From positions 92,031,847 through 92,095,846 of the forward strand of contig OY740774.1 of the NCBI GenBank assembly GCA_963513935.1: a stretch of 64,000 bases of DNA. The letters are read 5' to 3'. The stretch is from Aphrophora alni. Its lineage: Eukaryota; Arthropoda; Insecta; Hemiptera; Aphrophoridae. The position numbers and the translations under genes are program-made. Under the pieces are notes generated by a model that did not search any database, was not told the origin of the DNA, and was given only the letters and a program-made list of their open reading frames with translations. Below are positions 1 through 64,000 of the stretch, in pieces (within the stretch, counting starts at the first letter, position 1; each line of letters opens with the position of its first letter).

Positions 1-985
1 TGTCAAAACCGGTAACTATCTCTAATATTTAATTATATGTTGTAAAATTAATTCCTAAAAAATATACTTTTTATATTCATTATCGATTTATAAAAATCTA
101 TTTTGTTTGTTAGAAACATAAAACTCCAAAATTAACAGGTACTTTTATTGAGTTTTCTGGATAATTCATCCTGGAATATTTTACTTATAAAACATATCTT
201 GACAAAAAACACTTATAGAATAGGACAACAAAGTGGAATTTAATGTTGTGTGCATACTTACTTATTAGTTATACGACAATAAAATTATATGAGGATAAAA
301 CCATATTTCCTATTACGTCTGGTTGCTTATGGTAATTATGTGGCTTCAAACAGACGTAGAATAAAACTTTTATAATCGGAAAGTTTATGAGAAAAAGAAA
401 TATGCGAAGATTGATGAATAGTTAGTTAGAACTGTGGTTATAGGTTTTCTGTATAAATCAAAGACATTCTGTTTGGTGATTGTGATGTCTAGTTTATTTA
501 ATTAGTTGTTCTCCTCAATTTATAAAGTAAATTTAAGTGTGGGGATGAACTATTATGATAATTCTTCAAAATATTGAACTTTCTGGAATTGCCATTGAAA
601 AGATGATACCGTGTGGAAAAAAAAATAATTCGTTGCTTTGGTAATACTGTTTTAGACCAAATATTCAGTTCTGTAGAAAAAAAGTCTATATTTTTTAAAA
701 AACCGGACTCGCCATGGGTTCTCCTTTGTGAGGGATTATGTCGGAAATATACTTCAATCAATTCTTAGAAAATGAATATACTATTCTCTGGAACAAACTA
801 AAATAAAGATAATATAATATATTACCATAGGTTGATGACGCCATCATCCTTTTCAATGGGAATTCCAGATATAAGAATACCATATATACATACAGAAGCA
901 TGAAATTGTACTAGGACTGCGTTATTAACGGAAATTTGTGTTTTTCTTTCAATGTAATATTTAAAACTATAATCCCCCTCCAACA
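1..985. other. AT-rich upstream DNA without a supported gene
   Basis: Low-GC sequence with no recognisable domain, splice-flanked exon or repeat. The 87-codon minus-strand frame at 498-761 and the 61-codon minus-strand frame at 822-1007 have no recognisable motif, and frames of that size occur by chance. This stretch would contain upstream regulatory DNA if the promoter called at 993 is real. Confidence 0.5.
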
Positions 986-992
986 ACAGTCT

Positions 993-1025
993 TATATAAA
1001 CCGACATCCACTTTGACCATCTTCA
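993..1025 (+). promoter_or_regulatory. Candidate TATA-type core promoter
   Basis: TATATAAA at 993-1000 lies about 25-30 bases before a CTTCATTTTG stretch (1021-1030) that could act as an initiator. Downstream come a possible non-coding exon, a short intron and a first coding exon with a good start context, which is the order expected of an RNA polymerase II gene start. TATA-like words are common in AT-rich DNA, so the support comes from the position and not from the motif alone. Confidence 0.35.
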
Positions 1026-1088
1026 TTTTGTTCCCACTTTATCTACTTGGAAGAGCGTACCTCATTCAAACAGACTGATAAGTGCTAG
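1021..1088 (+). other. Candidate 5' untranslated exon
   Basis: A stretch richer in G+C than its surroundings that ends TGCTAG before a donor-like GTATGA at 1089. It would be joined to the acceptor at 1291 by a 203-base intron. No open frame is needed here, because an in-frame TGA lies between the acceptor at 1291 and the ATG at 1315. Both ends are inferred. Confidence 0.3.
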
Positions 1089-1314
1089 GTATGAATATGT
1101 GCTGTCGTATACAGTATGTGTTTGTTTTTGTATGTGTTTATTTATCATGACAAGTAAAACAATTTAAGCTTCTTATCGATCCAATTATAATTGTATAATA
1201 CATGTATAATCGATCTTATAAAAAAGTAGGAACCAATTATAATGTCTTAATTAACCAATTATTATTATTCAGACGTTTATTTGTGTTTCAGACTTAATTT
1301 GAGTACATCAGAAG

Positions 1315-1381
1315 ATGGTGGCCCACATCACCGAAACTGATATTATGCGATTACTACAGAGAAGTGTTGGAGGGACACAAG
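1315..1381 (+). CDS. First coding exon of an unrecognised small split gene
   Basis: The exon runs from the acceptor TTTGTGTTTCAG (ending 1291) to the donor GTAAGTTT (from 1382). The start is ATG 1315-1317, in a strong context with A at -3 and G at +4; a TGA in the same frame lies upstream inside the exon, so no longer start is possible. It encodes MVAHITETDIMRLLQ and a short remainder, 22 codons plus one base (phase 1). Base composition is clearly less AT-rich than the flanks. The reading continues in phase into the exon at 17786/17789 and then into 19730-19811, giving a product of about 64-65 residues. I do not recognise the family. It could also be the N-terminus of a larger protein whose other exons I missed. 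Confidence 0.55.
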
Positions 1382-1759
1382 GTAAGTTTTATAATTACAT
1401 TATGGTTATTATACAATCCCGGTCGGGCGTTCTCTTAAATTATAAGAAATACTGAGATCGAGGAGAATTTGTTATTCATGTATTCAATCATATACATTTT
1501 GAAAAGGATTAGTTTACAATTTTTATAATTTTCTAGAATTTTCAACGTATTTTCTAGTTTAAAATCTTTAAACTATGATAAAAGAACAATTTCATTTGTT
1601 AGTGTTTTTATCTTCCGTAAAAATTTATATAGCCTACAATATATTTTCACAGTATAGTGCATATATTCTCAATAATCTATTGACGTCGTTAAAGTGTCTC
1701 ACAATAAACTATAACTCTAAATTATACACAATTACACACATGTCCATAAAAACGCTATT

Positions 1760-1762
<3 letters not shown>

Positions 1763-1825
<63 letters not shown>
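1763..1825. repeat. (TA)n microsatellite
   Basis: Uninterrupted alternating A and T over about 63 bases. The Tyr-Ile repeat frame that crosses it is a by-product of the repeat, not a gene. Confidence 0.97.
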
Positions 1826-1827
<2 letters not shown>

Positions 1828-2813
1828 CTTTCTTTAAATTTAAATTAAATATAATAATTTTTGTATTCAGTTTGTTTTAAATTATTTACCAAAAACGTGT
1901 CTTTTCTACTTGGACATAAACCTATATAATGATTGTTTGAAAACGATAATGTCATAGTACGAGGTTTTGTAGTTATTTAGTTATTTAAATTTGCATATTA
2001 TTTTATAAATATAACTAAAGAAAAGACACATGGTACGTGGAGATATTCAAATTCATATATTAGAAATTTAATACAACTTTAACGAAGATAAGTTAAAAAT
2101 AAACTACGAATTATTTCATATCATTTACTTAAATTATCTGACAGGGAAGTATATATTTCAACACTGAAAAGGAAATTTTTATTTTATTGATAAAGTTGTT
2201 GGTTTTACTTTATATGTTAACTTTACGGTTTAATTTTAAAAAAATCACGTATTACGAAAAGAGGAATGAGAGTTGTTTTAATCCAAACAAGGAAATGAAA
2301 ACATCGTTAGATTTCAATTAACAAGACGCGGTGTTTTGTTAACCGACAGCTTGGCTAATTTAGACTTTTCATAAGGGTAGAAATTTCAGAGGGAATTTAT
2401 TTTATTTATTTTTACAGTCCTTTAAACTATGTATTAAATACTGTGATTATAATATTTGTATTGAAATATTATAAATTGAAGTAATTCAAATAATAAGTAT
2501 TGGTCAGCAATATTATTAAGACTTTTTTCATGTACTATAACATATACTATATAATAATAATGTTGGTAACCGGAATTTATATAAACTCTAGAAAATTCGT
2601 ACTCGAAGAGAATAATTTTAGATGTCCGTAAACATTATATAAAAATCATTTTTATCCAATAACGGTAAATCCAAATAAATGTGCATACCTAAGTCAACTT
2701 TTAAAATAATTTAAATAATTTAATTTGAATTTCAGGCCTATAAAATTCTGGAAACAGATGTAAATGGAACACAATAATGTGTAAACATATATATTTGGCC
2801 ACATATATGCTTA

Positions 2814-2819
<6 letters not shown>

Positions 2820-2873
<54 letters not shown>
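2820..2873. repeat. (TA)n microsatellite
   Basis: Uninterrupted alternating A and T over about 53 bases, followed by a short GAAT-rich stretch (2890-2910). Confidence 0.97.
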
Positions 2874-2876
<3 letters not shown>

Positions 2877-4280
2877 GGCTTTGTCCTGACTGATTGAATG
2901 AATGAATGACTGACAGAGAATCAACGTAGAGCAAAAACCAACAAAGATATTGATACCAAAATCTAAAGGCATATTTGCATGAGGTCATAGACGCTCACTA
3001 AGAAAGGATTTTGCGAAATTTTAATTTTAAAGGGTATTAAATACAAAAAGAAAAACAATTTTTGTTAAGCAACTAGGCTGATTATAAAGTTTATTATCTT
3101 AGAATAGGTCAAGTTGTTTCTCGATTCTAAACCAAATGTATAATATACTATGCTGTGTGTACTTTAGGTACAGATCTGAACATGCACGCAAGCAGGTATT
3201 CTTTTGTATACCTTATAACAACTCGAAAATCAATACAATAAAAATAATCAGATATACAGTCAATTTCATTCCTTTAATTTTAAACGTCAACATACACGCG
3301 CATAGCAGCAAAAAGATAAGACTCGAATCAAAACATATTCTAAATCTAATATTTTCCGACCCAATTATAACTAATCCAGAAAATTGTCAATCTAAAACAA
3401 ATCAAAACCTATATTAAAATTGCGCCTAAGAATTTGATTAATCCATAAAAAATAACAACACACAGTTAAAGACAAGAAAACTTAAATAATTTGTTTTTAT
3501 CTAGACGTGAAAGGTCAACTTGGAAAATAACCGAATTGAAAATATAACTCCGATCTTTCGCCGATTATAAAAATACAGAAGACCTAGAGACAAAATGAGA
3601 TATACAGAAATACGAAGTAGATATTTCTAAATATAAAACATCACCTGAGTTCATATAAATATTTAATAACAAAGACATAATCTGTCGAAATATGAACGAA
3701 AATCTGGAATTAAGATGGCGACCATTAGAAGCAAGACGTTAGTTATAAAATACACGCCCACAGTTATTGATGAGTAAACATGATGATAATAACAGATTTA
3801 GAAAAAAAATATTCTTTTTCTGAAATTACTCTATCATTCAATTCACAAATTCTGTATTCTTAAATATTACACACTACATTAAAATTAGCTGGATTAAAGT
3901 AATATTAAACTTTTTTATCAAAACATGCGATTTAATAAACGTATAGATTACAACTTGAATGATTCGCAGGCAAAGCCGCGACGGGAGATGCTAGTATGCT
4001 TATAAACCACGCTAATGTACACGAAATAAAGAAAGACTATACCTAAAAATAATTATTACAGTAAAACGTAATCTTCAAATCAAATTCAAGGTTATTTCTA
4101 TAAATGAATTTTCAGAACCGGAAAACGGTTGACTTTTATACTGTTACTGATTACAAAAATATTAAATTTGAAATAACGGTTTGGTTTTACAAGTCATGAA
4201 ACAAGTTATTTCTGTTGTACCTGAGTTGCAATAATATCGATATTGTGGTCTTCTAATTTGTATATAAACAAATGAATCAA

Positions 4281-4478
4281 TACAGTATAACAAACACACA
4301 GAACACAATTCTCATAAAAAAAAAAATACGCCTAAGTATCAGACGCGTAACTAGTAGTTGTGATTTGGTTGGTGTAACTGGTGTATCACTGAAGAGGACG
4401 ACCTTGTCGTTGAAACGCGTCTGATACTTAGGCGTATTTTTTTATGAGAATTGTGATCTGTGTGTTTATTATACTGTA
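4281..4478. mobile_element. Tc1/mariner-type MITE with 60-70 base inverted ends
   Basis: A compact non-autonomous element of 194 bases (4283-4476) flanked by TA on both sides. Its ends begin CAGTATAA and are complementary over roughly the first 66 and last 62 bases, including the inner ATACGCCTAAGTATCAGAC block; the arms differ by a poly(A) length change and a few bases. CAGT ends and a TA target duplication are typical of the Tc1/mariner superfamily. The loop (4349-4414) is too short to code. It contains a CTGAAGA-stem-GAAAC motif, discussed in the findings. Confidence 0.8.
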
Positions 4479-5038
4479 TAGTTTTTCTCATAAGTCAAGC
4501 TCAACATTTGAAATGAATCAAGTTACATAATGTTACTGATTTCACTGCATAAGTAGTAATATAATATGTAAATTACACTGCTTATTGTTGTATATTTATA
4601 AGAAATGTTCTAATATTATTAGTGTCGACCATGCACAATCGTTTATTGATACCTCAGTTTATATTAGAGATGTGAACTTAGTTATCTGCGTTGGCGCACT
4701 TTATGAACATATCACTCTAAGTGGAACGATACTTGAGTCAGATTAAATTACGTAAATATTTCAATGACCCTGTTTAGCAATTCAGGTATATATAATATGA
4801 TGATTTTTACTTTGATCAGAAATGAACCAGAAATACATATTGCGATTAAAATTAGTTCTAATAATTACATAATTATAACTCTGGCGTCTTCATTGTTAAG
4901 AATCTGACGTTGAAATTAAAGAGTGTAATTATTTTTAGCAACATATTATAACTTTTGGGGGTAAATTTAAACTAAATAAATGACAGGAAGTGACTAACAA
5001 ACGAATAAAATATAGAATTTAAAAATTAAATCTTAACC

Positions 5039-5067
5039 AAAAAAAAAAAAAAAAAAAAAAAAAAAAA
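5039..5067. repeat. Poly(A) run
   Basis: About 29 consecutive A residues. It could be the tail of an old retroposed copy on the + strand, but I see no recognisable body or target duplication upstream. Confidence 0.9.
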
Positions 5068-8000
5068 CAGATTGATAAACCAAGCAGCCTGAAAATAATA
5101 TATCGTTAAGAAATAAACATCTTTTGGTTTACAACTTACATAACTTATGGTAAATAAAAACAAAAAAAAAAGTTGTGTAGAAAATTGATATGTTTTTTGT
5201 TTTTATTCTTTATGGAATTAAGGTCCTCCATTTTGCTTCTTTTTAGTGTTTTTGTAGGAAAAATAAGACATCAATAAAAATGGGTGTATGAAAATTAAAC
5301 TTAAACTTAAAGATTATATAAACACTGAAAAACGAGATAGTTTGTTTTGTACGGAATTTTACTTTTTTTTTTTTCAAAAGTTTGCAATGTGATCATATTA
5401 CGTTATATGATAAACTGTTTTATTTTTATTAATCATAAATTATCACCCTCTTTACATGAAATCAAGTGAAATAAATTTGGAATTATACCCTAGACTGCTT
5501 TAGTCTCCAGTCTATCTACGAAACAAATCTTTTCGTGAGCTTCTATTGTTCTAAAACTGTTTTCTACTGGAGTAATAGGTAATTTTTGAGTTCGTTGTAT
5601 ACAATAAATGTGTATGTTGGAGAAAATATATTTTTAAATTATTATTTTCTCTTCGAAATAAAACGATGTGTAATTTTCCTATTCAAAATATAATTAATGG
5701 CTTGTCCCATTATATTTAACATACGTATTTTATATTGAAACCTATATGGTATGTATGCAGATAACACGTATACTAATAACCGAAAAAAAACATTTGATAT
5801 ATTTTTTTGTTTGCAAAATCAAAAGTTTCTCACGTGATAAAAGGAAACTTTCAATTTAACATAGAGTACAATATTACTTTATATTTATAATGAGTAGAAA
5901 CATTTATATTTGTTTATTCATTCATACAGGTCAACATGTTTGTTTTAAAGTGTTCAAGGATTCTTGTGATATAACGATATGAATATATCTTTTTTTCTTA
6001 AAGAACAATAATTATATTTAAATTCATATATAACAGAATAAATCTTCCAAGAATTTCCTATTAGTCGGAAAATGTTTGGTTCTAATTAAGATTTCTTTGG
6101 AGTATTTCTAGTCTTTTCAATAATAATATCTTACTAATCATAACTTTAAACTTAGTTCAATACTTTAAGTCACCACATTACCACTTTGAGCCTTCATTTT
6201 CAGGCCTCACTCTCACAAAAAAATATGCAAAATTTGTAGACACAAGATCAACCATTGGCTTTTTTTTCAGTTTAGTGGAGTATAGTTATTTATAAGGCAA
6301 TACAATAAATTTCATGTTCTTAAAATAATTAAATTTTAAATATTTAACTTAAATTAAAATTATAAATAAGTTGTATTTCTTTATTACATACTTATAAATT
6401 TATTTATGTATGCGATATAAATAACAATATATGTTATTAATATGTATATCATAACAATTATTAACCGTTTTTTATTTTATATTTTATGAATTTTTTTTAC
6501 GAACTTTTGAATCAAGTTTATAAAATAACTTAAAGTTTAAAATTTTAAATATTTTATTTAGTCATTTGAAATAAAATAAAAAGGTAAGAAAACACAATTT
6601 TTTATTTTGTACTATCCACTTTTTATTAGTCTAGCCGACCAATGGATTCGCCTGCTAAGGCATTGACAATTGTGTTTTATTATCTTTAAACATGGAATTC
6701 CACCAAGAACCATCGGTCTCAAGGGTAATGAAAACAAATAAAAATAAAATAAATAAATAAAAAGGACTAAAATTTAGAGAAATAAGTGATTCGGAAAACA
6801 CATAATTATCGTTGTCGTTTATTAATTGAATTATATTAAAAATACGGTTCATACAATTTATTAGAATTAACATTTTAATTCTTAGGTTAATTCCTTACAT
6901 TAGAGCGAAATTAGTCATCTCTTGTAACAATACTGCACTCTATTTTCCATCAAAATACTAAACTAACTTAATATTATAATATCATAGTTACGTCCCATTT
7001 ACTTTAATTGAATATAAGTAAACAGACTATTTACATTTACTTAAATACCTTCCATTTGATGACAGTGCCATCAGCTCTTTAAGGTGTACTATTTACTCGT
7101 ACATTTGTATTAAGATTCACTTGGGGGTCGCATGTAACACAAGAGAACAGTCATATAAATAACTCTGAAATTTATCTTAGCTATAGAATATGAAGGCAAC
7201 TTCAGTATTCTCAAGGGATAAACTGATTTACATTCAAGAATAAATTTGAATTACTTACATATTCAAACATAAATTTTATTTACTTTGATAAAGTGGGGAA
7301 ATATTCGCAGTATTCCTTCTATAAAACAGTTTAAAACATTGTGATTGAGTATCAGCTTTCTAAATAAAATTTGGTGAATTACAAAAATAGACAAACATAC
7401 AAATCAGGTGGCTTCTAATATTTCGTAGTACTAGCGGTTTACTCGTAATTAGATTGCAGTGGTGATTACGTCAAACAATGTCTACCTAAAAAAATAGAAT
7501 TACAGGAAAAATGGACCGAGTTTTAACTGTCTGCCTGTGCTAACAAAATAATATTTTAAAAAGACATTTTAGTTTTAAAGTATAATAGCTATTAATTTGG
7601 CCAAGTCAGAATGAACCTTCTTTTTTTTTTTTTAAACCCCAACATCGTTTTTATGTAAAGGATTTCACGAATTGCTATTCTGTCTTTGGATCACTAACTT
7701 GTAAATCAATCATTTCGAAACCTGAGTTTTTTATAATAAAGGTTAGAACAGACTATTTATTTATGTCACGTTGTGATAAGATATGGCAAAATATTATTAC
7801 ATGATTTATTTAATAATACAGTTTTACTGATACTGAAAATAATAAACGTCATTTACAATTATTAAAAAAACAGTTTCTATAAAAATAAATAAAAAATAGA
7901 TATATAAATGCCAGTATTCCAAACTTTTGTGCAACAGTTCTATATACACATAAACAAAGATCAACAGAAAATGGATGGTAAACAAATGATACGATAAAAA

Positions 8001-11000
8001 TGGCATTAGTGATATTTAATCCAATCGACGAAAGAGTTTAATATTTATCAACGCTATTATTTTCACTAACTTTTTGTTGTCAACACTTTTATAGTATATG
8101 CTGCATCCACTATACATTGGTTTGTAAACATGGATAGTGTACATTTAATACATAATATTTGCCAATTATAAACATCATGTCACATACCTAGAAAGGAATA
8201 AATTTAAATTCATATTGTCGACAAAGCAGTACGATATTTCTTAAAGTAACAGCTCAATAGTCTGTAAGCTTAAATATCATATATGTAAAAACTATTAGAA
8301 ACTTCTTGGAATTTGTAAGGAGAGTTGAATGAAGTTGATTGAATACAATCAGTTTTGTTGATACATAGGTTTCTATTCTATCTTCTTTCTGTTATATCAA
8401 AGCATTTTTCCTGTAATAAATAACGTTTAATAATGTAAACATAATTTTTGTTTGCTTATTTGTTATATTCAATAAATATTTACAGCTTAGAGTAAAATAT
8501 TCAAAATTTGGATTAGTCAGGTTTAATTAAAATATCTATAATTAATATCAGACACGACATAGAACTCAAACAAATCTGTTTTGACGAATGATCTGTTGAA
8601 ACAAAATAGTTAAAATATGATAGCATAATTACTATTAAGTGGTAGATTTAATTATGTGCTAGTTTTACTTAAATATATCTCTAACAAAATGAAATAAACA
8701 CAATTGTTCACAATAAAAACATTATTTTAAAGACAAAGTGTCCATGACTAAGTCAACATTATCAGTAGTGACACATGTATAGAATATCTTATCACTGAAC
8801 CACAACTTATGAAGCATTGACCTTGCTACTTTTAATTCATTGCTAAGTTTATTTATTTATATGAACACTTAGGATGATGAGCTAATTGCTGAATCGCCGT
8901 CTTGAACAATCATTGTGAATATATCGCTTCATTTAATGAAAAATGTTTCCACTTATGTTGCTTTGTCAAATGAATGTAGTTATATCTTCAGGGGTGATGT
9001 TCTTGATGATACTAGTAAACCTTAAAAATTTAGGTCAACTCGCCCGGAGATATCATTCAGTATGGTGAAACATTGTTATTATAAAACCTGACAACAACAT
9101 TCTTACTAAGCACATAAGGCCACCCTCTCATTGATGCGTCCTTATAGGAAACATTGATGAAATCACAACAGTGAAAAATCATATTGCTATTACAGTATGC
9201 AATACAAAAACCACCTTCCACTTATTTCCCCTATTCACGAAAATACAATGTACAGAAGAACGAAAGAATTACAGTACTTCTGTACAACGAGGTGGATATG
9301 CAAAGATCAATATATATCAATACTTAGAAGTCCAATTATGTAGTTTCTTTGACTTTTATAAATTATAAAATCCTCCTTTATAGACATGTCAAAATGTAAT
9401 TCACTCTTTCGTAATATACTGAACATATTTAATTAAAAAATCGTTCTTTAAAATTTTAAACAAAATAATATTTTCCAATAATAGAATTACATGTTACTAT
9501 ATAAATATATTTCTCATCTGAGAGTAGAAAGATCTGATAAATCAAAAGAGCTAAAAGATACACAACAGTTATTTGTGCATTGCTCCTAGCCTACATAGTT
9601 GATCTCTATGAAACCTTGACCACACTATTAAACCGTAAATCGTATAAAAATAAAAACCACGTGGTTGGTGGTTACTTTGAAAGCAATAAAGAAATATTGT
9701 TTTTATTAAAGTAATTACATATGCTCATATTATTAGAGAGAAAGTTAAATTTATAATTTGATCATATATTACAAACACAGTTTCTAGATAGATTAGGTAA
9801 ATTGAATGAGTCATGACGAATCTTGTGTCACGTTTTATTTAGTAATTTATCAGGGAATTGTAAATTTTGTGCCGTAAGTAATATACGGAATAACAAGCAA
9901 AGAATATTAAATACAGAATACAATTAATTGCATTAAATTAATATAATTCACTAATTCAATTTTAAATGGTTTAACCGGGTATAAAATTGAACTAAAATAA
10001 TAAATAAATAAATATATCTTCAGGACCTTAAAAACATTTCTAAAATATCAGTTATAATTTTATAATGAACTTAAAACGAGTTTATAGTTTATTTTAATAT
10101 CTTTATTATAGTATGCAGCAATTGTGGAAGTACTTTATAGTCTACTGACATTACTGAAAGCAATATGGCAGTCGGCATAAAGGATCGTGCATTCTCAAAG
10201 ATGTTTTGACAAGTTTAGTAGAGAGTACTAGAAACTAAGCTAGCTGTTTAAATAATTTTAAAACCTGATAATTTATGGGTCATTAGCGAAATTTGTCATT
10301 TAACATGCTTTAATTTTAAACCGTTGGAGTTTATTTATTTAAATTTAATGCAAAACTGTAGTTTCTAATGTTTATGATTTCTTTGGTGTTTGATTTCCAA
10401 AAACCTGAGTAATCACTGTATAAACCATGTATTGAGTGGAGAGCCCCTCCACTATTTTAACATCATTTTTACAATAATTATCGACATTGCTGAATGTAAT
10501 CACGATTTAATCCAAGTTTAATCGACAATAGACGAAATATAAAATATCCACCATAAACTCGTAAAGTTACGTTATAATCTATCTTTGTGACTGTGGACAT
10601 GATATATCTGGAGTACTGGCAGTGATGAACAAGTGTACTTGATGCCATAGTAGTTGTAACGACATGAAACTACACCCCTCTAATGACTTGTTTACCAAAG
10701 TCATAATCAAACAAACCTGTGACGTGCCGAAGTACAGTTAATCAACAGTGTCTTCAGTTTTAATTTATGAATACAATGATTCTTAATTAAAATATAATGA
10801 GGATTGTTTTGATTAATCAAATTTTGTTTATCCAAATATATATCCATTTGTGGTTTTATTTACACCTATTTAAAAGCATTTTTATTTCTAAAACATTATG
10901 TTTTTAATCTGTGACAATACCATTAGTAACAAACAAATAAAATAACTGTTTTTAGGCATCTGAAAAATTTATACAACATGTGTGTACATTATGTTTTTCA

Positions 11001-14000
11001 GGAAAGCTGATACTTTTATTTTTCAATGTGTCACCAAACAAATTATCGAGAAATATTTAGAATATATTCCGGAGAGAGAAATATACTGAAAGAAAGACAC
11101 AAATATAGAGAAATTGCTTAAAATTTTTTCATCAATTAAATTTACAGTAACAACAAATATTTATGACTGAAAATATTTCTTCAACATTTAGACTATAGAT
11201 ATTAGATGTAAGCATATAAATATTAGATTATTAACATTTAGATGTAAATATTAACAGTTCATCTTTATATATAGTCAGACTTTTGATATTATTTAGAAAA
11301 TGTAGTCAGATTGCCTATTTTACACACTAGCATACCGCAAGGTTACAACTTTTACAACCTAAGTGACGTGTTTAAGAACCAAATATTTTAATTTTAACAG
11401 GTTAGTTTTTCCATTACCAATTAACCACATATTGTTATTTTTTTCTTTCAATTTAGGCATTTCCGCTCCCATAAGAATTTTTTTTCAGAAAATATAATAC
11501 ATAGTTCTAGAAACATAATCTAATCTAATTTTATAAGTGATTTAACAACATTTGTTCAATATTTGTATATTCAAAGATTCGTAAATAAATACTAGTAAAA
11601 TAATGGTGATCGAAATGAAAACCTGAATCTTAATAAAAAAAAAATCAAAAACTTTTTAAAAAAATCAAAAGTAGATAGAAAGGAACTGTGTGAAATTGTT
11701 TTTGGGAACAAATCTACTAAATTATTTAATATGACTTGTGTCTTTAAAATGTAGATATTGTTATTACAACTTCTTGGAATGTTTAAAAATGTATGTTTGA
11801 ATGTGGAATTAAATTTTTATTTATCTTACCTGGATCTGTCTGAAGTGTTACTGCACATAACTAACATCAGAAAGAAATTACGTGAAATATGAACAAGAGT
11901 TTAAAAAAGAAATAAAAAACCAGGATTTGTGGCAGGAAAGTGTATGATACTGTATTCATTAAAGTCAGATTAGATGTTGCATATTTAGCAATCATACCTA
12001 CGTTTTCCTATACGCTAAGCCTTTTATTATTCCAAACCACAAAACGTTACTACATTTGGTTACAGTTTTAGATATTTGCTATAAAATATTTTTAAAACTC
12101 TTTTATTAATAATAATTTATAAAAACTCTGTCATTAAAAAAAAAATGAATAATACCAAATGACCTTGACAATAGAGAAATAATTGTGCATATTTTTGTAC
12201 TTATTCATGATTAAAGTAATTTTAAATATTTTATAATGGGGTGATTTTATTTTTTATGAATTGTTGGCTGATAATTGTTTTAAATAATTGAATCATATGT
12301 GACACGAGGAAGAGTAAAATATATTATAAAATTCATATATGAAAATCACTTCGATACACAAGAAACAATTAAGAACAGAACTTATACAAAAATTTATTTT
12401 TCCTTTGTTAAAAAAATTTAAAAAATCTTGTCCATTATCCTGAAACAAAGCAATCTATCTCTAGAATGTTGAATGGAAAAAAATTCAGATCTAAAATGTT
12501 TGATCGATATTTAATTTCAAACAATTTTTTTTAACAGATATTTTGTTTTCGTGAATTTAAAATCAATAAAATGAATCAATGTATCACGTCAATAATGCAT
12601 GATAGTACCGGATAACAAGTAAATATTGTTCTTGACTTAAATCACCCTCAGCGGCTTTTCAATACTGAATAATAGCATTACAATCCCAAAGAACCCTAAC
12701 TTCAACCAAACCTCATTTATTGATTCATATCTCTTTCTTTGATCTTTCCCATCAAGTTTCTCAAGGCAAACTCATTATATTTTCGTACCCCGATATAATT
12801 AGAATATTTGTGAGCTAGAGGACTTTATTTTGTTCTTTTTTATTTTATTTTATTTTTATTATTTTTTTTAAGTGATAATCATCAAGAATTCTCCGTTTAT
12901 GCCATTTATACATATAGTTTAATAATTATGTACATTTGGTACTCCATGCTTATTATGTTACATTGGATGAAATTAAAAAAAAAAAAACATAGTAAATTTT
13001 AACAGACATTGAAACACCTTGGTAAAAAAGTAAAGCACTTGAGAAATAATCCATTTTCTTTTTCTTTTTTTTTTTAAATACTCAAATTATAATAAATATT
13101 AAATAAATATACTTTTTTTTTAATAATCATATTTTATTAATAACTAGGTCTTTTAATGTAACTGATAAAAAAAAACTCCCCAAGAAAAATACCATATAAA
13201 AAGCTTAAGAAATGTACAATATTTTGTTTTAAAGTGATTTAAAATGTCAACCAAGTGTTCGTTTCTAATCAAAATACGTTTTACTCATACAGTAGTTTCA
13301 ATATCTGTTTAAAAATAGAATAAATCTTGTAAACAAAGAACAAATGTTACTATTTTCTGATTATAGAATATACATATAGTATTCTATGTTCAAACGTCAA
13401 ATATAATTAGGAGATTCAATTAGGTTATTGAACACTGTAATGTATTATTCACATAACATAATAGATGACTTGAATTATTTACGAATAAGCTAAAAATATC
13501 ATGTATAAAAACAATATTAATGAACTTCCAGTATCGAAATTTTTATTAATACAGATTAGTGCACTTTTAAAATTAATTTAACACTGATTTAAATTGAATC
13601 TTGTTAACTCTAAAGAGTTGTTATATAGTACCTGGTTTCTTGACGTTTTCTACTTGAAGGTTTAAAATAATAATAATATTATTTTTTTTATGTTTAATAT
13701 TGTAATAAATAGAATTGCTTATGTATAGGAAAAAATTTAAAATATTTTAGTTACATATATTGTGTATTATAAATATTCCTATATGTGTGATTTACAAATA
13801 TCCCTTATTTAATATCCCTCAACAGTATATTAATATATTGGTATAGCTTAAGTTAGTGCAAATGTTAAGCCACTCTTAGTAAAATAATTAAAAACACAAA
13901 CTATCCTAGACGCCGGTCAATAACCAGCAAAGTCTTGGTAAATGAAACTTAACAATGTTTGCAGTTCTTTATTTGGAGTTATAGAACTTAACAACATTCT

Positions 14001-14350
14001 ATGTTAATTTTTAATTATGTTATTTCATTAAAACTCACAGCTCCTATTATTATATAGGAAAGAAAAAAACTATATTATAACAAATGAATTTTAATTTCTT
14101 TTAATTGAATTAGCTTTAAATTAAATAAATTTATTATATAAATATGTTAGTATATTTATATTTATAAATAAACAACAATATCTGAATATAAAAAGACAAA
14201 ACAAATAATAATAAACAAAAGGCAAACTTCTACTAAACACTTTACCATAGTTAAGATGATTTCTTAGCACTTGTTATAAGTGAAGTTGAAAATAAATCAT
14301 ATATTGTATAATATGAGTTTATCAATACGAGACGTAAATAACTCGTAGAT

Positions 14351-14415
14351 TAATAATTAAAACAAACGCTTTTTACTATAAACCACAACTTTTAAAGTGT
14401 TTGTTTTAATTATTA
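14351..14415. repeat. Short inverted repeat (hairpin)
   Basis: TAATAATTAAAACAAACGC at 14351 is matched by its near-complement, GTGTTTGTTTTAATTATTA, ending at 14415, with a loop of about 20 bases. It may be a very small MITE or a deletion product; no coding content. Confidence 0.7.
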
Positions 14416-14676
14416 GATGGAATACCACCAAGCACCTACGATCTTTAGCATACTTAGTTTAACTAGTATATTTTATAGTTTCTAAACAATTTTAAACACT
14501 TAATGATAATAAATGTTCAATCTGTAAGTTGGAGAAATAGAACGCGACCATGTTTATTTATTTTTAATCCGTATGACAAAGTGCTAGTCGTTACTGATTT
14601 TCACACAGACACTCAGAGCTAAGGCATTTTTTTTATTTGAACAAATGAATTCTTGCAGTGGTTTTAGCTTCTCTTA

Positions 14677-14680
<4 letters not shown>

Positions 14681-14740
<60 letters not shown>

Positions 14741-14772
14741 GAACTGAACTTTTAAGGTAACCCCCCCCCCCC
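14681..14772. repeat. Poly(T)58 followed by a C12 run
   Basis: Fifty-eight T at 14681-14738, then 22 mixed bases, then twelve C at 14761-14772. The T run could be the reverse-oriented poly(A) tail of a retroposon lying to the right, but no retroposon body is recognisable. Lengths of such runs are often wrong in assemblies. Confidence 0.9.
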
Positions 14773-15851
14773 AGATCTAAATAAATCATCTTCCTTTGTA
14801 GTAGTGATTTTTTAAATGGGTTGCATTTATGTTGGAACTTTCATTTGACGCTTGTTTCTAAACGTAATATAAATCAGGCACCTTTGTATACTTGATTTGT
14901 TATCAAGTACACTACTTTTGATTTTACACTACTTTCGTTGAAAAGAAATGTGTTGCTTTACTAAGAAAATATAACATCAAAGATTACCAATTATAATATT
15001 AGTAAAAATTGCATTTTATACGACTTAACGATTGCATGGTTTACGAACATAATTAGTTATACAGCTATCTCTTTCACCTCGTATATTTCAACTCCTGAAA
15101 TTTTAGTGAATAAAAACTTTACTAACAGATTAAAATCATTTTAAATGTCTATAATATTTATTCTACATTTTAAAGCCAATTTTTATAGTTTCTTGATTGA
15201 AATAATTGAAAAACTTTGTTACTGATATTTATAACATTTTCAATATTGCCTAGTATGAATGGTAAAATTTAATTAGGTGCAAGGATATTTTAAAGTTTAA
15301 TAATATTGGTTGATTTTAATAAAGAAATAACCTATCCTAAGAAATTACACTTTTGGTGTAGAGATTTTTAGTAGTAGTATTATATGCTTAGTATACCCAG
15401 TTCCGGTGACAGTTGAAATAATATAAATCATAAATCGAAAATCCCATCTTCCCCAACATTTCTGGTCATCACTTCAACATTTTAAGGCACCAAATTTATA
15501 TCCCAAAACATTTTTACAAAAATTCTTGAATGTTAGCTTACAATAAAATATATTGCATAGCAATACTTATATTGCATAACACCTATAAAATTCATCAAGA
15601 CCTGTAAATATTTATATAAAATGTATTATAATATCAATTTCAATCACTCAAAAAATACAGTAAGTTCTATTTAATCCATAAAATTACACGTGTGTTTAAA
15701 TTTGCTATAGCCTATTATAAAAAACTCATAATTGCCTATATATTACTCAACAAATTACTAGATAACGAAAAGGAAAATTATATATTAATAATTATAATTG
15801 CATGTTATATATTGATAATATACATTTTTGTTTGTGTTTTCCATAAAGCTA

Positions 15852-15854
<3 letters not shown>

Positions 15855-15921
<67 letters not shown>
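15855..15921. repeat. (TA)n microsatellite
   Basis: Uninterrupted TA over about 66 bases. Two overlapping + strand frames cross it with Tyr-Ile runs; both are artefacts. Confidence 0.97.
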
Positions 15922-15923
<2 letters not shown>

Positions 15924-17488
15924 TCGACAATCAATACCTTACATTTTGTAACAATCGTAAAAAATAGCCTTATTTCTCAAACAATCATTTCAACGAGTTT
16001 GTTAATTGTTCAAGTTATTGTATTTCTAGGCATAAACATCGTTTGATAGTGTTTACTTTAAAATACTGAACTACAGCTTAGTAAAAAAAAAATCAGTACC
16101 ATATTTTATACTAAGGATTAACTTTTCAAGAGCTTGTCACATCTACAGTAGCACAGCGGTGAGAAAATGTACATACTATACAAACCATTCAACTCTTTTT
16201 GGGCGAAGTTATTTGTATGTCGTTGAAGTAGCTATAAAAAGAAAACATACATTGGAAATAACAAAATATATTTAATAATAATTTGAAATTCACTTACTTT
16301 TATCAAAACTATAAGACATATTTAGAATAATTTATTTCATGCAACTTTTAACATTTACAATATATATTCTCACCGTTTATTATAAATATTTTATTATTAA
16401 AACACTTAATAAATTATACATTGTTATGTAGATGTAAATAGCAAACAAATTCATAATTTACAAAAAATATATAAATAAAATTATGATACAGTAGAAAAAA
16501 TCCAATTTGTGTTTTCTATAAATCGCTTAATAGTCTAAAACGATTATTTCGATATCTTATTTAATTATGTATACTGAACTCGATTACAATATATATATAT
16601 ATATATTGGCAAATTTAAATATTGTGTCTTCAGACAGTAACATTCCTGTCATAGTTTAGTAATGTTGTGTTGATTTGCCTGAACATTAAAATACATTGTC
16701 TAACTTCCAAATTGTATACCTTAATTAAAAAATCCTAAATATAAAGATGACATCTCAAAATTTAATAAGTGTCAATAGGATTACTTTTTTATACTCCATG
16801 TTTCACGGAGTCATCTGAATAAAAGTGCCGTGAGATAGTTGCACATTATGATACAAAGAAACTACCCTAATAAATTATTCTTATTTAATGTAAAGTCCAC
16901 GTAAAATTTGTGTAGTAAGTTTCATTATCTTATCTAACTTTTACAATATCTTTGGATTTTAATTTTAATTACCGAATAGATAGAATATCACGAAAAAAAT
17001 ATATATAATTCAATTTATAAATGAATTGCCATGTATTATTTGCCACCAGTAGTTATAAATGCACTATCTGAACAAATAAGTGTAGTTTTTATAAAAGCAT
17101 GTGTTGCTACATATTTATATAAAATTGAATATCAATATTCATTAAAATTTTTAATTCAAAAAATGAAATTTGCTTTTATATATTCATGGCAGACGTTACA
17201 GGTAATAGAAAAATAAATCTGTTTACTCAGAAGAACTGATTTACGTAACTTAGATTTGAATATTTTCTCATTCATAACTTTTAATTATTCACCGTCAGTT
17301 CAAAGAACAGATTTTTATAAATGAAGAGTTGAAATAATATTTGTTATTGCTGAATATTTTAATAATGGCTGTATTCTTTCAGATTTTGTTTCTTGGTAAT
17401 ATTATTAAAATATTCACTATTGATTTCTTTTAATATCTAGTACCCAATAACTTTCCAGACGTTACCCCCTTATTATTAAATTATGTTT

Positions 17489-17503
17489 TGTGTGTGTGTG
17501 TGT

Positions 17504-17558
<55 letters not shown>

Positions 17559-17568
17559 GTGTGTGTGT
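17489..17568. repeat. Compound (TG)n-(GA)n-(TG)n microsatellite
   Basis: TG repeats with one interruption to about 17537, then about ten GA units, then a short TG return. It sits about 220 bases before the middle exon, so it could affect local splicing, but nothing in the sequence proves it. Confidence 0.95.
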
Positions 17569-17785
17569 TTGTGTTGGTTTTCATACTTGTAATTTTAGTT
17601 TGTGAAATTCAGTCTTGTAAAATCTCATTCCAATAATCAATTGATGTCTTCACTTTTTAATATAGTATGTCAAAATATATGTAGTTTGAGGGAAAACTTT
17701 TACACATTTTCAACAGTATTTTCAAGACTATCTTTTTAAAAGGCCTACGACTGTTGGAAGAAGATGCAGGTTTTCCCCCTACCAG

Positions 17786-17834
17786 CAGGGTTAGCTTTGC
17801 TTCTCCAATGTAGAGAAGTCGAGACAATAGAAAT
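17786..17834 (+). CDS. Middle coding micro-exon of the unrecognised split gene
   Basis: A pyrimidine tract, TTTTCCCCCTACCAGCAG, gives two tandem acceptors three bases apart (exon start 17786 or 17789), and the donor is a perfect GTAAGTAT at 17835. Entered in phase 1 from the exon ending at 1381, the frame is open throughout and reads GLALLLQCREVETIE, with an extra Ala if the first acceptor is used. It leaves in phase 2. The same frame is open further upstream to 17743, so a longer exon with another acceptor is conceivable, but acceptor 17742 would break the phase with the first exon and meet a TAG. The region is visibly richer in G+C than its flanks. Function unknown. Confidence 0.5.
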
Positions 17835-18332
17835 GTAAGTATTGATTATATTTTTTACATTGTTAGAGATAGTTTCCATGAATTTTACTGAGACAAACTT
17901 TAAAATTGCGGTGGCTACATTTTTAGGAACGGTGTTGTGTGGAAAATTATTGTATACTTGAAATATTGTTCCACGACTAATACATGTATTTCTATTCTCG
18001 GTTGATACAGTTAATTTGGCGTGTACACACTAGATCTAACTTCAATACAAAAATCTTAAAACTGTTCCTTTATAGTTAATGTCTACATTTCTGAAGTCCA
18101 AGTAAAATTTGGAATTATCAATGTATTTGAGTTTTAGATTTCAAGAAATATTTTTACTTTTTATCAAATTAAGCTGTGATCAGGATTCTTAATTCTAAAA
18201 ATAATTTTTATATTTCATTTATTGACAATTTTAAATTGTCTCAAATATATAATCATTCCAGAATGCATAACATTCTATTTTATGGTTGTAAGTAACGCGA
18301 TTCAGTCAAATATTTTGATCTATTTTTTTTTT

Positions 18333-18640
18333 TACGAGGATCTTCGGAAAATAACCTCTGTTTTTGTCTAGAGCGAGAGGTAATAGTGGTTGCAGCACCA
18401 CCCTTGTGGTAGTGTGTACACGTATACAGTAGCTCAGTCCGCGCCCAGCTGTGCCAGTGGTAAGGTTATGATGCTGTTTGTTTGCCTCTAATAATAATCA
18501 TTCAAAATAAGCGCTGTATTAGAAAAAAGCGTTACGAAGTGCAAAGTGAATGCTGTATTAAGATTTCTGATGGCAAATTTTTTAGAAGAACAAACATTTA
18601 GGATGAGGGAAGAAGGTGTAGGTAATTTGTAGTTAGTAAT
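18333..18640 (+). mobile_element. Decayed mariner-type element, 5' part
   Basis: Starts with TACGAGGATCTTCGG, similar to the TACGAGG ends of many mariner-like elements, and continues with a GC-richer leader. Around 18510-18575 the + strand reads LEKSVTKCKVNAVLRFLMAN, resembling the mariner transposase N-terminal helix-turn-helix start (Cys-Glu-Val-x-x-Val-Ile-Arg-Phe-Leu). The frame then degenerates; no DDD catalytic core or matching right end is visible. It lies inside the second coding intron. The right boundary is uncertain and may reach about 18.9 kb. Confidence 0.5.
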
Positions 18641-19009
18641 GAACTCATTCAGAAAATTTCCTGAAAAATCGGCCTTTCACAAAATGCGAACTTTATAAAC
18701 AATTCCACCGACTGTATTGTTACCAGAAATTCGATGGGTACCGAAAATTCTTTCCGAGAATCAAAATACTGGGCTCTGTTTTAGAAATTTGTTAGAATTT
18801 TTTGAATTTTTTTTTTTTAACTACGATCCTAAAAAAAATTGTGCAAATATTTAAAACTTCTCAAATCTCTGCCAAATCTGAAAAAAATTCTACTTTGAAT
18901 GAGAAGGAAGTTAATGACCCTTAATTATATCAAAAAGTATGATGTAATAGTTATAATTTACACAACAAAGTCAAATGAGCTATTATTTTTATTAAATTGA
19001 ACAAACATA

Positions 19010-19285
19010 TTTAGAAATCACCATCTTTCATAGGCGTCCTTATAAGTGCCTCGATTTTCTGTAACCACAGTTATGTACAGTTGATAAAGTCAAGACGTTT
19101 GTGTTTAAGTATTGAAGGTTTTCATAGTTAGAAATTTCTTACTACAATTTCTAATTTTGAAAACCTTCAATACTTTAAAACAACATTGTGACGTTATAAA
19201 CTGTGCATAAATGTGGTTACAGAAAATCGAGTTACTTATAAGATGGCAATAAAATCGCCTATTAAAGATGAAGATTTCTTAATTT
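19010..19285. mobile_element. Foldback repeat / long imperfect hairpin
   Basis: The two halves are imperfect complements over nearly the whole length, meeting near 19140. Matching blocks include CTCGATTTTCTGTAACCACA with TGTGGTTACAGAAAATCGAG, AAGTATTGAAGGTTTTCA with its complement, and an outer CATCTTTCATAGGCG block. It carries no coding frame and is probably a MITE of foldback type. It lies in the second coding intron, about 450 bases before the last exon. Confidence 0.75.
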
Positions 19286-19729
19286 AAATAAAAAAATGTT
19301 TATATATTATATTATATGTTTATATATATTATTTCCAAATTAGATGTATAATTGAATGAGTTGGATATTTTAATGCATTTGAGAGCTATTGTAGTTTGAA
19401 ATCTATAAAAATTCCCGTTTCAAATGCAATAATTTTTATAAAATGCTCGTGACTCTGTAACTATTCATCCAAATATCTCAGAGCTGTTTAAGACACCATG
19501 CCACATCCTTCGCCTATAATCATTTACTCTTACAAGGAAGTAAAAGTTTGAGTATGTATCTCCCATTCTGGCATGTTTAGGAAAAGCCTATAAAATTATT
19601 TGTTTGTTTATTTAGTTTTAATGTACGAGTTTGAGTTAATGTAGTTTAATGTTTTTACCTTGATTATTTAAAAATATTTGCAGATATTCTTATGGTTCTC
19701 TATTTATTTATTTTATTTTTTTGTTTCAG

Positions 19730-19811
19730 AAGATTCGATGTCTTACACATATTATGTAAACAAGAGTTCAGTGTTGTGTTTGGTTTTATGATAGAGACGA
19801 AAGAAAAATAA
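19730..19811 (+). CDS. Last coding exon of the unrecognised split gene
   Basis: The acceptor is a long T-rich tract ending TTTTGTTTCAG at 19729. Entered in phase 2 from the exon ending at 17834, the frame is open for 27 codons, including RFDVLHILCKQEFSVVF, and ends at TAA 19809-19811. The stop overlaps an AATAAA polyadenylation signal at 19807-19812. Matching phase, a strong acceptor and a stop on a poly(A) signal together argue for a real 3' end. The C-terminal peptide is hydrophobic with a charged tail. I do not recognise a domain, and chance cannot be excluded for an exon this short. Confidence 0.5.
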
Positions 19812-19812
19812 A
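19807..19812 (+). terminator. Polyadenylation signal AATAAA
   Basis: Canonical hexamer overlapping the predicted TAA stop of the split gene, implying a very short 3' untranslated region. Confidence 0.4.
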
Positions 19813-20276
19813 TAGTTTTATGTCAATTGTTGATTGTAACCACAAGTGGTTATGTAGTGAGATGTATTATATAAACTATTATTATATACCAATCATTGCA
19901 TGTACTAGGTAGAAAAAGTTATTTGCCAAATTGTAATCATAAAAATTGTTTAATGAATAAATGTAAAATAATAGAAAAATGCCTTTTTAAATTTATTGAG
20001 TTATTCCTAACCCATTTCCTGTTCCTTACAGAAAAAAAAAGTTGTATTCCAGGTAGCAATATTTTGCAGGAAATGTATATTAGACCGCTGTACTTCCCAG
20101 CCATATAAACTGAGAAAATATTTGTTTGGTTTGTTGTCTGGTAAAAGGCAGCACTTTCCACGACATAAAAATTATGAAAGCTATTGCTTCGATTAATCTA
20201 AGGTAGAACATAGCAATTTCCATAAGGAAAAAATTAAATCTTGACATCTAAAAAACTTCGATTGATATTTTGAAAA
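19813..20276. other. No supported feature
   Basis: AT-rich sequence between the split gene and the minisatellite. Overlapping short frames on both strands (19896-20161) are open by chance and have no motif. Confidence 0.5.
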
Positions 20277-22230
20277 GTTACAAAAAACCTATTATCCAGT
20301 GAATAGAAGTTGTTAGGAGGTCTAGCGGTTTTGAAATACTCATAGCAAATCTGATATTTGAATCAAAGCTGCATTGGGCTACCTCCTTTAGGATTAAATT
20401 CTCCTGATACCGATATAACAGGTAAAACGACAAAATCCTCTTATCAGGTGAATATGATTTGATAAGAGGTCTATCTGAATTGAAAACGGAATCATAGTTG
20501 ACATCCACCTCCCTTAACATTATTTTTTCCTAATATTGCGGTAAAATGACAAAATCATGTTATCGGATGAATATGATTTGATAGGAGGTCTTTTTGAATT
20601 ATAAGAATTTTAAACTTAATCACATTTAACATCCAACTCCTTTAAGATTATAATCTCCGTATACTTACGTAAATCGACAATATCCTGATACACGGTGAAC
20701 ATGATGTGATAGGAGGCCAGTAGAGCCCGAATATTAGAGGACAAAAGTGGTGGAGGTTACCACGTGACTTAAGCCCCGCCTATTGAATCTCCTCCTCCAC
20801 TCGTGCCCCACCTCTTGCCCCTCCCCCATCATTATTGCCCCTCACCCTCATATATTGCCCCGCCCCTTGCGCCTCCTCCCTCATTTCATGCCTCTCCAAT
20901 TCCATTTTTGCCCCGCGCCTTTCCTATCTCCCTCCATACATGCTCCGCCTTTTGCCCCCAAATATTCATAGCAACTCTGATAATTGAATCACAGTTATAT
21001 AAACCTCTTTTAACATAATATTCTCCTGATATCTTGAAAACCTACTAAAAACTGTTATCCAGAGAATAGAAGTTGTTAGGAGGTCTATTGGATTTGGAAA
21101 ACTGAAACGCAGTTTACATCCACCTCCTTTAACATTATATTCTCTTGATATTGCGGTAAAACGACAAAATCTTGTTATCAGGTGAATATGATTTAATAGG
21201 AGGTCTATCTGAATTGAAAATGGAATCGTAGTTGACATCCACCTCCTTTAACATTATTTTTTCCTAATATTGCGGTAAAACGACAAAATCCTGTTATCGG
21301 GTGAATATGATTTGATAGGAGGTCCATTTGAATTAAAAACTGAATTACATTTAACAACCACCTCCTTTCAGATTATATTCTCCGTATACTTACTTAAATC
21401 GACAAAATCCTGATACCAGGTGAATATGATGTGATAGGAGGTCAGTAGAGCCAGAATATTTGAGGACAACAGTTGTGGAGGTGACCACGTGACTTCAGCC
21501 CCGCCCCCTGAATCTCTACCTCCATTCTTGCCCCGCCTCTTGCCCCTCCCCCTAATCTATTTCCCCGCCCTCCCCTCCCCCCTCAATTCTGACCCCTTCA
21601 ATTCCATGTTTGCCGTCCACTTGCCTATCCCCCTCCGATCAAGCCCCGCCTTTAGCCCCTCACCAAATATTCATGGCAACTATGATAATTGAATCACAAT
21701 TGCATTGATCTCTTTTAACATAATATTCTCCTGATACCTTGAAAACTTACAAAAAAAACGGTTATCCAGTGAATAGAAGTTGTTAGGTGGTTTATTGGGA
21801 TTGGAAAACTGAAACGCAGTTTACATCCATCTCCTTTAACATTATATGCTCCTAATACTGCGGTAAAACGACAAAATCCTGTTACCAAGTGAATATTATT
21901 TGATAGTAGGTCTATTTGAATTGAAATTGAACTACAGTTAACATCCACCTCCTTTAAGATTATATTCTCTGAAAACTGCGGTAAAACGACCAAATCCTGT
22001 TATCAGGTGAATATGATTTGATAGGAGGTCTATGTAGACATCTACCTCCTTCAACATTAAATTCTCCTGATCCCTTGAAAAGGTACAAAAAAACCTGCTA
22101 TCCAGTGAATAGAAGTTGTTAGGAGGTCGATTGGTATCGAAATATTCAGGACAACTCTGATGATTGAATCACAGGTTCATTGACTTATTTTAACATTACA
22201 TTCTCCTGATACTTTCTTTTTAAATGTAAG
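20277..22230. repeat. Higher-order minisatellite with embedded C-rich blocks
   Basis: A monomer of roughly 116-120 bases recurs with divergence; it contains GATAGGAGGTCTAT, CATCCACCTCCTTTAACAT and GCGGTAAAACGACAAAATCC (for example near 20425, 20542, 21158, 21274, 21396, 21861, 21979). A second landmark, AAATATTCATAGCAACTCTGA, recurs near 20331, 20961, 21665 and 22139, so monomers are grouped in larger units of about 0.5-0.7 kb. Two larger units carry C-rich blocks (about 20756-20960 and 21478-21663) full of GCCCCTCCC and GCCCCGCC. Small frames here are by-products of the repeat. Confidence 0.85.
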
Positions 22231-22699
22231 AAAGTGCTGTACTCTACCAGTTATCAAACTAAGCAATAACTTTCTAAACATATATGTTTTACAGTGGAGA
22301 AAGTATTGGTATCTACTAAAAATAAAACTGCAATCTAAATATTTAAATAAAAATATTTATTAATGTAACAAATTTGTAAATACAGTAGATATAAAAAATG
22401 TTGTTTAAAATAACAATGAAAAATAAAATATATAAAATTACATTATTTTTAAAATTCACTTTTTCACCACTTTTTAGTCTTTTTTAATACAACACTCAAA
22501 AAACACTTGGACTTTTTCTATTGATGTCATCGATGTTGAATAATGTGCTGCCATAATGAATCTGCAACAAAATTATTAAAATAACAATTTTAAAACTCTA
22601 TAATTAATTGTCAAACATTTTTTGAAATATAAACTTCTTTAGGCGCACCAGTAACAGAATACTATTAGTATGGATGGGTTAAATGGGAATTAAGAGTCA

Positions 22700-23000
22700 C
22701 AAACTATCGAATACATTAATACTAAAACTAAAAATCAATCAAAAATATTGCACAAACTTTCTCATACATAAATACTAAAACTAATGATCTGTCAAAATAT
22801 TGAACAATCTTTCTCTCACATAAATACTAAAACTAATGATCTGTCAAAATATTCTCAAACTTCACCATACATAAATACTGAAACTAATGATCCGTGAAAA
22901 ATATTGCATAAACTTTCTCTTACATAAATAATATAACTAATCATCAGCCACAAATATTGCAGAAAGTGTCTCATACATAAATACTAAAACTCATAATCAG
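22700..23000. repeat. Minisatellite of about 53-bp unit
   Basis: CATAAATACTAAAACTAATG recurs near 22717, 22768, 22820, 22871, 22924 and 22977, with intervening CAAAATATTGCACAAACTTTCTC. About six degenerate copies. Confidence 0.85.
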
Positions 23001-26000
23001 TATGAAAGATAACTATGCTCCTAAAGATAGAAACTTCGAAACATTAGATATAAAAAATTATGTGTGTAAACAATACTCTTTATGTTATATTTATTTGATA
23101 AATTTATATCATTGGGTTAACATTCTATCTTTGATAACTACGAACTTCTCACAAGGGTGTTGTGGGACCTATATTCTCACAAGTGTAGCTATGTTAGACT
23201 GTGTGTGGAGGAGGGGGGGGGGTTGTAAATCAAAAATCAAAAAACGTAAGATAAGTTAAATGTAAATATTTGTAAGTATTAATGGCATAAAACATGACCC
23301 TTATAATAAACATTCACCTTAAACATGTAAAGTTACTTTATAACTTATCTGTATAGAGGTTGTACATAAAATATCTATAGAGCTGTCCGTAAATAACAAG
23401 CATAGTTAATGTCAAAGTTGGTGTAATTACAAGATTTGTCACTCATTAAATGAATTGTTCTTAACAGTAAAGAAAGATGTAATTCAAACTTGAAAAATCA
23501 TATTTATTGTACAGAGCCTTCAATTTTATTAGTTAATATATCAGTTACATTGTAGTAAGTAAGAAAATCACGTAATTCAATAGAAGTTTGTACATTAGAA
23601 TATTATAATAACAAGAACAATAATTTACCTAGAGCAAGAAGATTTAATGTAGTTTTTTTGTGTTGTAAAAAAAAACACAAACAAAAAAATTGTCTGTATA
23701 AAAATTATATAATGAATTTACGTTCATTGTTTTGCAAAACTACAAAATATTCTTTTATTTTACAAAGTTATTCGCTTTAAAACTCATAATTATACTTGAA
23801 GTACGACTATCGACGATAAGACAATAAACTGTTTTATAATAGAAAACATTTATATATATATATATATATTGTTTATTTATTGTGAAAACATAATTAGGAT
23901 TAAAAAAATATTTTGATATACCCTTTAATGGTGCAATTTCTTTACAGTGAAATATGAAATTATACATAATTTTGGTTATGTTTGTTTTTCAAATAATCAT
24001 GATTTTAATTAAAATATATATTAATAGTGAACAATATTACAAAAACGTTAAAAACGATCATTAAAAATAATAAATTCTTAAATTTTAAATTACATTGTTT
24101 ATAAACTAAAAATTAAGTTGTAAGAAAATTCGTATGATGTATTATTATAACTGATATTAAACATTCACTTAAAAAAATAGGAAAATAAGAAAGGAAATTG
24201 TCTTGGAAACAAATAAGAGCGGTTATATTTGTTGGAAGTAACAGAACCAGAATTTGTGAACCGTAAAGAGCTGCAAAGTACTGTGATTGTGTAAGAAATG
24301 TGAGAAGATATTGAATTCAATACAGTCAGTATAGAAACTGCTTATATCGCAATTCCGTCTTGGTTCCATTTATCCAAAGCCAAACAGCTTAACTACACGA
24401 CTTTACGTTTCTAAGTTTACAACCTTCACGATATAACTTAAATTGATATATAATTATGTAAATGAATGATATCAAATGATGTAAAGGACTTAAAAGTATT
24501 TTTAAGTATATTATAGTGTATACTAATAACTATATTCTGTTACTAATGTAAGTTGATATAATTTTAAATATATTAACAACCAATCAATGATTTTTTTTAA
24601 ATTCAAGCAAAAAGTAATTTCATCTGATGTACATTTCAGAACTTAATATTGTAATGTAACTTCAGAACTTTGTCTTGTTTTACATTTAACGTATTTTTTG
24701 AGATAAACTAATTTTTAAACAACTACTGTATTTAACTTTTCATCCACCTATAATCTTTACTTTGTTTATATAAAACAGAATACAATTGTTTACTGAATTG
24801 TCCTCGAAACAAGTAAGGGCGGTGATATCTCTACGTAACATCTTCAAAGTATTTGAGCAATAAAATCGTTCGTCAACGACTGAGATATAAGGGGAAATTG
24901 TTAATAAAATGGATTTAGTGAAAAAGATTTTGAAATTGTCTCCATTCCATCTCTGACCCAAAATTTAAAAATCCTAATATTACAAACACATAGCTCAATA
25001 ACGGGAGTAATTTCAGTTGTTATTATTATATCGTCATTTGCATTTAAGTTTGGTAATTTACGATAGTTTGTAATGTTTCTAATTTTTGGCCCAGTAGTAG
25101 TTAATCCTACAATTTTTCGTTTTAAAATATAAAACAGATTTTTCTATTTCCAGTCTGTATGTAATTTACAACACTACTAAATCCCTTTTAACACTTTTAA
25201 AATACAACTTAAGGATAAAAAATTGAGGCAAATAATAAATCCTGAAAACACGGTTCAATCAACGAACCTTCATTATGTTTAATAAAGTCAGATTATTTAT
25301 AGTATAGTGTTAAATGGACATGCCTATTTTTTTATCTTAATTTGTTTGTTGTTGTTTTTTTTACCAAGAAATATTTTACTTAATTTTAGTTTTATAAAAT
25401 GGAGTATTCTGGATAATGGAACTTACGATTTAGGATGCATATTGGAATTGGAATTAAAAAATATATTTATAAGTAAATGATCCAAGGTGTTGGGATTAAT
25501 TAAAATTTAAAAATATATATATTTATTATTCAATTAGGTAACCGAATGATTCATATCTTCTATATATAGAAGCTTGTTTCGTTTTACATATTTACGTTAG
25601 TTGATGGAAACATAAATATTCAATGAAAAGTAAATTACACAATAAACAACATTAACATTTGGTAAGTTGTAATTAAAAATACTCGGAAATACTGGCTTCT
25701 TTGCTAGTTTGTATTTTTATTTTTCGTATTTTACAACGAACATAGAAACCTTTAGATTTTAAAATGTGTATGACTCTAATGTTCGTAACATTTTTAAATG
25801 TAAATGGTTTTTTGGTAAATTGATATATGAGAATAGCTACGAAACACACCAACTAATTAAGAGGTGTTTATCCAAAGCCTAATTTAGTACTATTAACATA
25901 ATGTTAATCCACTTAAAAATAATGTATTAAAATATTACTGCATCGAAGTACCACATCTCAAGGTGAGGTAACATAAATGCAAGTGTGATTTCAAAGTTTA

Positions 26001-29000
26001 GATTGAAAATATTTGCACACATATTTCCAAGCTAACAGAATGATAGTAAATCAGTTATAAAATATTTAATAACACCATAAATACATATATTAACTTGCAA
26101 ACTGCGTAATTTGTTTTAACAATATTTATATTGCTCTTTGTTTGCCGTGGTTCTGTGTTACAATGCATAATATTGGAAGAAAATAAAATCTCTACTATTT
26201 TCTAACTTTTTAAATCCTCCAATTAATACAGGAATTTTGTCATTTAATAGTATATGTAATTCAGTATTGCGTGAAATATAGATAAGATTTTTTATAAATT
26301 TAAGACATACATTTATGAGAAATAGCAAAAAAAAAAAATAAAAAAATAAATAAATAAATAAAAAAAAAAATAGCAATTGTGTTTATGACTAACATTTTAC
26401 AAACATGAAAACTATTATATCAAAACATTTTTTAAATTATTAATTTTATTCAATATCATTTGAATGAATATTGTTTCTGTAAGTATTTGAAAACGTATTT
26501 GTCTTATCATTGGCATTCTAAATTCCATTGCATATGTAATATGTAATAAAATTATTCTCCGATGTTAGTATAATAATCGGGGACTTAAGAAGAAAGGTAA
26601 TTTTAGAGATCGAAGAAGGGAGGATATTTTTCAAAGAAATAATATCAGAAACCATATTACAATAATAAGATTTACCATAACTTTATATTATATAATGTCA
26701 TCATATCAGCGTTTCTTTTATGCAATATTTTTTCACGTCAAAACAATGAGTAGCATTTAAATAATGTCTGTACCAATGAGAATAGTAATGTTTAAAATCT
26801 AGGTTATGTAAATCAGTTGCCTGACACAATTTTATAATTTACTCCATTAATATTAAAGCCTGCTATGAATATATAAAAGCAAACTTTATTAAAATGCAGA
26901 AGAATTTTAATACATACACAAAGAAATCAATTTATATTTATATAATGTGCGCTTATATGACATTATTTAACAATTATTTAAAGAATCTGTAAAAGTATTG
27001 ATGTATCACGACATAGTTTATTGGAGAATAGAACACAATTTGTATACAAAAATTATTTTCAAAAACTATGATAACCTCAAAATAATTTTCATTTCCATTG
27101 CAATATGTATTATCGAGCCACAATAAATTAAAAATCAACGTTGTGTATGAAATATTTACATGGGAATCCGAAGGTAACAGTACTAAATAATAACCAACCT
27201 TAACACTTTGAAAACACCATTTAATGAAATTGTAAACATTCGGTATTGTAAAAGCGATTTAGCTTAGGTTGAAATTTATAAAATGAAAGCTCGCTCGAAA
27301 TTGTATGTCAAAAAGCTGATATATGCAACAGTTTCGATACTTTTTGCTTAAAAATGTTCTTGAATGTGTGTCTTTAAAATTGTTCGATAGATTTCTCTGA
27401 AAATGGTATCAATCGTTTTTATTGCCGTAATTTATTTACACAAAATTTTCATATGTGATTTTGTATATTTACTATTTTGTTGAGGAGGTGAATATATTTT
27501 ATTGGGAATATTATATAAAAATTAATTCTTAATCTCTAGGGGATTTAACTAACCTTTGTTGTTAGATAAAAATGTTCTATATAGATATCCAAAAATAATA
27601 AATTGTACAAAGAATACTCGATTGTAGTTTAGTTTACTAAAAATGTTGGAAATTTGTGCGTAAAAATTAGTTTAACACATTTTTGATAAATATGGGAATA
27701 TAAATTTCTATAAAGGAATAAAAGTTTTTTTTTACACGTTTTTACATTAGTTTTGAAATAGTAAAAAAAAAATTTTAATTAGGCGTGCTTTGTACCAACT
27801 ATGTTTACGTATTGTTTTTCTCTTTGATGTAAATTGTATACAATGTTTACAAAATTAAATTAAATTTACAATGCAAAAGAGTTTGTACTCATTTAAAAAA
27901 TTATGAATCTTGAAGTTGTTAACTTTTTGTTTTAAAATACATAATGAAGTGAGTAATTTAAAACAATTTTATTATTTATATTTTCATTGCGAATTTAAAT
28001 TATGTTTAGAAAGAAATTATAACTTGTTTATATTTCAATGAAATGTAAAAGCAAATCCTTGGCTTTTTCAATTAAGTTCTCAGCTTCCCCATTGCTTTGG
28101 GCTTTTGATATTTATACAGCTTGGTTTATGAGTAGCTTTCATCAACCCCACTCATGCTAACCACTTGCAAAAGGAATATTACATGATATCGGGAAACCTG
28201 AACATGGTTGTGCACATAATTAAAATTTTATTCTTTGTTCTATTTATTTGTTATTTTAACTAATTACTAACTTATAATTCATTAGAAATATTAATATTAA
28301 TAATCGAAATTTACAATAATTTTAATTTAACCCAATTGTTATACTTAAACAACTTTATCATTTAGTTATCAAGTAGCTGTTGAGGAATAAAATTATTAAA
28401 AGTTATTATTATTACCAATTATTAAAAGTAATTGTTACACATTTCCTTGAGAATTAAATGTATAGTATAGTCAAGTATAGTATAGTATAGTACTGTGAAT
28501 GAATACAGCTTCTGTAAAAAAAAAAAAAATTAATAAAATAAAATAAAATAAAAATAAATAAATAAAAAATGTAATTTATATTATGAAGGTATTATTATTG
28601 GAATGCTGTGTACTCTTTAATGACTTGAAATCATTGTTTTTTTAAAATTATTTTACGACCCCACTGGTTTAGTTTTTATCATACTAATTAATCATCAAAA
28701 ATTAATTAACCAAGAGGATAAAAGTATACCTTCACAGTTATCTTCTCTGCAATATTTTTTCTAAGGTTATATTCTACATATAGTGTTTTACTAACTATTA
28801 TTTGCACTTTGTGACCTAGAAGACCAATCAACAACACCAGACACGTTCGATTTTAATTCCCATAACGACTCTAGTCACCAACAGGATAAAAGAGGAATTC
28901 AGAGTTATTGTACGTAATTTATTTTACTTCTGGGTAACATTTAAACATATTAATGATGAGGGGTATATATTTTGTTTTAATAAAATCAAAGAAAGTCGTA

Positions 29001-31944
29001 ATTAAATTTACGTTTAAGAAGTTTAGATTATTAGAAAGTAAAAATGTACCCATCCATGTAATATTAACTTTTTCAATTTTGTAATGATTATAGTATATTA
29101 GAAATCAGTAAAAATCTTTAACCTTGTTCTTTAAGAAAAACGAAGAAAATATAAAAACAATAAAACGTTGACGAAATTGACCGCTAAGCGCCTATGACTG
29201 GTAGACAGCGTTCTATACAGGATAATGGTGGCATATAAATCGAACTTCCTACCTTCATACACCATAATTCTATATCGGCGACCAGATGATTTTTCTGTTT
29301 TTTTACAGTCTATAAATATTTACGAGTTGCTTATTTGGTTTAATTTTCTAAAATGTGTGTGGTCAAGGAAAGCACGAACAAATAGAATTTAATGTCTCGA
29401 CCTATAAATATTCAGAGACAGGTGTAGTCTTATTGTACATGATATAATGTTTCACTTACAAATCAATTTCATTGCAACAGGTTTGACTTATTTAATAAAA
29501 ATTGATTTTATAATGTAGAGTAAATTGTACGTTTTGTATAAATATTTCTTATAATAATGACTTATATAATATATCTTGTACAATTTACTTTTGTTAAAGA
29601 ATAACAATCAGTCCTCTCTAACCATGCGACTTCATTTTTGTGACCATGACCTGATGACAATATAGATTATAAAAATTCTCCAAAGTGTTGTTTCTAGAAT
29701 ATTGAACTCTGACATAATTTAGGGTTATAGGTACGATTTCATAGCAGGTAAATTTGGACACTCTCACCCAATCCAAGGAAATCAACCAATAAAACAATTA
29801 AGGGGGGGATCAATCCATTTATAAATATTTTATATATAAATATAAATATGTAGCATTAAAATAATAAAAACACTGAACTATTTAAAATAAATACATAGAA
29901 TTTTCGCTATAGAAAGTACACATTTTATAAAAATATTCTACAGGAATTCTGGCAGACAGGTTTCTAGCAATTTCATTTTACCTGCCGAAAATTAAAATGT
30001 GTTTTAGCTTACATTAAAATATTAAAATATTTGCTGCTCACTTCGATAAATATATGATACTATTTCGAGTTCCACAGGCTGAATGAACTAATAACAAATA
30101 TATTTTAATTTAGGTTTTTTAAATTATTGGAAACCATTTTATCCTTCAGGTGTAAGAAAATTATAATAATTTATTTTATTACAATAAAATAATACTAATT
30201 TATTAAATATGTTAAATTTATTTTTTAAATATTAGTGATTACGTTAAGTGTTATATTGATTATTACTCTATTTTAGTGTTATTTTCAATGTTGTACTATG
30301 TTTTAAACCTATTCCCCCTTCTATAATTAGTTTTATAGCATATCTCAAATAACTTATCCATCTCAAACTGATTTAAAAAATGCATTCTATTCCAATATAG
30401 TGTACAAGTATTTGTATAATGTCATCTAGATGTTTTAATTAATAATTTATAAGAATCCATTTTATTATTTTATTTTGAAAATAGTACATTTTAGAGTTTT
30501 AAAATATTTTCGTTGCATTTAAATTCTCCAAAGATTTATTTTAACAGTAAAGCATATCTCTGGATCAAAGAAGACTAGAGATATTTATGTTTTAACATGG
30601 TTTAGGGTAGATCCGTAGATATGTACGAAGAAAGAGTTTTCAAAAATTACACTCCGTAAGTGTTTTTACCCTTGAAAAGTGTATCATTTATTTGTGTTTT
30701 ATGGGTAAATTTTGTTTAGAACGGAGAACTGTTATATTGCCTAAAGTAACAACTCCATTGTCTATAAGCCGTAAAAAATCGAAACATCTTAGATTTGAGG
30801 ATAAAATTGGCATAAAGTCTACTCAATAACATCAATTTTGATGTTACGGCTCTTTTCAATCAATTTTCTTTCCTTCATTCGCAATTTACATTGCCTCTTT
30901 TATTACGTAACGTAAAGTATATTTAGTGTCCTGTTTATATTTACTTTTTCTACAAATTTATTTATGTTTTTTCATTACAAAACTGCCAAAAAATATAAAT
31001 AGATCTCTTTTTCAATCCTCTTAATTAACATAAGAACTACTTTAAATGTTTCTTATTTAATTTACGTTAGTTTTGTAAGTTTGACCTCCAATTTCGTGGC
31101 TTTGAAATCTGCTAATCATGTCTTAAAACAATCATAATTTTGGTAACGATTGAGATCTAATTATTTTATGAATATAAATTACTAAAACACAGGTCACATA
31201 AAAAATGTTAAAATATCATATTGGAAGTATCAAAATATTAACTGCTGGTAGTATGTGAGATATTGGTTTTATATTTTATCTACGACTGTCAATACAGGAA
31301 ACAAAGGTGTTCAAATTTAAAATATCAAACAATAGATTTTATGTAGAATGTAACTTCAAAAGACGGCACAAATCAGACTACTGCGGAAGGCGTTTGTCTC
31401 TGTAACTAAATATATAAACTCCAACAATATTTTGTGTTAAGCAAGTTGTTTAGTAAAATACGTTTTTGTAATATCAAAATATGCTAATACGTAAAAAAAA
31501 ATAAACCGTAGTTATCACCTATTTTGTTACTAATAAAGTTTCAGTTATGTACATTTCCCTTTCCTACGTTCTGTCGAGGTGAACTTACCTTTTGCATTAG
31601 TGTAAGATATTTAGGTTGCAAAAGTTATTCTCTTAGAATGTGAGACAACAGAGCTTCAGAACTCAACGGTCAATAGAGGAGGAAAAGACCAACATTGGCT
31701 ACGAAATATTTTATCTTTTAAATGTACCTTATCGAGGAAGAAGGCAATGAAACTAGAGGTCAATTTGTCAAAGGTTAAAGCAACTTACGACCTTACTTTA
31801 GTCAATGAATCAACAGTCCTTAAAGAACTTTGACCTTTCAAATTACGATGATCATTTCCCTTCTAAACTTAAGCTATTATTTTTCCATTACCTGCAATCT
31901 CTTAACGCTAATTCATCCTCTGTATGTTAAAAGAAATGCACCCA

Positions 31945-31945
<1 letters not shown>
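23000..31945. other. Long AT-rich stretch without a supported gene
   Basis: Nearly 9 kb read on both strands without a recognisable domain, RNA gene or splice-flanked exon. It contains a G run at about 23211-23220, a short TA run near 23855-23868, A/T-only simple sequence at 26328-26371 and a TATAG/AAAAT simple-repeat patch near 28458-28567. The region around 28050-28220 is slightly less AT-rich but shows nothing I can name. Confidence 0.5.
28458..28567. repeat. Simple repeats (TATAG)n and A/T-rich (AAAAT)n
   Basis: TATAG units at about 28464-28491, then a poly(A) and AAAAT/AAAT patch to about 28567. Confidence 0.85.

Positions 31946-32005
<60 letters not shown>
31946..32005. repeat. (TA)n microsatellite
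   Basis: Uninterrupted TA over about 60 bases. Confidence 0.97.
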
Positions 32006-32009
<4 letters not shown>

Positions 32010-32641
32010 TTATTATAAAAATTTGTGCTAGTATTTAGCTAGTTTAATTTAGAAACAATAGGCGGTTGAAAATAAATAATTCATTAAAAAATGAATATCA
32101 TCTCAAATTTTTAAAACTAATACTGATATAATATTTTCAGTATAAAAATATTTCATATAAAAAAAAAAAAAAACTTTCCATTTAGTCTTAAAAGAAATAT
32201 TCAATTTTTTTAATGGGTTAAAACGTAAACCGATTAAAAGCTGTTGCATTTAGAACGATATATTTCACAATTTATTCTCATTGATATCAATGGTCCAGTA
32301 ACTCAAAAAACATTCACTTGTTCTAATCAAATTACCTTCATAAATTACAAAAAAGATTGCCTGATGTTGATACGTATTTCCAATTTCAGTAATAACATAA
32401 CAATAAGTTGGTTTCAAATATCGGATATTCTCATTTGAGTTGACCACATCAAGTGAATTGGGAAATGAAATAATAAATGTAGTCCATTGGACACAATCAC
32501 TACAGTAATTCTAGCCTAAAAAGCTTAGCTTCGATTTAGAGATATTTAGTTGCATTGGAATCGACGTGAATATTAGAATAAAACATTATATTAGTAAGTT
32601 TTAGACGTTGTAGATATATTTATTAGATAGTGTAACAGATA

Positions 32642-32644
<3 letters not shown>

Positions 32645-32709
<65 letters not shown>
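32645..32709. repeat. (TA)n microsatellite
   Basis: Uninterrupted TA over about 65 bases; the minus-strand Tyr-Ile frame across it is an artefact. Confidence 0.97.
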
Positions 32710-32710
<1 letters not shown>

Positions 32711-33172
32711 GTCTATAATAATTACCTACTACTAAACCCATTATACAAAATTTTAAGAAATCCTTAAAAAAATAAATCCTATAACTAACACTAAGAAACA
32801 CACATATTCGAGGGACAAAAATAAACTATAATTCCTAACATAGAGATATTATACCTTTTGATATACTACAAACTAAAATTGACCAATAGTAAGATATGTT
32901 TTAATTACAGAGTAATCAACTGACGTCTTACTACCCTTAGGGGCCTACTATAGTGAGTACGGGAATGTCAATTATAGGTATAGTAAAATCCTTATCTTTT
33001 TTATATACTGATTGGTTAAATCCTTCTTTTTGATCTTTCTCATACGGTATCTTTTTACTCTAGTTTCCTTCCGGCCCTAACAATATTAGAAACTTCGAGG
33101 ACTAGGGATCTTAACTATATGTTCTATTCTACAATTTTAATAAGGAGATAATTACCGAAATGTTAATTTTCT
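32710..33172. other. No supported feature
   Basis: AT-rich DNA between a TA run and the piggyBac remnant; no repeat, exon or RNA gene seen. Confidence 0.5.
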
Positions 33173-33200
33173 TTAACACTGCATGAGTACCCTTATATGT
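33173..33200 (-). mobile_element. Candidate piggyBac-type terminus with TTAA site
   Basis: TTAA at 33173-33176 followed by CACTGCATGAGTACCC. PiggyBac-family elements insert at TTAA, and this is the side where the 3' terminus of a minus-strand transposase gene should lie, about 230 bases beyond its stop codon. I did not find the matching 5' terminus, so the element is probably truncated. The call rests on position and the TTAA word only. Confidence 0.35.
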
Positions 33201-33426
33201 AAGTGACAAAACAGGTACATTAGCCCATAAAGTGCCCCAAAAGAAAATTTCACGTATTCATACAAAAAAAACTGTTTTTATTTTTTAAAATTATCTATCT
33301 TAATACATTATAAAGATCAAAATGAAACCAAATTAAGATCCAATTGTGTTATTATGAACATAGAAAAACATAAGTACAACATTTTGGTAATAAATTAGAA
33401 AAAATGAAGCATGCTATTTTTTTTAC

Positions 33427-33557
33427 CTATATTGCAGTTGTTTTATCACAATCATTACACATAATAAGAGCATGATTACTTGGAGAAAACTTCTTGCATT
33501 CTCTGCATTCGATTGTAGTTTTGGTGTCCTTTGATCTCGGGCAAAGTGTGCATCTTC
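33427..33557 (-). pseudogene. C-terminal exon of a piggyBac-type transposase (zinc-binding tail)
   Basis: Read on the minus strand, 33557 to 33427 is open and ends at a TAG (33427-33429). It contains GRCTLCPRSKDTKTT, then a Cys-Arg-Glu-Cys pair, a His, and a final Cys-Asn-Asp-Cys pair. This order (CxxC, CxxC, His, CxxC) is the C-terminal cysteine-rich zinc-binding domain of piggyBac transposases and of domesticated PGBD proteins, which binds the element's terminal repeats. It is preceded by an acceptor-like CTTCAG (33558-33563 on the minus strand), so it may be a true last exon, entered in phase 1. The upstream DDD catalytic domain is not present in the 33.56-34.10 kb stretch. It is either a truncated transposon or the end of a domesticated gene whose other exons are not visible; I favour truncation. 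Confidence 0.75.
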
Positions 33558-34101
33558 CTGAAGCATTTAAAAGGAATGTAAATTAGTTAAATAATTGGAC
33601 CCTAATAAAAAGTGTAATATATCAATGTGAGTCAAATTTATTCGAATGCAAATGTTTTGTTATAATGGTATAACCAAACCATTAAATGTGTATCGCTTCA
33701 TCCAGTTACAATATTTTGCCGTCAGATTCAATTGCTAATCCACATTTAACTTTCTAGATATATTACGACCCAACAACTATACATAAAAAACTATTATAAC
33801 TGTATAGCATTGTGTATTTGATTTACTATTATGGAGAAATATCAGAATGCTCTAAATTACATTTATCGAAGTTTAGGAAAAAAAAAACTCATTTATTACA
33901 ATGCTTGGTTTCTTTATTTTAACTGGAATCATATAAACAATTTAGGCACACCTTAAATAAAGTCATATTCAAAGTTTTGATATATCACTATACAACCTAA
34001 TGATATTTCAAAACAAGGCCATTTTACTCCTAATCAACCTCCAAAACAAATAATGAACCTTTTCTAATTACAAGTGACTCTCTAAGATTATTTCGAAATG
34101 G
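33558..34101. other. No supported feature before the palindrome
   Basis: AT-rich DNA with no further piggyBac-like exon on the minus strand and no repeat. It forms the left flank of the giant palindromic element. Confidence 0.5.
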
Positions 34102-34107
34102 ACTAAT
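34102..34107. repeat. Left target-site duplication ACTAAT
   Basis: Six bases directly abutting the left terminus of the palindrome; the same six bases abut the right terminus (46829-46834) in the same orientation. Confidence 0.8.
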
Positions 34108-34137
34108 AGTAGAGATGGGGACGGTTGGGCACAAACA

Positions 34138-34509
34138 TGGTGGGGGTACCCCCACCCCTCCCCCTTGGCCCCTCCCCCTTTGCCCCTCCCCTCCCCCTCC
34201 CCTCCCCCTCCTCCCTTTGCCCCTCCCCCTTTGCCCCTCCCCTTTAGGCCCCTTCCCTTCCCCCATTGGTCCCCCCACCCCTCCCTCTGCCCCTCCCCCT
34301 TTGCCCCTACCCCTTTGCCCCTCCCCTTTAGGCCCCTTCCCTTCCCCCATTGGTCCCCCCACCCCTCCCCCTGCCCCTTCCCTGTAGGCCCCTCCCCTTT
34401 AGGCCCCTTCCCTTCCCCCATTGGTCCCCCCACCTCCTCCCACCCCTCCCCCTGCCCCTCCCCTGTAGGCCCCTTCCCTTCCCCCATTGGTCCCCCCACC
34501 AGTGACGTA
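34138..34509. repeat. C-rich terminal minisatellite, left arm
   Basis: About four degenerate copies of a block built from CCCCTCCCCTTTAGGCCCC, TTCCCTTCCCCCATTGG and TCCCCCCACC, beginning with the self-complementary GGTGGGGGTACCCCCACC. The strand is almost pure pyrimidine apart from GG pairs. Pro-rich frames on one strand and Gly-rich frames on the other are by-products. Strand-asymmetric C/G tracts of this kind can form G-quadruplexes on the complementary strand. Confidence 0.9.
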
Positions 34510-34520
34510 TTGTTGTCGAG

Positions 34521-34545
34521 ACACACACACACACACACACACACA
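34521..34545. repeat. (AC)n microsatellite followed by paired GACGTCA sites, left arm
   Basis: About 12 AC units, then TGACGTCA and a second GACGTCA about 18 bases on; GACGTCA is the CRE-type bZIP half-palindrome. Mirror copy in the right arm near 46391-46415. Confidence 0.85.
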
Positions 34546-34585
34546 TGACGTCATACTCACACGACGTCATACACTTAACTTTTTT

Positions 34586-34657
34586 AATACCGGTGGGATT
34601 CGAACCTGTGAAGTTTGGATTCGAAGGCGGACACGCTACCGACTGAGCTATCGTGCA
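34586..34657 (-). pseudogene. tRNA-like module (A box and B box), left arm
   Basis: On the minus strand the sequence carries TAGCTCAGTCGG, matching the RNA polymerase III A box, and about 35 bases later GGTTCGAATCC, an exact B box. Spacing is that of a tRNA. The acceptor and T stems pair poorly and no T-run terminator follows, so it is probably not a working tRNA but a tRNA-derived promoter, such as a SINE head or a tRNA relic. Its inverted copy is at 46279-46350. Confidence 0.6.
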
Positions 34658-35020
34658 TAGTATTACAAGTCGGATAATTAACGCAGTATATAAGCCGCCA
34701 TGTTGTAACCGCAATAATGTGTTATATATATATATATAATGTGTTAAGATAGTTAACCTAACCTATAAGTGTCCTACAGTTGCCCATCCACAGCCTATCA
34801 GCTGTTACAATAATGTGTCATTATATAATGTGGTAAGATAGTTAACCTAAAGATTCCCACTTTTGCCCATCCACAGCCAATCAGCTGTTACAATAATGTG
34901 TTATATATTTATATAATGTGTTAAGATAGTTAACCTAACCTCATAGTATTACAAGTCGGATATTTAACGCAGTATATAAGCCGCCATGTTGTAACCGAAC
35001 GCCAGAACATTTCGTAGAAG

Positions 35021-35111
35021 TTCGGACACGAACCCCTTACCGTAAGACTTACCGAGTTTTTCGCGACCGCGAAAAACTCGCGTACGTCTTACGGTATGGG
35101 TTCTGAGTCGT
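35021..35111. repeat. GC-rich cruciform-forming inverted repeat, left arm
   Basis: A near-palindrome centred at about 35067 with stem CGAGTTTTTCGCG / CGCGAAAAACTCG and almost no loop, extended outwards by CTTACCGTAAGAC / GTCTTACGGTATGGG. It is GC-rich, single-copy per arm, and lies inside otherwise AT-rich repeats, so it stands out. Mirror copy at 45825-45915. A structured replication origin or protein-binding site is possible but not shown. Confidence 0.8.
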
Positions 35112-38100
35112 ACCTCTAGGTTACTCTGACAACAAATAGTAGTGTCCAAATTGTAATGTGCTTGTGTTAACCTAACCTATAAGTTTTCCTACTTTTGCCT
35201 ATGTTCACCACAGCCTACTTGAATCAGCTGGTACAATTACTGTGTTATATATTTATATAATGTGTTATATATGTATATAATGTGTTAAGATAGTTAACCT
35301 AACCTATAAGTTTCCCACTTTTGCCTATGTTCACCACAGCCTACTTGTAACAGCTGGTACAATAATGTGTTATATATATATATATATGTAATGTGTTATA
35401 TATTTATATAATGTGTTATATATGTATATAATGTGTTAAGATAGTTAATCTAACCTATGTATGAAAAGTTTTTACCTATGTTCACCACAGCCTACTTGTA
35501 ACAGTTGGTACAATTAATGTGTTATATATTTATATAATGTGTTATATATGTATATAATGTGTTAAGATAGTTAACCTAACCTATAAGTTTCCTACTATTG
35601 CCTATGTTCACCACAGCCTACTTGTAACAGCTGGTACAATAATGTGTTATATATTTATATAATGTGTTATATATGTATATAATGTATTAAGATAGTTAAT
35701 CCAACCTATGTATGAAAAGTTTTTACCTATGTTCACCACAGCCTACTTGTAACAGTTGGTACAATCAATGTGTATTTATATAATGTGTTATATATTTATA
35801 TAATGTGTTGAGATAGTTAACCTAACCTATAAGTTTCCTACTTTTGCCTATGTTCACCACAGCCTACTTGAATCAGCTGGTACAATTATTGTGTTATATA
35901 TTTATATAATGTGTTATATATGTATATAATGTGTTAAGATAGTTAACCTAACCTATAAGTTTCCCACTTTTGCCTATGTTCACCACAGCCTACTTGTAAC
36001 AGCTGGTACAATAATGTGTTATATATATGTAATGTGTTATATATTTATATAATGTGTTATATAGTTATATAATGTGTTAAGATAGTTAACCTAACCTAAA
36101 GTTTCCTACTTTTGCCTATGTTTACCACAAGTTTCCTACTTTTGCCCATCCACAGCCAATCAGCTGTTACAATAATGTGTTATATATATATAATGTGTTA
36201 TATATTTATATAATGTGTTATATAATGTGTTAAGATAGTTAACCTAACCTATTAGAGTTTACTACTTTTGCCCACCACGGCCTAGGTACATTTAATGTGT
36301 ATAATGTGTTAAACGTAGTTTCCTCCGTTGTCTACCAGGGTGTAGCACATGTGTTTAAGTATCGTGTTAAAATATTGTTAACCTAGACTTAATTCCTACT
36401 TTTGCCTATTAACCTAACCTATAAGTGTCCTACTTTTACCCATCCACAGCCAATCAGCTGTTACAATAATGTGTTATATAATTATATAATGTGTTAAGAT
36501 AGTTACCCTAAAGTTTCCTACCTTTGCTCATCCACAGCCAATCAGCTGGTACAATTAATGTGTTATATATATATATATAATGTGTTATATATTTATATAA
36601 TGTGTTAAGATAGTTAACCTAACCTATAAGTGTCCTACTTTTACCCATCCACAGCCAATCAGCTGTTACAATAATGTGTTATATATATATATATATAATG
36701 TGTTATATATTTATATAATGTGTTAAGATAGTTAACCTATAAGTGTGATACTTTTACCCATCCACAGCCTATCAGCTGTTACAATAATGTGTTATTATAT
36801 AATGTGTTAAGATAGTTAACCTAAAGTGTCCTACTTTTACCCATCCACAGTCAATCAGCTGGTACAATTAATGTGTTATATATATATATATATAATGTGT
36901 TATATATTTATATAATGTGTTATATAATGTGTTAAGATAGTTAACCTAACCTATAAGTTTCCTACTTTTACCCATCCACAGCCAATCAGCTGTTACAATA
37001 ATGTGTTATATATATATATATATATAATGTGTTATATATTTATATAATGTGTTAAGATAGTTAACCTAACCTATAAGTGTCCTACTTTTACCCATCCACA
37101 GCCAATCAGCTGTTACAATAATGTGTTATATATATATAATGTGTTATATATTTATATAATGTGTTAAGATAGTTAACCTATAAGTGTCCTACTTTTACCC
37201 ATCCACAGCCTATCAGCTGTTACAATAATGTGTTATTATATAATGTGTTAAGATAGTTAACCTAACCTATAAGTTTCCTACCTTTGCCCATCCACAGCCA
37301 ATCAGCTGGTACAATTAATGTGTTATATATATATATATAATGTGTTATATATTTATATAATGTGTTATATAATGTGTTAAGATAGTTAACCTAACCTATA
37401 AGTTTCCTACTTTTACCCATCCACAGCCAATCAGCTGTTACAATAATGTGTTATATATATATATATATATAATGTGTTATATATTTATATAATGTGTTAA
37501 GATAGTTAACCTAACCTATAAGTGTCCTACTTTTACCCATCCACAGCCAATCAGCTGTTACAATAATGTGTTATATATATATATAATGTGTTATATATTT
37601 ATATAATGTGTTAAGATAGTTAACCTAACCTATAAGTGTCCTACTTTTACCCATCCACAGCCAATCAGCTGTTACAATAATGTGTTATATATATATATAA
37701 TGTGTTATATATTTATATAATGTGTTAAGATAGTTAACCTATAAGTGTCCTACTTTTACCCATCCACAGCCTATCAGCTGTTACAATAATGTGTTATTAT
37801 ATAATGTGTTAAGATAGTTAACCTAACCTATAAGTTTCCTACCTTTGCCCATCCACAGCCAATCAGCTGGTACAATTAATGTGTTATATATATATATATA
37901 TAATGTGTTATATATTTATATAATGTGTTATATAATGTGTTAAGATAGTAACCTAACCTAAAGTTTCCTACTTTTACCCATCCACAGCCAATCAGCTGTT
38001 ACAATAATGTGTTATATATATATATAATGTGTTATATATTTATATAATGTGTTAAGATAGTTAACCTAACCTATAAGTGTCCTACTTTTACCCATCCACA

Positions 38101-38419
38101 GCCTATCAGCTGATACAATAATGTGTTATATAATTATATAATGTGTTAAGATAGTTAACCTTACCTATAAGTTTCCTACTTTTACCCATCCACAGCCAAT
38201 CAGCTGGTACAATTAATGTGTTATATATTTTATATAATGTGTTAAGATATAATGTGTTAAGATAGTTAACCTAACCTATAAGTTTCCTACATTTGCCCAT
38301 CCACAGCCTATCAGCTGGTACAATTAATGTGTTATATATAATGTGTTAAGATAGTTAACCTAACCTATAAGTTTCCTACTTTTGCCCATCCACAGCCAAT
38401 CAGCTGTTACAATAATGTG

Positions 38420-38420
<1 letters not shown>

Positions 38421-38463
<43 letters not shown>
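38421..38463. repeat. (TA)n run, left arm, 43 bases
   Basis: The longest TA stretch of the array. The mirror run in the right arm (42479-42517) is 39 bases, one of the few differences between the arms. Confidence 0.9.
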
Positions 38464-38466
<3 letters not shown>

Positions 38467-38716
38467 GTGTTATATATTTATATAATGTGTTAAGATAGTT
38501 AACCTAACCTATTAGAGTTTCCTACTTTTGCCCACCACGGCCTAGGTACATTTAATGTGTATAATCTGTTAAACGTAGTTTCCTCCGTTGTCTACCAGGG
38601 TGTAGCACATGTTTTTATGTATCGTGTTAAAATATTGTTAACCTAGACTTAATTCCTACTTTTGCCTAAACCTATGCTTACCACAGTCCAAACGGGTGTT
38701 AGTCTGGCCACTATTT

Positions 38717-38925
38717 AACCGAACCGAAATTACCAACCGATTTACCAACCAAATCCAACCGATTTACCAACCAAAACCAACCGATTTACCAACCGAAATA
38801 TACTTTTACCAACCGATTTACCAACCACAATATACATTTACCAACCGATTTACCAACCAAAACCAACCGATTTACCAACCAAAACCAACCGATTTACCAA
38901 CCAAAACCAACCGATTTACTGTCTG
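38717..38925. repeat. ACCAACCGATTT minisatellite, left arm
   Basis: About nine copies of a 20-23-base unit with ACCAACC and GATTTACCAACC. It recurs inverted as GGTTGGTAAATCGGTTGG at about 39600-39660, so it brackets the gene at 38979-39388 as a nested inverted repeat. The Thr/Gln/Pro-rich 78-codon frame across it (38696-38932) is a by-product. Confidence 0.9.
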
Positions 38926-38978
38926 GAGTTAATATAAAACCACTAACTCCGCTTACAAAACCATTCCGCGACAACATA

Positions 38979-39377
38979 ATGCTTGTTAAAATAACCGACA
39001 GTTCGGATTGCGAACAAGGGAAGAGCCTCGTAAAGAAGAATATCTGTGGAGTATTTAACAGTTATCTTCGTGGGAAATTTACGGATTTTGTTTCCGCAAG
39101 ACATGGCGTAAAAGTAAAATTACCATTCCCTTTGAATGGAAAGAGACCTATGGCGAAACGTGTATGCAATATTATTGGAGCAGATGGGATGCAAGCCATT
39201 GCAAAGAAATTTAAAAATCCCATTGCAATCCCCTACAAGGTAGAGTTAGCGGATGTTGAGTTGGCTACTCTACAGGAAAAAATGCCCGAAATACTATTGG
39301 CTTCTACCTTATGGATTTGGACATTACACAAGATTTTGTGGGGATCTTTAACAAGCGAGAGATGTGTGAGCATTTAG
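38979..39377 (+). CDS. Unrecognised basic protein of the palindromic element, left copy
   Basis: A 132-codon frame from ATG 38979, starting MLVKITDSSDCEQGKSLVKK; less AT-rich than its surroundings. The frame is open upstream of this ATG, so the N-terminus may be longer. The product is rich in Lys/Arg, with KSLVKKNICGVFNSYLRGKF and NGKRPMAKRVCN segments, suggesting nucleic-acid binding. From about 39293 another frame gives a more protein-like end (with DLDITQDFVGIFNKREM), stops at 39386-39388 and is followed at once by AATAAA. An A6 run at 39277-39282 lies between, so a frameshift, programmed slippage or sequencing error is likely. I cannot name the family; a replication-initiator resemblance is only a guess. 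It reads towards the centre of the palindrome. Confidence 0.6.
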   Translation: MLVKITDSSDCEQGKSLVKKNICGVFNSYLRGKFTDFVSARHGVKVKLPFPLNGKRPMAKRVCNIIGADGMQAIAKKFKNPIAIPYKVELADVELATLQEKMPEILLASTLWIWTLHKILWGSLTSERCVSI

Positions 39378-39389
39378 TACGTCATTAAA

Positions 39390-39395
39390 AATAAA
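39390..39395 (+). terminator. AATAAA poly(A) signal after the element gene, left copy
   Basis: Overlapping AATAAA words immediately after the stop at 39386-39388 in the alternative frame. This position supports that stop, rather than 39375-39377, as the original end of the gene. Confidence 0.5.
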
Positions 39396-39661
39396 TAAAT
39401 GTTTTAAAATAATATTCTTTGTAATTTGTTACCTCTATTCCACCAAAACTCTTTTTAGTAGAGATGAAGATATTTGATGTGACCTTGGAATTGTAGCCGA
39501 AAACGACACGACCCCCCAACCCCCATTTTTCCTTTTTAAATATATAACGTCGTAACGTTTGTTAGGAACCGATTTACCAAACCGTAGATAAAATTACCAA
39601 GATTTGGTTGGTAAATTGTTTGCAAAAAGTATATTTTGGTTGGTAAATCGGTTGGTATTGG

Positions 39662-40434
39662 TTAGGTTAGGTTAGGTTAGGTCTGGTTAGGATAGGTTAG
39701 GATAGGTTAGGTTAGGTTAGGTCTGGTTAGGATAGGTTAGGATAGGTTAGGTTATGTTAGGTTAGGTTAGGATAGGATAGGTTAGGTTAGGTTAGGTTAG
39801 GATAGGTTAGGTTAGGTTAGGATAGGTTATGTTAGGTGAGGTTAGGTTAGGTTAGGATAGGTTAGGTTAGGTTAGGTTTTTAGGAGAATGGTTGTTAGGT
39901 TAAGTTAGGATAGGATAGGTTAGGTTAGGTTAGGTTAGGTTAGGATAGGTTAGTTTAGGTTAGGTCTGGTTAGGATAGGTTAGGTTATGTTAGGTTAGGT
40001 TAGGATAGGATAGGTTAGGTTAGGTTAAGTTAGGATAGGTTAGGTTAGGATAGGTTATGTTAGGTGAGGTTAGGTTAGGTTAGGATAGGTTAGGTTAGGT
40101 TAGGTCTGGTTAGGATAGGTTAGGATAGGTTAGGTTAGGATAGATTAGGTTATGTTAGGTTAGGTTAGGATAGGATAGGTTAGGTTAGGTTAGGTTAGGT
40201 TAGGATAGGTTAGGTTAGGTTAGGATAGGTTATGTTAGTTGAGGTTAGGTTAGATTAGGATAGGTTAGGTTAGGTTAGGTTAGGTTTTTAGGAGAATGGT
40301 TGTTAGGTTAGGTTAGGATAGGATAGGTTAGGTTAGGTTAGGTTAGGATAGGTTAGGTTAGGTTAGGATAGGTTATGTTAGGTTAGGTTAGGTTAGGTTA
40401 GGATAGGTTAGGTTAGGTTAGGTTAGGTTTTTAG
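39662..40434 (+). repeat. TTAGG-type telomere-like array, left arm
   Basis: About 150 five-base units, mostly TTAGG, with variants ATAGG, TCTGG, TTATG and TGAGG. An interrupting TTTTTAGGAGAATGG block occurs near 39877, 40287 and 40428. TTAGG is the telomere repeat of most arthropods. The G-rich strand runs towards the palindrome centre, as a chromosome end would run towards its tip. Confidence 0.93.
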
Positions 40435-40507
40435 GAGAATGGTTGCCACACGCCCGGGAGATGGTAGGGGTGGGGTGGAGGTTGGTAGGCGTGTGGCAAC
40501 CATTCTC
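40435..40507. other. Centre of the palindrome: stem and 33-base G-rich loop
   Basis: GAATGGTTGCCACACGCC (to 40454) pairs with GGCGTGTGGCAACCATTC (from 40488). The loop 40455-40487 is the only non-palindromic sequence of the element and contains GGG, GGGG and GGGG runs plus further GG pairs on the + strand, so it could form a quadruplex. Confidence 0.9.
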
Positions 40508-41281
40508 CTAAAAACCTTACCTAACCTAACCTAACCTATCCTAACCTAACCTAACCTAACCTAACATAACCTATCCTAACCTAACCTAACCTATCCTAAC
40601 CTAACCTAACCTAACCTATCCTATCCTAACCTAACCTAACAACCATTCTCCTAAAAACCTAACCTAACCTAACCTAACCTATCCTAATCTAACCTAACCT
40701 CAACTAACATAACCTATCCTAACCTAACCTAACCTATCCTAACCTAACCTAACCTAACCTAACCTATCCTATCCTAACCTAACCTAACATAACCTAATCT
40801 ATCCTAACCTAACCTATCCTAACCTATCCTAACCAGACCTAACCTAACCTAACCTATCCTAACCTAACCTAACCTCACCTAACATAACCTATCCTAACCT
40901 AACCTATCCTAACTTAACCTAACCTAACCTATCCTATCCTAACCTAACCTAACATAACCTAACCTATCCTAACCAGACCTAACCTAAACTAACCTATCCT
41001 AACCTAACCTAACCTAACCTAACCTATCCTATCCTAACTTAACCTAACAACCATTCTCCTAAAAACCTAACCTAACCTAACCTATCCTAACCTAACCTAA
41101 CCTCACCTAACATAACCTATCCTAACCTAACCTAACCTATCCTAACCTAACCTAACCTAACCTATCCTATCCTAACCTAACCTAACATAACCTAACCTAT
41201 CCTAACCTATCCTAACCAGACCTAACCTAACCTAACCTATCCTAACCTATCCTAACCAGACCTAACCTAACCTAACCTAAC
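40508..41281 (-). repeat. TTAGG-type telomere-like array, right arm (reads CCTAA)
   Basis: Mirror of 39662-40434. With the left array it makes a head-to-head junction, TTAGG towards the centre on one side and CCTAA away from it on the other. Confidence 0.93.
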
Positions 41282-41564
41282 CAATACCAACCGATTTACC
41301 AACCAAAATATACTTTTTGCAAACAATTTACCAACCAAATCTTGGTAATTTTATCTACGGTTTGGTAAATCGGTTCCTAACAAACGTTACGACGTTATAT
41401 ATTTAAAAAGGAAAAATGGGGGTTGGGGGGTCGTGTCGTTTTCGGCTACAATTCCAAGGTCACATCAAATATCTTCATCTCTACTAAAAAGAGTTTTGGT
41501 GGAATAGAGGTAACAAATTACAAAGAATATTATTTTAAAACATTTATTTATTTTTAATGACGTA

Positions 41565-41963
41565 CTAAATGCTCACACATCTCTCGCTTGTTAAAGATCC
41601 CCACAAAATCTTGTGTAATGTCCAAATCCATAAGGTAGAAGCCAATAGTATTTCGGGCATTTTTTCCTGTAGAGTAGCCAACTCAACATCCGCTAACTCT
41701 ACCTTGTAGGGGATTGCAATGGGATTTTTAAATTTCTTTGCAATGGCTTGCATCCCATCTGCTCCAATAATATTGCATACACGTTTCGCCATAGGTCTCT
41801 TTCCATTCAAAGGGAATGGTAATTTTACTTTTACGCCATGTCTTGCGGAAACAAAATCCGTAAATTTCCCACGAAGATAACTGTTAAATACTCCACAGAT
41901 ATTCTTCTTTACGAGGCTCTTCCCTTGTTCGCAATCCGAACTGTCGGTTATTTTAACAAGCAT
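41565..41963 (-). CDS. Unrecognised basic protein of the palindromic element, right copy
   Basis: Identical 132-residue translation to the left copy, on the opposite strand, also reading towards the centre. The alternative-frame end corresponds to 41554 and the A6 run to 41660-41665. That both copies share the same apparent frameshift fits recent copying or gene conversion between arms, or a single consensus error applied to both. Confidence 0.6.
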   Translation of the reverse strand: MLVKITDSSDCEQGKSLVKKNICGVFNSYLRGKFTDFVSARHGVKVKLPFPLNGKRPMAKRVCNIIGADGMQAIAKKFKNPIAIPYKVELADVELATLQEKMPEILLASTLWIWTLHKILWGSLTSERCVSI

Positions 41964-42016
41964 TATGTTGTCGCGGAATGGTTTTGTAAGCGGAGTTAGT
42001 GGTTTTATATTAACTC

Positions 42017-42225
42017 CAGACAGTAAATCGGTTGGTTTTGGTTGGTAAATCGGTTGGTTTTGGTTGGTAAATCGGTTGGTTTTGGTTGGTAAATCGGTTG
42101 GTAAATGTATATTGTGGTTGGTAAATCGGTTGGTAAAAGTATATTTCGGTTGGTAAATCGGTTGGTTTTGGTTGGTAAATCGGTTGGATTTGGTTGGTAA
42201 ATCGGTTGGTAATTTCGGTTCGGTT
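42017..42225. repeat. ACCAACCGATTT minisatellite, right arm
   Basis: Mirror of 38717-38925, seen here as GGTTGGTAAATCGGTTGG units. The inner partner repeat lies at about 41282-41342. Confidence 0.9.
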
Positions 42226-42421
42226 AAATAGTGGCCAGACTAACACCCGTTTGGACTGTGGTAAGCATAGGTTTAGGCAAAAGTAGGAATTAAGTCTAGG
42301 TTAACAATATTTTAACACGATACATAAAAACATGTGCTACACCCTGGTAGACAACGGAGGAAACTACGTTTAACAGATTATACACATTAAATGTACCTAG
42401 GCCGTGGTGGGCAAAAGTAGG

Positions 42422-42475
42422 AAACTCTAATAGGTTAGGTTAACTATCTTAACACATTATATAAATATATAACAC

Positions 42476-42518
<43 letters not shown>

Positions 42519-45500
42519 CACATTATTGTAACAGCTGATTGGCTGTGGATGGGCAAAAGTAGGAAACTTATAGGTTAGGTTAACTATCTTAACACATTAT
42601 ATATAACACATTAATTGTACCAGCTGATAGGCTGTGGATGGGCAAATGTAGGAAACTTATAGGTTAGGTTAACTATCTTAACACATTATATCTTAACACA
42701 TTATATAAAATATATAACACATTAATTGTACCAGCTGATTGGCTGTGGATGGGTAAAAGTAGGAAACTTATAGGTAAGGTTAACTATCTTAACACATTAT
42801 ATAATTATATAACACATTATTGTATCAGCTGATAGGCTGTGGATGGGTAAAAGTAGGACACTTATAGGTTAGGTTAACTATCTTAACACATTATATAAAT
42901 ATATAACACATTATATATATATATAACACATTATTGTAACAGCTGATTGGCTGTGGATGGGTAAAAGTAGGAAACTTTAGGTTAGGTTACTATCTTAACA
43001 CATTATATAACACATTATATAAATATATAACACATTATATATATATATATATAACACATTAATTGTACCAGCTGATTGGCTGTGGATGGGCAAAGGTAGG
43101 AAACTTATAGGTTAGGTTAACTATCTTAACACATTATATAATAACACATTATTGTAACAGCTGATAGGCTGTGGATGGGTAAAAGTAGGACACTTATAGG
43201 TTAACTATCTTAACACATTATATAAATATATAACACATTATATATATATATAACACATTATTGTAACAGCTGATTGGCTGTGGATGGGTAAAAGTAGGAC
43301 ACTTATAGGTTAGGTTAACTATCTTAACACATTATATAAATATATAACACATTATATATATATATAACACATTATTGTAACAGCTGATTGGCTGTGGATG
43401 GGTAAAAGTAGGACACTTATAGGTTAGGTTAACTATCTTAACACATTATATAAATATATAACACATTATATATATATATATATATAACACATTATTGTAA
43501 CAGCTGATTGGCTGTGGATGGGTAAAAGTAGGAAACTTATAGGTTAGGTTAACTATCTTAACACATTATATAACACATTATATAAATATATAACACATTA
43601 TATATATATATAACACATTAATTGTACCAGCTGATTGGCTGTGGATGGGCAAAGGTAGGAAACTTATAGGTTAGGTTAACTATCTTAACACATTATATAA
43701 TAACACATTATTGTAACAGCTGATAGGCTGTGGATGGGTAAAAGTAGGACACTTATAGGTTAACTATCTTAACACATTATATAAATATATAACACATTAT
43801 ATATATATAACACATTATTGTAACAGCTGATTGGCTGTGGATGGGTAAAAGTAGGACACTTATAGGTTAGGTTAACTATCTTAACACATTATATAAATAT
43901 ATAACACATTATATATATATATATATATAACACATTATTGTAACAGCTGATTGGCTGTGGATGGGTAAAAGTAGGAAACTTATAGGTTAGGTTAACTATC
44001 TTAACACATTATATAACACATTATATAAATATATAACACATTATATATATATATATATAACACATTAATTGTACCAGCTGATTGACTGTGGATGGGTAAA
44101 AGTAGGACACTTTAGGTTAACTATCTTAACACATTATATAATAACACATTATTGTAACAGCTGATAGGCTGTGGATGGGTAAAAGTATCACACTTATAGG
44201 TTAACTATCTTAACACATTATATAAATATATAACACATTATATATATATATATATAACACATTATTGTAACAGCTGATTGGCTGTGGATGGGTAAAAGTA
44301 GGACACTTATAGGTTAGGTTAACTATCTTAACACATTATATAAATATATAACACATTATATATATATATATAACACATTAATTGTACCAGCTGATTGGCT
44401 GTGGATGAGCAAAGGTAGGAAACTTTAGGGTAACTATCTTAACACATTATATAATTATATAACACATTATTGTAACAGCTGATTGGCTGTGGATGGGTAA
44501 AAGTAGGACACTTATAGGTTAGGTTAATAGGCAAAAGTAGGAATTAAGTCTAGGTTAACAATATTTTAACACGATACTTAAACACATGTGCTACACCCTG
44601 GTAGACAACGGAGGAAACTACGTTTAACACATTATACACATTAAATGTACCTAGGCCGTGGTGGGCAAAAGTAGTAAACTCTAATAGGTTAGGTTAACTA
44701 TCTTAACACATTATATAACACATTATATAAATATATAACACATTATATATATATAACACATTATTGTAACAGCTGATTGGCTGTGGATGGGCAAAAGTAG
44801 GAAACTTGTGGTAAACATAGGCAAAAGTAGGAAACTTTAGGTTAGGTTAACTATCTTAACACATTATATAACTATATAACACATTATATAAATATATAAC
44901 ACATTACATATATATAACACATTATTGTACCAGCTGTTACAAGTAGGCTGTGGTGAACATAGGCAAAAGTGGGAAACTTATAGGTTAGGTTAACTATCTT
45001 AACACATTATATACATATATAACACATTATATAAATATATAACACAATAATTGTACCAGCTGATTCAAGTAGGCTGTGGTGAACATAGGCAAAAGTAGGA
45101 AACTTATAGGTTAGGTTAACTATCTCAACACATTATATAAATATATAACACATTATATAAATACACATTGATTGTACCAACTGTTACAAGTAGGCTGTGG
45201 TGAACATAGGTAAAAACTTTTCATACATAGGTTGGATTAACTATCTTAATACATTATATACATATATAACACATTATATAAATATATAACACATTATTGT
45301 ACCAGCTGTTACAAGTAGGCTGTGGTGAACATAGGCAATAGTAGGAAACTTATAGGTTAGGTTAACTATCTTAACACATTATATACATATATAACACATT
45401 ATATAAATATATAACACATTAATTGTACCAACTGTTACAAGTAGGCTGTGGTGAACATAGGTAAAAACTTTTCATACATAGGTTAGATTAACTATCTTAA

Positions 45501-46246
45501 CACATTATATACATATATAACACATTATATAAATATATAACACATTACATATATATATATATATAACACATTATTGTACCAGCTGTTACAAGTAGGCTGT
45601 GGTGAACATAGGCAAAAGTGGGAAACTTATAGGTTAGGTTAACTATCTTAACACATTATATACATATATAACACATTATATAAATATATAACACAGTAAT
45701 TGTACCAGCTGATTCAAGTAGGCTGTGGTGAACATAGGCAAAAGTAGGAAAACTTATAGGTTAGGTTAACACAAGCACATTACAATTTGGACACTACTAT
45801 TTGTTGTCAGAGTAACCTAGAGGTACGACTCAGAACCCATACCGTAAGACGTACGCGAGTTTTTCGCGGTCGCGAAAAACTCGGTAAGTCTTACGGTAAG
45901 GGGTTCGTGTCCGAACTTCTACGAAATGTTCTGGCGTTCGGTTACAACATGGCGGCTTATATACTGCGTTAAATATCCGACTTGTAATACTATGAGGTTA
46001 GGTTAACTATCTTAACACATTATATAAATATATAACACATTATTGTAACAGCTGATTGGCTGTGGATGGGCAAAAGTGGGAATCTTTAGGTTAACTATCT
46101 TACCACATTATATAATGACACATTATTGTAACAGCTGATAGGCTGTGGATGGGCAACTGTAGGACACTTATAGGTTAGGTTAACTATCTTAACACATTAT
46201 ATATATATATATAACACATTATTGCGGTTACAACATGGCGGCTTAT
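42422..46246. repeat. AT-rich minisatellite array, right arm
   Basis: Mirror of 34690-38520, with the same order of unit variants. Conservation of unit order, and not only of unit sequence, shows the arms were copied as a block. Confidence 0.92.
45825..45915. repeat. GC-rich cruciform-forming inverted repeat, right arm
   Basis: Mirror of 35021-35111, with the TTTTTCGCG / CGCGAAAAA core. Confidence 0.8.
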
Positions 46247-46278
46247 ATACTGCGTTAATTATCCGACTTGTAATACTA

Positions 46279-46350
46279 TGCACGATAGCTCAGTCGGTAG
46301 CGTGTCCGCCTTCGAATCCAAACTTCACAGGTTCGAATCCCACCGGTATT
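46279..46350 (+). pseudogene. tRNA-like module (A box and B box), right arm
   Basis: TAGCTCAGTCGG (A box) and GGTTCGAATCC (B box) on the + strand, spaced as in a tRNA. Stems pair poorly, so it is probably a tRNA-derived promoter relic. If active, it would transcribe outward, through the GACGTCA sites and the (TG)n run towards the right terminus. The 128-codon frame over it (46222-46608) joins this to the repeats and is not a gene. Confidence 0.6.
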
Positions 46351-46426
46351 AAAAAAGTTAAGTGTATGACGTCGTGTGAGTATGACGTCATGTGTGTGTG
46401 TGTGTGTGTGTGTGTCTCGACAACAA

Positions 46427-46798
46427 TACGTCACTGGTGGGGGGACCAATGGGGGAAGGGAAGGGGCCTACAGGGGAGGGGCAGGGGGAGGGGTGGGAGG
46501 AGGTGGGGGGACCAATGGGGGAAGGGAAGGGGCCTAAAGGGGAGGGGCCTACAGGGAAGGGGCAGGGGGAGGGGTGGGGGGACCAATGGGGGAAGGGAAG
46601 GGGCCTAAAGGGGAGGGGCAAAGGGGTAGGGGCAAAGGGGGAGGGGCAGAGGGAGGGGTGGGGGGACCAATGGGGGAAGGGAAGGGGCCTAAAGGGGAGG
46701 GGCAAAGGGGGAGGGGCAAAGGGAGGAGGGGGAGGGGAGGGGGAGGGGAGGGGCAAAGGGGGAGGGGCCAAGGGGGAGGGGTGGGGGTACCCCCACCA
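46427..46798. repeat. G-rich terminal minisatellite, right arm
   Basis: Mirror of 34138-34509; G-rich on the + strand here. Gly/Glu/Lys-rich frames of up to 159 codons across it are repeat artefacts. Confidence 0.9.
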
Positions 46799-46828
46799 TG
46801 TTTGTGCCCAACCGTCCCCATCTCTACT

Positions 46829-46834
46829 ACTAAT
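46829..46834. repeat. Right target-site duplication ACTAAT
   Basis: Same six bases and orientation as 34102-34107. The inferred empty site reads GAAATGG-ACTAAT-TCTACTGGG. Confidence 0.8.
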
Positions 46835-47210
46835 TCTACTGGGTTTGTTAGTCCCGGAGTGGAATTGGTAACTTCAGCCTTTAGTAATTACTATCGGGTT
46901 TATTTGCTAAACCTTGATTCTGTAGATACTTTACGAAGTTTATACGATCGCAGTTTTTATCTGTCAACTTCATTCCAATTGTCACCGAGTATTTCAAAAA
47001 AATATCTGACATCAATATTCATTAAACTGTGCTTATAATTTATTTGGGACTAAAACTTATATTGAGTTATTGTAGCTCATGTACCACTTAGAATGACAAC
47101 ATTGTCGTTGAAAAGCGTTTGATTAAATAAACGTCATTTTTGTGGAATATTGATTTCAAGTTTTATTCTACCTAATATTATCTCACAAGTCAGGCTCAAT
47201 ATTTATGTAT
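46835..47210 (+). repeat. Old repeat tail flanking the palindrome
   Basis: The interval is less AT-rich than the far flank and open in one frame to 47038 without a recognisable motif. Its end (about 47085-47205) contains ATTGTCGTTGAAAAGCG and CTCACAAGTCAGGCTCAATATTT, matching in the same order TTGTCGTTGAAACGCG and CTCATAAGTCAAGCTCAACATTT near 4404-4513. This marks both as copies of one dispersed repeat family, possibly the 3' end of a retroelement. Confidence 0.45.
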
Positions 47211-49305
47211 ATTACTAAAAATATTAAAAGTAGTTTTTAATGTGGATGCTTAATTTTCTGTTTACAAATATCAGTGAATATATTCATATTATTGTATTTA
47301 TTGTATCTTATTTGACATATAAGTTGATTTAAACTGTATTAAATAAATGTGCGCCACCGTTTATCATAATCAAAAATTAGAAATAAATTACTAAATATAT
47401 AAATACATTGCAAAAACAATTTTAAAAAAGTTTTTAAATATTATGTCATCTACATTGTTTATTTGTACTCAAAGCATATTTTGTAAAGACTGAAAAAACA
47501 GCTTTTTTTTAATTTGGAGTTTCAATCAATTATGACTATCACATTATTATACATGTAGATCTGCTTAGACACCATTTAAACTAATTTTATAAATTACGTT
47601 AATTTCATCGTCCATATATCTCAATAATATTTCACTTACCCTTTCATCCTAAGATTAGTGAATTGCTTTTGTGGGTTCATCAAGTAATTATTTTACAAGT
47701 CTATTATGAAATATCGTACCTACATTATTAGCGTTCAATATATGAGCATCAGATTTTTAGACAAAGGAAAACAACATACCTTTATAAGTTTATAAATAGA
47801 TAGTTCTACCCAAGCTTCATCTACTTGACCAAAATAATATTCTATCTGTCATCTATTTCTTATAATCAAATTTTTATGTAATACATTTTACAAATTATTC
47901 TCACTTTGTACGTTGGTTCAACTCGTTGATAGGTTCTGAGATCACAGATCGAATAACTCTGGAATTGCTTTTACCTATAAGTGATGAAGCGTTCTTTTTA
48001 AACCCTCATGGGAAATATATTTCCATATTGATATATACTTTCAATATTTAGACATAAATATTAATGCTTACTTTTGTGAGATAATACATTTAATTGTAAT
48101 TTATTGTAAACTAATATCTTTATTAAACATTTAAACTCCCATATTTAAACATTAGGCAGGATAAAATAATGATCAGAACAATATTCATATTATCACTCCA
48201 CGATTATACTGCTGTTTAGATAATAATACAAGCCTGTGTGAATAGGTTAAAACGTTTTGGGCTAGACAATTGTTATTAAAAGATAGAAACGATTATTTAA
48301 TTTTAAAGTTGGACATATTCAATATTCAGTCATTCAGTAAGTGAAATGACCCTCTAAAAAAAATTATAATACGACCTCTTATTAGCTACCTCTAGTAAAA
48401 TTTGTGAAACTTACAATTAAGACACTCTAATTTACGTTGTGCAGCTTTATATGTTTTAAAAAAACTTAATTTGTTGCGTACTTCATATACAATAAATCAT
48501 TACTACTGAAATGATTAAGAGATAAATGAATTACGTAACACAAGAATTTCAGATGAACATGATCACAAACGATGTTTAAACATTCATTACTTTTTAAGTA
48601 ATTAATATACGTCCTTCCGTTTTGAGAGAAATTTTATTCCCAGTATTATGTTAAATATTTGAACGATTTTGTATTTATAAATTGAAATCTATGTACTTAA
48701 AAGAAAGATATAACAATGAAACAAAATAAATTACTGAATTCGGAATGAAAACAAGCAGAAATACTATCAAAATTGATTTTATTGAAACTTTATCCACTTT
48801 ACCCTCCAGTCGGAGACATTTGCGACAGTCTTTACGGCTTATAGACTATGGAGCTGTTACTTTGAACAATATAACCTTACTGTCTCCACAACAATTTCAC
48901 TCTGACTATATTCTGTTCTACCTAAAGGTGACATTTTATGTTGGTAGTAAAAATATATACCTTCCAGTTGTTTTTAAAAAATCAGTGTCTTTTATACGGC
49001 ACGCATTAAATATGCAGTCTAAAATTGTAATATAATTTATTATCCATAATTCTGTTTAAAAAGGAATATTTGAAAGAATACTATCCCAAACAGATGTCTT
49101 TATTCAAACACCAGTAGCGTCAATCGTCACCTATTTAAAACTCATCTTTTACCTGAACTCTATTACAAAAGTATCGAAAAATTTACATTTTTATTTATTA
49201 AAATAAATAAGGTTTAAACCTACCTTGGTAGAATACTTAAAGCTTTATAGAATACTGTGCTAAATAACAAAATAAACAATGACTGATATTGGACTATTAT
49301 AATAT
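47211..49305. other. No supported gene
   Basis: AT-rich DNA. The 96-codon + frame at 48745-49035 starts in AT-rich context, has no recognisable domain and no convincing splice or promoter signals; I leave it uncalled. Confidence 0.5.
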
Positions 49306-49556
49306 TATTCAAGGATAAAATAAAACAATAAAGCTTAAAGTCTTAAAGGTTCAAAATATTTTAATAATATAAATGAGCTACAATTGTTTTGCCTTGGGGC
49401 ATCATTGGATAACTGATAATTAACAGGTATTGGCAACTATTTATACATGTTAATTATCAGTTACCCGATGATGCCGCAAAGCGAAACTATTGTAGATCAT
49501 ATATATTAATAAATATTTTGAAACTTTAGGCTTTATTGCTTTATTTTATTCTTGAA
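49306..49556. mobile_element. Foldback MITE, about 250 bases
   Basis: ATTCAAGGATAAAATAAAAC on the left is matched by TTTATTTTATTCTTGAAT on the right, and the complementarity continues inwards through CATCATTGGATAACTGATAA / TTATCAGTTACCCGATGATG to a loop of about 24 bases near 49429-49452. No coding frame. Its ends differ from those of the 4283 and 19010 elements, so it is a separate family. Confidence 0.75.
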
Positions 49557-52500
49557 TATGGAGTTTCAACAAGAAATATCTGCTGTTACATTAAAATTTA
49601 TTAAATTATTGTTTAATTTATAGGTGAACTATTTACAGGTGCAATTGGAAATTTTGTTAATTAAGAATCATAACTTCTTAAAAATTAGCCAAAGCATATT
49701 TGTTTAACAAATTAATATGTTTGTCTTGTTTTAAAGGCACCTGGTAATCAGCTGTATTCACTTTTAAAGGGATCCTTTTCGTGTTTTATTTTAGTTTAGT
49801 TTTTATAAAAGTATTATTTCAATAACTATGGTGCCATTCAATATTTTAAAATGTAATTATTCCTCGGTGAATTACAGATAGTTTTCTCTTACCATATTCT
49901 GAAATTCTAACTCTTCTTAGATAGACATAATAGTATAATTACCTGTTTCCAATGATACCTCTTCATGAGAGCTACTAATAAAAAATGTAAAGCAAATCAA
50001 AGTTAACCCAGACTATATAAGTTTTCAAAAAACAAATATAAATACAGACAATAAAAAAATTTGTTCACTATAGTTTTTAAACAATTATACTATGTTAAAG
50101 TTTATATTGGATACTAGTCTTACTAAATCGTCCTTTGTAAATCATAGTTGTATTGAAACCAAACCGAACCTTAAACACTTGGACCAATTTGTCATATGTT
50201 ATTGTGGAATGTGATATATTTATGACAACTATGTTATCCTATTGAATACATATACATGGAAAAAACCAGAAAATACTAAATTGATTGATGACTGTTCTCA
50301 AGTTTTTTAACGTTTTTTAAAATCATATCTATTATATGATTAAGAATTCTTTATTTTTGTTTCAAAATGTTTTAAATCCCTGTATTAGTGAGTAAGTACA
50401 TTATTTATAACAATGGTTATTTGTTTTAAAATAAAATAATTTTTCAAAATATGGGAGTTGTCTTGGGGAATAATGCCATAAGTAAAACTTAAAATAATGA
50501 GATTGACATAAATATTAGTATTAGATAAGCTTGGTTGAATAAATTATTTTAACAGAAATTTTTAAACTATGTAATCAACATACCTCCAGTCTATGATCTA
50601 TAAAATAAGAAATAATGAACACATTTATTTTACCGTTCTTTTATAATAATATTTTAAACAATTGGTTTCAATATAATTTTATATTGAGACCATAACATTC
50701 CAGCATTAATTGCTTTCAACCGATTCACTTTATTATTTCATTTGCCGTTTCACTAGCTATCGTTAAATCAGTTGGGAGTAGTAAAGAGTGTAAGCCAAAT
50801 TAATTAGTTGTCGTCATTGAAATAAAATATCCCAATTACTGTTAGGAAATATATTATTTATTGGATAACAGTAATATTAGTGGACTTGGGAATTATTCGT
50901 TGATTTATTAGGATGTTAAACGACAACAAGTGTAATACAATATAAAAAAAAATAAACTTCTTTTTTTTAATTTAACTATTTTAAGATTGTATTATAAACA
51001 AGTTTTACCAGTAACATGTTTATTGTATACCCTTTATTTGATTGAAAATAAAATGTTTCTCTTTTTAGACACAAGGTAACAGCACTTGTCGTTAACCGTA
51101 AGGTGCATATTACATTTAAAATTCATTTATTTTCAATTTGTTTCTGTTCAAAATATTAACCTATACTTTTCAATCAAATTAAACCTTTTTTTGGGAAATA
51201 TTTCATATTAAAAATTTAAACGTATTTTAAATTTAGTTTAATTTTATTACTCTTACTAAATAATGCTAATACTTGAACTTATTTAAATACTAAATATTTA
51301 TAATAACAAAAATTTTGGCAAGTACATACTGTATATATCGTTGTGGGTATAAATTTTTTAAAACGTAGTGAGTGGCAAAACATATGTTTTATACTTCTTA
51401 TTTATATATCACGCTTATTTAACCAAACATGATTTAACCGATATCTACAAATGTTCAATAGCATACTCGTTATTAGCAATAAATAAAACTTATATATATA
51501 GTGACAAATGTTAAAAATCAAACATTCAACAGTTCTCGTCTGACTACATAACATCGTCACCACTAAAAAAAATTAAACTAAAAAAATAAACTTATAGAAA
51601 ATAAGAGACTAATATTAACTAGGCCCTACGAAAAATCTGATTAAATATTAATATAACTAAAAATGTAATTATTAGAAATCACCACATTTATTTATAACTT
51701 GAGTAAGTGTTTGTACTACGAATAGTATACAGTATATATATATCAAAAGTTTGTCTTTTACCTAAAGAAATACGAAAAGATATTTTTGTTTAGTAAATAA
51801 AATATGTAACTAATACTTTCACTACTAAAACATAAAAGTACATTTAAATAAAAGACATACCATTTAAATGCAAATAGAAAAATAATATATATTCGGATGT
51901 GTTATGAAAATATCATTTATTTTGCGGCAATAAGTTAGGTTTCTACACAAATATGTTAGACATGCGTAATCTTGAACAAAAATATGCCCTATTATGAAAC
52001 CATTTACAAACAAAAATATTCTACTCTATCGGCAGAGATTATGAACCAGCACGCATCGCAAGGTATATATTTAGTGATGTTCATTCTTAATATATATACC
52101 TTCTTCTATTATTCAAAATGTGGGCCAGAAAATAAAAATGATCAGAATAAAATCACATTTGTACAAAAAATAAGAACTTAATGAGTGGAAAAAATTATTA
52201 TTTTAAAACTTAAATGGTATTGAATTTAAACAGAAAGATTAAAAATAATAATAGACTACCTATGTCACTAAATAGTTTAATTTTTTTGATGTATTTCTAG
52301 TCATTATATTGTATACATATTATTATACGATCTACTAATATTTTCAAATCGAGTGAATAATAAGAAATTGTAAGTTATGTAACATTGAGCTGAGGTAATA
52401 TGTGTCAAGGTTGCAGTTTCTAACCCCATATTATTGACAACACTAGCACGTAAACTGACGTTCAATATGTAGAGAGTAGATAACTACTAGATATTTTTAA

Positions 52501-53374
52501 ACCATACAACACTACTGAGGGGAATGGATAGTGTTTATGAGTGTTAATTAATTGAAGTGAGACGGAATACTGTGTGAAATCAACTGTAAACGAATATTAC
52601 ATTTGTCTATAACTTGGTAAAATGTTAATTGGTGCGGAAAACACTGCGATCTACATCTAGTTTCAAATCGAAACAGTAGGAAAGTTGAAATAATTGAAGT
52701 ATTGAAACTTCAATATAAAAACAATAATCTACATTTATTTATGTATCTAAGTAAGTAGAAACTTTAATATATAATTTTGAATTAGGTGTACATTTATTGT
52801 TTTAAATTGTGAATGGCTCAAGATTATAAATTTCATGATAAGGAATTTATTCAAAATTAATTTCAGCGGAATAAATATGAACATATTTCGTCGTAATTGT
52901 AAAATAAAAAAAACAATTATTACAAAAGTTATTGACGTCCATCATACAATTTAGGAATTTTAAAAGAAACAGTTGTTTTTGTTCTAAATAAATAATTTGT
53001 TGAATACTTTTTTTGTTTCAATTTGTATAATTGGATGAGAATGAAGTTATAATTATTTTATGGATAGAATTTAAAAAAAAAACACCTACTCTTCATTTCA
53101 GGTAATTTTCCAGTTTCACCACTGCTTTATGTTTTTTTTAATTCTGCTTAATTTATTTTGTAAGTAAATTCCAACAGACACACAATAGCTATGTTTTAGT
53201 AAATAATGTTATATTTTGTTGAATGGAAGTTAGCTTGTTATAATACATAGTTTATGTGTTATTACAATAAATTTATTTTAAATTACCAAGTACAATATAC
53301 CTATGAATATTAGGATTACAAATATTCATTGGTACATTTTACTTAGTCACAATATCCACCCAATATCGAAAACG
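49557..53374. other. No supported feature
   Basis: About 3.8 kb of AT-rich DNA; the 69-codon frame at 51972-52181 has no motif. No RNA gene or repeat family recognised. Confidence 0.5.
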
Positions 53375-53449
53375 TTACTCACCTGCCCAAAGATTTTGTA
53401 AAAGAAAAAAAAAGTGTTTTTTTTACAAAATCTTTGGGAAGGTGAGTAA
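53375..53449. repeat. Short hairpin with 29-base arms
   Basis: TTACTCACCTGCCCAAAGAT and onwards to TTGTAAAA pairs with TTTTACAAAATCTTTGGGAA and GGTGAGTAA with one or two mismatches, around an A/T-only loop. It could be a tiny MITE or give a small hairpin RNA. Confidence 0.8.
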
Positions 53450-54639
53450 TTTTTTTTTTTTTTTCAAATGTTCGAGTAAAAAGTTGTCACACAAAAGTTT
53501 ATTTTCGCAAAATTGTAAATAAAATATTAAATTATACACTTTTTTGTACATATTATAATTGTTCGTATAAAACACTGCTCCATGATTCTGTCACAAGAAA
53601 ATTATGTAATTGACTAACTATTAAAATGTCACCTAATCTACAACGGATCGTTTAAATTGCATAATGTTTAAATACTCTAGAAATTATTTTGAACAGAATT
53701 TTATATAAGTCCATTATAACATTGTATAATTGTATTTTTAAAAGTGAACTGGATAATAAATATACGATTTCAAACACTATAATGGATGAGCCTTGTTTAG
53801 AAATCACAAGCGTGAAAAGCGAAGTAAAATGATAAACAAATTTAAACCGTATATTTCATCAACAATGAGAATGTCTTCTTTTTTTTTTATGTTCAGAATA
53901 ATTTGTATTATAAGTACATATTAAAACGTATAACATTATAATATAAAAATAGATTTCACGAAATTTCGACGTATAGCACAAGTTTATTACAGGACAAACG
54001 ATAAATTTAAAACGCGTGATTTGCCTATTTATTTATCATTTAAAAGGCATCTTTCAATAACATGAATATACGCCAACCAAACAATCTTTTGAATCATCAT
54101 TCACATTTCCAATTAAGCACAAAAATTTTTAGAAACTATTTATGATATTAACTCTGCATAAAGTAATCAATCCATAATTACTTTGTAATTGTGCTACGTA
54201 AATATGGATTAACTATAAAGAACAGAGTTTATGTACTAATTAAGATGAATAATAACGACATAATCGTTGATTCATTTCGTCGTTTAGTGTAGCCGTGTTC
54301 TATAAAAAATTCAGTTTTTCATAATTAATGATAATTTTGTTAATTTTTTTTAGGTAATTACGTCCTTGTTTAAAATTAGGATAATTACACAATACAGACT
54401 TTCCTTCATAATGTTCCTTCCTCCTAAATTGTAAAGTTTAACCTATCATTATTCATTCTGTGTAAAACTACGCCACTGTACAAGACTGATTATTATTTCT
54501 CGCCATTCCTTTCTATTTGTGAATAAAATACGTCAAAGGATTTTGTGTATTGACCTATAAAGATCCTGACACAAGTTAGCAAGGTGAATTTCAATGAGAA
54601 TCGCTTATCCCACAAGGTAAAGTTACACAGTTGTGCGCA

Positions 54640-55070
54640 AAATCATAGCAGCGCTACCTACCGACGTATTCTGATGTAGAAGTCTCAGCAGTTGTACCGT
54701 CAGCCCTTGACTAGTGCGGATGTGTTTTTGATTTGCTATTAGTTCCCAGTGATGTTCGAGTGTTAATAATAGCAGCTGATTTTACGTGGCTTCTTAAAAT
54801 TGTTAGAAATTAAACACATTTTTGTATATCTAATTTTCTTGCGATTTAAAATAAATAATAGGACGTTTTTTCATTTTATTATATTATTAAGCTATATATT
54901 AAAAAAAAAAAAAAACAGTTATTTGCCAAATTTTAAAAAGTTAGTGAAATAATAAGTGTGATGCATGATTTAATATAGCTATAATAAATGTAATCAGTGT
55001 TTAAAATCCAATATTTATACAAAAAACAACACTCTGGACTACTGATTTATTACAAGTGTTGTATGTGAAA
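54640..55070 (+). other. Speculative 5' exon before a GTAAGT donor
   Basis: The stretch 54640-54740 is unusually GC-rich for this flank and contains TCAGT-like initiator words. A perfect donor-type GTAAGTTTTT follows at 55071. Together these could mark an alternative non-coding first exon of a gene continuing beyond the window. There is no open frame of note and no TATA box; I regard it as weak. Confidence 0.15.
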
Positions 55071-55079
55071 ATGTAAGTT

Positions 55080-58000
55080 TTTTTTTTAAATTAAGTTACA
55101 ACTTTTCATATAAAACCAATATAATTCAAAATAAGTTAACCGTAAATACATAAACAATTACATACAATTTTAACAAACACTGTAATAAATAGTACTATAT
55201 TATATTAAAAATATAATTAAAACGAAAATAACAATATAAATCTTGTAATTATTATAAATAAATATTATTCAAAATTAAACTGAAACCTATTTTGACTCAC
55301 TATTATCTATATTATTAACATAAATAATATAACACGAAAACATTTAGATTTATAAAGAATCATTGTACTCAATAAGAAATATAGTTTTACTTTTATTGTA
55401 CTTCTTTAAAAATTTATGACACAAATAATAACATAAAAACGTTCTTATTTCAAATTAAAAGGAAAGTTTAAAAACATACACATATTTAAAGTGATTCTTT
55501 GTACATACATTACTTTTTATGGTAGTTTTAGGTTTTTCTTTCCTGTGAGAAACTGGAATATACAAGACACGATGTCCTCCTTTGGTCACGTGAATAAGCT
55601 GTAGGTTTATAAAAGTTGGAATTATTTTTTTTTGGAATCAAAATAATAAACCCATTTAGTTTAATATAAAAACGAACAAAAAAAAAGGTATTTCACTACT
55701 GATCTAAGCAAAGTTTTATTCCAAATAGTGACCCTAATATTAAATATTATTAAAACGATTTTTTATAATAGTTTTTTTATCAATTGTACATTTCATTCAC
55801 GTAATAGGATAGGTTATCAAATTTTAAATCGAAATGTAAATATATAAAACCAAATGTAATGTATACAATAAGTGGTAATAATGTATCACTGTTAATTCCA
55901 TACGAATAATGGGGAGAGATAACGTATTTTTAATATCGAGTGGCAGAATTTAATCACCTAATCCTCTATAGTGGCTGGATTATACTAATATCCATAAAAA
56001 TGAAAACTGCAATCCGGTGCATTGCTGTAATGATGATACCACTGTCCAATGCTACCAACCGTAAACTACCTCGGTTAATCTCTGGATTACAAAATATATT
56101 TATGTTGTATCGTAATTTAATTATCAACTAATTTAATTTTTAATGTTGAATAAATTATATCCCAGTACAACAGGTGGTTAGAGAATTTTTCATTAATATG
56201 TTAGAGTTTCAATTCGCCATTATAAGTTATATTGTGTTAAAGTATTTCAATTAAATATCCTTACACAGATATACGTACAATAGAATAACTAGCAAATGAG
56301 AAATGAAAACGCAGAGAGCTTTTAAATTTATTTAATTATTCCAGAATTTGAATATAGTAAATAAATTAAAGTTAATATTATATAAGGGATGTTATCATTA
56401 ATATAATCAGATGACTAATGAGAGACTTTATACTGGTTATCATGTATTATGCAAAATGACGTCATTGTTTAAAATCTAATATTAATTTGAACTACTTTCG
56501 AAATAAACTTAATTCTAGTTACGAGATTGTATTAAATAATTGACAGATTGAAAATGATTCTAACATCAGATTGAAACCCTTCATTGTATCTCCAATATCT
56601 CATTAAACAAATTCCCTTACATCTCTAGTTGAAATAAATATTTGACAGAAAATGTTGTCATCAATTTTATATGAGCAATAATTTTAAAGTAACTTTTCCA
56701 AGCTAAACTAAATTAATAAAACGTTCTTAATAAATACATTTTCAAACAAACTAATTTTTGTATATTTGATACTTTAAACTAAATTTAGTTAATATGGATT
56801 AAAGAGATCAGGTTCTATTTTATTTTATTTTTATATTTAGGATATGTTCCTTCCTAGAAATATTCAACGTTTTAAATGATTAATTCATGTTTTCATTATG
56901 AATACTAAATAATTTTGGTCGAAAACAAAAATCTCTAAATAAAACTTGTGTATAGTTGAGTGACTCTAGTGAAATTTTAACTTTCAAGTAGCTTTGTCGT
57001 TGTGAAAACTGAACTGTGACAACGGTTGTTAGAAGGAAAAAAATAAACTATGTCATATGAAGCCTAGCAGTGACGTAATATAATTTCCACAAAGTAAGTA
57101 TAACAAAAATAAATGTACATATTTTGTTATAGCTACGGTTTTATATTTTTGATAATTAATGTCATAAATTGTAATAATATTGTGTGGTGTTATATTCCTT
57201 ATGTTTTTATTATCATGTAAACTTATCAATATAAACCTAAGGATTGTTTAAATTATTGAAAAGAATATAACAACCAATCTACATGTATCATTTAATTTGC
57301 CTTTTTAAATTTGTGATATATGTATAAATGTTTGCACGAGGATAGCTAACAACAAATTTAAATTACTTTTTAAATGTTATAGTGTCATATACATAGTTAA
57401 TATGTCTAAAAAATTACTTTCACTAACATGTCTTAGGGAACGTTTCTTTGTATACTGCAACAAAACTACCTTACATTTTATAATCATGTACACAATGACT
57501 TTTAAAAGAACTACTTAAACCAAAAAATATTTTTGATATTTTTATATGGTTTAATTTTAAATTTCTAATATATTAATATATATTTTATTTCTTTAAATGT
57601 AAGAATGAAATTATAAAATACAAACTACATCAACAATATATTAATACACATTAAGGTATAAGCAATCACAATGTTTTGTGATTATTTAAACGTTTTAACC
57701 AAATTGATAAAAACACAATTACTATTATATATAAGTATCTAAAAAAAACTGTGTAAAAGTGTGAAGCAAATAAGTATAACAGTTTTAAAATTACGAAGGG
57801 GTTGCGGTAAGGTTTGCATCACTCGTAAATAAATCGTTTTAAAAATATAGATTTATGCATTAAAACAAATTAAAATTGCTTTAGGACGGGTTAATTTAAA
57901 ACCTTTACACTGTAGTTTTATCTATGTATAACAAATTTACATAAATATTCACAATAAACAATTATCCCTAACCCTTAAGGCTGTAGAGTAAACAGGTAGA

Positions 58001-58760
58001 CACATTTATACTATTCTACATTATAACTAAATGTGTACTTTATACCATTATCTATGTACAACTTATATGTTAGAGAATTTCGTTCTTTAGTCCTATTAAT
58101 TGTTACGAAAACAATTGTACAATCCTTACTGTTTTAAATACAAAAAAATAAGCTTGTTGATTCGCAAAATAACAAGATTATATGTTATATTTATACTATA
58201 TACAAATTGAGAAGTAAATGTGGATGGAATTGGTGTGATAAAAGTTTTAATTAATACAAGATAACGAATAAACTCTAATATTATCTAACAGTATCATTTA
58301 AATTATCATTAAATAACACATTTTTAGTTGTAAAATATTGTTTATTCAATATTCATACAACGGGTAAAAGTTTTCTACAAACTATCTGAGAAAATAATGT
58401 AAATAAAAAAATTATTTACCTTTAAAAAATGCTCTCAATATAAAGTTGTATATAAAAATCACTTGAATTTAATGCATCTGAAAGATAAATCGATATGACA
58501 TTAGCTCGTTAAAAGCTTTTGAATAAAGGTTTAATATATTTAGTGGTATACTTACGCAAGCTATTATGTGCATTAACCTGTTTACACTACTTAGCTCAAG
58601 GCCTAACATTTTACTATGTTTGTTGACAGTATTCAGCTTTCAGACATTTGTTGTTATTTTAGCTTGTTCTAAATTTATCTCAAATAACATACTCAAATAT
58701 ATAAAACCAACAAATGAGAGTTTGTTCTTATATTCATGTGAATGTGAATTTAATCAGTAA
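55080..58760. other. No supported feature
   Basis: AT-rich DNA with only short chance frames (for example 55940-56131 and 58566-58760). No repeat family or RNA gene recognised. Confidence 0.5.
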
Positions 58761-58762
<2 letters not shown>

Positions 58763-58793
<31 letters not shown>

Positions 58794-58795
58794 TT

Positions 58796-58886
<91 letters not shown>
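58763..58886. repeat. Interrupted (TA)n microsatellite
   Basis: TA at 58763-58792, a short GATTTATG interruption, then TA at 58800-58886. Confidence 0.97.
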
Positions 58887-58889
<3 letters not shown>

Positions 58890-58890
<1 letters not shown>

Positions 58891-60442
58891 ATGTAACTTA
58901 GATCGTCTAATTAAATGTATTAAAAATCTGAACTTGTTGGCAACTCCATTTTGGATTGGGGTATCGGAGAGGGGTTTACTTTACACTAAAAAATGAGGGC
59001 TTTAAAATGAGTTATAACTCAATAGGTTTTGTTATTTAAAATTGTTGATTGCAACCCCCACCCCACCTCGACAAAATAAGGGTAGAATTCATTCATACTT
59101 CTAAAAGGTGCTGTATTTTCCCAATATAACTGCCTACAAGTTTGGAGTTAATAGGAATAACAGGTTTACAATTAAAAAGAGGTTGGGAACTGTTGCAATC
59201 TTTTGTTGATGTAATCTAGTTTATAAAAATGCATATTTCATTTGCAAATCAGAATATAAGTTTTAAATATATTTGCGAGTAGGGTAACGTGTACACGCAC
59301 GTGTGTGTGTTAATTAAAACTTAAAAACCACAACAATGATATCGAAATTAAAGCAGTGATTATCTATTAATATCTGTTACATAGAGAAAAAATAACACAT
59401 CAACTGTTCTTTAAATATTTATATTTTCTACAACTGTTTTACTAATACTAACTGTGTATAGTCAAGTGATAAAGATTGTAGCATTATTGGTATGCTATAC
59501 ACAGTAATGCTAAGTGGGCTTTCGTCAAAAATACCCTGTAAGTATTGCGTAAGAAAGACATTATAAATTATAATTGGAGTGTTTAAAACATTCTTGGGTA
59601 TTCTTTCTTTAAATAAATTATAATTACTTTTAAATTTTGAAGTTAGAACGTTTTTGTACAATTTCTTATCGAAGTCATTGATAACATTTACATTAAAAAA
59701 TGTGTAAGTATTTTAGTTTTTAAATTTTTAAAAAAAGGAGAAAATGTATATATTTAATTTCGATCATTTATTAGGCTAGAAACTATGGGTAAGCTATTAT
59801 ATTGTTTTACATCTATTTTGATTTCAGAATGTATCAACTATCCTTTGAAAAACTCTGACAACCTGTAATTCATTAATAATGACTTCATAGCTCTGTAATA
59901 GAACTCTCATAAAAACATAAAGTTTGTGGTAGGTTTCGGATAAAATTTCTACCATTCAATTTGGAATTTTTTTTTCAGGGACACAAGTATTTATATATTT
60001 TTTCCTAAATTTTAAACAACAAGAAATTCGTCTCTTTTGAACAAATATCAATAACAGAACTATAGTTTAGATGCAAAAATGTATACTAATAAAAATAACA
60101 CAAGCAATATAAACAGAAATATACTTCAAACTATTTCAAAAAGCACACATTCCAATGAAATATATATTATAATACAAATTTAATTTATTAAAATTGATTA
60201 TCTTTGTATAGTAAAGTTTTTAAGAATGAGAATATTCTGACCAACGCATGTACAGTTTTTTTCATGAGAAATTCCCTAACAATGTTTTGCTAGGAAGGAT
60301 CCACCTGCCAACATATTGTTTCTTTATCGAAAGGATTTGTTATACTACAACCCATGAAACGTAATATCATATATTTTATTAAAGATTGTTTGTCTTTATT
60401 TACCTTAGTTGAATTATCTTCAATCCTTAGAATTTATTAAAG

Positions 60443-60446
<4 letters not shown>
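58890..60446. other. No supported feature
   Basis: AT-rich DNA; a small C-rich patch at 59050-59070 (CAACCCCCACCCCACC) is isolated. The minus-strand frame at 59428-59661 has no motif. Confidence 0.5.

Positions 60447-60477
<31 letters not shown>
60447..60477. repeat. (TA)n microsatellite
   Basis: Uninterrupted TA over about 30 bases. Confidence 0.95.
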
Positions 60478-63470
60478 CAATTATTTCGTTTATGTATTTC
60501 CTGTTTAAATTTTAAAAGACGTAATAGTTGACATTATTATACTTAATAGAATAATACAATATGCCAAAACAACTAAAAATAATGGCAGAAATTGACCTTA
60601 TAGGAATTATTATAATATTTAATTTGTAGATATTGGAGTCATTACGCAGTATAATAGAGTCAGTTTATTTAAGTCAGTCGATAAACAAGTTTTCAGAATT
60701 TCACAATTATGTTTACAACTTTTTTTGATATCGGCTAAGCTTTATCAGTTCTTAGAAGTGTTAGACAGTCCCCACTCGCTTTTTGGTGAGAATTTATTGG
60801 GAAAAACTGTTATATCGTAACTGTACTAAAATGAAATTGTCTTAGAAGATGAGAGTTCTACATGTTTTACAAGAAATTCGTTACCATTTTTGTAAAGAAT
60901 TTTATTTGTTACCGTTAACCGCTGAATTGAAATCTGAAAACGTATATCTGAATTCATTTTGATCCAGTATATTGTTGTAATTTTAATATCACAAGATATA
61001 TGAAAAACAAGCTGTTGAAAATAGCCACTATTTATAAATGTTTATTTCGAATTTTCTAAATTCTAATAGTTTTTTTATAAACGCACTATATTTTCACATA
61101 TACTAAATTTCCTGTTTCTTTCTTAATTTTAATTACCTTGATTACCAACAAATAACAACGATGGACGCACAAAATGTTGAAAATCTTTCACCGAAGTCAT
61201 GAAATGTGATAATCACTCACAAAACAAAGTTTGACATTTTTGCGATAACTTAAGTTACTCTCTATTTTCTTATTGATAGAATATAACACATTACAAAAAA
61301 CATTAAAATACTAATAAACAAAGAAAATTTGTAGAATTAATAAATACAATTTAAAATTTCCGTATCCCTTATAATATGCAACCAGACCCATTTCTGCATT
61401 GTCTGTACCCTGTGCAAAGTCACAAATAAATACAGAACAAATAGAGTAGAATTTAATATACGTTACACAATAATTATTTTGTGTAACAACTTACAGTCTA
61501 GGGTTATACATCTAGCCAAAAGTAGGACACGATAACAATCAGGACACAATATTTATTTATCAATTTCATGCCATAGTAGTACTATGCAAATTGTTTATAG
61601 TTTGTAATGTAACGAGATTGAAAATCATACAAATAAGTAGTATATACGTAAACAAAAGTTGAAAGATAAGGATCAAACCAAACACTACATTTAAAAAGAA
61701 TAGATCAAGTCAACGCGGGTTGAAATCACATAATTACTACAAGTAAGCCTCGGAAAGTCGTGTAGCAACTGAACTATGTGAAGCAATAATAACTAATAGC
61801 AAAGAAATGACAAAATTTTCTGAAAATTAATACTACTAGAACTTTTAATAATACCTCTTTAATGTTCTATATTCCTATTTCATAGAGGGGAAACAAAGCT
61901 TTTCACTACCAATGATTATTTAATTGCTGGTTTGGTGTTATATTATATTAGGAAAACTTAGATATTATAAGTTTTTTCCGACGTTTTATTTTCACCATTA
62001 AAATCAACATCAACAGAATTATCGCATACATTATCTAAGATCAATGTATATATATATGTATATATAAAAAGTTACGTCATTATAAATAAATCTCGTTTTA
62101 CAAATGGTTCTGTTTTGCACAGGACGGATAAAAAGTAAAATTTACAAGTTTGCATTAGTAGCTTTAAATAAAAAATTATAACCTTAGAACAAAAATCAGT
62201 CTTGATGATATACTTGAGCAATTTAAATGCAAACAATATTCCCAAATATCCAATTAAAATATTATCTAACAATATCAGATGACTTTATTGTCGAAATATA
62301 CTCGATTAAATATAATACTATTGTAGTACAAGACTTAATGTGGGAATGTAGCTACATAATTAAACTTCATGTAGCATGGATACTTTGGTATTTAATAGTC
62401 TTTCAGAACAGATGGCTTGTGCACCCAGATGGTTGCCATTATAAGCGTTACACCTAATACACATAGAACAATTCTTAGCAAACTTAGGTATAGAACATTG
62501 TTATTGTTACCATTTTATTTGTTAAATCTTTTTCAATAATTAAGTAAACGTAGCCTCAAAGAAAAGTAAATAAATCAGCTCATCAGATTAAAAAGTTTGT
62601 TAAAATCATCTCATCAATTTGAGGTTTAAATATCATTGCACAAACAATGCCCACATTTTTTTCTTACTAACAAAACACCAAAATTAACAATTGTAACTAT
62701 TTCTAAGGAAAATATTTTATTACATGTTTGTCACTAAACAATTGAAAATGATCGAAGATGCTGTTTACGAATATGATTTATATATTTTTAAATCAGACAT
62801 AAATTATGCTATATTGGTGTCGTAAAATGTCTTTGATTGAAATAGAGCTTTGAATAAAAGTAATAGAGATTTTTTTTCACAATAGGCCTAATTCCTTCAT
62901 TGTGTTGTATTTTTATTTGTGATTTTGGAAATGGGTTAAGGTTACTAATCTTTACAATTCAGTAAAATTGATTTTTTTCGAAATTATTTCTAATGCAAGC
63001 TACTTTGCCTTAATACCAATAACACACGAACTGTCATTTTTCGAGAAAACAACAAGTTTTATTTCGGTTTTTACAGAGTAAAATTCACAGTCGAGAAAGG
63101 TTTTATTAAAATATTTGACCCAACGAAATTTTATGTTTATTTATTAAAGCAGCTACACCAAAAACAACAACATATGACAACTAAAATTAAAATTAAAATC
63201 TGTCAACGAATTCGTGTATGAAATTCGCAGATAAGAGATATCATACAGACAGACAGAATTAATTTTAAAAATCACTTTTTTAGATTCAGGTTATAATCAA
63301 ATTTAGATATCTCCTAAAAACTAGACATAGACATTTATAACTATCAATCTCTGCCCTATACATATGTGGAAAATACACTAGTTAACGTTGATTTTAAAAC
63401 TTCGAAGACCATTATCTATAGACAAAGGACAATCTATTTTCAAAATATATCCGTTCTATCAATTGAATCA
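60478..63470. other. No supported feature
   Basis: About 3 kb of AT-rich DNA. The overlapping frames at 62072-62457 on opposite strands have no recognisable content. Confidence 0.5.
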
Positions 63471-64000
63471 TAATTGTTTCTAAATACAGAGCTATGGATA
63501 CAGATAAATCGATTCTATATACAGAGCCATTGATAGAGACAAATGTTTTCTATAAACTGATCAAACTATACAATTATAGTTTCAATGTACATATGAAAGG
63601 ATACTGATAGATGGTTTATATATACAGATCAATTTACAGAGGTAAATCGTATTTATATACAGATAATTCGTTTCTATATACAGATAATTGGATATCGTAA
63701 TTTTATGAATCGTTTCTATATAGATATAAATGGATACTTATAAGTTGATTATATATATACATATAAGTCGAATATATATACAGATTAATTGTTACTGATA
63801 ACTAGTTTCTATATACATGACAACAGATAAATATTACATATAGTTAAATAGATACTGTGGAATCGTTTCTATGTATTGAAAATAGTTTCTGTATAAAGAT
63901 ACAGAATGCAGATACATCTTTTATATGTACACATAAATCATTTATGTATATACATAAATTAATACTGATAAATCGCTACTACATAGAGAATAATGAAAAT
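63470..64000. repeat. Degenerate minisatellite running off the window
   Basis: Repeated ATCGTTTCTATATACAGATA-like units of about 20-40 bases, with many variants (for example near 63520, 63655, 63675, 63710, 63810). The right end is outside the window. Confidence 0.7.

What the first reader, a model, noticed from the sequence alone, without database searches (positions are those of the whole stretch)
34108..46828. A 12.7-kb nearly perfect palindrome that behaves like a single mobile element
Arms of about 6.34 kb are reverse complements around a 33-base loop, with a net length difference of only six bases. Foldback elements of this arm length, with a protein gene and telomere-like DNA in each arm, do not fit a class I can name. 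The flanks are unrelated and a short direct repeat brackets the whole, so it looks integrated.
Basis: partly seen in the sequence, partly recalled or inferred. Interest (0 to 1): 0.92.

Follow-up and report, generated by a model that had tools for sequence, protein, structure and literature searches.

The report
Mirror-image hitchhiker of Polinton transposons
This 12.7-kb stretch is one copy of a mobile DNA family whose two halves are almost exact mirror images and whose ends match those of virus-like Polinton transposons in the same, likely insect, genome; it likely spreads with their enzymes and would keep its halves identical by folding back on itself while being copied.

Summary
Window 34108-46828 is a palindrome: arms of 6347 and 6341 bp around a 33-nt loop, differing by one substitution and two TA-run indels. 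It is an integrated, multicopy mobile element. Exact 6-bp target duplications flank 16 of the 18 copies in which both ends were found.

The ends identify it. Its terminal ~0.6 kb is also the terminus of coding Polinton/Maverick elements in the same assembly (protein-primed PolB, integrase, packaging ATPase, double-jelly-roll capsid). The palindrome carries none of those genes. Its arm ORF is a gutted copy of a 797-aa gene that sister palindromes keep open in both arms; in the one read in full it is bracketed by telomere-like arrays. No library searched names that protein.

In all 8 palindromes read, each end's nearest relative among 28 ends is its own partner, and 26 of 34 variable sites in short arm segments are mirrored in every copy. 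I infer insertion and copying in trans by Polinton enzymes, with arms homogenised through a fold-back intermediate. Chromosomal gene conversion remains a rival. My literature searches turned up no palindromic Polinton-ended family.

The parts
34102..34107 (.). left target-site duplication ACTAAT
   Evidence: read; exact match to 46829-46834
46829..46834 (.). right target-site duplication ACTAAT
   Evidence: read
34108..40454 (+). left arm of the palindrome
40488..46828 (-). right arm of the palindrome
40455..40487 (.). 33-nt unpaired loop, the part that is not mirrored; it varies between copies
40425..40517 (.). centre hairpin (30-bp stem plus loop), shared by the 8 palindromes read
   Evidence: folded alone as DNA: -35.7 kcal/mol, z -13
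34108..34720 (+). Polinton-type terminus: AGTAGAG..., CCCCT minisatellite, then a conserved block
   Evidence: shared with the coding copies
46216..46828 (-). mirror copy of the Polinton-type terminus
34720..38510 (+). AATGTGTTATATA minisatellite arrays, longer than in copy I
42432..46216 (-). mirror copy of the minisatellite arrays
38730..38920 (+). ACCAACCGATTT repeat block, also in the long TIR of PolB-less coding copies
42022..42212 (-). mirror copy of the ACCAACC block
38979..39377 (+). gutted piece of the 797-aa gene (132-aa reading frame from its first ATG)
41565..41963 (-). mirror copy of the gene fragment
39660..40429 (+). degenerate TTAGG array, G-strand pointing to the centre
40513..41282 (-). 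mirror copy of the TTAGG array

Best explanation
The 12.7-kb palindrome is one copy of a multicopy family of integrated palindromic elements with the termini and 6-bp target duplications of Polintons in the same genome, and it is likely copied and inserted in trans by Polinton polymerase and integrase, its arms predicted to be kept identical by copying each other through a fold-back form. Shown: the palindrome, the multicopy family, the 6-bp duplications, termini shared with coding Polintons, one common centre in the 8 palindromes read, ends that match their own partner better than any other of the 28 ends compared, and a 797-aa gene that is open in both arms of sister palindromes but gutted here. 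Inferred: insertion by the Polinton integrase (at least 130 places in the genome), copying by the Polinton protein-primed PolB, and homogenisation while a displaced strand is folded back on itself, with mismatch repair or end-copying in the hairpin; the unpaired loop would escape this. Untested: what the 797-aa protein does. The window copy, having lost that gene, would depend on relatives for everything.
For: Same ends: the window's terminal block matches the termini of coding copies B, C, D, J, K, M and N (87.5% over 604 bp to N and 91.1% over the first 1315 bp to C). Kin genes: PolB (DNA_pol_B_2 3.6e-43), rve integrase (3.6e-9; chromodomain match below its cut-off), Pox_A32 ATPase (3e-8), DJR capsid (8.7e-111), PLA2-like (7.5e-15). 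N holds relatives of these in one 24.6-kb element with its own 6-bp duplication. Exact 6-bp duplications: 13 of 14 copies with both ends, then 3 of 4 more. Open helper genes: 130 integrase places scored, 128 without a stop; 37 PolB places, 35 without a stop; both lists are capped. Arm copying: the partner is the nearest relative for 26 of 28 ends, for all 16 palindrome ends among them; left and right ends form sister pairs in 13 of 14 copies. P6 arms are identical over 5694 bp with no gap. Of 34 variable columns, 26 are mirrored in every copy. The 8 palindromes share one centre, and P6 carries a mirrored change in the stem. Palindrome ends interleave with coding ends on the tree.
Against: No replication or integration assay and no reads. 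One palindrome, P9, has clearly diverged arms: 118 of 4446 inner positions, 92 of them in two bins with large array indels, and in one short segment its left arm is closer to another copy than to its own partner. The outer 500 bp diverge more than the inner arm in the other palindromes, which a simple 'identical at birth' model does not predict unless the CCCCT minisatellite mutates fast. Both ends of N are nearer to H than to each other by distance, though N's ends pair on the tree. Copies G and Q5 lack an exact duplication. For K, Q3 and Q2b one end was not found. The palindrome holds a gene absent from the coding copies read, so it is not a simple deletion of a Polinton.
Confidence: 0.62

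Rival explanations
1. The element inserts with Polinton enzymes, but its arms are kept alike afterwards by gene conversion between the two arms inside the chromosome.
For: Inner arms of 7 of 8 palindromes differ at 24/33318 positions, inner TIRs of five coding copies at 19/4000, although the outer 500 bp are about equally diverged (66/3898 in 8 palindromes, 38/2412 in the five coding copies). Pooled by me; bins at the inner TIR edge or at the loop left out. A long palindrome could extrude and convert from its centre outward.
Against: P9 is the exception, 118/4446. The ends of coding copies B, C, D and J, 11-14 kb apart and not in a palindrome, are also sister pairs, so homogenisation exists without a chromosomal palindrome. 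The least diverged copies (window, P6) are uniform to the very ends.
Confidence: 0.25
2. The palindrome is an element in its own right that replicates with the 797-aa protein and has only taken over Polinton ends for integration.
For: The protein has 32 relatives, several in insect records, up to 61% identity over 98%, and is absent from the coding Polintons read. In copy I the gene is bracketed by CCTAA and TTAGG arrays in the polarity of a linear molecule's two ends. 21 inverted pairs keep 797 codons open in both arms. Conserved DxDITQDF, RxKIYNKF and RLEATIYN stretches recall replication initiators of the Rep_trans kind (recalled).
Against: No family, PDB or profile hit explains the protein. 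Palindromes that lost the gene, this one included, have also multiplied, though kin could supply it in trans.
Confidence: 0.2
3. An ordinary foldback or cut-and-paste transposon (Galileo/Foldback, hAT) with long terminal repeats.
For: Long internally repetitive inverted arms; the TAGAGATGGG terminus resembles hAT ends (recalled).
Against: Duplications are 6 bp, not 7-8 bp (the 7-8 bp lengths are recalled). The ends are those of PolB/integrase elements.
Confidence: 0.03
4. Assembly artefact: a fold-back read or mis-join at the loop.
For: Palindromes are a known product of fold-back reads (recalled).
Against: Left and right flanks differ and were each found once. Seven other loci have the same centre with different flanks, and six of those seven have exact 6-bp duplications (G fails).
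Confidence: 0.01

Closest known systems
Polinton/Maverick elements (polintoviruses, adintovirus-like)
   Same: 6-bp target duplication, AG-rich terminus with inverted repeats, integrase- and PolB-coding kin with the same ends in the same genome. PMC8097293 (passages read) gives 6-bp TSDs and (AGT)2 or (AG)3 end motifs for vertebrate Mavericks; here the end is AGTAGAG.
   Different: The window copy codes for none of the Polinton genes found in its kin, is a palindrome from end to end, and carries a fragment of a gene not found in the coding copies read.
Galileo / Foldback elements of Drosophila
   Same: Long, internally repetitive inverted arms (PMC3573991, abstract start in the listing).
   Different: Different kin and a 6-bp duplication; P-type transposase was not looked for.
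Snap-back defective genomes of AAV
   Same: Double-stranded DNA genomes in a snap-back configuration (PMC8235507, abstract start in the listing).
   Different: Those are defective virion DNAs. Here the palindrome is inherited, multicopy and has one common centre.
Bidnaviridae (PolB-bearing insect viruses)
   Same: PolB gene and terminal inverted repeats derived from a Polinton (PMC4061559, passages).
   Different: Two single-stranded segments packed in separate capsids; no palindrome mentioned in the passages read.
Terminons of bdelloid rotifers
   Same: Large mobile elements associated with telomeric repeats (PMC6431247, passages).
   Different: Retroelements that attach to chromosome ends; here TTAGG-like arrays are internal to a DNA element.

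Membership tests
Polinton/Maverick | 6-bp target-site duplication | tested here: met
   window ACTAAT; 16 of 18 copies with both ends found
Polinton/Maverick | terminal inverted repeats with AG-type end motif | tested here: met
   AGTAGAG at both ends; close to, not identical with, the vertebrate (AGT)2 and (AG)3 motifs
Polinton/Maverick | protein-primed PolB, integrase, packaging ATPase and capsid genes in the element itself | tested here: not met
   apart from low-complexity frames the window copy has only the gene fragment, without a Pfam hit; the genes are in kin with the same ends
Polinton/Maverick | moved by Polinton integrase and copied by PolB | not testable with these tools
   inferred from shared ends and duplication length
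Foldback/Galileo (P superfamily) | long internally repetitive inverted arms | tested here: met
Foldback/Galileo (P superfamily) | 7-bp duplication (recalled) | tested here: not met
   duplications are 6 bp
Foldback/Galileo (P superfamily) | kin coding P-type transposase | not tested
   no search made for it
hAT | 8-bp duplication (recalled) | tested here: not met
   no adjacent match longer than 6 bp
Rep_trans-type replication initiator (the 797-aa protein) | match to the Pfam family model | tested here: not met
   no Pfam family at E 10 for the protein; PF02486 not among the 9 families hit at 0.1 by 28 relatives; a whole-genome search with PF02486 did not complete

The most novel reading that the evidence does not exclude
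A distinct class of inherited mirror-image replicons: each arm carries a conserved gene capped by telomere-like arrays, the unit turns over as a self-complementary hairpin that makes its arms identical every round, and it wears Polinton ends so that Polinton integrase inserts it. The window copy is a gene-less parasite of that parasite.
Probability: 0.35. Interest if true: 0.88.

Novelty: new variant of a known kind. Interest (0 to 1): 0.74.

Why it matters
Polintons are expected to copy themselves by protein priming (PMC8097293), while their particles had not been observed (abstract starts). A family of palindromes whose arms stay alike while the unpaired loop drifts would be a molecular record of that copying step and makes it testable. 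It would also be a satellite that exploits Polintons as they exploit the host, with an insect gene family of unknown function attached, and would explain how palindromes of more than 10 kb can arise and spread in an animal genome.

Tried and rejected
Telomere fusion or chromosome-end origin: the TTAGG arrays do point to the centre as two fused ends would, but 16 contig-end stretches of 700 bases (8 contigs; 2 are all N) show no telomere array, so the host's telomere repeat is untested and no fusion is claimed.

A strictly split Polinton (PolB on one segment, capsid and integrase on another): suggested because 0 of 37 PolB places lie within 30 kb of any of 105 capsid places and because copies B and D against C, J, K and M are complementary. 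Dropped as a general rule because N holds both sets. Only three PolB copies were read, and both lists are capped (N's capsid, 77% alike, is not in the list of 105).

A tRNA-like box in the terminal block, seen by eye, was not supported by Rfam or ARAGORN (ARAGORN ran with the bacterial code).

797-aa protein: nothing convincing in Pfam, NCBIfam, PHROGs, PADLOC or PDB and no relative in viral contigs, plasmids or prokaryote genomes. Hits of single members (PHROG best 0.00049, Pfam best 0.0028) were judged chance. Papers opened but not used further: PMC11071296 (passages), PMC2836005 (passages).

Rows dropped before counts: one search used 88 of the 150 rows (the other 62 run into the tail of the truncated form). 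K was left out of TSD counts (no right terminus); M was fetched at one end only. Pooled counts leave out the last bin of each copy, for C and J the last two bins and for G the last three (220 mismatches of 1119 around its doubled centre); N is not pooled (12/498 in its outer bin), nor is P9 in the figure for 7 palindromes (given apart).

Full report
OBSERVATION. The palindrome is real and the coordinates are right: left arm 34108-40454, loop 40455-40487, right arm 40488-46828. Within the element the arms differ by one substitution next to the loop and by two TA-run indels (2 and 4 bases). The flanks are unrelated; joined across one ACTAAT they match the genome only as the two stretches that border this element. 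ACTAAT stands immediately outside both ends. The window is G000:C9:92031847-92095846, in a 1.70-Gb assembly of 388 contigs. It is likely a hemipteran insect, because the named relatives of its capsid protein among the 120 listed are in leafhoppers (Homalodisca, Macrosteles).

A FAMILY, NOT A SINGLETON. A search with the terminal 453 bases gave 45 matches from 40 scored of 1153 first-look candidates, many as inverted pairs 4-16 kb apart. I fetched both sides of eleven such copies (window, B-K), of N and of three further palindromes, and tried the ends of six more. Exact 6-bp duplications flank 13 of 14 copies with both ends found (G fails, K dropped for lack of a right terminus), and 3 of 4 more (Q5 fails; Q3 and Q2b showed one end only). 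Each of the 16 duplications found is six bases long and adjacent to AGTAGAG.

WHOSE ENDS THEY ARE. [quoted passage not shown] Copies B and D carry a full PolB (DNA_pol_B_2) and a BIR/RING protein (in B in pieces) instead. N, at C3:94145915-94170475, holds PolB and relatives of the other genes in 24.6 kb with its own duplication GAAGTA. These are Polinton/Maverick elements. Their duplication length and end motif agree with, or come close to, those reported for vertebrate Mavericks (PMC8097293, passages read). Lower bounds in this genome: 37 PolB places (35 without a stop), 105 capsid places at 99-100% (104 without a stop), 130 integrase places at 98-100% (128 without a stop). The searches are capped.

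THE PALINDROMES. Eight palindromes were read: window, E, F, G, I, P9, P3, P6. All eight have the same centre hairpin; its 33-nt loop differs between copies. So they descend from one inversion and multiplied as palindromes, rather than arising anew each time. A search with 734 bases of the core gave 40 scored of 704 candidates; those that lie close together do so as inverted pairs, apart from a C4 cluster of three. G has the centre twice. E contains a helicase-like reading frame that I take for a Helitron piece (name recalled).

THE GENE. The 132-aa frame in the window arm is what is left of a 797-aa gene, open in both arms of copy I (L022:2502-4895). Of 150 places scored with the fragment (881 candidates), I tabulated the 88 whose match stops where the window copy's private tail begins: 56 have exactly 797 open codons, 32 of 33 neighbouring pairs are inverted, and in 21 inverted pairs both arms are open. 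The other 62 rows extend into the tail of the truncated form, so the gutted form has also multiplied. The protein has 32 relatives, among them proteins from psyllid, mealybug, locust and aphid records and one from a leafhopper-symbiont MAG that is probably host DNA. No library searched names it. Conserved stretches are DxDITQDF, VGxDCLTW, RxKIYNKFxCQxTSPG and GITRLEATIYN. I recall a likeness to Rep_trans initiators, but the family model does not hit. In I the gene sits between a CCTAA array on its outer side and a TTAGG array on its inner side, the polarity of the two ends of a linear molecule; that is an observation in one copy, not a demonstrated origin.

ARMS COPY EACH OTHER. For the terminal 700 bp, the partner end is the nearest of all others for 26 of 28 ends; the two failures are both ends of N, and all 16 palindrome ends pass. 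Left and right ends form sister pairs in 13 of 14 copies (H fails). P6 arms are identical over 5694 bp, without a gap. In three short segments of 7-8 palindromes, 34 columns vary; 26 are mirrored in every copy, 8 are not, mostly because of P9, whose left arm is in one segment closer to another copy than to its partner. Between copies the arms differ freely: the window arm and the I arm differ by kilobases of array and gene. So something transfers changes from one arm to the other. The ends of the non-palindromic copies B, C, D and J are sister pairs too, which is expected if it happens during protein-primed copying.

A RESULT THAT DOES NOT FIT SIMPLY. By 500-bp bins (edge bins left out, see Tried and rejected) the outer bin differs at 66/3898 positions in 8 palindromes and 38/2412 in 5 coding copies, while the inner arm differs at 24/33318 in 7 palindromes and 19/4000 in the coding copies. 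P9 stands apart with 118/4446, 92 of them in two bins with large array indels. The inner arms of most palindromes are thus more uniform than their ends. This can mean extra conversion in the chromosome, or a fast-mutating CCCCT minisatellite at the ends; I cannot tell which. P9 shows that arms can drift apart.

MECHANISM. Shown: integrated, multicopy, shared ends, one centre, mirrored change. Inferred: the free form is a linear DNA with Polinton ends, copied by PolB in trans. The displaced strand is self-complementary and folds on itself; mismatch repair or end-copying in that hairpin makes the arms alike while the loop is left alone. Integrase then inserts it with a 6-bp stagger. The ends of palindromes and coding copies interleave on one tree, as expected if they share enzymes and exchange ends.

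KNOWN OR NEW. The ends are Polinton; the gene content is not, so I do not file it as a Polinton but as a Polinton-ended palindromic element. My searches for palindromic, foldback or non-autonomous Polintons listed no paper that, by its title, abstract start or the passages I read, describes one; most listed papers were not opened, and the library lacks most subscription papers, so this is not proof of novelty. Snap-back genomes of AAV (PMC8235507, abstract start in a listing) show that mirror-image viral DNA exists.

LIMITS. No reads, no other individuals, no structure prediction, capped counts, host unnamed. The gene fragment varies less between copies than its flanks (4/312 against 30/479 columns, Fisher p 0.0005), which may reflect recent descent from intact genes rather than present function.

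Noticed in passing
window 20381-22030 and 22698-23001: Two other tandem arrays (about 119-bp and 53-bp units; GC 0.38 at 20-22 kb, about 0.26 in most of the window outside the palindrome). Relation to the palindrome not examined.
   Followed up: no
L013:4885-5307, L030:1861-2283: Polinton copies carry a 141-aa BIR plus RING (inhibitor-of-apoptosis-like) protein.
   Followed up: partly
L028:2843-3430: A phospholipase A2-like domain (PF08398, known from parvovirus capsids as recalled) in the Polinton gene set.
   Followed up: no
C, J, K, M against B, D: Two kinds of Polinton derivative: PolB-less (capsid and integrase kept) and PolB-keeping (capsid and integrase lost); 0 of 37 PolB places within 30 kb of 105 capsid places. 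Possible mutual dependence.
   Followed up: partly
L019/L020 (copy G); C4:113967587-113975276: Palindromes with the centre hairpin or core repeated more than once.
   Followed up: partly
L060/L070 and L061/L071 (copy Q5): Two ends of different subtype and no matching duplication: possibly a recombinant between two elements.
   Followed up: no
P0142, P0144, P0148, P0149 (Planococcus citri): Relatives of the 797-aa protein with near-consecutive LOC numbers on contigs of the same length, possibly clustered copies.
   Followed up: no
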